From Dioscorea cayenensis subsp. rotundata (lineage: Eukaryota > Streptophyta > Magnoliopsida > Dioscoreales > Dioscoreaceae), in assembly GCF_009730915.1 (NCBI RefSeq), contig NC_052475.1, positions 25,047,016-25,111,015 of the forward strand: a stretch of 64,000 nt of DNA. Direction: 5' to 3'. Position numbers and translations under genes: made by a program. Positions 1 through 64,000 of the stretch are shown here, one piece after another; position 1 is the first letter of the stretch, and every line of letters starts with the position of its first letter. The notes beneath the pieces were generated by a model. It was not told the origin of the DNA. It saw only the letters and a list, made by a program, of their open reading frames with translations, and did no database searches.

Positions 1-646
1 AAGGGGTAAATTAATTATATTAAAAGGACTAAATATAGTATTACACCTTAAAACTATGCCATGTGTTTGATAGGTTTGATAGAAACTAAGGATACTTTTG
101 GTTCACGGAATGAGAATGGAAAGGGAATGAGAAAGGTAATGGTAATTATACTGTAGGAATATATTTAGGAATGAGAATTGTGTTTGGTTGGAGCAATATT
201 TCATTTGGAATGAAAGAAATTTAAGATGAGAATATTAAAAAAATTACTTTTATACCCTTAATACACATAAATCCGATTAATGATAAATAAATTTTTTTAT
301 CTAAAGAATATTTTGAATATTATTATTAAAAATAATTATTATAATTAAATATTCACATTAAATATCTCATTTTAATTCATTATTATTTTATTGGGTAAAA
401 ATGTCATTTTACTTTTATTATTGTAATTATATATAATAAATTAATTTTAATTATTTAATTTTATAAATTTTATTTAATTAAATATTTAGAGGGGCAAAAG
501 TGTCATTTCCAAAGTTAATACTATTTATTCCTTCCCAACAGTGTCATTCCCTCCTATTTTGGGTGGAATATATATGCCCCTAGAGTACCACTATTCATTA
601 TCTATACATTCCGTTTCCATTCTAATAGTTGTGTATCTGAACATGG
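1..646. other. AT-rich flank, possible outer MITE arm
   Basis: I see no gene here. Around 88-135 there is a stretch rich in 'gaatgagaatgg'-like words. It resembles, in inverted orientation, the sequence at about 1600-1645 on the far side of the hAT element. This suggests that the hAT element landed in an older MITE whose arms are these two stretches. The arms are imperfect and I could not fix a target duplication for the outer element. Confidence 0.3.
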
Positions 647-654
647 GTATAAAC

Positions 655-1578
655 CAAGGTTGTCAGACCCGGGCCGACCACATGGCCGGCTTGTCAGACC
701 CGGACCGGCCGGGCCGGTTCAACCGGAAAAACCGGGAACCGACCATGTGGCCGGCCCGGGTATACCCCATTGACCCGGGTATTAAAAAACCCGGTGTTAA
801 CCCGGTGACCCGGGCGGTTCAACTGGGAACCGGTTGACCCGACCGGGTCAATCGGGTCACAATGTTTAATTTTTTTTTTTACAATATTTAATAATTTATT
901 ATTATTTTCTCATTAGAAACCACAAAATCGTGTATATTTATTAATATTAATTTATAATTTATAATCAATAAATAGAATTACAATATATATATATTATAAA
1001 CATACCAACAAAAATTAACATTTAAAAATAAAATATATTAATGTGTTATGTAAATACTTTCTAAAAATTTAATTTATTAAGAAAATAAAACAATAAATGA
1101 GTGTAATTTTATTATAAAAATATAAAATTAAAGTATTCTAATTAAATAAAAAATATAAGAAAATTTAAAATAAAATAAAAACTCAATTGAGATATAAGAA
1201 TTAGTGAATTAATTTCTTATTTATTTTAACAAAATCAACCAATAAACAAATAAATAAATAAATAACACCGAGAGAAGTTTGATAATTATATATTAATATA
1301 TTAAATTTGTAAATATTTAAAAAATATAAAAATAAATGACATAATTAGAAAACTCTATTGTATATAAGGTCATTTATCAATTTAAATATCAAATTTGAGT
1401 AGGTTTTTATAATATAATTATGGGTTTAATATTATATTTTCTCATTATTAATTATTATAATATTTTTTATATTTAATTATTGACCCCGGTTCAACCCCGG
1501 TTCGACCCGATCGAACCCATTGACCCCTGACCCCTGGGCTTAGCCGGGTCATTGCCCGGGCCGGGTCTGACAACCTTG
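655..1578. mobile_element. Non-autonomous hAT-type element, 924 bp
   Basis: The element starts with caaggttgtcagacccgg and ends with the inverted complement of that sequence, matching over at least 17 bases. It is flanked by a perfect 8-bp direct repeat, gtataaac, at 647-654 and 1579-1586. An 8-bp target duplication with short terminal inverted repeats beginning CA is the signature of the hAT superfamily. The ends are very GC-rich with many repeats of the core gacccgg, while the middle is AT-rich and non-coding. There is no transposase, so it must have moved with enzyme supplied in trans. Short open frames in the GC-rich end are by-products of its composition. Confidence 0.85.
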
Positions 1579-1586
1579 GTATAAAC

Positions 1587-2464
1587 TACTATTGACAATG
1601 ATTCCCATTCTAACCGTGTTTATTATCTCCATCCAAACACATCCGTCCTTCCCTCTCTTAGATTACTTAAAAACTTAGAAAATAACAATCTTGCAACTAT
1701 GAAATGGAAGGACTTGGCAAAATAATAAAGCAAGAACTAAGTATGCAAGAACATAAGTAAATATACAAGCAAGAAGATGAGGAGAAAACTCTCTTGCATA
1801 TTAATGCTTGTAATGAAGCAGTCTTATGTGTTTTTAAAAGTTGTTATCAGGGATTTATTTATCCCTCCACCTAATAAATTAAGGGTTAGGGTGAATTTAA
1901 CCCAAAGGCTCAAACGAGAGGGTAAGTGTTATCCACCCCACTAATTCATCTCACCGATCCACACCGACTCTTTGTACACCTACCACCGTGTCATTTCAAA
2001 AAAATCATTTCAAGGAAGAGAAATTCATGCTTACGGTACAATTAGGTACACTCTTTCATGAGTTGAAAGACTGCAGAACCATTGTCTGGTGCTTAATTAC
2101 AAGTAATGTGGCAAACAATATTGGAATGCATGTGAACCATGTGGAGATTCAATTGATAGTTTGGAATAATTGAAGACTATATGATTTAGATGAGACATGT
2201 CTTCATTTGATTGATTGAACAATTCTTTGGGTTTCAATCCAAAATTTCTTTAATTTCCACACTAAAGTTTCCATGGGAGTACTCTTGACAAAAAATAAGT
2301 AGCGTTTAGATTACGTTAGATTGAATTATTGAATGATTTTATCTTAAATGGTAGTATATTTATGAGAATATATTATACTGAAAATAATAAAAATTATTTA
2401 AATATTATAACATTAAATAATTTGTTATTTATATGATAAAGATGTATGATGAGCATTTTTGTTT
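1587..2464. other. Intergenic sequence without recognisable gene
   Basis: No coding exon or complete repeat is recognisable. The stretch from about 1960 to 2400 resembles 21900-22340, sharing words such as cattgtNtggtgctta, caatattgga and attgaatgNttttatct in the same order. This suggests an old duplicated segment rather than a gene. Confidence 0.4.
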
Positions 2465-3495
2465 TTTTTTTTAAAAAATAAATAAACCACTCCAAATAGA
2501 ACAAAAAAAAAGCAACAATCCTCCACTAACCATAAGCAGAGGAAACAAGAACAAACAACACCCAACCACTAGAAGTGGAAATACAACCCAAAAGAAAAGG
2601 CACAGAGGAAAAAACTTCAACATAAAACAGAAACAAATGACCCGCATAGACAGAGGCGGTTCAGGTAGTTGAAGAAGTCTCACAAAATAATCCCACACCT
2701 TCTTTTCTGGAGATTCTCAAAGAAAAGAATCTTATTTTTTCCACACAAGTTAGTTATAAATGTTGATTTTTCTTGAGCAAGAGTTACACCAAAAGAACCT
2801 CGCAACCGAACATCGCATCCCTCCATCATTAAGAAAATTGTAAAATGACTTTAACGAGAAGGAACCATTTGTTGTAAGCATCCACCTTTTCTTATCCCCC
2901 AATTCCCAACCAGCGCCCCTAAGCATTCTCTGTAAGACAAAATATCCAAGTTCTCCACGAATTGTGCCATTAGGGTGCATATTATCTATGAATTCATCCG
3001 GCCATAAATACATGTGGGTGCCCTTCCATTGAGCCATCAGTCTTTCCATAATAGAGACTCCGTTCTCGTGTTGATGCCATGCAAAGTGCAACCTCTTAGA
3101 GCCGGTAAACAACTAGAAACTCCTTTAAAAAAAAAGAAATCTTGCTTGTTTGTCTAGGGAGCGTATTCCATCTGGATACACCATAACTAAATTGAACCAC
3201 CTCCGCACCACAACAAGTGGGATCTGTCATGAATTTCCGCCACCATTTCCCTAGAAGCACCTCATTGAAACTATGCAGATCCAAAATGCCCCAATCTCTT
3301 GGTCGCGAGACTAACATAGGTTCTTCCAACAAACCAAATAATAGCTCTGATCGATGGTCAATATCTGATGCTGAGCACAAAAAATCTCTCCTGACATGAT
3401 CAATTTTTTTTATGACCCAACACGGTAGCCTAATGATGGACATTCAATAAGTTGAGACGGTAGATAGAATCGAATGAGCATTTTCATCTGGTGAA
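2465..3495 (-). mobile_element. L1-type LINE remnant, 3' part
   Basis: On the minus strand this encodes the C-terminal part of a plant L1-type ORF2. It shows the stretch after the reverse transcriptase (residues like CWVIKKIDHVRRDFL), then GILDLHSFNEVLLGKWW, and finally the zinc-finger-like RVT region ending SLKSFYNFLNDGG and ARFFW. Frameshifts and stops split the frame, so it is dead. The 3' end lies near 2465, where the plus strand shows an oligo-T run followed by taaataaaccactcc. This is the complement of a GGTTTATT-type LINE tail plus poly-A, and the same tail type recurs on several other LINEs in the window. Confidence 0.75.
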
Positions 3496-3760
3496 AGCTA
3501 AAGGAGAGCTTAAATGAAAAGTCCAAAAAATACAAATATAAAACAAAATCTGGAAAAACTGAGATAAATTTTGGCGTGTAATACAGTCGGTAGGCACACC
3601 AGTTTGACAAAACTTAATAATGTGCAGAGTTTGGAGGAAATTTTTTTTTTTTATAAAATTAATTTGGGTGTTAGTTGGTTTTTGTAGTTTGGAACATGTG
3701 TTTATAAGTTTATAATTTGTTTCTTTTCAATGTTGGATAAATATTGATTTTAATTTATAA

Positions 3761-3926
3761 TTTTTTTTTTACAAAATCGACAAGTGATAATACATAGTAT
3801 AAACGGGTAGTTACTAGCAGAACTCTTACAAGAGATTCAAAAAGTGAATTTTAATCTGAGAGGTTCGAACTCGCGACCTTTCAATCATAAGCACGGGTAG
3901 TTACTATTGAGGTAGCCCACTGTTCC
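3761..3926 (-). mobile_element. tRNA-derived SINE
   Basis: Read on the minus strand, this begins with a tRNA-like head containing a well-matched RNA polymerase III box B, agttcgaacct (complement of 3862-3872), and a weaker box A about 35 bases upstream. It ends in an A-rich tail, seen as T10 at 3761-3770 on the plus strand. Imperfect direct repeats of the type taatttataattttt and taatttgtattttt flank it and are plausible target duplications. Head, length of about 165 bp and tail fit a plant SINE. It is not a functional tRNA gene because no cloverleaf can be closed. Confidence 0.6.
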
Positions 3927-5412
3927 TAATTTGTATTTTTAAATTGAACTATGTTATCATATTAATCACTTAAATTTATCAATAATAAATAATTTTTAAT
4001 AATTAAAATCAGATCTGTAGTTTTTAAAATTTTGCTAAATAATCATTCCTATCTCAGTTAAACTCAAGAGGAAGAAGCCAATGCTTTGTTAACACTAATG
4101 ATTTGCCTAAGAAAGACGATGTATCTAACACGAGCACGGCAATGACAATTCAAAACAATGACCTTTGTAAAGATGACTGATTGTCTTGTGATAGAGACTA
4201 GTTTCTTATTTGAATCCTACATCATGAATATCTACCTTCATTGATTAGTTGGAGATAAATTAGTCCTTTTATTGATATATTATAATCTTAATCAGATTTT
4301 ATATAGATATCACTTTGTTATTATTGAATGATAGCTTAATATTTTAATTCAAACATTCATTCAAACATACAGAGAAATGATAAATAAGTGAGAGACAAAT
4401 TAAACATTTTCTTAAATCAACTTGATAGGTAAATTAAACAGTAGTTAGCTATAGAACGCAAGTGTGTTTGTTGATTGAATGATAAAGTGTGTTAAGAAAT
4501 AGAGGTATCGGTCCGCATGGGACTAGAGAGTACCAATATTGATTCTAAACCTGAAAATTAACCTAATCAAAATAGTGGAGTGAAAGTGTAAGAATGAAAA
4601 CTAGAAATCAAACACACTAGAAAATACGGCTAAACAAGCATGAAAGAGGGGTGTCTAGGCATAGACTTCCTTTAGGATTTGATAGGTCAGAGGCAATGGT
4701 TGAATAAATTTTTGCAATTTAATTGAACCGCGAAAAATCCTAAAACATGCTATCCTCTTTCTCAAGGTGAATAGCAATTGATCCCATACCGTGCTGATGT
4801 GGCAGTTGACACGGGGAAGAAGTGCACATGTGGAGAAATTGCTAATGATAAATGTGGCAACCTCCATAAGTGTGGATGGCGTGGAATCCACCATCCATAT
4901 TATTGAATTTTCGCCGAAAAACCCCAACAACCTCACCGGTATGATCAAATTAAATGTTTATAGCTCACTTAATTTGATATGTTTTTAATGTTGGTGCTTA
5001 AATTGAAATATGATAAAAAGTTAATTAGTGCTCAACCAATAAAATTACCTCATAATTATGCTTGGTATAACTTTTGCTTATGTCATAGTTTAATGCACCC
5101 GTAAGTTCCAAACACCCAAACATTAGAGGGACTGAATCTTTGGCGAAGAAGTCCTACCCTCACCCATGAGGAGCACGATCACAGAAGAACAAGAGAAGCT
5201 ACGGACTACCTCCCATTGTCTGTTTTTGAATCTATGTTCAAATTTTCTTTGCTTATTTTATGCTTTTCATTATTTTGATTTTTTTAATTTTATGAATAAA
5301 TTGTTCTCTGATAGGGGAGGTGAGAAACTAAAAAAACACACTGGGATGCTCACAGAGCCACACACCACTTCTTCGCTTAATTCATTCAAAAATAGAAGAC
5401 ACATACATAAAC
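3927..5412. other. Intergenic, no gene recognised
   Basis: This stretch is AT-rich. A more GC-balanced block at 4780-4950 (gtggcagttgacacgg, ccaacaacctcaccgg) looks like a fragment of an unidentified repeat. A short frame on its minus strand has no family I recognise. From about 5413 the sequence becomes part of the duplicated SABATH unit. Confidence 0.3.
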
Positions 5413-5646
5413 ATACACCCTCAAAATAAACACAACTGTAATTCATTATTACTTTCGTACAAATACTTCATATTATGTACCGTTTGATAATAAACTTAAC
5501 ATGACACCGGCCTCCAAAAGTTAATGCACAGGATGGATTCCACGTTTGCATGCTCCAAACTCCAACATAAATGCAACTGATCCACTTTTGTAAATATTAT
5601 ATATGGTTTAAATCTGAAAACACTCTCGCATAAAATGAAATTATTT

Positions 5647-7095
5647 CTACTTAATCTTCTGAACAAAAGCGCAAATGTTGATAAGCCCACCGTCAGGATA
5701 CTTAGAGAAGTACCCTTCCATCAAGCTACTATACCTCTCAAACAGTTCATCCATTATTTCTGCTCCAAAGTGACTCACAAATAATGATTCTGAGCCTGCC
5801 CTCATGCTCTTGACCGTTCTTTGAGCAGTGGTTGCATTCTCTTCAACCTTACAATGTTCACAGGCATGATCTCTTGCTTCACCCCATCCAACATCAAACA
5901 TCCTTATGCTTTTTATGGCAAACGATCCTTCTCTTTTGATAGCATTCTTCACTTCCTTTGAAGTAGGTGCGTAGAATGGCAGATTAAACGAATCTATTTT
6001 CTCCGTCTCCACAATGCCCTGCATGCATGCATCATAGACAACGTACGTCTTCGTGTGAGAGTGCATGCATGCATTCATGTATCCATGTATATATTCATGG
6101 ATCCATGAAGATGTATATATATATATATATACATACCTGGGAGGCCATATCCATGAGTGCTTGTGCCAAGAGCTCCCAGTGGAGGTAGATACCTTCAACA
6201 GAGGGATCTTCATCTTTCCTTGCAACCAGTGTAAACACCATGCAACCATCGTGAATCAGTTCTTCAGCTCGGCATTTGAGAAACTGCGAGAAATCTCTCT
6301 CGAACTGTTTGGTGTATGCCTCTAATACAAAAGGAGGACTTGTTTTGGAGATGCTTACATTTCCTTTGTTTAGCCCGTTTTGGAGCTCCAGAGGAACCTA
6401 TGATGCCAAATGGTAGGCTTGTTTAATTTGTCCTCTTATTGGTTAAGTGTTAGATCAGAAACTTCTAATAAAACCATTTTTAGCTACCTATGAACAAGAC
6501 CGAAACAGAAAATATATGATCGTTTTCATGATCTCGAAAAGAAAAGTTGACCTGAGAAAGCCAGTGGAGGCATGTGGAAGAGTGGACAAAATGAATTGTC
6601 TGGGTGGGAAACAAGCGGCCATAGAATGAACCAGGAGCCACTGAGATGAAACAAGGGTGACTCCTTTTGAAGTCTTCAAATGATCCAATGAGTCCATTGA
6701 AATCATTGCTTGGTAGGTCATTCAACATTATATGAATCTCTGGCAATGACTTCTGGTTGAGCTCCTTGCACACTGACTCCACTGCATCAATGGCATCAGA
6801 GACTGCAACCAAGGTATTAGGTCCTGAAGAACAACCTAAGTCTGCAATGGTCATGACCTTAGGAGAGGATGTGTTCTTGAATGCTTCCATCATTGCTCTT
6901 TCCCTCTCTGTCTTGGTCAATGGTTGTATCAAACTCTGCAAAATATACTAGAAGTCGTTACACGCGCGCGCGCACGAACGCACAAATTTTTTATGTAAGG
7001 AGATCGAAAGAGTAAATCACTTGGATTGTGGAGTTCTTGGCGTAGCTCATGTCATCGTTGCCACCATTCATGTGAAGAACTTGCTCAACTTCCAT
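5647..7095 (-). CDS. SABATH family carboxyl/N-methyltransferase, copy 1
   Basis: SABATH enzymes transfer a methyl group from S-adenosylmethionine to carboxylates such as salicylic or jasmonic acid, or to ring nitrogens as in caffeine synthesis, in the cytosol. Exons on the minus strand are 7095-7021, 6935-6552, 6397-6137 and 6018-5647. All borders are GT-AG, giving 363 residues and a TAG stop, the normal family length. Visible motifs are NSTIQ at the end of exon 1 (the Gln that binds carboxylate substrates in salicylate methyltransferase), DLGCSSGPNT (SAM binding), LNDLPSNDFN, GSFYGRLFP and HSSTCLHWLSQVP. The His before Trp, where salicylate methyltransferases usually have Met, argues for a substrate other than salicylate, but this is inference. 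The start MEVEQVLHMNGG matches the family N-terminus. Confidence 0.9.
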
Positions 7096-7177
7096 GTTGG
7101 CCCTTGAAATTGTGTAATATAAGGAGCAATTGTTTTGGTACCTATGAAAATTATGATATGAGATGACGAGTGGGTTC

Positions 7178-7185
7178 TTTATATA
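7178..7185 (-). promoter_or_regulatory. TATA box of SABATH copy 1
   Basis: The complement reads tatataaa about 85 bases upstream of the ATG at 7095. The corresponding position in the second copy (around 15232-15241) also reads as a TATA box with one changed base. The spacing allows a leader of roughly 50-60 bases. Confidence 0.55.
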
Positions 7186-7355
7186 GGGAAGCAAGGCATG
7201 TTAGTTTTAATATGAGTTTTTAATCAATTTAAATAATTAATTTAAATGAAACATGTGCACTTAATTAGTACATAGGTATAAAGAACCTGGAATGATTGTT
7301 ATAACTTATAACTACGTTATCATGTGTTAGATAGGTTTTAGTCGAATGAATATTA

Positions 7356-8035
7356 GGCATCTCTAACTATGATCCCAAATTCTAAATTTGGGGTCATAAT
7401 TATTAGCTAAAATCCATCCCAAATATTACTTCAAATTTGAAGTTTGGGAGTGGATGACCCCAAATTTGGGGTTTATTTGTGATCCCAAACTTGAGGTCCC
7501 ACACATATATTATTTTTTTAATTAATATTTTTTTTATTTTTATTATTGTAATTAAAATTATAAAGTTAATAATTCATGAATATAATTATAAGTAGTCAAT
7601 TTTTACTTACAATATTAATGAATTAATTTCTTGTACAATTAATTATTTAATAATAAAATTGTTAAATCAATTAATTTATGATAAATTTATTAAATTGAAA
7701 TAGTTAAAAATATATTATAAACAATGAAAGGCACATGCACTATGAATTTAAAACAAAATACATTCATAATAATATTGATAATACTGCATAAATAAACAAA
7801 GCCATTAAATAGCCTTAATAAAAACTAATGCAATGTAAAATTAATTAAATTATTGTTAAAAGTAATTAATTTCAAGTATTTTTTGATTAAACAGTAATAA
7901 TAATAATAAAAGGATGTGTAAGGAATATTTTCGAAAATATACTTTTTTGGGGTAAAATTTGGGGTTTGGGGTTGGAGTATAATTTACTGTAGTAAAATCA
8001 AATTTAGGATTTCGGGTTGTGGGTTGGAGATGGCC
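7356..8035. mobile_element. Harbinger/Tourist-like MITE, copy in first duplicate
   Basis: This is about 680 bp with imperfect terminal inverted repeats. The left end is ggcatctctaactatgatcc and the right end, read inverted, starts ggccatctccaaccca. The interior is AT-rich and non-coding, with repeated words such as ccccaaatttggggt near both ends. Flanking bases are tta on the left and taa on the right, so the 3-bp target duplication expected for Harbinger is not exact. The same element sits at the same place in the second duplicate (15406-16482), so it predates the duplication. Confidence 0.6.
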
Positions 8036-8100
8036 TAACTCTCAATGAAGAGAAATTCATGGTTAGAATCTTCCAGGCAGGTGTTATCAATTACTCAAAT

Positions 8101-9357
8101 TTTTTTTAGTGGATAAACCATATATTTATTTGAAGAAAAATAGAGTACATTTGCTGTGAGGGGCAAAATGGAAGTGCAAGATAACCCACTAGTCGTGGAA
8201 CAAACAAAGCAGAAGAGGAAAATAACATAGAGCGTCCCCAAGAAAAATACAAGAGCATCATCTGTCCCTACAGGTCAACTCTAGCTAGCAAACAAAATTG
8301 TAAGGACTCTGTTGGTGCTATCAATCATCTCTTTGGGGTTGCTCAGCTCACCTCCTCTAATGTCCCTGAACTCTATGCTCCTCTTAACTGCGTTGACTAG
8401 ATCCTCTAACGTTTGTCTCTTCTGTTCATGTACTACAAAGATCCAGGGTAAAAATAAGTAATCAATCTTTACAATTAAAGAGAGAAATGAGAGAAAAACA
8501 TAATAAAAAATGCGCCTATTTTATTCAAGCCAAACAGTCTTAATGATAGCTCTAGCTAGGGTGTCCCAGGTTTCTTTGAGTGGTCCTATAAGATGGGCTC
8601 CTCAAGGCCTCCACATATCGTGTAGGGAGTGAGTGAGGTGGTTAATGGCTAGGCTCTTACCGAAGTGTTCCCAAATACGTGCAACAATAGGCAGTAGATG
8701 AGTAAATGATCATTTGTTTCGATAGCCACATAATAGAACACACATGTAGTAATTGAGAGTATGTTGCAGCTTCTTTAATTTGGTGAGATTTTCTTGAGTA
8801 TCATGTTATCTCATGCTAACCACACAAAGGCCTTAACCTTTATAGGACAAAAATCCATGCCAAATAGAAGTGTTGGTCCCACAATGAATCCCTCTATTTA
8901 CTAAAGAGTTGAAATATTTAATTGAGAAGGTTCCATTGGGAGCGAACCTCCATTTTTTCATGTCCCTAGTCTTATTGTTGTTTAGGAGTAAGATTATCGA
9001 GTGAGGGGTCTATGTCTCTCAATTCAGACAGAAACACGCGTGATGGTGGGTTTTGTTAAAAATAATTGAATTGCAAAATCAATTGTCCACATCAGTTTTC
9101 CTCTGTGAGGATCTTCCACCCCGTTTACTTAGCAAGGCTAGGTTGAACTGTGAGAGATTTAGAAATATCCATTCTCCTTGGTTTCTAGATTGACAAAGGC
9201 ATTTCCAGCTGACTAGCCTACAACTGGTCTTGTCTAGATTCGATCCTCGTCACAAAAAATCTCGACAGATTCGATCAATTTCCCTAGTGACCCAAATAGA
9301 GAGTTTGTAAATTAATCGACATCAAATAAGTGTAAATAGTTGTAAAGACTGTACATG
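8101..9357 (-). mobile_element. L1-type LINE remnant, copy in first duplicate
   Basis: On the minus strand this contains a decayed ORF2 C-terminus, seen as the RVT zinc-finger pattern KVKAFVWLA and CVFYYVAIETNDHLLIYC, broken by stops. The 3' end at about 8101 shows T7 followed by agtggataaacc on the plus strand, which is the complement of ggtttatccact plus poly-A. It is truncated at its 5' end by the duplication breakpoint near 9357. Its counterpart in the second duplicate continues further. Confidence 0.7.
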
Positions 9358-9391
9358 TTTGCATTGTCTTCATCCTCTGTTTCATCCGAGG

Positions 9392-10048
9392 TTACTTCAA
9401 AGCTCCAATGCTTATAATGGAGAAGGATCCTTCAGTCTCTATGGCATGTTTCATTTCCTCTAAAGATGGTATATAGAATGGTGCATTGCATAAATCTATC
9501 TTCTCCTTCTCCACAACACCCTTCAATATGAACTTTTGTAAGTGGGTCAAGGCTAAAAGCAAAAAAACTGATTTAATTTTTTTTTATTTAACCTTAATTA
9601 ACTAATCTAATTTAAGAGAGGTTAATTGACTCAACATGTCAAGAGATTTTAATCTTTCCATTATTTTCTATCCAAAATAATAAATAAATAAATAGGGATA
9701 ATAAATATGAAAAACAAGAAAATGATCTTAGAGGCCAAGTCCATGTGTGCTAGTGCCATGATCTCCCACATGTAGCAGTTCTCCACATCAGTGTGATATG
9801 AATTCCTACTAATGCTCTACGATGTCAAGACCATGTTACCACCAGTAACTAGTTTTTTCACCACGACACTTGAGAAACAATGAGAAATCTCTCTAGAACT
9901 GCTTACTATATGCTTCTAAAACACAAGGAGGACTTGCTTTTGAAGTGCATAGCTTTTTTCTGTTTATCTTCACATTCTCTTTCATTTTGAAGATCGATCC
10001 AGAGGAACCTGTATAATTAATCTGCAGAAATTTAGAAATATTGCAAGG

Positions 10049-10079
<31 letters not shown>

Positions 10080-10215
10080 AATTAATTAATTAAGCAAATA
10101 GAACTAACCTGAGAGAGCCAATGAAGACTCAGTAGCTCCAATGCCTCAATAGCGTTCATGCAAATGTCTTTTACATTGCATGCAACCAAGGGAGAACCCA
10201 AAATGAACTCTGGTG
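9392..10215 (-). pseudogene. SABATH methyltransferase pseudogene
   Basis: Three pieces in gene order on the minus strand match SABATH exons. The end of exon 2 lies at about 10108-10215 and still shows LHWLSQ. Exon 3 lies at about 9731-10007, with CAA/GAG-type codons changed to stops such as TTC TAG. The start of exon 4 lies at about 9392-9530 ([16 protein letters not shown], then ETEGSFS), with an early stop. The exon 2 piece lacks the SAM-binding region because of an internal deletion. In exon 4 it resembles the remnant at 27.7-28.1 kb more than copies 1 and 2, so it belongs to a second SABATH subtype. Confidence 0.8.
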
Positions 10216-10281
10216 TACCAAATTTTAAACTTATGCAAGCTAACCGTATAATTTACATCCGGCCTCACTTCCCCAAATCAG

Positions 10282-10702
10282 GTGGAGCTTAACCAGCTCC
10301 AACTCAATATGACTGAACCAAGTCTTCAAAAGGTCCACCTAGTTCACACTCTTCAAACTAATAGGCCAAAATCTACTCATTCAAATGGGCATGAGCCCAA
10401 TTCTTCTCAAACAAATGGGTCTGTTTCCAAATTTACACCCTCTCTGCCTAAAAATGTTAATCACCTCATGTTTGCTGACGACTTAATCCTTATTACCAAG
10501 GCTTCTAGAATCTCAGCCAGAAACATTCTTTTTTGCCTTAATCTCTATAGTTCTCTTACTGGGCAAAGGCCGAACCTCAACAAATCTGCAATTTACCTGC
10601 CTAGTTGGTTCAGTAAACGTGTCTCAAACTCTATAGCTGCCATTTTAAACATTAAACTTGGGTCTTTCCCTTTCACTTATTTGGGAGCCCCGATTGCTCC
10701 CT
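10282..10702 (+). mobile_element. LINE reverse transcriptase fragment cut by gap
   Basis: The plus strand encodes the catalytic end of an L1-type reverse transcriptase: HLMFADDLILITKA with the FADD active-site box at 10471-10482, then LNLYSSLTGQRPNLNKSA, and finally FPFTYLGAPIAP, the conserved block after the catalytic centre. The frame is open until the run of N begins. The upstream 190 bases do not match the rest of a reverse transcriptase, so the fragment has been rearranged or 5' truncated. Confidence 0.75.
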
Positions 10703-11702
10703 NNNNNNNNNNNNNNNNNNNNNNNNNNNNNNNNNNNNNNNNNNNNNNNNNNNNNNNNNNNNNNNNNNNNNNNNNNNNNNNNNNNNNNNNNNNNNNNNNN
10801 NNNNNNNNNNNNNNNNNNNNNNNNNNNNNNNNNNNNNNNNNNNNNNNNNNNNNNNNNNNNNNNNNNNNNNNNNNNNNNNNNNNNNNNNNNNNNNNNNNNN
10901 NNNNNNNNNNNNNNNNNNNNNNNNNNNNNNNNNNNNNNNNNNNNNNNNNNNNNNNNNNNNNNNNNNNNNNNNNNNNNNNNNNNNNNNNNNNNNNNNNNNN
11001 NNNNNNNNNNNNNNNNNNNNNNNNNNNNNNNNNNNNNNNNNNNNNNNNNNNNNNNNNNNNNNNNNNNNNNNNNNNNNNNNNNNNNNNNNNNNNNNNNNNN
11101 NNNNNNNNNNNNNNNNNNNNNNNNNNNNNNNNNNNNNNNNNNNNNNNNNNNNNNNNNNNNNNNNNNNNNNNNNNNNNNNNNNNNNNNNNNNNNNNNNNNN
11201 NNNNNNNNNNNNNNNNNNNNNNNNNNNNNNNNNNNNNNNNNNNNNNNNNNNNNNNNNNNNNNNNNNNNNNNNNNNNNNNNNNNNNNNNNNNNNNNNNNNN
11301 NNNNNNNNNNNNNNNNNNNNNNNNNNNNNNNNNNNNNNNNNNNNNNNNNNNNNNNNNNNNNNNNNNNNNNNNNNNNNNNNNNNNNNNNNNNNNNNNNNNN
11401 NNNNNNNNNNNNNNNNNNNNNNNNNNNNNNNNNNNNNNNNNNNNNNNNNNNNNNNNNNNNNNNNNNNNNNNNNNNNNNNNNNNNNNNNNNNNNNNNNNNN
11501 NNNNNNNNNNNNNNNNNNNNNNNNNNNNNNNNNNNNNNNNNNNNNNNNNNNNNNNNNNNNNNNNNNNNNNNNNNNNNNNNNNNNNNNNNNNNNNNNNNNN
11601 NNNNNNNNNNNNNNNNNNNNNNNNNNNNNNNNNNNNNNNNNNNNNNNNNNNNNNNNNNNNNNNNNNNNNNNNNNNNNNNNNNNNNNNNNNNNNNNNNNNN
11701 NN
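10703..11702. other. Assembly gap of 1,000 N
   Basis: Exactly 1,000 unknown bases, the kind of fixed-size spacer used by scaffolding software, so the real distance is unknown. A LINE reverse transcriptase runs into its left side. An LTR-like sequence emerges on the right, so repeats probably caused the break. Confidence 0.98.
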
Positions 11703-13472
11703 TATTATTATTATTTTTGGGGAAAATCAGAAATTTTTTTCAAATTTTGTTTTTCATTTGAATGTGGATTTGCAATTAGTGTGCTGGCGTCACTAAGTAC
11801 ACACACATAATATATATATATATATATAAATATAAAAAAATTGAATTGATAGGTTATAATGGCTTCATGATCTGTGTAGAGTTGTCCAAATCTTTATATA
11901 TTGATAATATATATATTCTTTTTATTATAATGAAGCATAGTTTTGTAATTTTTGTAATTATTATTTTATTAGTTATTAGAGTTCAGATGCTCATGAATTT
12001 TAATGATGATAATGTCATTAATTTTGTTTTTTTTTTTCTAATTATTAGAAACTATTCATGTATGGTATTGGGTTGTTGGATGTTTAAGTGTTATGATAGT
12101 TAGTGTAGGAATTTGATCTACTGTATATCCTTGTGTATTTTTAGTATGTTTAGCATCTTAATACCTTTGGGATATGCTCTCAATTATAGGGTATTTTGTG
12201 GAAGCCTAATTTCGTGGCACTTATAGTTTTGATGTTAGCTAGTCAGGTAAGTAAACCACCTATAAATATTAATATATGATGTATTTGTGACACTTGTTAA
12301 ATTGTTTTTATTAAATTATTTCTTCTATTGTTTGGTCGCTTGGCTATCTTATTAGTAAATTATTTTTTTTTAACATTGATTTCAGACTTATTTTTTGTTT
12401 AATTCTCGGTATTATTATTTTTTTTGGAATTTGTTTAAAAAGGTGAAAAATTCCTGGATTGTTTGATGATTCAGTATTGAGTAAATTTCTATATATTATG
12501 TTTCAGTAGGTTATTTCTTTTGAATTCCAAGTTATTTGTATGTATATATGTGTGTATAAATATGTATATTAACTTTGGTTATTTATTTGTTGTTTTGTTA
12601 AGTGTGTTATTGTTGATATAATTGGTTTAATTTTTGTAAGAAAAACGGGATCACCGAATTTCAGTATTTTTGTGTGGATATTGATTTTGGACCCAACATA
12701 TTTTATTATAGAAACTCGTAGTCCCCAATTAACTGTGCAATAACCCTGTCACTGGGGGTTAAACACTGACCGTGTCGACACGTACTTCTGACATAGAAAC
12801 TATAGTTTCGCATCGTTCCGTCGGTGAAGAATAACGGCTTCTGATATTCTGGCTCGGGTCACCGAGGGTAAACCTATGAGTTCCGAAATCCGACTCGGGT
12901 CACCGAGTTTAAATAAATGAGTTATGATATTTTGTTTTCGCATTAGTTGTTTGGGGGACATATATGCTTGTTATTTTGGTAAAGTAAATATGTTATGATT
13001 TATTTCCGATTTCTGAATTTCACTTTGTTATTTATTCCGCTTTGTTACATTTTATATACTTTTAGAAATTATTGAACATTTTTGTTATCCCGATATTTTT
13101 AGTGGTTGTTTACTGAGCTCCCAAACTAATTAAGTTGTTCTCTCTATCTTTCAGATCAGGAGTAGGGTTGGGTGGTGGACAGTTTAGCGGGATCGTTGAG
13201 TAAGTCGCCGCCTAGTTATATTTCAAGTTAATAAACTTTCTTTGTTGTGAACTTAGAACTTCTGTCTTATGTTTAATGTCTTGTGAGACACTTGTTATTT
13301 GCTTCCATTATATATCGGGCATTGTGCCTCTATGTTGTTTTTAAAAGTTAATGTATTTGTTAAAAGTTGTTTTATCTAGTGTGAGACAGGTTTTGAGGTC
13401 TTGCGTGCCTACTTGGTCACGACCTTGTAGGTATACGGCCGTTTGTCAATGTTCTAGGTTCGGGGCGTGACA
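11703..13472. mobile_element. LTR retrotransposon end, probably a Ty3/gypsy-type LTR
   Basis: This non-coding stretch runs from the gap to a sharp border at 13472, where cggggcgtgaca ends and the duplicated SABATH unit begins. Its last part (12650-13472) is GC-richer and contains a short imperfect repeat of ctcgggtcaccgag at about 12853-12910. Ending in TGACA, with single-copy-like duplicated DNA starting immediately after, is what an inserted LTR would give. The other end and any coding region must lie in or beyond the gap. The superfamily is inferred from general appearance only. Confidence 0.45.
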
Positions 13473-13703
13473 TATACACCCTCAAAATAAACACAACTGT
13501 AATTCATTATTACTTTCGTACAAAGACTTCATATCATGTACCGTTTGATAATAAACTTAACATGACACCGGCCTCCAAAAGTTAATGCACAGGATGGATT
13601 CCACGTTTGCATGCTCCAAACTCCAACATAAATGCAACTGATCCACTTTTGTAAATATTATGGTTTAAATCTGAAAACACTCTCGCATAAAATAAATTTT
13701 TTT

Positions 13704-15151
13704 CTACTTAATCTTCTGAACAAAAGCGCAAATGTTGGTAAGCCCACCGTCAGGATACATAGAGAAGTACCCTTCCATCAAGCTACTATACCTCTCAAAC
13801 AGTTCATCCATTATTTCTGCTCCAAAGTGACTCACAAATAATGATTCTGAGCCTGCCCTCATGCTCTTGACCGTTATTTGAGCAGTGGTTGCATTCTCTT
13901 CAACCTTACAATGTTCACAGGCATGATCTCTTGCTTCACCCCATCCAACATCAAACATCCTTATGCTTTTAATGGCAAACGATCCTTCTCTTTTGATAGC
14001 ATTCTTCACTTCCTTTGATGTAGGTGCGTAGAATGGCAGATTAAACGAATCTATTTTCTCCGTCTCCACAATGCCCTGCATGCATGCATCATAGACAACG
14101 TCTTCGTGTGAGAGTGCATGCATGCATTCATGTATCCATGTATATATTCATGGATCCATGAAGATGTATATATATACATACCTGGGAGGCCATATCCATT
14201 AGTGCTTGTGCCAAGAGCTCCCAGTGGAGGTAGATACCTTCAACAGAGGGATCTTCATCTTTCCTTGCAACCAGTGTAAACACCATGCAACCATCGTGAA
14301 TCAGTTCTTCAGCTCGGCATTTGAGAAACTGCGAGAAATCTCTCTCGAACTGTTTGGTGTATGCCTCTAATACAAAAGGAGGACTTGTTTTGGAGATGCT
14401 TACATTTCCTTTGTTTAGCCCTGTTTTTGGAGCTCCAGAGGAACCTATGATGCCAAAATGGTAGGCTTGTTTAATTTGTCCTCTTATTGGTTAAGTGTTA
14501 GATCAGAAACTTCTAATAAAAACCATTTTTTTAGCTACCTATGAACAAGACCGAAACAGAAAAATATATGATCGTTTTTCATGATCTCGAAAAAGAAAAA
14601 GTTGACCTGAGAAAGCCAGTGGAGGCATGTGGAAGAGTGGACAAAAATGAATTGTCTGGGTGGGAAACAAGCGGCCATAGAATGAACCAGGAGCCACTGA
14701 GATGAAACAAGGGTGACTCCTTTTGAAGTCTTCAAATGATCCAATGAGTCCATTGAAATCATTGCTTGGTAGGTCATTCAACATTATATGAATCTCTGGC
14801 AATGACTTCTGGTTGAGCTCCTTGCACACTGACTCCACTGCATCAATGGCATCAGAGACTGCAACCAAGGTATTAGGTCCTGAAGAACAACCTAAGTCTG
14901 CAATGGTCATGACCTTAGGAGAGGATGTGTTCTTGAATGCTTCCATCATTGCTCTTTCCCTCTCTGTCTTGGTCAATGCTTGTATCAAACTCTGCAAAAT
15001 ATACTAGAAGTCGTTACACGCGCGCGCGCACGAACGCACAAATTTTTTATGTAAGGAGATCGAAAGAGTAAATCACTTGGATTGTGGAGTTCTTGGCGTA
15101 GCTCATGTCATCGTTGCCACCATTCATGTGAAGAACTTGCTCAACTTCCAT
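13704..15151 (-). CDS. SABATH methyltransferase, copy 2, with scrambled active-site segment
   Basis: This is a near-identical copy of the gene at 5647-7095 with the same four exons: 15151-15077, 14991-14607, 14444-14182 and 14075-13704. Exon 2 is one base longer and exon 3 two bases longer than in copy 1. The first insertion shifts the frame just after PTQTIHF, and the second restores it before LNKGNVSIS. The frame is therefore open for 364 residues, but about 20 residues including the conserved HSSTCLHWLSQVP are replaced by unrelated ones. The enzyme as written should be inactive. Every homopolymer in the surrounding 230 bases is longer than in copy 1, so a consensus error is a serious alternative. 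Other differences are few, for example Lys to Met and Ile to Thr near the C-terminus. Confidence 0.75.
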
Positions 15152-15231
15152 GTTGGCCCTTGAAATTGTGTAATATAAGGAGCAATTGTTTTGGTACCTA
15201 TGAAAATTATGATATGAGATGACGAGTGGGT

Positions 15232-15241
15232 TATTTATATA
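15232..15241 (-). promoter_or_regulatory. TATA box of SABATH copy 2
   Basis: The complement reads tatataaata about 85 bases upstream of the ATG at 15151. It is in the same position as in copy 1 and differs by one base. Its conservation suggests that copy 2 kept its promoter. Confidence 0.5.
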
Positions 15242-15405
15242 GGGATGCAAGGCATGTTAGTTTTAATATGAGCTTTTTAATCAATTTAAATAATTAATTT
15301 GAATGAAACATGTGCACTTAATTAGTACATAGGTATAAAGAACCTGGAATGAATGTTATAACTATGTTATCATGTGTTAGATAGGTTTTAGTCGAATGAA
15401 TATTA

Positions 15406-16482
15406 GGCATCTCTAACTATATGATCCCAAATCCTAAATTTTGGAGTCATAATTATTATTATTTTTTAAAATAAATGTGGATAAACCACAGATTTATTGA
15501 AAAGAAAATAACAGTACAAAGTAGGAAACTCCTCCCACCAAGGGTGGGGAGAAACAAAAAACAACAAAAGGAAGTAAAAAAGACGAGGAGAATAATCTAG
15601 GTAGGCGGAAAACACCGTCTGGCATCTCAAGCCTTCCTAGATAGACAGCAGGAGCAACTACTCCTAAGCAGCGTCAGCAACAAGGTCAGAATCGCCAGCA
15701 GGGTTAGAGACTCTAGCGCTGAGGAAGTTGAGTGAGCGCTTAATCTTCTGAGAAGCTTCATTGAGTGATTGCTGATGGCTATCAGCAGCTGTTGAGAACC
15801 AAGAAAGAAGTGAGGTCATAATTATTAGCTCCAATCCATCCCAAATATTACTTCAAATTTGAAGTTTTGGGGTGGGGGTCCCCAAATTTGAGGTTTATTT
15901 GTGATCCCAAATTTGAGGTCCCACGCATATATTATTTTTTTAATTAATATTTTTATTATTATTATAATTAAAATTATAAAGTTAATAATTCATGAATATA
16001 ATTATAAGTAGTCAATTTTTACTTACAATATTAATTAATTAATTTCTTGTACAATTAATTATTTAATAATAAAATTGTTAAATAAATTAATTTATGATAA
16101 ATTTATTGAATTGAAATAGTTAAAAATATATTATAAACAATGAAAGGCACATGCACTACGAATTTAAAACAAAATACATTCATAATAATATTGATAATGC
16201 TGCATAAACATTCTCCGATAATAAACAAAGGCATTAAATAACCTTAATAAAAACTAATGCAATGTAAAACTAATTAAATTATTGTTAAAAATAATTAATT
16301 TCAAATATTTTTTGATTAAATAGTAGTAGTAGTAGTAATAATAATAATAATAATAAAAGGATGTGTAAGGAATATTTTAGAAAATACACTTTTTTGGGGT
16401 AAAATTTGGAGTTTGGGGTTGGAGTATAATTTACTGTAGTAAAATCAAATTTAGGATTTCAGGTTGTGGGTTGGAGATGGCC
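15406..16482. mobile_element. Harbinger-like MITE, copy in second duplicate
   Basis: This is the same MITE as 7356-8035, interrupted by the LINE insertion at 15459-15814. It has the same terminal words ggcatctctaactat and ggttggagatggcc. A tag/taa triplet tract at about 16321-16356 is longer than in the first copy. Confidence 0.6.
15459..15814 (-). mobile_element. 5'-truncated LINE insertion with 13-bp target duplication
   Basis: The insertion is flanked by perfect direct repeats gtcataattatta at 15446-15458 and 15815-15827. The uninterrupted target is present in the first duplicate. On the minus strand it ends in an oligo-A tail preceded by ctgtggtttatccaca, the tail motif shared with other LINEs here. 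Its body encodes only the last part of ORF2. All features fit target-primed reverse transcription with early stop. It is non-functional. Confidence 0.9.
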
Positions 16483-16547
16483 TAACTCTCAATGAAGAGA
16501 AATTCATGGTTAGAATCTTCCAGGCAGGTGTTATCAATTACTCCAAT

Positions 16548-17067
16548 TTTTTTTTAGTGGATAAACCATATATTTATTAGAAGAAAAATATAGTACATTT
16601 GCCGTGAGGGGCAAAATGGAAGTGCAAGATAACCCACTCGTCGTGGAACAAACAAAGTAGAAGAGGAAAATAACATAGAGCGTCCCCAAGAAAAATACAA
16701 GAGCATCATTTGTCCCCACGGGTCAACTCTAGCTAGCAAACAAAATTGTAAGGACTCTGTTGGTGCTATCAATCATCTCTTTGGGGTTGCTCAGCTCACC
16801 TCCTCTAATGTCCCTGAACTCTATGCTCCTCTTAACTGCGTTGACTAGATCTTCTAACTTTTGTCTCTTCTGTTCATGTACTACAAAGATCCAATATAAA
16901 AACAAGTAATCAATCTTTACAATTAAAGAGAGAAATGAGATAAAAACAGAATAAAAAACGCGCCTATTTTATTCAAGCCAAACAGTCCAAATGATAGCTC
17001 TAGCTAGGGTGTCCCAGGTTTCTTTGAGTGGTCCTATAAGATATGCTTCTCAAGGCCTCCACATATC
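16548..17067 (-). mobile_element. LINE remnant, second duplicate, 3' portion
   Basis: This is the counterpart of 8101-8620. The plus strand shows oligo-T then agtggataaaccat, the complement of the LINE tail, followed by decayed ORF2 C-terminal sequence. It is separated from the rest of the LINE (18968 onward) by the CACTA-ended insertion. Confidence 0.7.
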
Positions 17068-17933
17068 CGTGATCGATGATGCCTCATACTCGAGCGAGAT
17101 CTTCACCTCTCCCATTGGGATCTGAAGTGCCTTTAAGCACCAGCCACGGGGTCGTGAGCGTCGCAGGGCTCCCTCCGAGGATCTCTGCCGCAAGGTACAC
17201 CAAAAGACACGAACCCTAAACACAAAAGAACGAGAGAGAGAGAGCGATTAGGCCATCAGGGTTTCTCTCAGCGAGAACTTAATTTAAAAAAAAGGAGATG
17301 AGATTCATGTCCGTCATTAACTTTTTGCCCTTGAGTCCCTACAATCTATAGAACTCATAGTTAAGACCTATTTTACTTGGTTTCAAAGCAAAGGTTTTTA
17401 ATAAATCAATGCTCTGAAAAATCCATTAGTACTTAAAAAAATAACATATTTTTTTACAATAATCTTTTTGTTTCATTAATTTATCTTGTTATTTAAAAAA
17501 ATTAAATAAATAAACAAGCATAAATATTTAAAAACATATTTCACCCATAAATTTAATATAATTTTATCATTTAATCCTTCATTAAATATCTAATATAACA
17601 ATAATAAATTTAGGAGGTTTAAATCAACACTATATATTCATTCATATTATATTTTCTTATAATTATAAGAAATAAAATAAATAAATATTTTATAGATGAA
17701 CATTAAAATATTTTATAATTATCTTTTGATAAATTGATATATTATAAATATATAGTAACAATAATTAAAAATAAATTAATATCTTACTAAATGTCATCAT
17801 AAAATTGTTTTCTAGATCAATATCTTATCTTTTTGTTTTTTTATATATAATATAGTGGTAATATTTTATTTTTTTAAATATTTTGTTATAATCTAAATAT
17901 AATCAAAAGTTAGTTTTTAGATATTTAAAAAAA

Positions 17934-17999
<66 letters not shown>

Positions 18000-18967
18000 G
18001 GTATTAGTATTATTAATAATAGTAAATAATAGTTTATATTTGAAAGTAAGTTAATAATATTTATGTATATCAATGTTTACATTAATTTAATGGAGTGATG
18101 GATTCTCATGTGATTTGAAATTTCGAATCAAGGGTAGAGATGATTTTGGAGAAGAATCAAATGGTTGATAGTGAAGCCCACATATTTATTTAATTAGCAA
18201 ATTATTAATAATTAAATGGACATTAGTATAAAAATTAACTAAAATTGTAAACTTATATTAATTATCTTGCATATTTTTAATATTTCTAAATTTTGTAAAT
18301 AATTTATTAACTAAATAAAAAATTAGCGATTAAAATTGAGACCGTGATTTCCATGAATTAAGAAAAGCCTTTTTTTTAATTATTTTTAGTTGAAAACTTA
18401 TTTATATTAAATATATATACAATTAATTCTGGCGTTTCTATCTCCCATTATTATTTAATTATTTTATTAATTTTAATATAATAATTTAAATTAGGAATAA
18501 AAAAAATATAGTGGGAGGGGTTAATAACCCCGGAGTTAGCACTTAGTAACCCCGCCGCCGGGGTTATATCTCCCATTTAAAATAATTGATTATATTATTA
18601 TTTTATTAATTTTAATATAATATTTAAATAATAAGAATGACAAAATATAGTAGGATGGGAGGGGTTGATAACGTCGGCACCGGGGTTACTGTCAATCTTA
18701 TAATAATAATTTTCAAAATATTAACAATTTATTTTAAATCATAGAAATAAAATTAATTCTTTTCACCAACGGAATTTCCCACGGAAATTATCACCGACGG
18801 AATTTTCTGTTGGTGATAAAATTATATTCCGTCACTAATATGTTCTGAGGTGTTAAAAATTGTTCGTTGGAATTCCGTCACAAATTCCGTCAGTGATATT
18901 GATATTACCAATGGAAAAAATTCCGTTGGAAAAATTCCGTTAGTGATGCGACTGTTTTCTTGTAGTG
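17068..18967 (-). mobile_element. CACTA (En/Spm)-type terminal segment, other end not found
   Basis: The right border, read on the minus strand, starts cactacaagaaaacagtcgc, the canonical end of plant CACTA transposons. It is followed within 230 bases by several sub-terminal repeats of the ttccgtNggtgat type (18760-18950). No matching CACTA end is visible at the left border (17068), so the element is truncated or was rearranged. The left 150 bases differ from the AT-rich rest. On the minus strand they contain an open coding-like stretch (LAAEILGGSPATLTTPWLVL), perhaps a captured gene fragment. The middle is AT-rich, with a TTA microsatellite at about 17936-18000 and an imperfect 130-bp repeat at 18420-18690. 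No transposase is seen. Confidence 0.65.
17936..18000. repeat. ATT/TTA microsatellite
   Basis: About twenty tandem copies of tta/att with a single interruption, inside the CACTA-ended insertion. Confidence 0.9.
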
Positions 18968-19900
18968 AGGCTCTTACCGAAGTGTTCCCAAATACGTGCA
19001 ACAATAGGCAGTAGATGAGTAAATGATCATTTGTTTCGATAGCCACATAATAGAACACACATGTAGTAATTGAGAGTATGTTGCATCTTCCTTAATTTGG
19101 TGAGATTTTCTTGAGTATCATGTTATCTCATGCTAACCACACAAAGGCCTTAACCTTTATAGGACAAAGATCCATGCCAAATAGCAAGGTTGGTCCCACA
19201 ATGAATCCCTCTATTTACTAAAGAGTTAGAAAGATTTAATTGAGAAGGTTCCATTGGGAGCGAACCTCCATTTTTTCATGTCCCTAGTCTTATTGTTGTT
19301 TAGGAATAAGATTATCGAGTGAGAGGTCTATGTCTCTCAATTTAGACAGAAACACGCGTGATGGTGGGTTTTGTTAAAAATAATTGAATTGCAAAATCAA
19401 TTGTCCACATCAGTTTTCCTCTGTGAGGATCTTCCACCCCCGTTTACTTAGCAAGGCTAGGTTGAACCGTGAGAGATTTAGAATCTCCATTCTCCTTGGT
19501 TTCTAGATTGACAAAGGCATTTCCAGCTGACTACCTACAACTGGTCTTGTCTAGATTCGATCCACGTCACAAAAAATCTCGACAGATTCGATCAATTTTC
19601 CTAGTGACCCAAATAGAGAGTTTGTAAATTAATTGACATCAAATAAGTGTAAATAGTTGTAAAGACTGTCCATGTTAACCGGTGTAAGTCGACCTCCTAA
19701 ACTAACCAATTTAGAATTTTACACAGAGAATCGTGAGCACGCTTTGGACATCAGATTATTTCAGTCCCGACATCGAGATATCCTTCCCGATAAAGGAAGT
19801 CCAAGATAGAGCCACACAATCTCCACAACGTTTTCCCCATCTTCCTTTTCTAGGTTGACAGAGGTGCTCCAAATTTCGTCCACAACTTTTGATTCCCATT
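18968..19900 (-). mobile_element. LINE remnant, second duplicate, 5' portion
   Basis: This continues the LINE of 16548-17067. Up to 19677 it matches 8655-9357 in the first duplicate. Beyond that, 19678-19900 has no counterpart there but still looks like decayed LINE coding sequence on the minus strand. The second duplicate therefore seems to keep more of the parent LINE. The boundary at 19900 is approximate. Confidence 0.5.
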
Positions 19901-22342
19901 AGCTTCATACTTTTTTCTTTGATGATAAAGTTGATTCCTTTATTTCAAAATAAAAAATAAATAATAAAGTTGATTCCTTTTTGATACAGCTTTTTATTCC
20001 CAACAGCTTCATACTTTTTCCTTTATTTTGGTAGAGTGGATCACCCTACACTTTATTGAAAAAAAATTAAAACAAAAGTATAGATCATGTTAAAATCGTA
20101 ATAGTGAAACTCTAATTAAAACATTAAACTTATATGAATATTGAAGATTCAAATCTCTCTCAATACACTGTTTAAGTGTTAATTAAATGTGTCCCCACAT
20201 TATAAATATATATATGCACAAACTATACCAGAAAAGGAAAAGCAAAACAAGTACCACAGCATTCATCATAGGTGGGAGGGGACATAAAACAAGCTAGATG
20301 AGGCTATCAACTCTCTCTTTAGGTGTCAGACATGCAGCTTCACCGTCATCTGCTTCTGGCTTAATTCTTTGTCTGCAAAAGATCATATATTTTACTTTGA
20401 TAAATTTCAGATGTGGTGTTAGAGAAGTTTAAATGTATTAATTTTTTTTTTGTGATAAAAGATAAATGTATTAATTCATTTCCACTACTAGTTTTTATTT
20501 TTTAAATGCAGAGCGAATCATGCGCATGCATATGGGGAAATGATGGCCCATATTTATTATATCATTTAGTTGAAACGAGAATTATATTGTAAGTTTGCTC
20601 CCACAATCGGGACCTTTATTATCAATTTTTTTTTTTGAAATAAAGTGGATAAATCACTTTTTATCATTACTTCATCTAGCATTTTGAATTCGGATAATGA
20701 ACTTCTATAATATATGCCTTTCACTGTAAAGTTTGTATCATTGAATATGAACCCTTTGACTTTCACTACTAGTTTGTTTAATACTATTTTTAAATGAAAC
20801 CTTTATCTCATAATATTTTGTTATCTTTGTAGGTTTATGTCTGTGTATACAAATCACACTATATTTCGTGTAAAGAACATGGCGTAACTGATCATGCATA
20901 TGATTGGGTTCTCAATGGATTTTTTTTCTAATTATTATTATTATCAATGTGGATAAGCTATAAAAATGTGTATAGGCGAAGAGTTAATCTATTTATTCAC
21001 CTATAATCTTTTATTTTATATGAGTTGAGGTTTGAACCAATCTTTTTAGTAAGACACAAATATACTATGTATGAGACTCAATGCCAATAAACCAAAAGAT
21101 CAGTAGCTCTCGATTAAAGTTATAAATCAAGTAAGAGAATTCAATAATTTCCACTCTTTTTTTTTCCTTCGATAAACTTTTGAAAAAGAGGACAAGCCTC
21201 TAAGTTAGTCAAAGGACGTACATAGAATTAATGCCTCACTCACCCAGCCTTGACTTTGGATTATTGAGGTCCGCATAGGGGTCCATACTTTTGTGGAGTT
21301 AATTCCTCTATATGAGATTCTAACTCTCACCACCTTTCCTCTCTCCCAAAGGACGATTGATTAGTGCTACTAACCACCCAAATTGAGTGGCTTAGTTTGG
21401 CACAAACCAAAATATTCAAATGGTTAAATTAATTTACTCCGTAGAATTTTCTTAATTTCAAGGTTTTCTTTAGGTATATTGATGTAGGCAAAGCAATTCC
21501 AGCAAAACAAGAAGGGCCTAATATCACTAAAGCATAACATAGTCAGCCACCTCATTTCTCTTAGCTTTAATTCAATTAAAGCTTTGTTTGGAGTATTTTT
21601 ATCTTTTCATTTCTTAGGGCTGCAGATTGCCTTCTTTTCCTTTAAGTAGTTAGCATCAATGTCTTTTTGGCTGCTGAAAAAGTAAAAAACAAATTTTTGC
21701 ATCTACTTAGAGAAATCTCATGGATAGATTTCTTGTATATATTCTGCATCATATATATACTAAACATGTTTCACAGATTCCCTAGATCGATTTCAAGAGT
21801 TTCTTTAGGTCATTAGGTGCATATCATAAACATGTTTCATTGTGCATAGAGCATTAGGAAGTTAACATGCGAAATTTTCAAAAACATATAAAAGGGGCCT
21901 GATACTCTCCTTTTAAGTCTTGCAAAAGGACAGTTTAATTAAAAGGTGTTGGACATAACGACTTCAGAAACATTGTGTGGTGCTTACAAGTTACGCAGAA
22001 AACACAATATTGGATTGATACATATGATCCTGTGGATATGTAATCAACCGTTTCAAATAATTGAACACTTAAGAGTTTAGGCGAATCATGTTCCTGTGAA
22101 AGATGTTGATTGGTTGAGGAATTTTTTGTGTTCTAAAATTTTGTAATTACACTAAATATTAATTCAAGCAAAAGTTTCTATCATTTCTACACTACATTTG
22201 CTATAGCAATCTTGGTATCGAGGTTTGACTCAGTAAAATTTTGTTTTCTTAATAAATAGTTTGAGTTTGTGTTAGGCTAGACTCTGTTATTGAATGGTTT
22301 TATCTAAATTATATAGTAATATATTTATAGGAGTTTTTTTTA
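19901..22342. other. Intergenic, small repeat remnants only
   Basis: No gene is recognised. A LINE-type tail complement (oligo-T then aaataaagtggataaatcac) lies at about 20625-20665. A similar but weaker one (agtggatcaccctacac) lies at 20035. Bases 21900-22340 resemble 1960-2400. The rest is AT-rich single-copy-looking sequence. Confidence 0.35.
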
Positions 22343-23049
22343 ATAAATTTAGTGGAAATTGCCAAAAAAACCCTTTAAGTTTGTAAAATTGCCAAAAACA
22401 CCCCATTAGTTTTGCAATCCCCAAAATTCCCCTCCTTTTAAACTCTATGTTTTTCAAACCCCCAAACCCTGTAACGGATGTGAACGGAGTGAGTTTCAAA
22501 TTTTTTGGACGAAAATGCCTTTGCATGGGGAGTCGTGGCTGCAGCCATCTCGGCGATTTGAGAGGAAGTGGGCGGTTTTCCGTAGGGGTAACCCCGAGAG
22601 CAATTTATTGGAGCCGCTTTAATTGCTTTTTCTCAACTCACGCCTTCGACTTTTTCCATTTCAAGCTGTCTCCGAGTTGTCTCTACCGCGAAGCCTCCGT
22701 AATCGGCATTTCATCGCCTTTTCCCTTTCCACCCGTGATCTCGAAGGAGAAGTCCTCCCGCTAGACTAGTTGGCATTTCATCGCTTTGAAATCTAAGGTA
22801 TTGAGTATGGTTTTTATGTTAACTGCTGCTACAAAAGAAAGATTTTTTTCGGTTTTGTTTTGTGCTCCTGCTTTTTGTTGGAAGATATCGAAGTCTGCAG
22901 GGGGATTTCTACTGGGGTTTTTGTTAGTCTGCAGGGAGATTTCTCGTCTGGGGTTTTTGTTTTTATTTTTGCATTTTCGTATGTATACACTATCGAATTA
23001 GTTTTTTTCGATTGTTATGATTTGTGTAATATTTATAATGTACATTTCC

Positions 23050-23252
23050 GCTTTCGCTTTGATATGGTTGAAGTTTTACAAATGAGGGTTGACGTTTAAG
23101 AAATGAGATGTTACGCTTTTAACATTTGTTGTCCCCTGCTTTAAGTATTCTCGCCTCTGCTTTAACAAAATGGGTCTCTGCTTTAACATTTTTATATCTC
23201 TCGCTTTAATAACTGAGAGTTTACCGTTTAAAACCTTATATTTCCGCTTAAA
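23050..23252 (+). repeat. Phased GTTTAA/GCTTTAA array 1
   Basis: Variants of gYtttaa begin at 23050, 23073, 23094, 23115, 23138, 23159, 23180, 23203, 23226 and 23246, spacings of 20-23 bases. The sequence between the cores is not conserved. The array lies just upstream of the coding remnant at 23353. Confidence 0.75.
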
Positions 23253-23352
23253 CTTTTGTCAATACTGCATGTTGAATGTGTTGTTATTGTCGCAGGCTTG
23301 TGATTATGGCGGTCAATGTTGAATGTGTTGTTATTGTCTCAGGCTTGTGATT

Positions 23353-24662
23353 ATGGCGGTCAACCTAGTTAATGGCCAATGCTATTTGACACCCGTGAGT
23401 GGAGACTTTAGTCGAATTGAAAAAAATAACATGACCCCTATGACATCGGGAGATTATTCGACGGACACCGCTTTGCGCTGCTCATCGAGCTAGAAGCTAT
23501 ATACCAAGAGAGAGCCCTTCTTGATTCTCTTTTTGCAAAGGTACGATGGTCGCACCAATAAATTCGGGATCGGGGAAAAGCTCGCTGAGTTTCGAGACCT
23601 CAAGATATGGCCCTCGTGCTTGGTCTCAGCGTTGCGACGGCGACGCAGCTGGTCTTTCAAAAGAAGAAAAACCGGTCGGCGTCGAAGGGCGGTATCTATC
23701 AAAGACCCTACGAGAGACACGAGACTCCATCAAGAGCACTCGTTGCAACTTGTTCGACTGGAGGGAGAAAAAAGATAATTTCGTCAAACTCCGATGGTGT
23801 ACCTCATGGGGACGATCCCTCTTCCCAAATACATCATGCTCGGTTCGAATCGGATCATTGATTATGTCGATGATCTACCGACCCATGAGGGCGATACGCG
23901 ATGGGCGCAGGGCGACGCACAAGTGGCTTATGGAGGATATTCCACAAGCAGCCGCCCGAGTGCAAGATAGATGCGCCGGGAAGAAGACCAACACAGGGTA
24001 CATTAAGGGTTGCTCGGTCGCGCTTAACGTCTGGTTTTACGAGCTGACCGGAACGGGGAAGAAAGTCCGTTTCGGCAAGATCCCAAGGATGTTGTGCTAC
24101 GGTGAAAGTACTTACCGGAAGCAAGCGACGGTAGAAACGAGCTTGTCATCGCTCGATGGAAAAGAGGTAATAAATCATGGACAATGTTTAACATAAGTCT
24201 TTAACGTTTAAACATTTTATTTAGCGTTTAACTTTAGTATTTACCGTTTAACTCTTATTCATACTGGTTTAAATATTTTGTTCTCCGTTTAATTATATTC
24301 TATAACGTTTAAATATATAAACACTCTGTTTAAATATAGTTTTTATAGTTTAAAATGAATGATTTCGCTGAAATTGTTTGGTTTACATATGTTAGTTTCC
24401 TGAGCTGGTTCCGGCGAATGCTGAAGAAGAAATATTTGTTGGGGCCAACCGACGGATGGATGCCATTGCTCCGGAACCACTTGCTCGAAGGCAGGATGAG
24501 AGGGCAGCCTACTTCCAGCCCACCACGCGCACGCATTCCTCGACGCCGGAGAAGCCCTCCCCTACCCCGGCAGATTGCAACAACCCCCCCTACCACGACA
24601 ACGCCCTCAATGCCTTCCCAAGTCTGACATTGGCTTTCATAAAATTGGCCTCCCAAGTCTGA
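23353..24662 (+). pseudogene. DUF1985 / Ulp1-type gene remnant carried by the Mutator-like element
   Basis: Two exon-like blocks are visible. The first (about 23353-24170) encodes FGIGEKLAEFR, then LVLGLSV, GRYLSKTLRETRDSI, FPNTSCSV, ATHKWLMEDIPQAAARVQ and GCSVALNVWFYELTG. This series is typical of the DUF1985 domain found in front of Ulp1-like cysteine proteases in plant Mutator-like elements. These motifs lie in three frames, so at least two frameshifts and a stop disrupt it. The second block (about 24403-24660) is a Pro/Thr-rich linker. No Ulp1 His-Asp-Cys protease core is present, so the gene is both broken and truncated. Family assignment is from motif recall, not a search. Confidence 0.6.
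24186..24356 (+). repeat. Phased GTTTAA array 2, 20-21 bp period
   Basis: The core gtttaa starts at 24186, 24206, 24226, 24246, 24267, 24287, 24307, 24328 and 24348, spacings of 20, 20, 20, 21, 20, 20, 21 and 20. Bases between cores are AT-rich and not conserved. The array lies between the two coding blocks of the DUF1985 remnant, where an intron would be. Confidence 0.9.
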
Positions 24663-24762
24663 ATTCCTGCCAACACTTCAGTCAAATAAAAAGATCAATA
24701 TTGACGGACATATTTACACAATAATGACCCCAGACAACTGGAATAATTAAAAGAAAAGGAAC

Positions 24763-25188
24763 TTACAACGAGTAAACCTCGTTTTCATTAGGATTCGGCA
24801 ATGACACATTTTCTGTCTCAACGACAAGATCAACTACAGCACATTTGAAGATGGAGTGGACGTGACACATCCGCTGGAAGTCAACATCGTTTTCTATTGG
24901 GCAAACCGTTTTATATCCATCTGGTGTGATGAACTTAACCCTGACAAGAGAAACTTCGAGACCCCATCGCTCACATATCTCAGCTAACACCAACTCCCAA
25001 GAAGTCTGAGCAGTGAACATTAGCACCCTTCCCTCCCCGTTGAATCTAGCAATACCACAAAAAAACTCTCCATAATATATCGGTCGAAAACCAAATCGTA
25101 CAAACCAAATGAAGTGAAGAACAAAAAGAAGACGAAGAAGAAGAAGTAGAAGATGTAAAGAACAAACAGCAGTCAGAAAGACAAACAA
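24763..25188 (-). pseudogene. Mutator-type transposase N-terminal fragment
   Basis: On the minus strand, after a hydrophobic low-complexity start, the frame reads GRVLMFTAQTSWELVLAEICERWG, then VKFITPDGYKTVCPIENDVDF and HVHSIFKCAVVDLVVE. This pattern is familiar from the first exon of plant mudrA-like transposases. The DNA-binding, DDE and SWIM domains that should follow are missing. The element continues directly into the 3' end of the DUF1985 remnant, which converges on it. The Leu/Phe-rich first 40 residues probably come from leader sequence and are not a signal peptide. Confidence 0.5.
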
Positions 25189-25379
25189 AAAAAGTGCACG
25201 ATTGTATGCATAGAGGTTAGACTAGGCGTGATGTGATTGGGCGGTATTTTTTTCCCTCCATCCCAAGGGCAAAAAGGGAAATATATGTCATCTGTCGCGA
25301 GGAAGACATATTGTCATCGTTCGAATGAATGTTCTCAACTCAACATGAGTCTCCGTATAAGCGTCAAGCTTTTTTTATG

Positions 25380-25696
25380 TTTAAACAGATACATATAGTG
25401 TTTAAAAATAATTGTTAAGCTGTTTAACTAAAGTCTATATCATGTAAATAATATGTTATTGTTTAAATTGAATGCTTTCACCGACATCGCGTTGAAGATG
25501 GGTACCTCCTGGGTCACTGTTTAAACATCTTTACGTATTTTCTTAAACACCGTTGTCATTGTTTAAAGAGTAACTAGAGTATTGTTTAACTTTTTTTCTA
25601 TTGTTTACACCGTTGTCATTGTTTAAAGAGTAACTTTTTTTCTTAAACACCGTTGTCATTTGTTTAAACATATTTACGTATTTTCTATTGTTTACA
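25380..25696 (+). repeat. Phased GTTTAA array 3 with short tandem duplication
   Basis: Cores gtttaa or cttaaac recur at about 25380, 25400, 25422, 25461, 25519, 25542, 25561, 25584, 25603, 25621, 25642, 25662 and 25690, mostly 18-23 bases apart. Within it, a unit containing caccgttgtcattgtttaaag is repeated two to three times (25547-25660). At the right of the element (26730-26840) the inverted form ttaaac/ttaaag recurs at similar spacing. Confidence 0.7.
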
Positions 25697-25699
25697 ATG

Positions 25700-27072
25700 A
25701 CGTTCTTTTTGTTTCCCACATTGTTTGTTTTTATTAGGTCTATGTTTAAATTTCGAAGTTCACGATCAAATAAGCTTGTTTCGTTTTTATTTATAAAAGA
25801 TTTACAACATTTACAACGTCCGCTCGGACTTTGGACACTCACGACTCGACCCTCGTATAGCGAAACAAGTGTCTGTACATTCGAATGCTCACAGCGGTTT
25901 GCATAACATGCGCATCAACTTGAACCCCGCACTAACGTACAACATTAAAAAAAGGTTAAACAACACACATTCATGAAAACGACTATTAATCAATGTGTCA
26001 TGGTCGGGACTTAAACGAAGATCCCGATAGTTAAACACGTAAGCGTAATAGTTGTACACTAACGTAATGTTCTTAAATGGTAACAGAAAGTCTCAAGTGA
26101 TAAATATCAACCCCGTCTTAAAGGATGTTTCACGATCTCCTCCTCTAGAGAATCCTCCGCAATCACGAAATACGTGAAAAAAATTTCTTTTCTTACCCAA
26201 GTCGAAATGCTCGCTTAATTGCTTGCCCGTCATCCACATCGAAGAATCCTCGCGATTCGAGGCAATTATGAGAGCATTTCGACTCAAGCGAAAAAGATAG
26301 TTTAACTTGTTGCGTGATTGCGGCTAAATGATTCTCAAGATAAGGAAGAAGGTTCACGAAACATCCTTTCGAGATAGAGTGGTTGTCCGTGGGAAGAGGA
26401 GGACGAGGAGGAGGAGGAGGATGATGAGGGACGACGAGGAGTGGTTGTCCATGGGGAGGGTTCTTTTCCGGTTATTTATGGTGTGAATTCCACGAGCGGT
26501 GACTCTTCATATCCGAGAAAAAAAGTTAAAGCGCACGATGGCCGACATTGGTCGATGAGAACGAGCGGGTGTTCGGAAAAATTATGTTACCGTGCATAAA
26601 TTTTAATGCCGTCATTAATTCTTATGCACGGGATACCATAACCTTGCCACCGCCACGTGCCACCCTGCCAGAATTCGGATCAAAGCGAAAAAGATCACCG
26701 CTTTTCTGCGAGACTTTTGAGAATTTACACGTTAATATGAATAGTTATACATGTAAAGATAACGTTAAAGCGGAGATGGGAAGTATTACACGGATATGAT
26801 AATTATTAAACATATTAGTAAAAATATTTAAAGCGTTAAACCAAGCGAAAAGCCCTTCAAAAAGGTTGAACATGATGTGATTTGGCGCTTTCCTTTCCCA
26901 CCATTTTTCGGGGCCAAAAATGGGATTTCACAACATGGACCCATTTGAAGTGAGCAGATAGGGGGTAAAAGGGAAGTTAAACACTAACGGAAGGGCTGTC
27001 CGGGGTGTGCAAAAGTAGGAGGGGGTTTTTGGGAAGTTTTGAAAATTACGAGGGGTGAACAGTAATTTTCCC
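25700..27072. other. Right arm of the Mutator-like element, non-coding
   Basis: There is no recognisable gene. It contains a purine-rich gag/gga repeat at 26395-26440, inverted-orientation ttaaac cores at 26730-26840, and a copy of tgatgtgatttggcg at 26873 that also occurs at 25229. The terminal 150 bases form the inverted repeat. Confidence 0.5.
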
Positions 27073-27398
27073 ATAAATTTATCATAAGTACCCCATATAT
27101 ATAAAAGAAGTCAGAGACATACACAAATGTGAAGCATAACCGCAAATTTAACAAACATCTATGCCCTCATCTTACATGAAAATTGAGAATATATATATAT
27201 ATATTCTTTGTTTAACCCATTTTAAAGCCCATAGAAATAGATAGAATCAAACGGTAAGTCTGTCTGTCTTCTTATCAATAGTTAATGTTAGAAAACTTTT
27301 AATATAACTATTATTGATTAGCAAGTCTATGCACGGGTACATGTCGATGTGAGTGACAAATAGAAAATGAGTTTATCCATGTGCTCAATAAAATTGAC

Positions 27399-28102
27399 TT
27401 GAGAAAGCCTGTGGAGGCAACTGAAAGAGTGAACAAAATGTAAGGTCTAGCCAGATGGGTAACAATTAGGTAACTACATCTTATTAATTATGGATACATC
27501 CTTTTCATATTTTTTTTGACAAGAGGAACAAATAGCCCGAAGGCTCTGCTAAACCGTCAGAGGTGTGCACAAGTCTCGGTGGAGCAAGTGAGGGCAGGGC
27601 CCACGCACACATGGGCGCTGGGACTACCTGCACACAACCACCGCTCATATCTCCCAGAAATGTACCCTCAGCCGAGAATCAAAATCTCACCACTCGGTGA
27701 AAAGCTTTATCGGCGACTTATATACCAATAGACCATTTCATATTGACAACAATGTTGGTAAGCTTAACTTTGTTCTTGGAGAAGTAGCTTCCAACAAGTT
27801 GTTATACCTCACAAACAATTCATCAAAGATTTCTTCTCCAAAGTGGCTCACAAACATGGATTCAATGCATGCCCTTATGCACTTAGTCATTAGTTTAGCA
27901 GTGGTCTTATTTTCACAGCAATGCATGCATTCTCTTTAACCATGTCATTGTGCTCCTTCACTGCATCCCAACTTGCTTCAAAGCTCTTAAGGCTGTTAAT
28001 GGAGAATGATCCCTCAGTCTCTATAACACGCTTCACTTCCTCTGGAGATGGTGCATAGTATGGTGCATTGAAGAAGTCTATCTTCTCCTTCTCCACAACA
28101 CC
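27399..28102 (-). pseudogene. SABATH pseudogene, rearranged and split by a SINE
   Basis: Exon 4 (28102 to 27736) starts [19 protein letters not shown] after a good acceptor and includes [10 protein letters not shown]. It shifts frame in VKENA, where a short insertion lies, then continues IESMFVSHFGEEIFDELF. Its last codons (NIVVNMK) run straight into the SINE at 27735. A second piece at 27399-27465 encodes the end of exon 2 (HFVHSFSCLHRLSQ, with the conserved Trp changed to Arg). This piece lies downstream of exon 4 on the minus strand, so the exon order is scrambled. The protein sequence resembles the remnant at 9.4 kb. Confidence 0.8.
27512..27735 (-). mobile_element. SINE inserted in SABATH exon 4
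   Basis: This is a 224-bp insertion flanked by perfect 9-bp repeats tttcatatt at 27503-27511 and 27736-27744. The minus strand starts tggtctattggtatataagt, a tRNA-like head, and ends in an oligo-A tail (T run at 27512-27517 on the plus strand). Size, tail and target duplication fit a SINE. The box A and box B matches are weak, so the parent tRNA is unclear. Confidence 0.6.
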
Positions 28103-29276
28103 CTGCATGATATATGATTGACATTGGAGTGGTTAGAATATTTGGTTGTTACAGTCATTTTGACATTACCAAAGCATTTAACATATATACATTTTCTTAA
28201 ACTTTTGATAGTTTGACTATAATTATAATTACTATTACTATTATTATTATTATTTATTAATTTTATTTGTACATGTGTACTACTGTCAAGTATGTTTTCT
28301 ATCACGCAGTAATTAAATATGTATGTGGACCATTTTTTTATTCATGGCTCTTTTGTCAAACTCATTGGAGACCAATTTGCTCAAATTGTAAGGATACTGT
28401 GCACCTTGCTATCCTTAGCTAACTTTTGGGGAGTCTGGCGTTGAGAACTTAATCTAGTGATTAGAGATTTTTGAAATCTTTTAGCTAAAGTCTTGTTTGG
28501 ATTACCTGAATGGTGAAAAATGATTGTATTTTTGAGTTCAAATCACTTCCCTTATCGGGATGAATCGTGCTCTAACGGATGTAATTTAATTCATTAGGTT
28601 TGCTAGCTCAAGTATATTTTAATTTTGGAAAAACTAACATAAATTTTAGCTCGCAGGACATTGAGGTAGATATACAAGCTTGACAAAGTGCATGCAATAA
28701 TGTGAAGAGTTTGGTGCTGTGGTGAAAAGTAATAATTAACAAAAATTTACATAAAATTTTTACAAAGGATATAGTCTAGGATAGAATGAACATATTCTGA
28801 AAAGAGATACTACAAATTTTTTAAATAAATTAAATAAATAACAAAAAACTCTTTATTAAATGTTGAAATGTATGATGAAATGATTTAGTACAAACAAAAA
28901 ATATATGTTAAATTTCTTTTTAAATAAACCCTTTATCAACACATTGTTAACAAGTATAAACTAATATATAGAAGATGTTCTAGGCGCTGATATTACACTA
29001 AAACTACAAACACACATTTATGTATATGTATATTATCTGTCCTTGTTATATGATGTTTGACTTGCCCATCAGATGACCTAAGCCATATCGTTTATTCACT
29101 TAAATTAAGAAAATGAAGAATTTGAATGAACAAGACATGAGTAGTTGGATCATTTATAATTATCTAAAACATCATGAATAATAACAATTAATGGTTTCTG
29201 AATACAAACATCAGGTAAAAGAACATATCTATTGAGGAATTAACTTCTCTTTATACACTATTCTAACATGTGTTTT
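28103..29276. other. Intergenic, no gene recognised
   Basis: AT-rich sequence with no coding exon or complete repeat that I can recognise. It ends at the left LTR of the copia element. Confidence 0.4.
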
Positions 29277-30003
29277 TGATAATCACTATATGGAAACTAA
29301 AGATCAAGAGAAGCAACTTTTGTATTCAAAGTAAAACATAAAACTCACCCAATTATCCTTGAAAATTCACACAAGCACACAGTGTATATCAGAAACAACT
29401 TTTGTATTCAAAGTAAAACATAAAACTAACCCAATTATCTTTGAAAATTCACACAAGCACACAGTGTATATCAGAAACCAAAGAAAAAAAAAACCTCTCT
29501 GTTCTAATGAGAAAACACACAATATATTCCTGTAAAAGTTCAGTGACTGAAATGATACAAGCCAGCTTAGTCACACCACACGCGTCAGGTTCTCCTCAGC
29601 TTCACCGCTTAACCGGCTTCCATGCCTCGAACTTAATACAAGTTCCTTGATCATCAAATCACAACCATCCATCAGAAACACAATCCAGGTCTTCTTAGCT
29701 GCCTCGAACTTAAACTTTTTTATCTTTGATGGATTACATCCGAAATGCACGATCACTGACCTAACCCCGATGTTGGGGTTGTTTTTCCTGCCTCAAACTA
29801 TGTGTTCTCTTGATCTTCCAATCCTGGCCACCCATCACCTTCCCTCAGATTCCTCAACCAACTTAACAGACTTTCAAACACAGGAAATGACAAACTACCC
29901 TCTACTTCTAAACTATTTACACCAGGACAATTGAACTGCACTTTCACTGCTTCTTCACTGCAATCTTTTTTGAAATTCGTTCATTCTTCAATCAATTCTA
30001 ACA
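29277..30003 (-). repeat. Copia 3' LTR with internal 82-bp duplication
   Basis: 727 bp, against 645 bp for the other LTR. The difference is accounted for by a tandem duplication of 82 bases at 29315-29396 and 29397-29478, each starting aacttttgtattcaaag. The two units differ at two or three positions. Confidence 0.95.
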
Positions 30004-33000
30004 ATTTCTCCCCTTGATTGAAGATCGATGACATACACCCATCTCACCTCTGAACTGCTTGTGCTTCTGAATACTAAGACATTTGGTGAATATATCGGCA
30101 ACTTGTACATCAGTTGAACAATAATTCAACTGAATTTTCTTCCTTGCTATAAGCTCTCTAACATGATGAAATTTAACATCCATATGCTTTGTTCTGCCAT
30201 GAAGAGTTGGATTCTTTGCAATAGCAATACAAGACTTGTTGTCACACCAAATCTGAGTAGATGATTCACAATTCAATCCACAATCACTCAAAATTTTCTC
30301 CATCCACAAGCTTTGACAACAAGCTGAACTCAGTGAAACATATTCAGCTTCAGTAAATGATAAGGCCACAATTTCCTGCTTCTTTGATGCCCAGCAAACA
30401 GCACCTGAACCTATGTTAAAGACATAACCCGAGGTACTCTTTCTATCTTCTTTATCACCACACCAATCACTGTCACAGTAACCTTCAAGCACACACTCTA
30501 CTCTACTATTATACTGAATTCCATAATTAAGAGAACCAACAACATACCTTAACACTTGTTTAGTAGCTCCCAAGTGAATCCTTGTAGGATTTTGCATGTA
30601 TCTATACAACTGATTTACAGCAACCACCAAATCAGGTCTAGTATGTGTCAAGTATAGCAATTTGCCAATTAATCTTTTATAGATAGCTGCATCTGTCCCT
30701 TCTGCTTCTTGAGTGAGTTGCAATTTAGTACACTGATTCATTGGCACATTCACTGCTTTACATTTCTGCATATTGAACTGCTTCAACATTTCCTTTGCAT
30801 ACCTCTTCTGTGATACATGTACACCTTGATTGCTTTGATGTATCTCAAGTCCCAGAAAATACTTGATCAGACCTAAATCTGACATTTCAAATTCCTATTT
30901 CATAGTTACCTTAAATTCCTCCACCATCTTCATTGATGATCCTAAACAGATAAGATCATCAACATATACACATATCAACAGCATCTCCCCTTCATTCTTT
31001 GTCTTTTTATACAAAGTGTGTTCTGTCTCACTTTTACTGAAATTCTGTGACTCAAACCACCCATCCAACCTTGCATACCAGGCCTTTGGGGCTTGTTTTA
31101 AACCATACAAGGCTTTAAATAATTTATACACTTGATCTTCTTTTCCCTGCACTTCAAAACCCTTTAGTTGTGACACATAAACTTCTTCTTCAAGTGTTCC
31201 ATTCAAAAAAGCAGACTTAACATCCAATTGATAAATTAACCAACCTTTTTGAGCTCCAAGTGCCAACACCATCCTCACTGTCTCCATTCTTGCCACAGGA
31301 GCAAAAACTTCATCATAATCAATTCCAAATTCTTGGGCATAGCCCTTAACAACAAGCCTGGCTTTATACTTGTTAATCTCACCATTTGGCTTCTATTTGG
31401 TCTTATATATCCACTTAACTCCAATTGCCTTCTTTCCTGCAGGTAATTCACAAAACTTCCAAGTATTATTTCTCTGAATTGCATCAATTTCAACTGACAT
31501 TGCTTGTCTCCAATGATCTGATTTTTCAGCTTCTTCATAACAGCTTGGATCAGTTACATTCAATGAAAATGAACAGCTCTCATACAAGTCTTTTAGTGCT
31601 CTAACCTTCTGAGTTGGAGACTCATCAAAACTAGAATCTGATTCTGAATCCTTCTAAGCTGCAGAATTACCATTCCCACTACTACTATCAATTCCTGAAC
31701 TTGATTCAACTTGATTCCCAGTTTCTTGACTTCCTGCAATTGAATCTGATTTCCTTACTTGTAACACAATCACCTTAGATGTCTGATCATTCATTACTGT
31801 CCATTGCCAAAATTCTGATTTCACAAACCTCACATCTCTACTGATCAGCACTTTCCCTGAATCTGGTAAATAGATTCTGTAGGCTTTTGCATCTAAACAA
31901 TAACCAATGAAAATCCCTTTTACTGCTCTATCATCCAACTTCTGTAATTTTTGTATAGGCATATGCACCATAGCTACACAACCAAAAACTCTAAGATGAG
32001 AAACTTTAGGCTTAAATTTAAACCAAGCTTCATAAGGTGTTCTTTCCCATACTGCAAAGGTTGGAGACACATTAGATAGATATACTGCTATTATAATTGC
32101 CTCAGCCCAGAAACTTTTTTGGCAAATTACTAGTTTTGAGCATGCTTCTTGCCTTCTCAACCAATGTTCTATTCTTCCTTTCAGCTACACCATTCTGCTG
32201 AGGAGAATAAGGAGCTGTTAATTCATGCTTTATGCCCTTCTGATCATAGAAATCTTCAAATTATTTTGACATGAACTCTCCACCTTTATCAGTCTTGAGA
32301 ATTCTCAACTGATTCCCAGATTTCCTTTCCACCATAGCCACAAATTTTTTAAAACAACTAAATACTTCATATTTGAATTTCAGAATATACACCCAGCACA
32401 TTCTTGAGAAGTCATCAATGAAAAGCAAAAAATATTTACCTCCACCATTGGATTCTGTCTGCATAGGACCACATACATCAGCATGGACAAGATAAAGTCT
32501 TCTCCTAGCCCTCCAAGACTTGCCAGACTGAAATGGACATCTTGTTAGCTTTCCAAATATACATTCTTCACAATAATTTTTCTTTTCAACTTCAGGTAAA
32601 CCCAGAACCATATCCTGCTGTACAAGCAATTTCAATCCCTGAAAATTCAAGTGTCCATACCTCTTATGCCACAACATTGCCAATTCCTCATTCCTTGCTA
32701 AATTGACCTGCTATTGACTTGCAAACTCCACAGGAAACAGATTGTTGGTATTTTTCTGAATTTTGAACAAAATTCTCCTAGTACTTCCATCTCTAATCAC
32801 ACATCCATATTCTTTACTAAAATTAACATCATAACCTCCTTCATTGAGCTTTCCTACACTCAATAAATTATGTGCCAATAAAGGAACATATTGCACACCA
32901 TCAATCAATCTCAATTGCCCATCAAACATTCTGATTGCAACTAAACCTCTGTCGCACACATTCAATTCTTTATTATCACCTAGTTTGACCTTGTGCTGTA

Positions 33001-34144
33001 GTGTTTCATCAAGACTATGAAATAACTCCCTTCTTCCAGTCATGTGACAAGATATTCTACTATCCAACAACCATATGGATGAGTTCTCCATGCCTTGCCC
33101 ATCATGAACCATAAACAAATACCCATAATCACCTGAATTTGCTACATTAGATAAGCTTCCTGCTTCACTTGTATTTCTATCTTGTGTAGACTAGCAATGT
33201 GACTGATAATGCCCATATTTCTTGCATTTAAAACATTGAATATTTTGCAGTCCTCCTCTATTGAAACCTCTTCCAAATTGTCTTTGACCTCTTCCAAATC
33301 TACCAAAAGCCCTTGAACCTCCTCTACTAGATTCTCCTGAATTCTGTTGTCCTTGCATATTTGCTCTCTAATTACCATATCTAGAATTATCACCAGCTCT
33401 TCCTCTGCCTCTAAACCCTCCAAATCTACCTCTTCCTCTCCAATTAGTTCCACCACTTCTTGAACCTCCCTGTATTACAAAAGCTTCATGTTTCTCTGGC
33501 CTTTCAGTAAATTGATTGAATCTGGCCTCATGAGCTTGAAGAGAGCCACTCAATTCATCAAGAGTCACCTTTGACATATCCCTTGCCTCTTCAATTGAAG
33601 TCACTGCATGGACAAACCTTGATAATAAACTCCTCATCACCTTCAAAACCACTTCAGAATCTTTCAACTCACTTTCCATGCCTTTAATCTGGTTTACCAC
33701 AGCCAATACTCTTGTAATATAATGCTGAACTGTTTCATCTTCTTTCATCTGCAAAAGATCAAATCTTTGCCTCAAGGTTTGCTGTCTAACTGACACCATC
33801 CTTGAAGTCCCTTGATTCTCATTTTTGATATGATCCCAGGCCTCCTTTGCAGAATCAAACCTTACAATTCTGTGCAAAATTGTCTCGTCTACTGCTTGTT
33901 GTAATAAGAAAAGAGCCTTGGCATCATCTTCAACTTCTTTGTCTGTTGGTTCTTTTGCACTAATGCCTTCCTCAATCACCTTCCACAGCCTTTGGAATCT
34001 AAAGAATGTCTTCATTCTGTAACTTCAATGCTCATACCCATCTCCTCTGAAAATAGGCAACAGTGTGTGAGATATATCAGGTGTTGGTGCAGAAGATGAA
34101 CTTGAAGCCATTGATTTAGTAGTCTTCACTTCCTCCTTGCTCAT
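29998..34144 (-). pseudogene. Copia gag-pol polyprotein, disrupted
   Basis: The single reading frame starts at ATG 34144 (MSKEEVKTT). In order it shows a UBN2-type gag with a CCHC knuckle (33194-33235), a protease whose active-site triad reads Asp-Ser-Arg instead of Asp-Ser-Gly (33056-33064), an integrase with its HHCC head, reverse transcriptase with YVDD (30955-30966), and RNase H. It ends at a TAG (29998-30000) inside the LTR. In-frame stops occur after YEH near the start, and at 33368, 33191, 32711, 32261, 31654, 31393 and 30895. One frameshift lies near 32140 in integrase. No active protein can be made. Confidence 0.93.
30004..30015 (-). other. Polypurine tract of the copia element
   Basis: The complement reads aaggggagaaat directly against the 3' LTR, the usual site that primes plus-strand DNA synthesis. 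Confidence 0.8.
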
Positions 34145-34311
34145 CAGTCCTCCTTAAATCACCTCACATAACCACACAAGCCAACAAAAATAATAACACC
34201 AACTGCAAACCAAAATTCAACAACAAATAACAACTTCAACCTCTCCAACAACTTACACAAAGACGACAAAGAACAACAACTACAAACAAAACCTAGAACT
34301 CACACCATATA

Positions 34312-34323
34312 GCTCTGATACCA
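34312..34323 (-). other. Primer-binding site (tRNA-iMet)
   Basis: The complement reads tggtatcagagc, the standard plant copia site complementary to the 3' end of initiator tRNA-Met. It is one base inside the 5' LTR. Confidence 0.95.
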
Positions 34324-34324
34324 C

Positions 34325-34969
34325 TGATAATCACTATATGGAAACTAAAGATCAAGAGAAACAACTTTTGTATTCAAAGTAAAACACAATACTCACCCAA
34401 TTATCCTTGAAAATTCACACAAGCATACAGTGTATATCAGAAACCAAAGAAAAAAAAAACCTCTCTGTTTTAATGAGAAAAAGCACAATATATTCCTGTA
34501 AAAGTTCAATGACTGAAACGATACGAGCCACTTAGTTACACCACACGCGTCAGGTTCTCCTCAGCTTCACCGCTTAACCGGCTTCCATGCCTCGAACTTA
34601 ATACAAGTTCCTTGATCATCAAATCGCAGTCATCCATCAGAAACACAATCCAGGTCTTCTCAGTTGCCTCAAACTTAAACTTTTTTATCTTTGATGGATT
34701 ACATTTGAACCGCATGATCACTAACCTAACCCCGATGCTGGGGTTGTTCTTCCTGCCTCAAACTATGTGTTCTCTTGATCTTTCAATCTTGGCCACCCAT
34801 CACCTTCCCTCCGATTCCTCAACCAACTTAACGAACTTTCAAACACAGGAAATGACACAGCTACCCTCTACTTCTAAACTATTTATACCAGGACAATTGA
34901 ACTGCACTTTCACTGCTTCTTCACTGCAATCTTTTCTAAAATTCGTTCATTCTTCAATCAATTCTAACA
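34325..34969 (-). repeat. Copia 5' LTR
   Basis: 645 bp. It matches the LTR at 29277-30003 apart from scattered substitutions and the 82-bp duplication there. On the minus strand it starts tgttagaattg and ends gattatca. Confidence 0.95.
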
Positions 34970-35145
34970 GTCTTATCCATATTTTATTAAAAAATAATAA
35001 TTTTTAAACTATTATTAAGGTCACCTAATAGAAGAGTTTTAAAAATTATTATTGGCTGAGAAGTGGAGAAACAAGATTCCTTTAACAGTTGAGGCATCTC
35101 CAACAACCTTCACCAGCTCAACAACAGTCCACACAAGTCACTCAC

Positions 35146-35146
<1 letters not shown>

Positions 35147-35181
<35 letters not shown>

Positions 35182-35394
35182 ACCATTTTTAAAGGTTGAG
35201 ATTAATGATGCTCATTCTTGTACCATAGAACATACTTGGTGCTGATAATTTAATCTTTTTCTTAAACTTTGTTCTAGCTAGCTCTCTCTCTCTCTCTCAC
35301 CATTTTTAAAGGTTGAGATTAATGATGCTCATTCTTGTACCATAGAACATACTTGGTGCTGATAATTTAATCTTTTTCTGAAACTATGTTCTAG

Positions 35395-35431
<37 letters not shown>

Positions 35432-35545
35432 TCTCACCATTTTTAAAGGTTGAGATTAATGATGCTCATTCTTGTACCACAGAACATACTTGGTGCTGAT
35501 AATTTAATCTTTTTCTGAAACTTTGTTCTAGCTAGCTCATGTTCA
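35147..35545. repeat. Three tandem units of 117-137 bp with CT tracts
   Basis: Each unit starts ccatttttaaaggttgagat (35183, 35300, 35437), ends ttctagctagct or similar, and is preceded by a pure CT microsatellite. Unit length varies with the CT tract. No coding potential is seen. Confidence 0.9.
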
Positions 35546-35626
35546 TTACCATAGAATTTTTTATTTTATAGCCATCTTGAAAGCAGTTTTTACATGTATA
35601 TTAAGAGTGTGTGCTTATATTAGAGA

Positions 35627-35720
35627 TTTTTTTTTTAAATCGATAAACCATTTAATTTAAAATGAAAAAGAATACAAAAAATATAACACAAAAGAGGAGT
35701 TTTTTTGGGCAAGAATTACA
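35627..35720 (-). mobile_element. LINE 3' end fragment
   Basis: The plus strand shows an oligo-T run and then aaatcgataaaccattt, the complement of the ggtttatc-type LINE tail with poly-A. Only about 90 bases remain before an oppositely oriented LINE begins. Confidence 0.5.
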
Positions 35721-35739
35721 CCACTTTTGCCTTCATTCT

Positions 35740-36895
35740 GATTCCGTATATCGAAAATCATCAAGAATGGAGCTTCGACTCTACTCTAGCATGACAACAG
35801 GCTGAATGGCGGAGCACCTAAAGAAGTTTAGCTAGACCTCTTTGTGGACTGTATTGATCCGTGAACTCCTTGCGAGACTTTTCTTCTTTTTTTTCCCCCA
35901 GAGAGACTCTTCTGCTCTACTACCTGGGAAACAATTCTTCCCTCTTGTCTTCAATTCTGGATTGTCTTAGTGAGAACGAGGATGAGAGAATTTGGACTCT
36001 GGAGAACAGTAAGATATTCTCAGTCAAATCTTATTACAGGTTCCTTGTAGATGGGAGAATTCGTAGCCCACTTTACCCTGGCTTTTTGGAAAGTGGGGTG
36101 CCCCAGCAAAATTACACTCTTTTATTGGCTCGTTTAGGACAACAAAATTCTAGCCCTTTCCGATCTTGCCAAGGAAGGTTGTAAAATCCATTGTGTTACG
36201 GATACTTGTGTGCATTGGTAGAGCATCTTTTGCTTCAATGTGACTACTCCAACCATATCTAGGTCCATTTTAAGCAAATTTTAGGTGTTCATACTTTGCC
36301 AAGAAACGTTCCTAAGATCTAGACTTCCTGAATCCCCGCTATCCAAGATCAGCTTCACCCCCTCTGGGATCTCATTTCTAGGGCTATTTTATGGAACATT
36401 TGGTTGGAAAGAAACAACCGTAACTTTAATTTGCATGTCTCTGCCACTCACTCTGTTATCCCTAAAACTATTCACTTGCTACTTACTTGGTCTTCTACAG
36501 TTAGAGATCCTGACCAGTGCTTCCCAGGTGATTCCATTCAGACACTCCGGCGCTCCATTGACTTCCTGAGCGCCATACAGAGAGATCTCGCAGGTGCGTC
36601 GACTCCTCCCTCTAGCTAGGAGTGATTCACTCCCCTCCTCAGCTTGTGAAGACTTGGACTTCAGATGATGGCCCTCGCCTTCCTAGTTGTTTTTTTTCTG
36701 CGTGTGGTTTTTGTTGGTGGTTATTCTGGTTGGCCTCATCTCTGGTGACTGTTGTTTTTTTTCTCTTATTTGCTTTTCAGTTGTTTTCCTATTTGTTTTG
36801 TCTATTCCCACTTCATTTTGGGTTTGTTTTGTATATGTTTGTTTTATTTTATTTTCAATAAATTTATGGTTTATTCACCTTATTAAAAAAATGAT
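35740..36895 (+). mobile_element. L1-type LINE remnant, 3' part, plus strand
   Basis: Broken plus-strand frames encode the LINE ORF2 C-terminus: ERIWTLENSKIFSVKSYYRFLVDG, the RVT zinc-finger region, then LWNIWLERNNRNF-like sequence near 36390 and QTLRRSIDFLSAIQRDLAG close to the end. A T-rich 3' untranslated region follows, ending caataaatttatggtttatt and oligo-A at about 36886. Frameshifts at several points make it non-functional. Confidence 0.75.
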
Positions 36896-37942
36896 AACAA
36901 AAAAAAAACCATCGTAAATGAATATAAGGACACAAAGAAATAAAAAAAAACACTAAAAAATAACAAAAGAAAAACATAAACCCCTCAAAGAAGATGAGAT
37001 GTAGTCTTCTCCTTGAGGAGGCACATATTCAATTGAAGATATTCACAAATCTTTTGGATCTTGAACTAGTGCTCAGAATTACAAACATTCAAAAAAAAAA
37101 AAAATGCAAATTATTACTATAAACTCAAAAAATTTGTATATAATTGGAAGAATTTAAAATTTGGGTTTTGAGAGGTTCCATGCGAGATGCAGTTTTGAAG
37201 ATCCATTGACCAACCTGTGAAACGGCTAATTTTATAGTGTATGTAGGCTTGTGCTGCCCAAGAAGAAGATATTTTTTTCTTTATCTTCTTTCGAGGCATC
37301 AATGTTTATTCTATTTGTTGTCTTATGTTTCAATATGTATCTTTATGTCTAGTGGACTCAGTGTGTTGTTTTGTGTTTTGTTAGGGTTGTATGTTTGTTG
37401 CTCCCTTTTTTGTTTCTTCTTCACTTTCATCGTTGAGAGGGGAAATTGATTCCTCAATCTCTCACTTGATATTGATAAAAGAAAGAGTTATCATCCTTTT
37501 AATGTTAAAGTAGTTATAATAGTTTGAAAACTTTATAACAAACACAAGAGTTTTTTTGTTTGATTGAAGGATGGATTACTAACTATAAAAGACTTAATTT
37601 AATAAAAAAAATTCTGAAAATAAATAAATAAAATTTATGTTTAATATTCTAAGATCCGCTAATATTGATATAGCCCAATTATAAAGCACTGGAGTCTCAC
37701 ACGGAAGATCGGGAACCCCACTTCACATATGGTGAATAATGTAATTAACGTTCCTAGTACATTTTATAAAGAAGAAAAAAATCCTCAAAACAAACATCAG
37801 ATTTTTTATCAATGCCATATTAAAAATCTAGATGATAAAATTTAATTAATTAAACACACCCTCAAATTAAAATGCACTCCATGTACAACTACTAGACTTA
37901 CAAATATCAGTAAACTAATGTTACTCCATGTATAACACTAGA

Positions 37943-37979
<37 letters not shown>

Positions 37980-38241
37980 TTAACAAACGCCCAAATTGCA
38001 GATCGGAAGGGCAAGTGAATGAACGACTTAGTCCGAAAACAAATAAAGAAATAAATTTAAGGAGCTCAGACCAGCTTCGTGTGGGTGAATGAACTAAACT
38101 AGTTAATATAACAACTTGTGGAACCTGTTTAATTGTCTGTTTGTGATCTGCTGCATCACAGAATCTCATTTTGTGCCGGCCAAAGATTCTCCCGCAGAGT
38201 TATAACACCAATGTTCTCCTTGAGAGTTTCATCATCAAACC
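36896..38241. other. Intergenic, no gene recognised
   Basis: AT-rich sequence with an (AT)n tract at 37950-37977. The last few hundred bases should contain the promoter of the SABATH gene at 38242. I see no clear TATA box separate from the AT tract. Confidence 0.4.
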
Positions 38242-39595
38242 ATGGCAGAACCAGGAGTGGCCATGGATGTAGAGCATGTTCTCCGTATGAAAGAAGGCCT
38301 TGGAGACACCAGCTATGCCCAAAACTCATCCCTTCAGGTGAGTTTGTGTTTGAGCTTGCCTTTTCACCTCATCTAATTACAAACAGAAAATGATCAGGCT
38401 TTCAATCTTCTCCTTCATGTTTCATTCATCAGAATAAGACTATGCAAACTTTAAGACACATGATAGTGAAAGCCGCAGCGGAAGCTAGTGAGTCTTTGGC
38501 ATTAGAAAGCATGACTATGGCCGATCTAGGCTGCGCTTCGGGACCGAACTCACTGTCTTTAGTGGGGGATATAATCAAAGCTGTATGTCAGAAGAGTGGG
38601 GAGGGGGCGAGGCCGGTACCAGAGTTCATGGTGTTTCTTAATGATCTTCCTAGCAATGACTTCAATGCCATGTTTTCGAGCTTTCCGGGATTCATCGTGA
38701 GGATTGGTGCTGATGCAGGGGCTCAGGTGTTCTTGGCTGGTGTCCCCGGGAATTTCTATGGCAGGCTCTTCGGAAAAGTTTGCTTGCATTTCATCTTCTC
38801 ATGCTATAGCCTTCATTGGCTTTCCCAAGTAACTAATAGTCTCATATCAATTAATAGAGTCAATTTGGACTTAAATATATCTAACATGAATAGTTTTCAG
38901 GTGCCTTTGGGACTTTATAATGATGAAGGCAAGTCGATGAATAAGGGAAAAGCATATATATCAGAAACAAGTCAACCGATTGTAACAACAGCCTATTTCA
39001 AACAATTTCAAATGGATTTCAATCTCTTTCTCAAGTCAAGATCAGCAGAATTAAAATCCAGTGGAAAAATGGCTCTGCTCTTGCTTGGAAGGAGAACTCA
39101 AGGCCATCAAGACATGGCAACCAATTTCTTTTGGAACATGCTTGACAAATCATTCTCAATCTTGGTTTCTCAAGTGAGAAATGGTTTTTCTCTGCTCAAT
39201 TTGCAGTAATTTCTGTTCCTTTTAATTCATTTCGTAAATGTTATATTTTTGATGAACAGGGAATGGTTGAAGAAGATAAGGTGGATTCATATAATGTTCC
39301 ATTCTATGCTCCATCATCAAAGGAAGTAGAAGATGAAGTAGAGAGAGAAGGGTCATTTGCAATTGAGCACATAGAGGTGTGTGAGTTCAGTTCTAGCAGT
39401 GGAGATGCAGAGAAGGATGTGAGAACCGCAGCAATGGCAATCAGAGCCATTCAAGAGTCCATGATCAAGCACCACTTTGGAGAACAAATCATTGATCCTT
39501 TATTCAAAGTTTTTACTGACCTGCTTACTGAGGCAAGAGCAAAAGCAGAAATAAAAGGAGTGCACTTAATTGTAATTCTCAAAAAATCAGCTTGA
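38242..39595 (+). CDS. SABATH family methyltransferase, divergent member
   Basis: This is predicted to methylate a small carboxylic acid or N-heterocycle using S-adenosylmethionine in the cytosol. Exons are 38242-38337, 38433-38828, 38901-39173 and 39260-39595, all GT-AG, giving 366 residues and a TGA stop. The layout is the same as in the minus-strand SABATH genes 25-30 kb away. Motifs: NSSLQ at the end of exon 1, MADLGCASGPNS (SAM binding), LNDLPSNDFN, GNFYGRLFG and YSLHWLSQVP. The segment before it reads LHFIFSCYSLHW where most members have HFxHSSYSLHW. A His and a Ser that line the SAM or substrate pocket are thus Phe and Cys. It starts MAEPGVAMDVEHVLRMKEG; a second in-frame ATG at residue 8 fits the family start equally well. 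Substrate unknown. Confidence 0.92.
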
Positions 39596-40086
39596 GATTC
39601 ACTGTTCTTTCATGTAATTTTCTTTGTTTCAAAATAAATAAATAAAAACACCTCTCATGGTACCCTTTCATGTGTCATATATTTTATAAAATCTCCAATA
39701 ATAAAAAATTTGCTTGAAAATGTGTAAGTCAAACCTTGCTCACATGCATTTCACCAAAGAGGAGTATTATACAAATGTTTGACCTTGGAATCACAGAACC
39801 TGTTATTTTATCTCTATTTGATTGTCCAATGTTGTTTGTTCTGACCTTGTGTGTGTATATATATATATATATATATTCTTTTAACAACAAGCCATGGGAT
39901 GGATGATGGAAGCCAGGGCGCCAAACATTTAAAAGTAAGACTTCTCCGCGGGTAACCACAACGCCACCTCCTTCTCCTGTATATATATATATATATATAT
40001 GTAGCGATATCTCACCCAATTTCAATTGGCTTCTTGCTTCGCTGTTACTCTAGAGAGCTCGACCTAAGGGCGGTGGAAGGCCTTGA
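39596..40086. other. Intergenic spacer with two (TA)n tracts
   Basis: This holds the 3' untranslated region of the SABATH gene and the promoter of the Tm-1-like gene. Two (TA)n tracts lie at about 39856-39874 and 39980-40000. The second, about 85-105 bases before the ATG, could serve as TATA sequence for the downstream gene. Confidence 0.4.
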
Positions 40087-43000
40087 ATGGAGGGAAACCC
40101 TAGTCGAGAGATCGGAAACCCTGGAGAGATTGGCAGAGAAATGGCTCACGGGGAGAAGACCCTCCAGGTCTTCTGCATCGGCACTGCCGACACGAAGCTG
40201 GACGAGCTCCGGTTCCTCTACGATCGCCTCCGATCTGATCTCGATGTCTTCTCTAAGGGCTCTTCAATCAAGGTATACGTAATCTCTTGGATTAGATTGA
40301 AACTCTTTTTTTTTTTTTCTTTTTTAGTGAATCACTAGTGCTGTTTTATTGGATCGTTGAGACCTTATTGGTTCACTAGTGTTCTTTTGTGAATCACTAG
40401 TGTACATTTTGTGAATCACTGGTGAATCATTAGTGTACTTTTATTGGATAGTTGAAAGCTGGACTTTATTGACTTCGATTTTGTATTTCCTGGTGATGTG
40501 TGTGGAGTGGATGTATTTAAAATACTTGTAATGAAGGAAATGGTGCTATCTGTGAAGCCAATGCTGGTGATATGAAGTGTCTTTTAGTCTTTACCGGATT
40601 ATTCATGAAGCACATCTTATGATCCCAGTGATATCTTGTATTGGGTTTTTTATTCACTGCCTGCTCTGTCTCATCCTGATAATTTCCGTTGTTTTATATT
40701 TTTATTGAAGAGTTTCCATGCTGCCAGAAATGTTGTGTTTCGATAATCAAATGGGAAATGCAACCATTTTTTGTAAGACATTCGATACTGTCTCTATGTT
40801 TGTGGGTAAGTGATTGTATTGCTTTGGATATCTGACAGTTATTCTTATTGTTGTCTCTATGTTCTACCTATAGCTAATTATCTAACTTTATGCACATCTT
40901 GACTGAAAATTTGTAGAAATATCACTATAAAGGTGATTGAGATCTCTGTATAGAGCAAATTATGAAGTGATCCCATGGCCAAATTTTGGAGTTTAAGGAG
41001 AAGATTTTCTTGAAAACTTAGGAACTAACATTTTAAGACCAATAAGAAAAGGTAAAGTCCATGGCAACAAGGACACTCAAGCTGTGGTTATAATTATGTG
41101 CTTAGTGCTCAATGTCACTTCTAAGCATTTCTGAATTATCATGTCCTGCATACATATGAAGAAAATTTTGAGGTTCCGAACCATTGCAAAGTTATTGCTG
41201 TCTTAATATGTAAATGTGAAAGTAAATATCTTCCATGTCTTTATGGTTTTTCAATGTATTAGTATGTGATTTTATTAAATTAACAGGTCAAGGTGACTAT
41301 AGTGGATGTTTCCACTGGCCAAAAGGCGATTGCCGGTGTGAAAGATATTCCATTTGTGAGTAGAGATGCTGTTCTCTCTTGCTACCCAGAGGCTGAAGGA
41401 CATTTATTTTACAAGCTTCCCGATGACAGAGGCAAAGCCGTTGCAATTATGAGCATGGGGCTTGAATGTTTCCTAAAGAAAGCATATGAAGATGAAATCC
41501 TTGTTGGAGCCATAGGTCTTGGAGGAAGTGGTGGAACTTCACTAATTGCTTCTGCATTAAGATCTCTTCCTTTGGGTGTTCCAAAGATAATTGTATCCAC
41601 TGTGGCGAGTGGTCAAACTGGACCTTACATTGGAACATCTGATTTAGTATTGTTTCCTTCTGTTGTCGACATCTGTGGTATCAACAGTGTTAGCCAGGTT
41701 GTTTTGTCTAATGCTGGAGCGGCTGCTGCTGGTATGATCATTGGAAGATTATTGATAAAAGCTGATGCTTATGGGGAGATGGCTGAGAAACCTACAGTTG
41801 GGATAACTATGTTTGGGGTTACCACACCATGTGTAACTGCTGTAAAAGAAAAATTGATGAATGAAGGCTATGAGACGCTTGTCTTCCATGCCACTGGTGT
41901 TGGTGGCAAAGCCATGGAGGACCTTGTTAGAGGGGGGTTTATACAGGTATGTATTCCATGGTTACAATAAACAACTAGTTTTTGGAGTAGACCTTGCAAA
42001 GGTTTTTTCTTCTTCTTTTTCCTTTTTTTTTGTGTGTGTGTGTGAGTCTGTGTGTGTGTGTGTGGAGTGCATGTAGGTGTGCTCTTTTTGAAAGCTTTAA
42101 GTATTTATTATAACTTTCTTTGTCCATTGCCTAATGCAGGGGGTTTTGGATATTACAACCACTGAAGTTGCTGATTATATAGTGGGTGGTGTTATGGCTT
42201 GTGACAGTTCTCGGTTTGATGTCATGATAGAGAAAAAGGTTCCCTTGGTTCTCAGTGTAGGTGCCTTGGATATGGTGAATTTGGGGGCTAAACATACCAT
42301 ACCTCCAGCTTTTGAAAACAGAAAGATTTATATACATAATGACCAGGTCAGATTTTACACCCTTTGCATCTAAATTTAGTATTTTCAATTAATCATAGTT
42401 CTATGAATTATTCTTTTTGCATATAGATGCCAATGAGAAAATGATAGATGTGTTTACAGTTCATGTCCTCCCCTTTTTCAATCCGAACTTCCTTACCACA
42501 GTAATGATGTGGGCATCCCATTTAGACGAATAATTTTTCTAAGCACTGGTTCGAACTATAATCTAATCAAGTATGCAATTATTGCTTTTCGTATGTTCTT
42601 CATCTCAATTTGTGACTTAAGCATTTGTGTATATAGATTCATGGGATTGCTTAGTAGTAAGCTAACATCATCAATAGCAGGTTTCGTTAGTTCGAACTAC
42701 TGTGGTAGAAAACAAAAAAATTGCAAGGTTTATAGCTGACAAGGTGAATAAATCATCATCAAAAATTCGCATTTGTCTGCCCCAGAATGGAGTCTCTGCA
42801 CTGGATGCACCTGGAAAGCCATTTTATGACCTGCAAGCTACATGTTCTCTTATAGATGAACTTGATAAACTGGTTGACAAGAATGAAGAACGACAGGTAG
42901 TTTTATTGAGTTAATTTAAAATATTTTGTTTTAATTTCAATATTGTCTATGTTTTGTTCCTCTGGTCATGTCTACCTCCTAAATATGATTTTCGTTTTAA

Positions 43001-45526
43001 TAGGTGCGGTCTTATCCGTACCACATAAATGATCCTGCATTTGCAGACATATTGGTTGACTCATTCTTAGAGATTAGTACCAAGTTTTCTTCAATGGCAA
43101 GCCCTCAACTAAGGGCTCCTCATGGGCAAAAAAAAGGCCTAGATAATGAAGTTGACATTTCAGAGGTGAAATTTCTTGATGATAAAGCCTTGTGGAAGGC
43201 TCCGTTAGACTTCCCTGATGCAAACCCAGGTTTTCTTTTCTTTCCTTTTTGTCACATTATCTTTTGAGAAGATTGTGAGCCATTAATTTTTCTTTTTGTT
43301 TACTTTTGAATCAATCAAAATGTATTTGTTAGATGATCTGTATCACTGAGCATTGAATCAATCCTATAGGTTACCCATTATTGACAAGATTGTGAAGCAT
43401 AAATTTTTCTATTTGTTTAATTTAGAATCAATCTGTGGTTTTTGTTAACAACCTTGCATGCTTGAATCATCTCTGCCAATGAATCCTATAATCGTAACAA
43501 AATTGATTATTGGTAATTAATTCCTGCTGTAGGGTCTTCTTAAATGCAATAGATATTTACCCAGCATATGGCCTTTTAATTTGTGGGTATAGAGACATGC
43601 ATGGACCTTTATAAATCTTCGTATGTGTGATTAAAGTATCATTTAATATATGACTGATATTGTCATGGACTTGGAAAAGAATTCAACAGTATCTAATTTC
43701 ATGCCTAACTAAGCTGATAGAGTTTGTTAGAGCCATTATTTGGTGATCACAAAAGTTCAGTATATCATAAATTGATACTTTAAAGTATCAGAAAGTGGGC
43801 AAACTCATAGAAGAGACACTTGCTCTCTCCAATTGAGAGGTCAGGAATTCAAGGAGGCTTGGATGTCAAAACATAGACAGAGAAGAGTGGGTGGTCTCTT
43901 TTTTCAAAATCTTACACATTATAAATTTCTTATTTTTATTTCTTAGCTTTTTAAAAAAAAAAAATTAGATTTTTATGCTGAACGTTCCAGGAATGTCCTT
44001 ATTTTTCTTTAGCAGGTAATGATGCTTTATACCTCAATCTCTGCCATTCATATTCTTGTAGTGAATGTTCTAGTAATTTAGTGCAATGTCTTACTCTTCA
44101 CAATATTTCAACGCTTAATATAATTCTCCATCCTATTTTGCTTGACTGGGATATTCACTCAAATTTCAATAAACTATAATTAACATGATTTATCATCTTG
44201 CATCTATATGCATCATGACCTTATTTGTTGGTTGTCCTTCAGAAACTTTACTGAGGACATTGGGGATATTAAACCAACTGAAGCAACAGATCAATAATGG
44301 TGTCCCAATAATAGGGGCAGGTGCTGGAACTGGCATATCTGCAAAGTTTGAAGAGGTTGGTGGAGTGGATTTGATTGTGCTGTATAATTCTGGTCGATTT
44401 CGAATGGCAGGAAGGGGATCTTTGGCTGGCTTATTGCCCTTTGCAGATGCAAATGGAGTTGTCCTTGAGATGGCCAATGAAGTATTGCCTGTGAGCACCT
44501 CGACTTGTTATATATCTAGCTTTGTAATTATGAATTCTAAATGAATTGAACGTAACCGGGAACATTGTTTGAGTGATTAACTTTGCTTTTAAAGCATCTG
44601 TCTCTTCGTAAATAGGTAGTAAAAGGAGTACCAGTTCTAGCTGGAGTATGTGCTACTGATCCATTTCGGCAAATGGATCAATTCCTAAAGCAGCTGGAAG
44701 CAATTGGATTTTGTGGGGTGCAGAATTTTCCAACTGTTGGACTCTTTGATGGTAACTTCCGCCAGAACCTTGAAGAGACAGGAATGGGCTACAGGTTGGT
44801 CTAATATAAAAGTATTGTCATGTTCATTTAATTCTATTATAGTAATCTCTTTTAAGAGAAATTTGGCTGCTGTCAACGTGAGTTGTTACAATCCATGCAT
44901 TAATTTCATATTGTACGGTGATAATTTTCTGGTGAATGTGCATGTGTGCCCAATCACTATGCATATATAATTTTAATGGTGAAGAATTATGCTTACTAGT
45001 GTTGCTATACTTTTTTCAGCTTGGAGGTTGAAATGATCCACAAAGCCCATAGGTTAGGCCTCCTGACAACCCCGTATGCTTTCAACATAAATGAAGCCAT
45101 TGCCATGGCCAAGGCTGGTGCTAGTATCATAGTGGCGCATATGGGTCTGACAACATCAGGATCAATTGGAGCACAAACAGCCATCACGCTTGATGACAGT
45201 GTTGCCCTTGTTCAAGCTATTGCAGATGCTGCTCTTTCAATCAATCCCAATGTTATTGTTCTCTGCCATGGAGGTATGTAAAGTTCTATGCAGTCAGTCC
45301 TATTCTCTTTAGTCTCACAATGTTATACTGGAAGAGGAACTAAATGAGTATGAGCAATTGTTTCACAGGTCCCATCTCAGGCCCTCGAGAAGCAGAGTTT
45401 GTATTAAAGAGCACCAAGGGGGTGCATGGCTTCTATGGTGCGTCAAGCTTGGAGAGGCTTCCAGTTGAACAAGCAATCACAAACACGGTCAAGGAGTACA
45501 AATCCATTAGCATTAAGAGAGATTAA
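40087..45526 (+). CDS. Tm-1-like protein (UPF0261 plus TIM-barrel domains)
   Basis: Nine exons (40087-40272, 41287-41946, 42140-42346, 42681-42896, 43004-43229, 44243-44490, 44616-44794, 45020-45273, 45369-45526) join in frame to 777 residues, close to tomato Tm-1. The N-terminal half is the UPF0261 ATP-binding domain, with [18 protein letters not shown] and glycine-rich [35 protein letters not shown] and [14 protein letters not shown]. The C-terminal half is a TIM barrel related to the signal-transduction family, with [31 protein letters not shown] and [14 protein letters not shown]. Tomato Tm-1 binds the replication protein of tomato mosaic virus and blocks RNA replication. The cellular role of its homologues is unknown, and antiviral activity here is inference. 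An alternative start lies at 40141. Intron 1 is about 1 kb. Confidence 0.93.
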
Positions 45527-46605
45527 AACAGTGTTACTTAAATTTTTTTTTTTTATTCCCCTATCATGTTTTCTATGTGCTGTGTGTGTATTCAAACTGT
45601 GTCAAATGAAATGACATAAATATGATGTGTAAAATAATAAATTTAACTTTTATCTGCTCCTGTAGAAATCAAACCTTTCTGTGTCTCCATTTAGCAGCAG
45701 CTGGAAGAGCTATGGAGCTCTGAAGAAGGCAAAGTTCATCAACCACCAGCTCAGGTTGGTTCACTGGTTTGATTTTGCTCAATGGTCATTACCACTACTA
45801 TTATTATTAATAAGTAGGCTTTGTGTCATCTGGTGTCATGAACAATCATAAGCTTTCCATTGAGTGAGTTGAGAGCTAATGACACCCTCCACTTGATTAA
45901 CTTCGTCCATCATCCCTCATCTTTATCGGTTTGTTTATCATTGCGCACACGCTATCTTTAAAGCAACAAGATAAAACTAAATTTGAAAGCAAGCCAGCAG
46001 TGTTTCTAATATCTTGCATTGCAGATGGGCTCTCAAAATATAAGCTTTTAGCATATGAAAGAAGTTCATACCATGACCAAACAGAGGTGAAATAAATTTT
46101 CTTTTAAAAAAAAATAATAATAACCGAGGCCTGCTGATATGATAGGCTCTGAACAAAAACAAAAAAACAAAAGCCAGAGTTTCAGCCAGGCGTCCACGCC
46201 AGAAACTGCTTTATGGTGTGCTAACTCAAAAACAAGAAACACCACAGCTGCAAAAACGAACGCCATCTCATTGCCGCTTGCTGATTTTGATACTAATTCC
46301 CTTTTTTATATTGTACTCTTATAAAACTACCCTTCTGTCAAACAGAAAGCTAATGGTACCTGCAAGATCCACCAGAGAAAAAAGAGGGCGGGGCGGGGCG
46401 GGGCGGGCGGGGGATTAGTTAAACGTAGAAAACAGATGCTACCAAAAGATTGTACACATGCATATTAAGCAAATTTGTATATAAAAGCAGTTTATTCTAA
46501 ACAGGCTGTTTCTGGCAAAATGCGAATGCAAGTAAGAATTTTCATTTACCCTCATAAGTTGTGCAAAGAGTAAGCCATGCTAGTTGACTAGAAGAGCTTG
46601 TTGCC
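45527..46605. other. Intergenic between convergent genes
   Basis: This contains the 3' regions of the Tm-1-like gene (plus strand) and DHFR-TS (minus strand). The one striking feature is the G-rich tract at 46386-46413. Otherwise no gene is visible. Confidence 0.5.
46386..46413 (+). other. Potential G-quadruplex tract
   Basis: Six runs of three to five G, each separated by a single C, lie within 28 bases of otherwise AT-rich DNA. The pattern satisfies the intramolecular G-quadruplex rule with one-base loops. It lies on the plus strand, 193 bases beyond the DHFR-TS stop codon. Confidence 0.7.
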
Positions 46606-49891
<3,286 letters not shown>

Positions 49892-51600
49892 AGCTGTAGG
49901 CGAAACTCTAGAAAAACAGTGATGCCTTGTCACTTTGCTGAGAAGCCTTGATTTTAGGTAGGATTTCCTAAATTCAACTCCTAAAGAGCAACTTGAACTA
50001 ACAGATGGTACGAACTGTGCTTGTTACAAAAAATATAAAAAAAAAAAAAACAGTATTACCACAATAATGAAAGATATCCAAAACTGTCAACAAGGAAAAG
50101 ATAATGGCAAGATAAATGGTTACAGTGTTGATGGCAATCCAAAGTAAATGCTCATCACATAGAGGAAATAAACAGACTTAACATATCTCTGGAATAACCT
50201 TGGAAGCAATCCTTGCTGAGTAGATTATCCTGAACATCAACATCTGGACCGAAAACTAATCATAATCAACCATGCATTTTCATAATTACTATATAGAAAT
50301 CAAAGTTCACTATAAGCTACAAAGAATATTTGAGACAAATGAGAGCGCTAGCCAGCTTATACATATTTCATTCCTTGAACAACCATGAGTTACATTCACA
50401 GACCACTATAGACCAGCATAGCATAACCTAAACTCCTAAAGACCAACAGACATATTTAGGTGAACGGGATAATCCTGACTAACAACAGATAACCTTTTAA
50501 AAAAAAGACAATGAAAAAGAAAAGATCAACAAAGAGAAAGAAAAACGTGGAAAGGAGAAAACAAAGTGAAATCCAATAAAACCAAGTAATTCATGAAACT
50601 CTATACCAACAAATTTTAACTTAAAATTCCTATTTCCTCAGGCAAAGATGTCATAACTATTTGAATTAACTGGCAGAGGCATTGTTTAACCTTTGATTAA
50701 AGATCAAAACATCAACCTAGAAACCCTGGACAAAACATAAAATCATGCTTTTTATCTATCTGTAATCCAAGAAACAAAGGGATAGTTGATGCAACTAGTC
50801 AATACAACAAGATAATTCTTTCAATCTTTTTCCCATCTTGTCATGAAATTCAAGTTCTCCAATCTTAGGAAGATTCCACAATAATCCAAAACCTAAAATC
50901 ACTCAGAAAACCAATCAAACGAACAACAAAGGCCTAATCAAGATCAAATTTCACTAATGCTGCATCAATTTCAGGCAAAATCAAAACCTACAAAACGCTT
51001 AATCAAATAACGTAAAAACAAATTAAAATCTCCATTTCCGAGACAAACCCCACAAGAATCTGCGGTTCAAAACACAGCCAATCAAGAATACAACAAAAGA
51101 AAACCTCCAATCTCCCAAAACAATAGAAAAAAAACGCCGATTCCTTCATAAATAAAGATTCCAATCACCAATTCTCAAACAATCCGATCGCTTCCCTTTA
51201 GACATTTCTTTAAAAAAAAAAAATCCAAGAAAATCAAACCAAGATTGCAATTCAAACTATCAGATTATCACACAACACCCCAAATTCCAACAAACCAAAA
51301 CCCTAATATCCATTCACACCTCAAAACCCACATTCCCCCCATAGATTTCACACATCACCATCGATCTCCATTCAACAAAACATCCATTCCAACAGATCAA
51401 ATCATCAAGAAAAAGAAAACGTACCAAGTGATCAGAGCTCTCACCTGGACTTGGATCGAATCCCTAGCGCCGGAATCAGCCCCTCCTGATCTTGGAGTTT
51501 CCAAGAAAGGGCCGAGGGTTTGGATTGGAACAAAACCCAGGCAGAGCAAAAGGAACAGTGAGCGAACTTCGAGAACGCGTGTTTTTTGGGTTCGATAGTG
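49892..51600 (-). other. DHFR-TS 5' leader with large intron
   Basis: A good donor (ccag|gtgaga, exon end at 51446) and an acceptor (gcacag|ttcg, exon start at 50014) bracket a 1.4-kb intron in the 5' untranslated region. The leader exons, about 51446-51600 and 49892-50014, contain no ATG. This supports the start at 49891. Leader introns of this kind often raise expression in plants. Confidence 0.6.
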
Positions 51601-51625
51601 CCGCCAAGTCGCCCGCCCGGCCCTC

Positions 51626-51633
51626 TATTTATA
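51626..51633 (-). promoter_or_regulatory. TATA box of DHFR-TS
   Basis: The complement reads tataaata within a GC-rich stretch, about 30 bases upstream of the inferred transcription start near 51600. Confidence 0.6.
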
Positions 51634-51649
51634 AGGGGAAAAGAATTGG

Positions 51650-54372
51650 GAGCCAGCCACATTTACCAAACTGTCCCTGTTTTTCACCTCAATTTACTGC
51701 ATAAATTTGTTAATTCAGACGAAGATGTCCTTCTAAAATAAAAAAGTAATATCAACGACCATTTAGTCTATTGACATCAGATCTTTTGCGTAGGGTATTC
51801 GTCTTGAGTGTCAAGCGTAGCTTCTAAAATAAAAGCACAATTGTGTTCATCTCTGGGTTCCGACGTTTGTCACCTTTCTCAAAAAAAAAAAATAAATAAA
51901 TAAATAAATAACAACCAAAATTTGTTGATTATGTTTTAAAATTTTTTAATTCTTGAAACTATATTAATAAAATTTAAAAATAAAATAAAATTTCTAAAAT
52001 CATTATTTGATGACTTAAATATTTACTGAGATTAATGGGTTAAAACAAAAAAAAAAAAAATTGATAGAATGATATTTTACTGAAATATTTCACGTGGATA
52101 CAACCAAACTTCGGGTTATATTATAGAGTTAGCCTTTTTTATTGATTCATTAAACTAAGCTTGATTAATTTTTTTTTTTTTAACAAAATGTGACAAACTC
52201 ATATACGATCAGATGTGTGTGTACAAGAGCAATACAGGCTTGCCAATATGAGAGCAAGTAATGGGACCTTTAGCTATTAATCCGGACCACTAGCTTCCAT
52301 TAGCTTTGTGTAAATCATACTGTCCACAGTAGGACCCATGTTGGTAGACCAAAAACTATTTGGCAGTTCAATTATATGTTAGAGTTGGCAAATCATGTGC
52401 AACCGTGATCTTATGCGCAAGAAACTCTCACCCGTTGCATGGATTCACATGAGCATGATCACACCAAAATGACACATTTGTATTAAAAAAAAAAAAAAAG
52501 TATAAAAATATTAAAAAGGGCATTACCATCATCTCCTCCCTTCTCTACTAATTAAGAACCTCTCAATTAATTGTGTTGACGTGGGGACATCAATTACTCT
52601 TTCATTTTTGTTTGCATTCAAGATACTTGTGTCTCGTTTAAGTTTTTAGATTGCGTCAAATAAAGATATTCAAACTCTTCCTTCAATCAAAACCTATTTT
52701 CATAAAAAATAAATAAATAAATAATACGTTGAATCAATACTGAAAAAAAAGTTGACAATAGATTGTAATTAAATATTTATGTTCATTCTTAACATCATAA
52801 AACATCGCCTCATTTATTAAATAAATCTTTTTAGTTTAAATTCAAATAAAATGTTATGAAAAGACTAAATTAAGTATACTTGGAAAGTGATCAAAGTAAA
52901 TATAAAATAAATATATTTTACGTGGTTCTGTGATCAAAGTAAACATTTTCATATATACCATAAACTATAATAATAACTTCCAGATTAAAACCCAAAATAA
53001 AAATTTTCATATAATATTACTAAACTCTCCCTAAATAATTGACCATATCAATTAATTTTTTTCAAGATCATTCTCAAGTTGTTGGGTGGAATATTTATTA
53101 TTTTCCCAAATCACAAAGGACAAACTAGGGCATAAAGGTGAAAGTTTAATTCCAATTATATACTTTTTTAGGGAAATGATTAATAGGTGGCCACCATAAC
53201 ATCATGTGATGCATGAATTTCCCCAACTAACAATTTCATTTCCAAATTCATCCAATGTTGCTTAAATTTTAAGTTCTATCTAATCAAAGATTAGCAAACA
53301 CCAAGTAATAATCCTGTACAAAAACAAGCATAAGTACAAGAAAACAATACAGATTTCTCCTTTAAACATGAGGAAATTGTCACATCATATAGTGTTTATT
53401 TAGTTCAGTACACAATCAAATGACAAAGAGAGCATGATGAACAGGATTAATTAATTACCTTTGTAGAATCAGTGGTCCCTTTTTAGCTGAAAACCAGAAA
53501 CAAAAATTTCAATTCCAATGTGCTAGCTCTGAAGCTATGCAGGGCCAGAAGCAGTAGTTTCATTCTCACAATTTGACTATAAAAGCTATTTGTTGAAACA
53601 AAAGACATCACTAATCCAGGCACTTTCTGAAGTAATTAGAAATATTGAAAATTCCACCATTAATGGTGATCATTCATATTCTCAATCAATAACTATCAAC
53701 TACCTTTGTTGTACAGAAGATAGAAACCATGAGTTGAAATACCTGGGGCTAACAGACATAGTTTTTTATCACAAGAGTTTAGATTAGCATCCAATTGAGA
53801 TATGATTTAAAAAAATATATATATAATATAAAAATAAAGACAAACAAAACAGTGGATTCTTCATTCAGATTAATTTCAGTTTCAAAACAGATGAGGCATG
53901 CACTGGTACACATGAGATGTCAGTTTGATCCATAAGTTATTGATAAACAAACAGTTAGAAATACGATAATTAACATGAAGAATAAGCAACTGACCAATTA
54001 ATGCTGCAACTGTAGTTGCCTTTTATGTAAATGCAACAACTGATAAGATCAAAGCAAGCTAAACCATATTCATCAGTTGCCAAGTATCCAAAAGAAATGA
54101 AATGGAAAGAAAACTACTTGTGATGCTTACTGATAGAATTGTCTGAGACACTTTTATTGCTCAATGAATAATTTGCTAATAAATTTTCAATTAATTTGAA
54201 CATTGCTAGCCAAAATGATATAATGAACTTAGGCAGTACAATGGAGATTGGAAAAGACATTGTTCCAAATACACTAATAAAATTACACGGCAAGAAAACA
54301 GTTGCAACACTGACTTAAAGCCCAAACGAGAAGTCACCTTCCTTTCAGATTTCATTCATCAATAATCATAGT
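51650..54372. other. Intergenic, no gene recognised
   Basis: This 2.7-kb AT-rich stretch has short aaat and poly-A tracts, for example around 51880-51910 and 52700-52725. I see no exon, complete transposon or RNA gene. It separates the promoter of DHFR-TS from the 3' end of the decarboxylase gene. Confidence 0.4.
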
Positions 54373-57938
<3,566 letters not shown>

Positions 57939-57949
57939 TCATGTTGGGA

Positions 57950-57957
57950 TTTTTATA
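57950..57957 (-). promoter_or_regulatory. Possible TATA box of the decarboxylase gene
   Basis: The complement reads tataaaaa, 66-73 bases upstream of the ATG at 57884. This leaves room for a leader of about 40 bases. Confidence 0.5.
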
Positions 57958-57959
57958 GC

Positions 57960-59173
57960 GACAGTTGTTGGTTCAAGGTTTAGGGTTTTGGATTTTTAAA
58001 TTGAATTAGGGAAATAAACCATATTAATTTTTTTTTTTCTTTGAATGATGCCAGAGTTTTTTATTTTTATTTTTTTTAATTGGTAATAGTTTCAAATGAT
58101 GGTAGTTTTAGCTGAGCACATGAGCACAGAGGTTAATTCATTTCCTTTTAAAGCATTTGTTAAGTTTTTATATTTATTTTCTTTATTTATCAACTTATTA
58201 TTCATTGTTATTTTATCCACTACAAAAAAAAAATTTTTTGGGGGTCTTTATAAAAAACAAAGAGCAAAGGTTTTTTTTTTAATATATATATATATTAAAT
58301 TTAAAAAATATATCAAATACATATTGTACTGTTTTTAGTTATATGGTTAAAAAAAAAAAGGAGTTTTTTATAACTCAAAAAGATATAATATGTACTGCTT
58401 TTAATATTTTATGCGCACTTTGATTAATAATAACCCGAGTTCAACAAAAATGCACATTTTTAATAATTTTTTTTAAAAAAATATAATAATAATTTAAAAA
58501 ACCGCTAAGGGAGTAGAAAATAGAAATTAAAATTGGCTTTACATATGTATTTTTTAATTCAAATATACACTAATGATGAAAAAAAACCACTCTTATTTTT
58601 GTCTCATTATTATATAATGTTATTATATTAATGGATGTAGTTTATCTTTTTTTAAAAAAAAAAAAATTATACATAATTTTAATTTAATTATATTATATAA
58701 CATTCATTTATAATAAATAAATCAATTGATAAAACTCAACAACCAAAAGAACCAGAATTAGAGAGACTTGAATTGGTTAATGGTTAATGTGTATCCAACC
58801 CAAGATGGGTTGCACCGCCACCCTTAAACCTATAATTAGCACTTGATAGTTAGTTTAAAGAATTAACGGAGTGGCTTGCATTTTGACATCCTTTTCTCTT
58901 CTTAAAAGGACCACGTCAAACACTCCATAACAAAAAGCACTCTCCCTCCATTTTTGCAGGTCATTAAAACACCCTCCTCTTTCTCCCTTTCTTTCTATGC
59001 CCCAATATTGCATCACATAGGTCCTCTCTTCTCTCTTTCTCTCTTGTTCTCTTTTCTCTCCATGCCATTTGCATTCCTTCTTCAAAGTAATGCATGAATT
59101 ACATTAACTATTCCTATTTCAACATAACAAGCTTGTAAGTTCTTGATGAACAGGTCCAGCTCGCGCGCGAGCC
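57960..59173. other. Divergent intergenic region
   Basis: AT-rich, with several A and T runs. At 58970-59060 there is a pyrimidine-rich block (ctctctttctctcttgttct type) that looks like the 5' leader of the Sec14-like gene. A possible leader intron (gtaagt at 59131, acag at 59149-59152) precedes its ATG. No other gene is seen. Confidence 0.4.
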
Positions 59174-62100
59174 ATGAATGAAGTAATGTCAGGACCTCTA
59201 GACCGATCTTCCAGACCAGGTGATTCAATATATATATTCAGTGTTCTTCTCTGGTTTTTCTTGTTTTGAATTTCATGTATTAATTGTATAATGATGTTAA
59301 CTAAGTTTAAAAAAAAAAAAAAGGTTTGAATGGTTATCAAGAGGAGAAAAGAGACAGAAGATCCGATGTAGATATTAACTCAGAGGATGAAAGGAAGAAA
59401 AGGGCTGGTTCTTTGAAGAAGAAGGCTATTACTGCCTCTGCAAAATTCAAGAACTCATTGACAAAGAGGAGTAGAAGACGTAGTAGTAGCAGGGTCATGT
59501 CTGTCTCGATTGAGGACGTGCGCGACGCTGAAGAAATGGGCGCTGTTGATGCCTTCCGACAAACTCTTATTCTCGAGGAGTTGCTCCCCTCTCAACATGA
59601 TGATTATCATATGATGCTTAGGTGCTTTTTTATATTAGAATGTTGTCGAATGTATTTTATAATTTTATCATGGTATCAGAGCTAGAATTAGTGTCTGTGT
59701 GTGTATATGATACACGCAGATTTTTGAGGGCGAGAAAGTTTGATATCGAGAAGGCAAAGCAAATGTGGAGTGACATGCTTCAATGGCGTAAGGAATTCGA
59801 TGCTGATGCAATCCTTGAAGTATGTCTTTTTTTATTTTTTTCAGATTAAGGTTTTAGGATGGATTGAATTTGGTGTTAAAAGGTTTGGTGCTATGTATAG
59901 GATTTTGAATTCGCAGAAATAGATCAAGTCTTGCAACATTACCCACAAGGTCATCATGGAGTGGACAAGCAAGGCAGGCCTGTTTACATTGAAAGGCTGG
60001 GGCAGATAGATGTGAATAAGCTCATGCAAGTGACAACCATGGATCGATACGTTAAATATCATGTAAAGGAGTTTGAGAGGACCTTCAAAGTCAAATTCCC
60101 TGCTTGTTCTCTTGCAGCAAAGAAACACATTGATCAGAGCACTACCATTCTTGATGTTCAGGGTGTTGTATGTTAATGTCACTCAAATCTTTGAATTTTA
60201 TCTGAATGCTATTTATATGTAACCTTTTCTTTTATGTTTTTGTTGTGGAATTCAATTTTTAGGGATATAAACATCTGACTAAGACAGCAAGAGAACTTAT
60301 CGGCCGTCTTCAGAAAATTGATGGTGATAATTATCCTGAGGTATACAAAATTATCAATATAATTACTCTAGCAAATGTGTTTTAAATGTTGGAATTATCT
60401 TCTTCGTTTTTTTTTTATGGCAGACCTTGAATCAAATGTTCATCATCAATGCTGGTAATGGATTTAGACTGCTTTGGAATACCATAAAGACTTTCCTTGA
60501 CCCTAAAACAACTGCAAAGATTCATGTGAGCTCTTTTCCATTAATATCTGCATTTCTGCAGAGCTTGCTTTTTGATCCTAGTGTTAATGTATCACTTCAG
60601 GTTCTTGGCAATAAGTATCAGAGTAAGCTGCTTGAAGTGATTGATGCAAGGTAAAGAGGAACCATATCATGTAATTGGTGCTCTTTTACAGCAAAAAATG
60701 CAAGTTAAGGTGTTAATTGAGTTTAATTTGTTTCGATAGTGAACTCCCTGACTTCCTCGGAGGTACTTGCACATGCTCAGAACATGGAGGCTGCCTTCGA
60801 TCCGACAAAGGTCCATGGAAGGATGCTGACATCCTTAGGGTAAACATTGCCTTGTTAGTTCGATATCCCATTCGGTATTTTCAATTTTGCTGATTAATAA
60901 TACTACATTCATAATTTGCATGTCAACAGATGGTTCGGAATGGATATGCAAAGTGTGGAAGGCACAGGAGAAATTCATCCATTGATGAAAAGACTATCTC
61001 TGAGGATGACATAACATATCCGTCGGTGATACTCTATGCTTCATGAGACCGGTTTCGCTTTTTTGATAATGTCCTTTGCATCATGTATTAATTAAAACTT
61101 AATGAATTTTCTTCTTCAAATCCTTTCCAAAGGAGACCATTGTGGATGCCGAATCTCCTAGATTTCCAAGGTCGAAGATTGAGCACCCACACTTGTCCCC
61201 GCTCCGCGAAGAAGTAAGAGACTACCACCAGGTTTCAGCTTCTCTGCCTATTTTCACATTAACATACAACTATACTATATACAATAATGATCTAATATAA
61301 TGTAAATACATAAAGTAACATTCTAATATATCTAAAGATCTCAATGTATTCGCAACTCTAATCTGCAGATTCCTCCTGTGACTTCCTCTTTTGTTTATGA
61401 TGATTACATCCCCATGGTTGACAAGGTTGTGGATGCAACAACCTGGAATAAGAATGCACTGAATGATAAGCTTGCAATCAATAAAGGTATGTCTTATAAT
61501 GCAAACTCTTCATCCAATGTGCTCATCAGATGAATCAAAATCAAAACTGTTGTTATTTGGTGCTGTAGGTGCTTCTTATGACATGCCAGATCCTTGCAAA
61601 GTCCCAGTATATCTGAACAACAACAAAAACAACAATATACTGACAGGAGTAATGGCCTTTGTCATGGGTATTGTCACAGTTGTCAGAGTATCAAGAAGAA
61701 TGCCGAACAAGATCGTCGGAGCAGCATTAGAGTATGCTGCTCCTGTGCAATCTGCTGACACTTTAGTTAAAAGCCAAATGCTGCAGCAGCAGCAGCAGCA
61801 GATGTTCTCGCGGGTTGTTTCACCGGCTGAATTCTCAGCAGTGGTGAAGCGTCTTGCAGATATGGAAGAAAAGATGACCAATGTCAGCATGAAGCCTGCA
61901 GAGATGCCATTGGATAAGGAAGAGATGCTTAATGCTGCTGTTAGCCGTGTTGAAGCTTTGGAAGCTGAACTTAGTACTACTAAGAAGGTATGAATATAAA
62001 AAAAAAAAAATAACAATTAAATCAGAGAACTATTTTAATATAATGAGAATTCTTGTCACAGCTTCTGGAGGACGCTCTTGCTCGCCAACAGGAGGTTCTT

Positions 62101-62247
62101 GCTTATATTGATAACAAGAAGAAGAAGAAGAAAAACAAGTTGGTAATTGAGACCCAGGATATTGCTATTAAGTACATGATTGGAATTTTTTTTAACAATG
62201 TGATTAATAATTTGGCATTTTGATTGCAGAATCCGTTTTGTTGGTAG
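59174..62247 (+). CDS. Sec14-nodulin phosphatidylinositol/phosphatidylcholine transfer protein (SFH type)
   Basis: This protein is predicted to bind and exchange phosphatidylinositol and phosphatidylcholine and to stimulate phosphoinositide synthesis at membranes, which in Arabidopsis relatives supports polarised growth. Fourteen exons (59174-59219, 59324-59621, 59720-59819, 59901-60167, 60263-60340, 60424-60525, 60601-60650, 60740-60839, 60930-61025, 61133-61231, 61369-61486, 61569-61987, 62062-62142, 62230-62247) give 623 residues. A basic Ser/Arg-rich N-terminus is followed by CRAL-TRIO-N ([21 protein letters not shown]), the Sec14 lipid-binding fold ([15 protein letters not shown], [59 protein letters not shown]), a linker, and the nodulin-like tail with a Gln run (61783-61802), a coiled coil, a Lys run and the end NPFCW. 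A start at the fifth codon, [11 protein letters not shown], is equally possible. Confidence 0.93.
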
Positions 62248-62912
62248 AAAGGTGGGGAAGCTTACAGTCTGAATACTTTAGCTGTGAATTGTTGTTGAAG
62301 CTGATTAATGGCAGCTCCTAATTAGGGACAACTGAATGTTGTACTCCTTTATGTTTGATCTCTGTATACTTGTCATATATTGATCCAAGGTTTCAGTTAT
62401 ATATCATTCACAATTCTCTCAACTTTCTGCATCACCAGTTCCAGTTCATCTGATGTTTATGTTATGATTATGGAAGTCTATCAGGGTCTCCTCTGAGCAA
62501 GAGAAACTTTAAGAGCTTGTTATAATTTTTTGGTTTCTTTAGGACTGAGTTTTGACAGTGAATTGCCATTGCCATAAACTGTATAGTTTGAAGGAGAAAA
62601 TATATAGAAGCTTAATGTTTTCCAATTTTTAATTGGATTTAAACTCCTAATTTTTTTTTTCTGAAAAGAAAACAGAGATAAGTATTCATAAAATTATAGC
62701 AAGACTAATTTGATTGTTCTTCGATCAGTTTAAAACTTACTGGAGTTTCATTTCTAAATTTTTGCAAACTTGCTTCAAAATCCAAAATAAGACCGACAAC
62801 CACATTCAAAAGTAGCAAAAACAGTCCATGAAGGCACTCTCTCCAATTTAAAATGGTTTCATTATTGATTCTATTTCTTATAATCATGCAAATGCCCACG
62901 AGTCAGGAGTTG

Positions 62913-62956
<44 letters not shown>

Positions 62957-63660
62957 TAGTCCTTAATTAACCTTCCATCTGATTTGAGGAAGATCCGAAA
63001 TCTCAATCTTGCACTTGAGGAGGTAAAAAATTATTAAACTTGTGGTGCTAGCTCATTTCTGATGACATAAACCAATTTACATGGATTGGGATGTTAAATT
63101 TTTGCTATTACTTCTGATTATATGACCGCTTGACTGCAGTGCTTGATCTAAACTGACCAAAGACTAGCTATGTCTATCATATTTTTGCAGAATGATCTTT
63201 CATTCATTTTTGTCACATTTATCATTGGACTGAGAACAACCCTGAGCATCTGCCTAAATATAATGAATTAGATCATTGTGAATTTGTGATAGGCATTTAA
63301 GTGGATTAACTTGCCGGTTACTAACTTAATACTTTGTATTTTTCTTTTTTCTTTTTCTTTTTCTTAAATGTCAAGGATTTCTATCAAAATTTATTGGATA
63401 TCTTTAATAAAGTGTGGTTCATTAAAATTTATTGTATATTTACTGTGGTTAATTCAGCTTTTTTATGTGTGTATAATGTATATATATCAAATATATAAGA
63501 GAAAATTAATATGAGTTACATATGGTTTTTAAGATTAACCATCCTCTTAATCACAAGATTCACAACCCAATAAATCCAATACCCAATCAAAATTAATTTC
63601 CAAGCTTGCCTCGAGATATGGCCATAGAGCCTATCAACCGTTGAGGAAAGCACGTGCCAA
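62248..63660. other. 3' region and intergenic DNA with ATT microsatellite
   Basis: The 3' untranslated region of the Sec14-like gene probably extends to about 62600. An (ATT)n microsatellite of about 12 units lies at 62917-62956. No further gene is recognised before the leader at 63.7 kb. Confidence 0.45.
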
Positions 63661-63670
63661 GCTTCCAGTG

Positions 63671-64000
63671 TATATTTATATAGACCCCCTCATATTAGAT
63701 CAAATTCACGACCGCGGCCTATTTTTATTTTTTAAAGCTCCCGGAACACACACGTCCAACGAAATTGAAGAAGAAGAAGAAGAAGAAGAAGAAGAATCGA
63801 GAATTCTCTGCTTGGCCTTCGGATTGGATCGCTGCCTCTCTTCATCTCCATTCTCGTTTGGGGGGTTAGTGATCATCAACCTCATCTTTATCTTGTTATT
63901 CGTTGTTCTTTTAATTGGGTCGCCGATTTCTTTTTTTTTTTTCCTGATTTTTTTTCTCTTTTTTTTGTTTGTGTGGGCTTTGTGAGTTGATCTTGTTTTT
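63671..64000 (+). promoter_or_regulatory. Putative promoter and 5' leader of a further gene
   Basis: A TATA-like tatttatatag (63672-63682) is followed by a leader with a gaa repeat (63767-63796) and ct-rich, intron-free sequence to about 63866. There a donor-like ggggg|gttagt is followed by strongly T-rich DNA like the start of a leader intron. No coding exon lies within the window, so the product is unknown. Confidence 0.35.

Follow-up and report, generated by a model that had tools for sequence, protein, structure and literature searches.

A Mutator-like element of 4,721 bp (22352..27072) was identified by a 9-bp target duplication and by comparison with 20 relatives within a 64,000-nt stretch of Dioscorea cayenensis subsp. 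rotundata DNA (GCF_009730915.1, NC_052475.1 25,047,016-25,111,015), which we call the window and to which all coordinates refer. The duplication, ATAAATTTA, was perfect on both flanks (22343..22351 on the left and 27073..27081 on the right), as in MULEs, and supported the element ends of 22352 and 27072 given in a preliminary description of the sequence. Local alignment of the two ends indicated terminal inverted repeats at 22370..22515 (plus strand) and 26905..27056 (minus strand), a gapped match of about 150 bp with a score of 34 versus a maximum of 21 in 200 single-base shuffles, the degeneracy of which is consistent with a VANDAL-type element, where such repeats are degenerate or absent. 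The copy was both decayed and internally deleted, with the deletion site at 24603..24699, where 12 of the 20 relatives carried approximately 4.1 to 4.9 kb of additional sequence.

On the plus strand, tblastn with an exon of relative L024 detected a broken PMD/DUF1985 exon of a putative VANC-like gene (23353..24172), and a piece of relative L028 detected a second-exon remnant corresponding to a variable region (24396..24589; 82 to 86% identity). None of the eight broken window frames gave a Pfam match to DUF1985, and the domain was visible in the relatives only. On the minus strand, a PB1-like remnant was found on the 5′ side of the transposase gene (24763..25218; E = 0.0012), the 19.2-bit score of which falls below the Pfam PB1 cutoff of 23.6 bits. 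In L028, sequences related to the remnant shared the strand of the transposase exon and lay immediately 5′ to it; the remnant is all that survives of the transposase in the window copy. The transposase of L028, a longer member in the same genome, matched DBD_Tnp_Mut (1.6e-22), MULE (3.5e-20), and SWIM (1.8e-10), and in longer relatives the MULE transposase was convergent with a gene for a PMD/DUF1985-domain protein. A piece resembling a Ulp1-like (C48) protease was oriented opposite to the transposase and was absent from the window copy; the matches were weak, at or below the Pfam C48 cutoff of 20.7 bits (L024, E = 4.3e-4, 20.6 bits; L028, E = 0.0033, 17.7 bits). We conclude that the window copy can no longer encode its proteins yet retains the arrays described below.

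The preliminary description had reported short cores recurring in phase within the element, and its main block was exactly as claimed: nine GTTTAA cores began at 24186, 24206, 24226, 24246, 24267, 24287, 24307, 24328, and 24348, with steps of 20, 20, 20, 21, 20, 20, 21, and 20 bp (24186..24353, plus strand). The array occupied the gap after the DUF1985 exon, which is probably an intron because open frames lay on either side and a GT was present at the exon end. The claim that a step of two helical turns puts every core on one face of the DNA held only approximately, as the mean step of 162/8 = 20.25 bp, at 10.5 bp per turn, rotates the face by about 26 degrees per step. The other blocks were present but looser than described. 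Upstream of the DUF1985 gene, the block reported at 23050-23252 was an array on the plus strand (23092..23252) with the exact core at 23094 and 23226 only, the rest being GCTTTAA, and the steps over both forms were 44, 21, 21, 23, and 23 bp; clade-A relatives (defined below) carried a GTTTAA array at the equivalent place. The third block was of mixed orientation (25379..25749, 5′ of the transposase remnant), with inverted TTAAAC cores interspersed among same-strand steps of 21, 22, 39, 58, 42, 23, 37, 41, and 82 bp in place of the regular spacing claimed. On the right arm, the inverted TTAAAG/TTAAAC cores that had been noted were found on the minus strand at 26764..26841 but formed only a weak group, with steps of 41, 22, and 8 bp. 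Nonetheless, GTTTAA occurred 22 times in the element slice versus a shuffled mean of 3.2, and adjacent pairs at 18 to 23 bp numbered 11, whereas 2,000 dinucleotide shuffles averaged 0.012 such pairs and never exceeded 2. Thus, shuffled sequence of equal composition lacked the phasing.

Phasing was also observed in the relatives, for which step counts alone were used, as Rayleigh fits of their arrays were dominated by single steps. Across 21 elements, GTTTAA/TTAAAC was found at 763 noncoding sites (13.2 per kb) versus 48 sites within stretches counted as coding (0.61 per kb), with medians of 64 and 18, respectively, in 60 letter permutations. The densest arrays were internal and not at the ends, being located in the gap that follows the DUF1985 exon, in the intergenic region, and next to the transposase intron, and single elements held several separate arrays with a common core and pitch. 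In 17 clade-A introns, identity among copies was 0.903 for the core, 0.690 for the spacer, and 0.880 for the neighboring exon, and the values for the core and spacer in clade B were 0.916 and 0.677. The phasing was kept while the spacers diverged.

To what protein the arrays might respond was suggested by the DUF1985 genes of the longer relatives. All 16 proteins of alignment A1 matched Pfam PMD and DUF1985, and VANC21 (9LNJ, 9LNK) was the one Protein Data Bank sequence matched by a profile of the 16 DUF1985 proteins, over about 190 positions and with a modest E value of 3.3e-5. Structure prediction for the DUF1985 exon from 16 sequences was of low confidence (mean pLDDT, 44.8; pTM, 0.38). On the strength of the profile match, we regard the DUF1985/PMD genes of the longer relatives as homologous to VANC21, an anti-silencing protein of an Arabidopsis transposon.

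The array word followed the clade of the DUF1985 protein. Of 150 DUF1985 loci scored, the best 32 were compared: GTTTAA was found in 17 of 17 clade-A loci, TGTGTA in 6 of 6 clade-B loci, and CRCTTAA in 2 of 2 clade-C loci, and all three words were absent from the 7 clade-D loci. The clade-C word was chosen post hoc, by eye, after the two close copies that make up the clade had been viewed, and a blind word scan of that clade returned TTTAGT at about the shuffled level. Each of the 25 arrayed loci carried the word of its own clade, and pairs of foreign words numbered zero in every clade; 100 shuffles of these loci lacked the phasing. On the DUF1985 protein tree the word changed three times, which is the minimum possible, versus a shuffled mean of 13.7. 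The pitch was 20 to 21 bp in all three arrayed clades, and the cores were strongly biased toward one strand, with forward/reverse counts of 200/31 in clade A, 52/0 in clade B, and 14/0 in clade C. In clade D, a word scan returned no word above the shuffled maximum; a lag-20 signal in the downstream part (21 matches versus a mean of 4.9 and a standard deviation of 4.3) was rejected as an array after it was traced to TTTAT in two close copies, L029 and L033. As 7 of the 32 loci were array free, the domain is not always accompanied by an array. We conclude that the conserved core, the unconserved spacer, and the different word on the same pitch in a second clade support well the earlier description of a protein-binding spaced-motif array as opposed to an ordinary minisatellite.

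A minisatellite maintained by slippage, old and without function, could nonetheless account for some features. Tandem Repeats Finder reported a 20-bp period over 24186-24252 with 77% matches, spacers within one array were slightly more alike than predicted from composition (0.442 versus 0.369), so that repeat ancestry contributes, and VANC targets have been attributed to tandem repeats (PMC5735166, available portions). Slippage alone, however, is hard to reconcile with core columns as conserved as the neighboring exon beside divergent spacers, or with a core and pitch common to separate arrays of one element, and we reject it as the whole story: some repeat ancestry is likely, a functionless minisatellite very unlikely. 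Nucleosome positioning or DNA bending without a sequence-specific protein would fit A/T-rich words spaced about two turns apart, and 20.25 bp is close to twice the helical repeat often quoted for nucleosomal DNA. Bending tolerates many A/T words, whereas exact six-letter words were kept within a clade and swapped between clades; moreover, core orientation was one-sided and no test here supported nucleosome positioning, an explanation that we consider just as improbable as slippage.

The preliminary description had named a transposase or host factor as a possible binder. Other plant DNA transposons carry subterminal transposase-binding repeats with many short words per transposon, and the present family has a transposase, 5′ of whose gene one array group lies. 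The Dioscorea arrays differ in being largely internal, the densest of them not terminal, and in carrying a word that tracks the DUF1985 clade, the clades themselves being drawn from DUF1985 proteins; binding of the arrays by a transposase, or by a host factor that takes part in transposition, is therefore unlikely, at roughly one chance in eleven. If a general host factor read the arrays as signals for splicing or transcription, they might be expected in introns or 5′ of genes, where several were indeed found, but arrays also lay between the two genes, and clade-specific words within one host genome are unexpected for a single general factor, which makes this the least probable of the alternatives. 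The evidence instead makes the DUF1985/PMD (VANC-like) protein of the element itself the best candidate binder, and we rank the transposase array, nucleosome positioning, and general splicing or transcription signals below it.

We propose, with a probability of about 80%, that longer members of this Mutator-like family encode a VANC-like anti-silencing protein and that the arrays are the DNA sites it recognizes. Its predicted gene, convergent to the transposase, would join a variable region and a Ulp1-like protease piece to a PMD/DUF1985 domain. The clade-A protein would read GTTTAA and occupy many successive cores about two helical turns apart, and the bound protein would remove or block DNA methylation across the element such that the element genes are expressed. 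Proteins of other clades would read other words, TGTGTA and probably CRCTTAA, on the same ruler; with words being clade specific, each clade would unlock only its own kin, and the window copy, noncoding but array bearing, could be unlocked in trans. More tentatively, and at slightly worse than even odds, the targets may follow a two-part code in which a ruler fixed at about 20 bp, common to the arrayed clades, is combined with a swappable word of 6 to 8 bp for each clade. The ruler would reflect protein molecules that assemble cooperatively, side by side, at two-turn intervals, and long phased arrays alone would trigger anti-silencing, stray words being insufficient. If so, one plant genome runs several mutually blind anti-silencing systems in parallel. 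With words that differ at a constant pitch, the clades offer a natural experiment, within one genome, in how a transposon anti-silencing protein changes together with the DNA that it targets. A 2022 study by Sasaki et al. reportedly addresses the coevolution of such systems with their targets.

Parts of the arrangement resemble other plant systems. Kaonashi (KI/KIU) MULEs carry a Ulp1 domain opposite to the transposase, to which the Ulp1-like piece of the longer Dioscorea relatives may correspond, but are described as non-TIR in the available portions of PMC2528002 and PMC13317346, whereas the Dioscorea element has detectable degenerate terminal repeats, and the protease match of its longer relatives is weak. 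The host proteins MAIN and MAIL1 have the Pfam PMD domain (PMC7156037), but they are products of host genes that silence transposons, unlike the element-encoded DUF1985/PMD protein; no link of MAIN/MAIL1 to arrays was found, and VANC and DUF1985 are absent from the portions of PMC7156037 available. The closest likeness is to Arabidopsis VANDAL21 (Hiun) and VANDAL6, and the preliminary view that the arrays have no described equivalent was wrong, as VANC target arrays of VANDAL elements are equivalent (PMC5735166). Each of VANC21 and VANC6 acts on its own element through short noncoding words that differ between the two, and VANC21 targets form same-orientation arrays (PMC5735166). Like these MULEs, the Dioscorea family has a DUF1985 protein homologous to VANC (here by the profile match to VANC21), dense one-orientation short words in introns and in intergenic and terminal noncoding parts, and a word that differs between related families (PMC5735166, PMC10398659). 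The words themselves differ, being GTTTAA, TGTGTA, and CRCTTAA in Dioscorea versus YAGTATTAY, AGTTGTCC, and AGTTGTAC in Arabidopsis, and published accounts treat the Arabidopsis arrays as tandem repeats, whereas mainly the core recurs in Dioscorea (PMC5735166, PMC10398659, available portions). Moreover, a fixed pitch was observed in Dioscorea, whereas the words spacing, interval, periodic, and helical are absent from the main text of PMC5735166, and no paper on array pitch or VANC21 structure was among the literature matches listed for VANC. We conclude that, apart from a strict pitch that the available portions of the literature examined do not mention, element-specific anti-silencing target arrays are a known kind of system.

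The decayed 4,721-bp Mutator-like element is flanked by ATAAATTTA on either side of 22352-27072, and its ends form a degenerate inverted repeat. A genome search with its main array yielded 40 scored copies at 96 to 100% identity, the window copy included, which as the best 40 of 1,663 first-look candidates are uninformative on average conservation. Stretches of up to 10 kb around 20 of these copies were compared with the window. At window position 24603/24699, 12 of the 20 relatives carried an extra ~4.1 to 4.9 kb, and L011, L013, and L018 carried 2.4 to 3.3 kb. The alignment of L020, L021, and L024 picked up further right, after 2.3 to 3.8 kb, and the right part of L010 and L017 was not found. 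The extra sequence in these relatives means that the window copy is internally deleted; it retains the DUF1985 exon in broken form and a PB1-like remnant from the transposase side. Both L024 and L028 contain, on the plus strand, a PMD/DUF1985 exon, then a variable region in which peptides recur, and a weak match to C48 protease. On the minus strand, L028 has a MuDR/MULE transposase that includes SWIM; in L024 this transposase survives as a remnant. A 47-bp unit occurs twice in the stretch that separates the 5′ array of the window copy from its broken exon (23269-23363; 97% identity). The unit includes the codons that give MAVNL in relatives, and thus the start region of the DUF1985 gene is duplicated in the window copy.

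The nine GTTTAA cores of the main block, claimed in the preliminary description, were located exactly (24186-24353), and both core count and phasing were far beyond chance when the element was dinucleotide-shuffled 2,000 times. The other blocks held in part. Steps of 21 to 23 bp were present in the left block (23092-23252), where the cores were mostly GCTTTAA forms and not GTTTAA; cores were also present at 25379-25749, in mixed orientation and with lower regularity, and the right-arm block was present but weak. Elsewhere in the window, near-exact tandem duplications were found at 29309-29478 (82-bp unit; 96% matches) and 35165-35538 (117- to 137-bp unit with CT tracts; 96 to 97%). The same short tandem units recur on the two sides of a 1,000-N gap at 10703-11702, at an offset of ~8.06 kb (5895/13952 and 7221/15278) or 8.4 kb (7631/16047), which suggests a local duplication (5895-7695 and 13952-16101).

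The 40 core-like sites listed for L028 lay on the 5′ side of the DUF1985 gene, in the gap that follows its exon and a second gap, in the stretch separating the two genes, at the presumed intron of the transposase gene (7861-7987), and upstream of the main transposase exon; a single site (8680) fell well within a transposase exon. Across 21 elements (the window copy and L009 to L028, bounded by BLAST with coding sequence assigned by tblastn; several end at 10 kb and two are represented by 2.2 kb only), GTTTAA/TTAAAC occurred at 763 non-coding and 48 coding sites. Five of the 48 were in L028, four of them edging the presumed transposase intron. Among 60 same-letter permutations GTTTAA ranked first in non-coding count, the runner-up having 204 and the median word 64 non-coding versus 18 coding sites. 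As the elements were selected via the intron array, the share of that array is inflated; outside it, steps still centered on 20 to 22 and 40 to 42 bp with a wider spread.

Of 455 candidates from a genome-wide Pfam search for DUF1985, 150 were scored, and two of these matches sat 215 bp upstream of a copy found with the array. The best 32 of the 150 loci, picked without regard to arrays, were scanned blind for 6-mers at 19 to 22 bp. GTTTAA or the overlapping TTTAAA was top or tied in 17, TGTGTA or the overlapping TGTATA was top in 6, TTTAGT (two pairs) in 2, and no word was found in 7; CRCTTAA was selected by eye in the two clade C loci after the scan. Adjacent pairs at 19 to 22 bp numbered, upstream and downstream of the exon, 46 and 81 for GTTTAA in clade A (17 loci; means of 0.05 and 0.02 in 100 shuffles), 6 and 20 for TGTGTA in clade B (6 loci), and 0 and 5 for CRCTTAA in clade C (2 loci), and all remaining clade-word combinations, like the exons, gave 0 across the 32 loci. 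In a tree built from protein only, each group fell on one side of a branch (B, C, and D, 100/99 each; A, 77/65), with 14 of 29 inner branches weak and clade names assigned after both word and tree data were seen. In the well-supported clade D of the same genome (L029, L033, L034, L037, L053, L056, and L059), no word array was detected within 650 bp of the domain. We conclude that array word matches DUF1985 clade.

Mean pairwise identity among the 17 clade A copies was 0.903 for the cores of both the intron and the 5′ array, 0.690 (intron) and 0.696 (5′) for their spacers, and 0.880 for the exon; clade B gave 0.916 for cores and 0.677 for spacers. Core masks displaced by 7 to 13 bp gave 0.67 to 0.73 (A intron), 0.69 to 0.76 (A 5′), and 0.59 to 0.73 (B). 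The cores are constrained, the size of the gap being approximate since the aligner may favor pairing of cores. Spacers of a given array resembled each other slightly more than expected from composition (0.442 versus 0.369; 206 pairs). Clade A steps were mainly 19 (3), 20 (84), 21 (24), and 22 (16) bp, with longer steps of 40 (15), 41 (9), and 42 (6) and a further eight reaching up to 70 bp; clade B steps were 19 (1), 20 (16), 21 (8), 22 (1), 23 (4), and 38 to 42 (9), and clade C steps were 20 (3), 21 (2), 40 (2), 60 (1), and 61 (1). Such counts are not independent, as copies inherit steps by descent, and independent support for the pitch comes from the agreement of separate arrays (5′, intron, and intergenic) and separate clades. 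For the mean main-block step of 20.25 bp, a side-by-side footprint is no worse a fit than a rule that puts every core strictly on one face.

Searched against the Protein Data Bank with a limit of E = 1, a profile of 16 DUF1985 proteins matched a single sequence, that of VANC21, the anti-silencing protein of Arabidopsis VANDAL21 (9LNJ and 9LNK; E = 3.3e-5; profile positions 6 to 195), indicating homology. The arrays are best read as probable parts of a self-encoded, sequence-specific anti-silencing system, in which the element's own protein would bind the cores, cooperatively along a two-turn ruler, binding would lead to demethylation, and deleted copies such as that in the window could be rescued in trans.

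VANC21 binds YAGTATTAY, a word that occurs densely and in one orientation in the non-coding sequence of VANDAL21, and the words on which VANC6 acts are different (PMC5735166); non-coding regions of these elements are a target of host RNA-directed methylation (PMC10398659). VANC genes with Ulp1 are described as acting in the same way (2026 review, PMC13317346), and unpublished structures of VANC and target DNA are mentioned as suggesting coevolution (2026 meeting report, PMC12859917). VANDAL elements with 9-bp duplications have been listed, half of them having PMD or DUF genes (PMC6446971). Near-repeated peptides with KDVSAVDAVA between DUF1985 and protease in L024 (4607-5752) and L028 (4537-5709) are reminiscent of the tandem peptide motifs that VANC proteins are reported to have in their variable regions. 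VANC-like anti-silencing is a known kind of system; as far as the literature covered extends, the strict shared pitch, which may already have been reported, the words GTTTAA, TGTGTA, and CRCTTAA, and their sorting by clade in one genome appear to be new.
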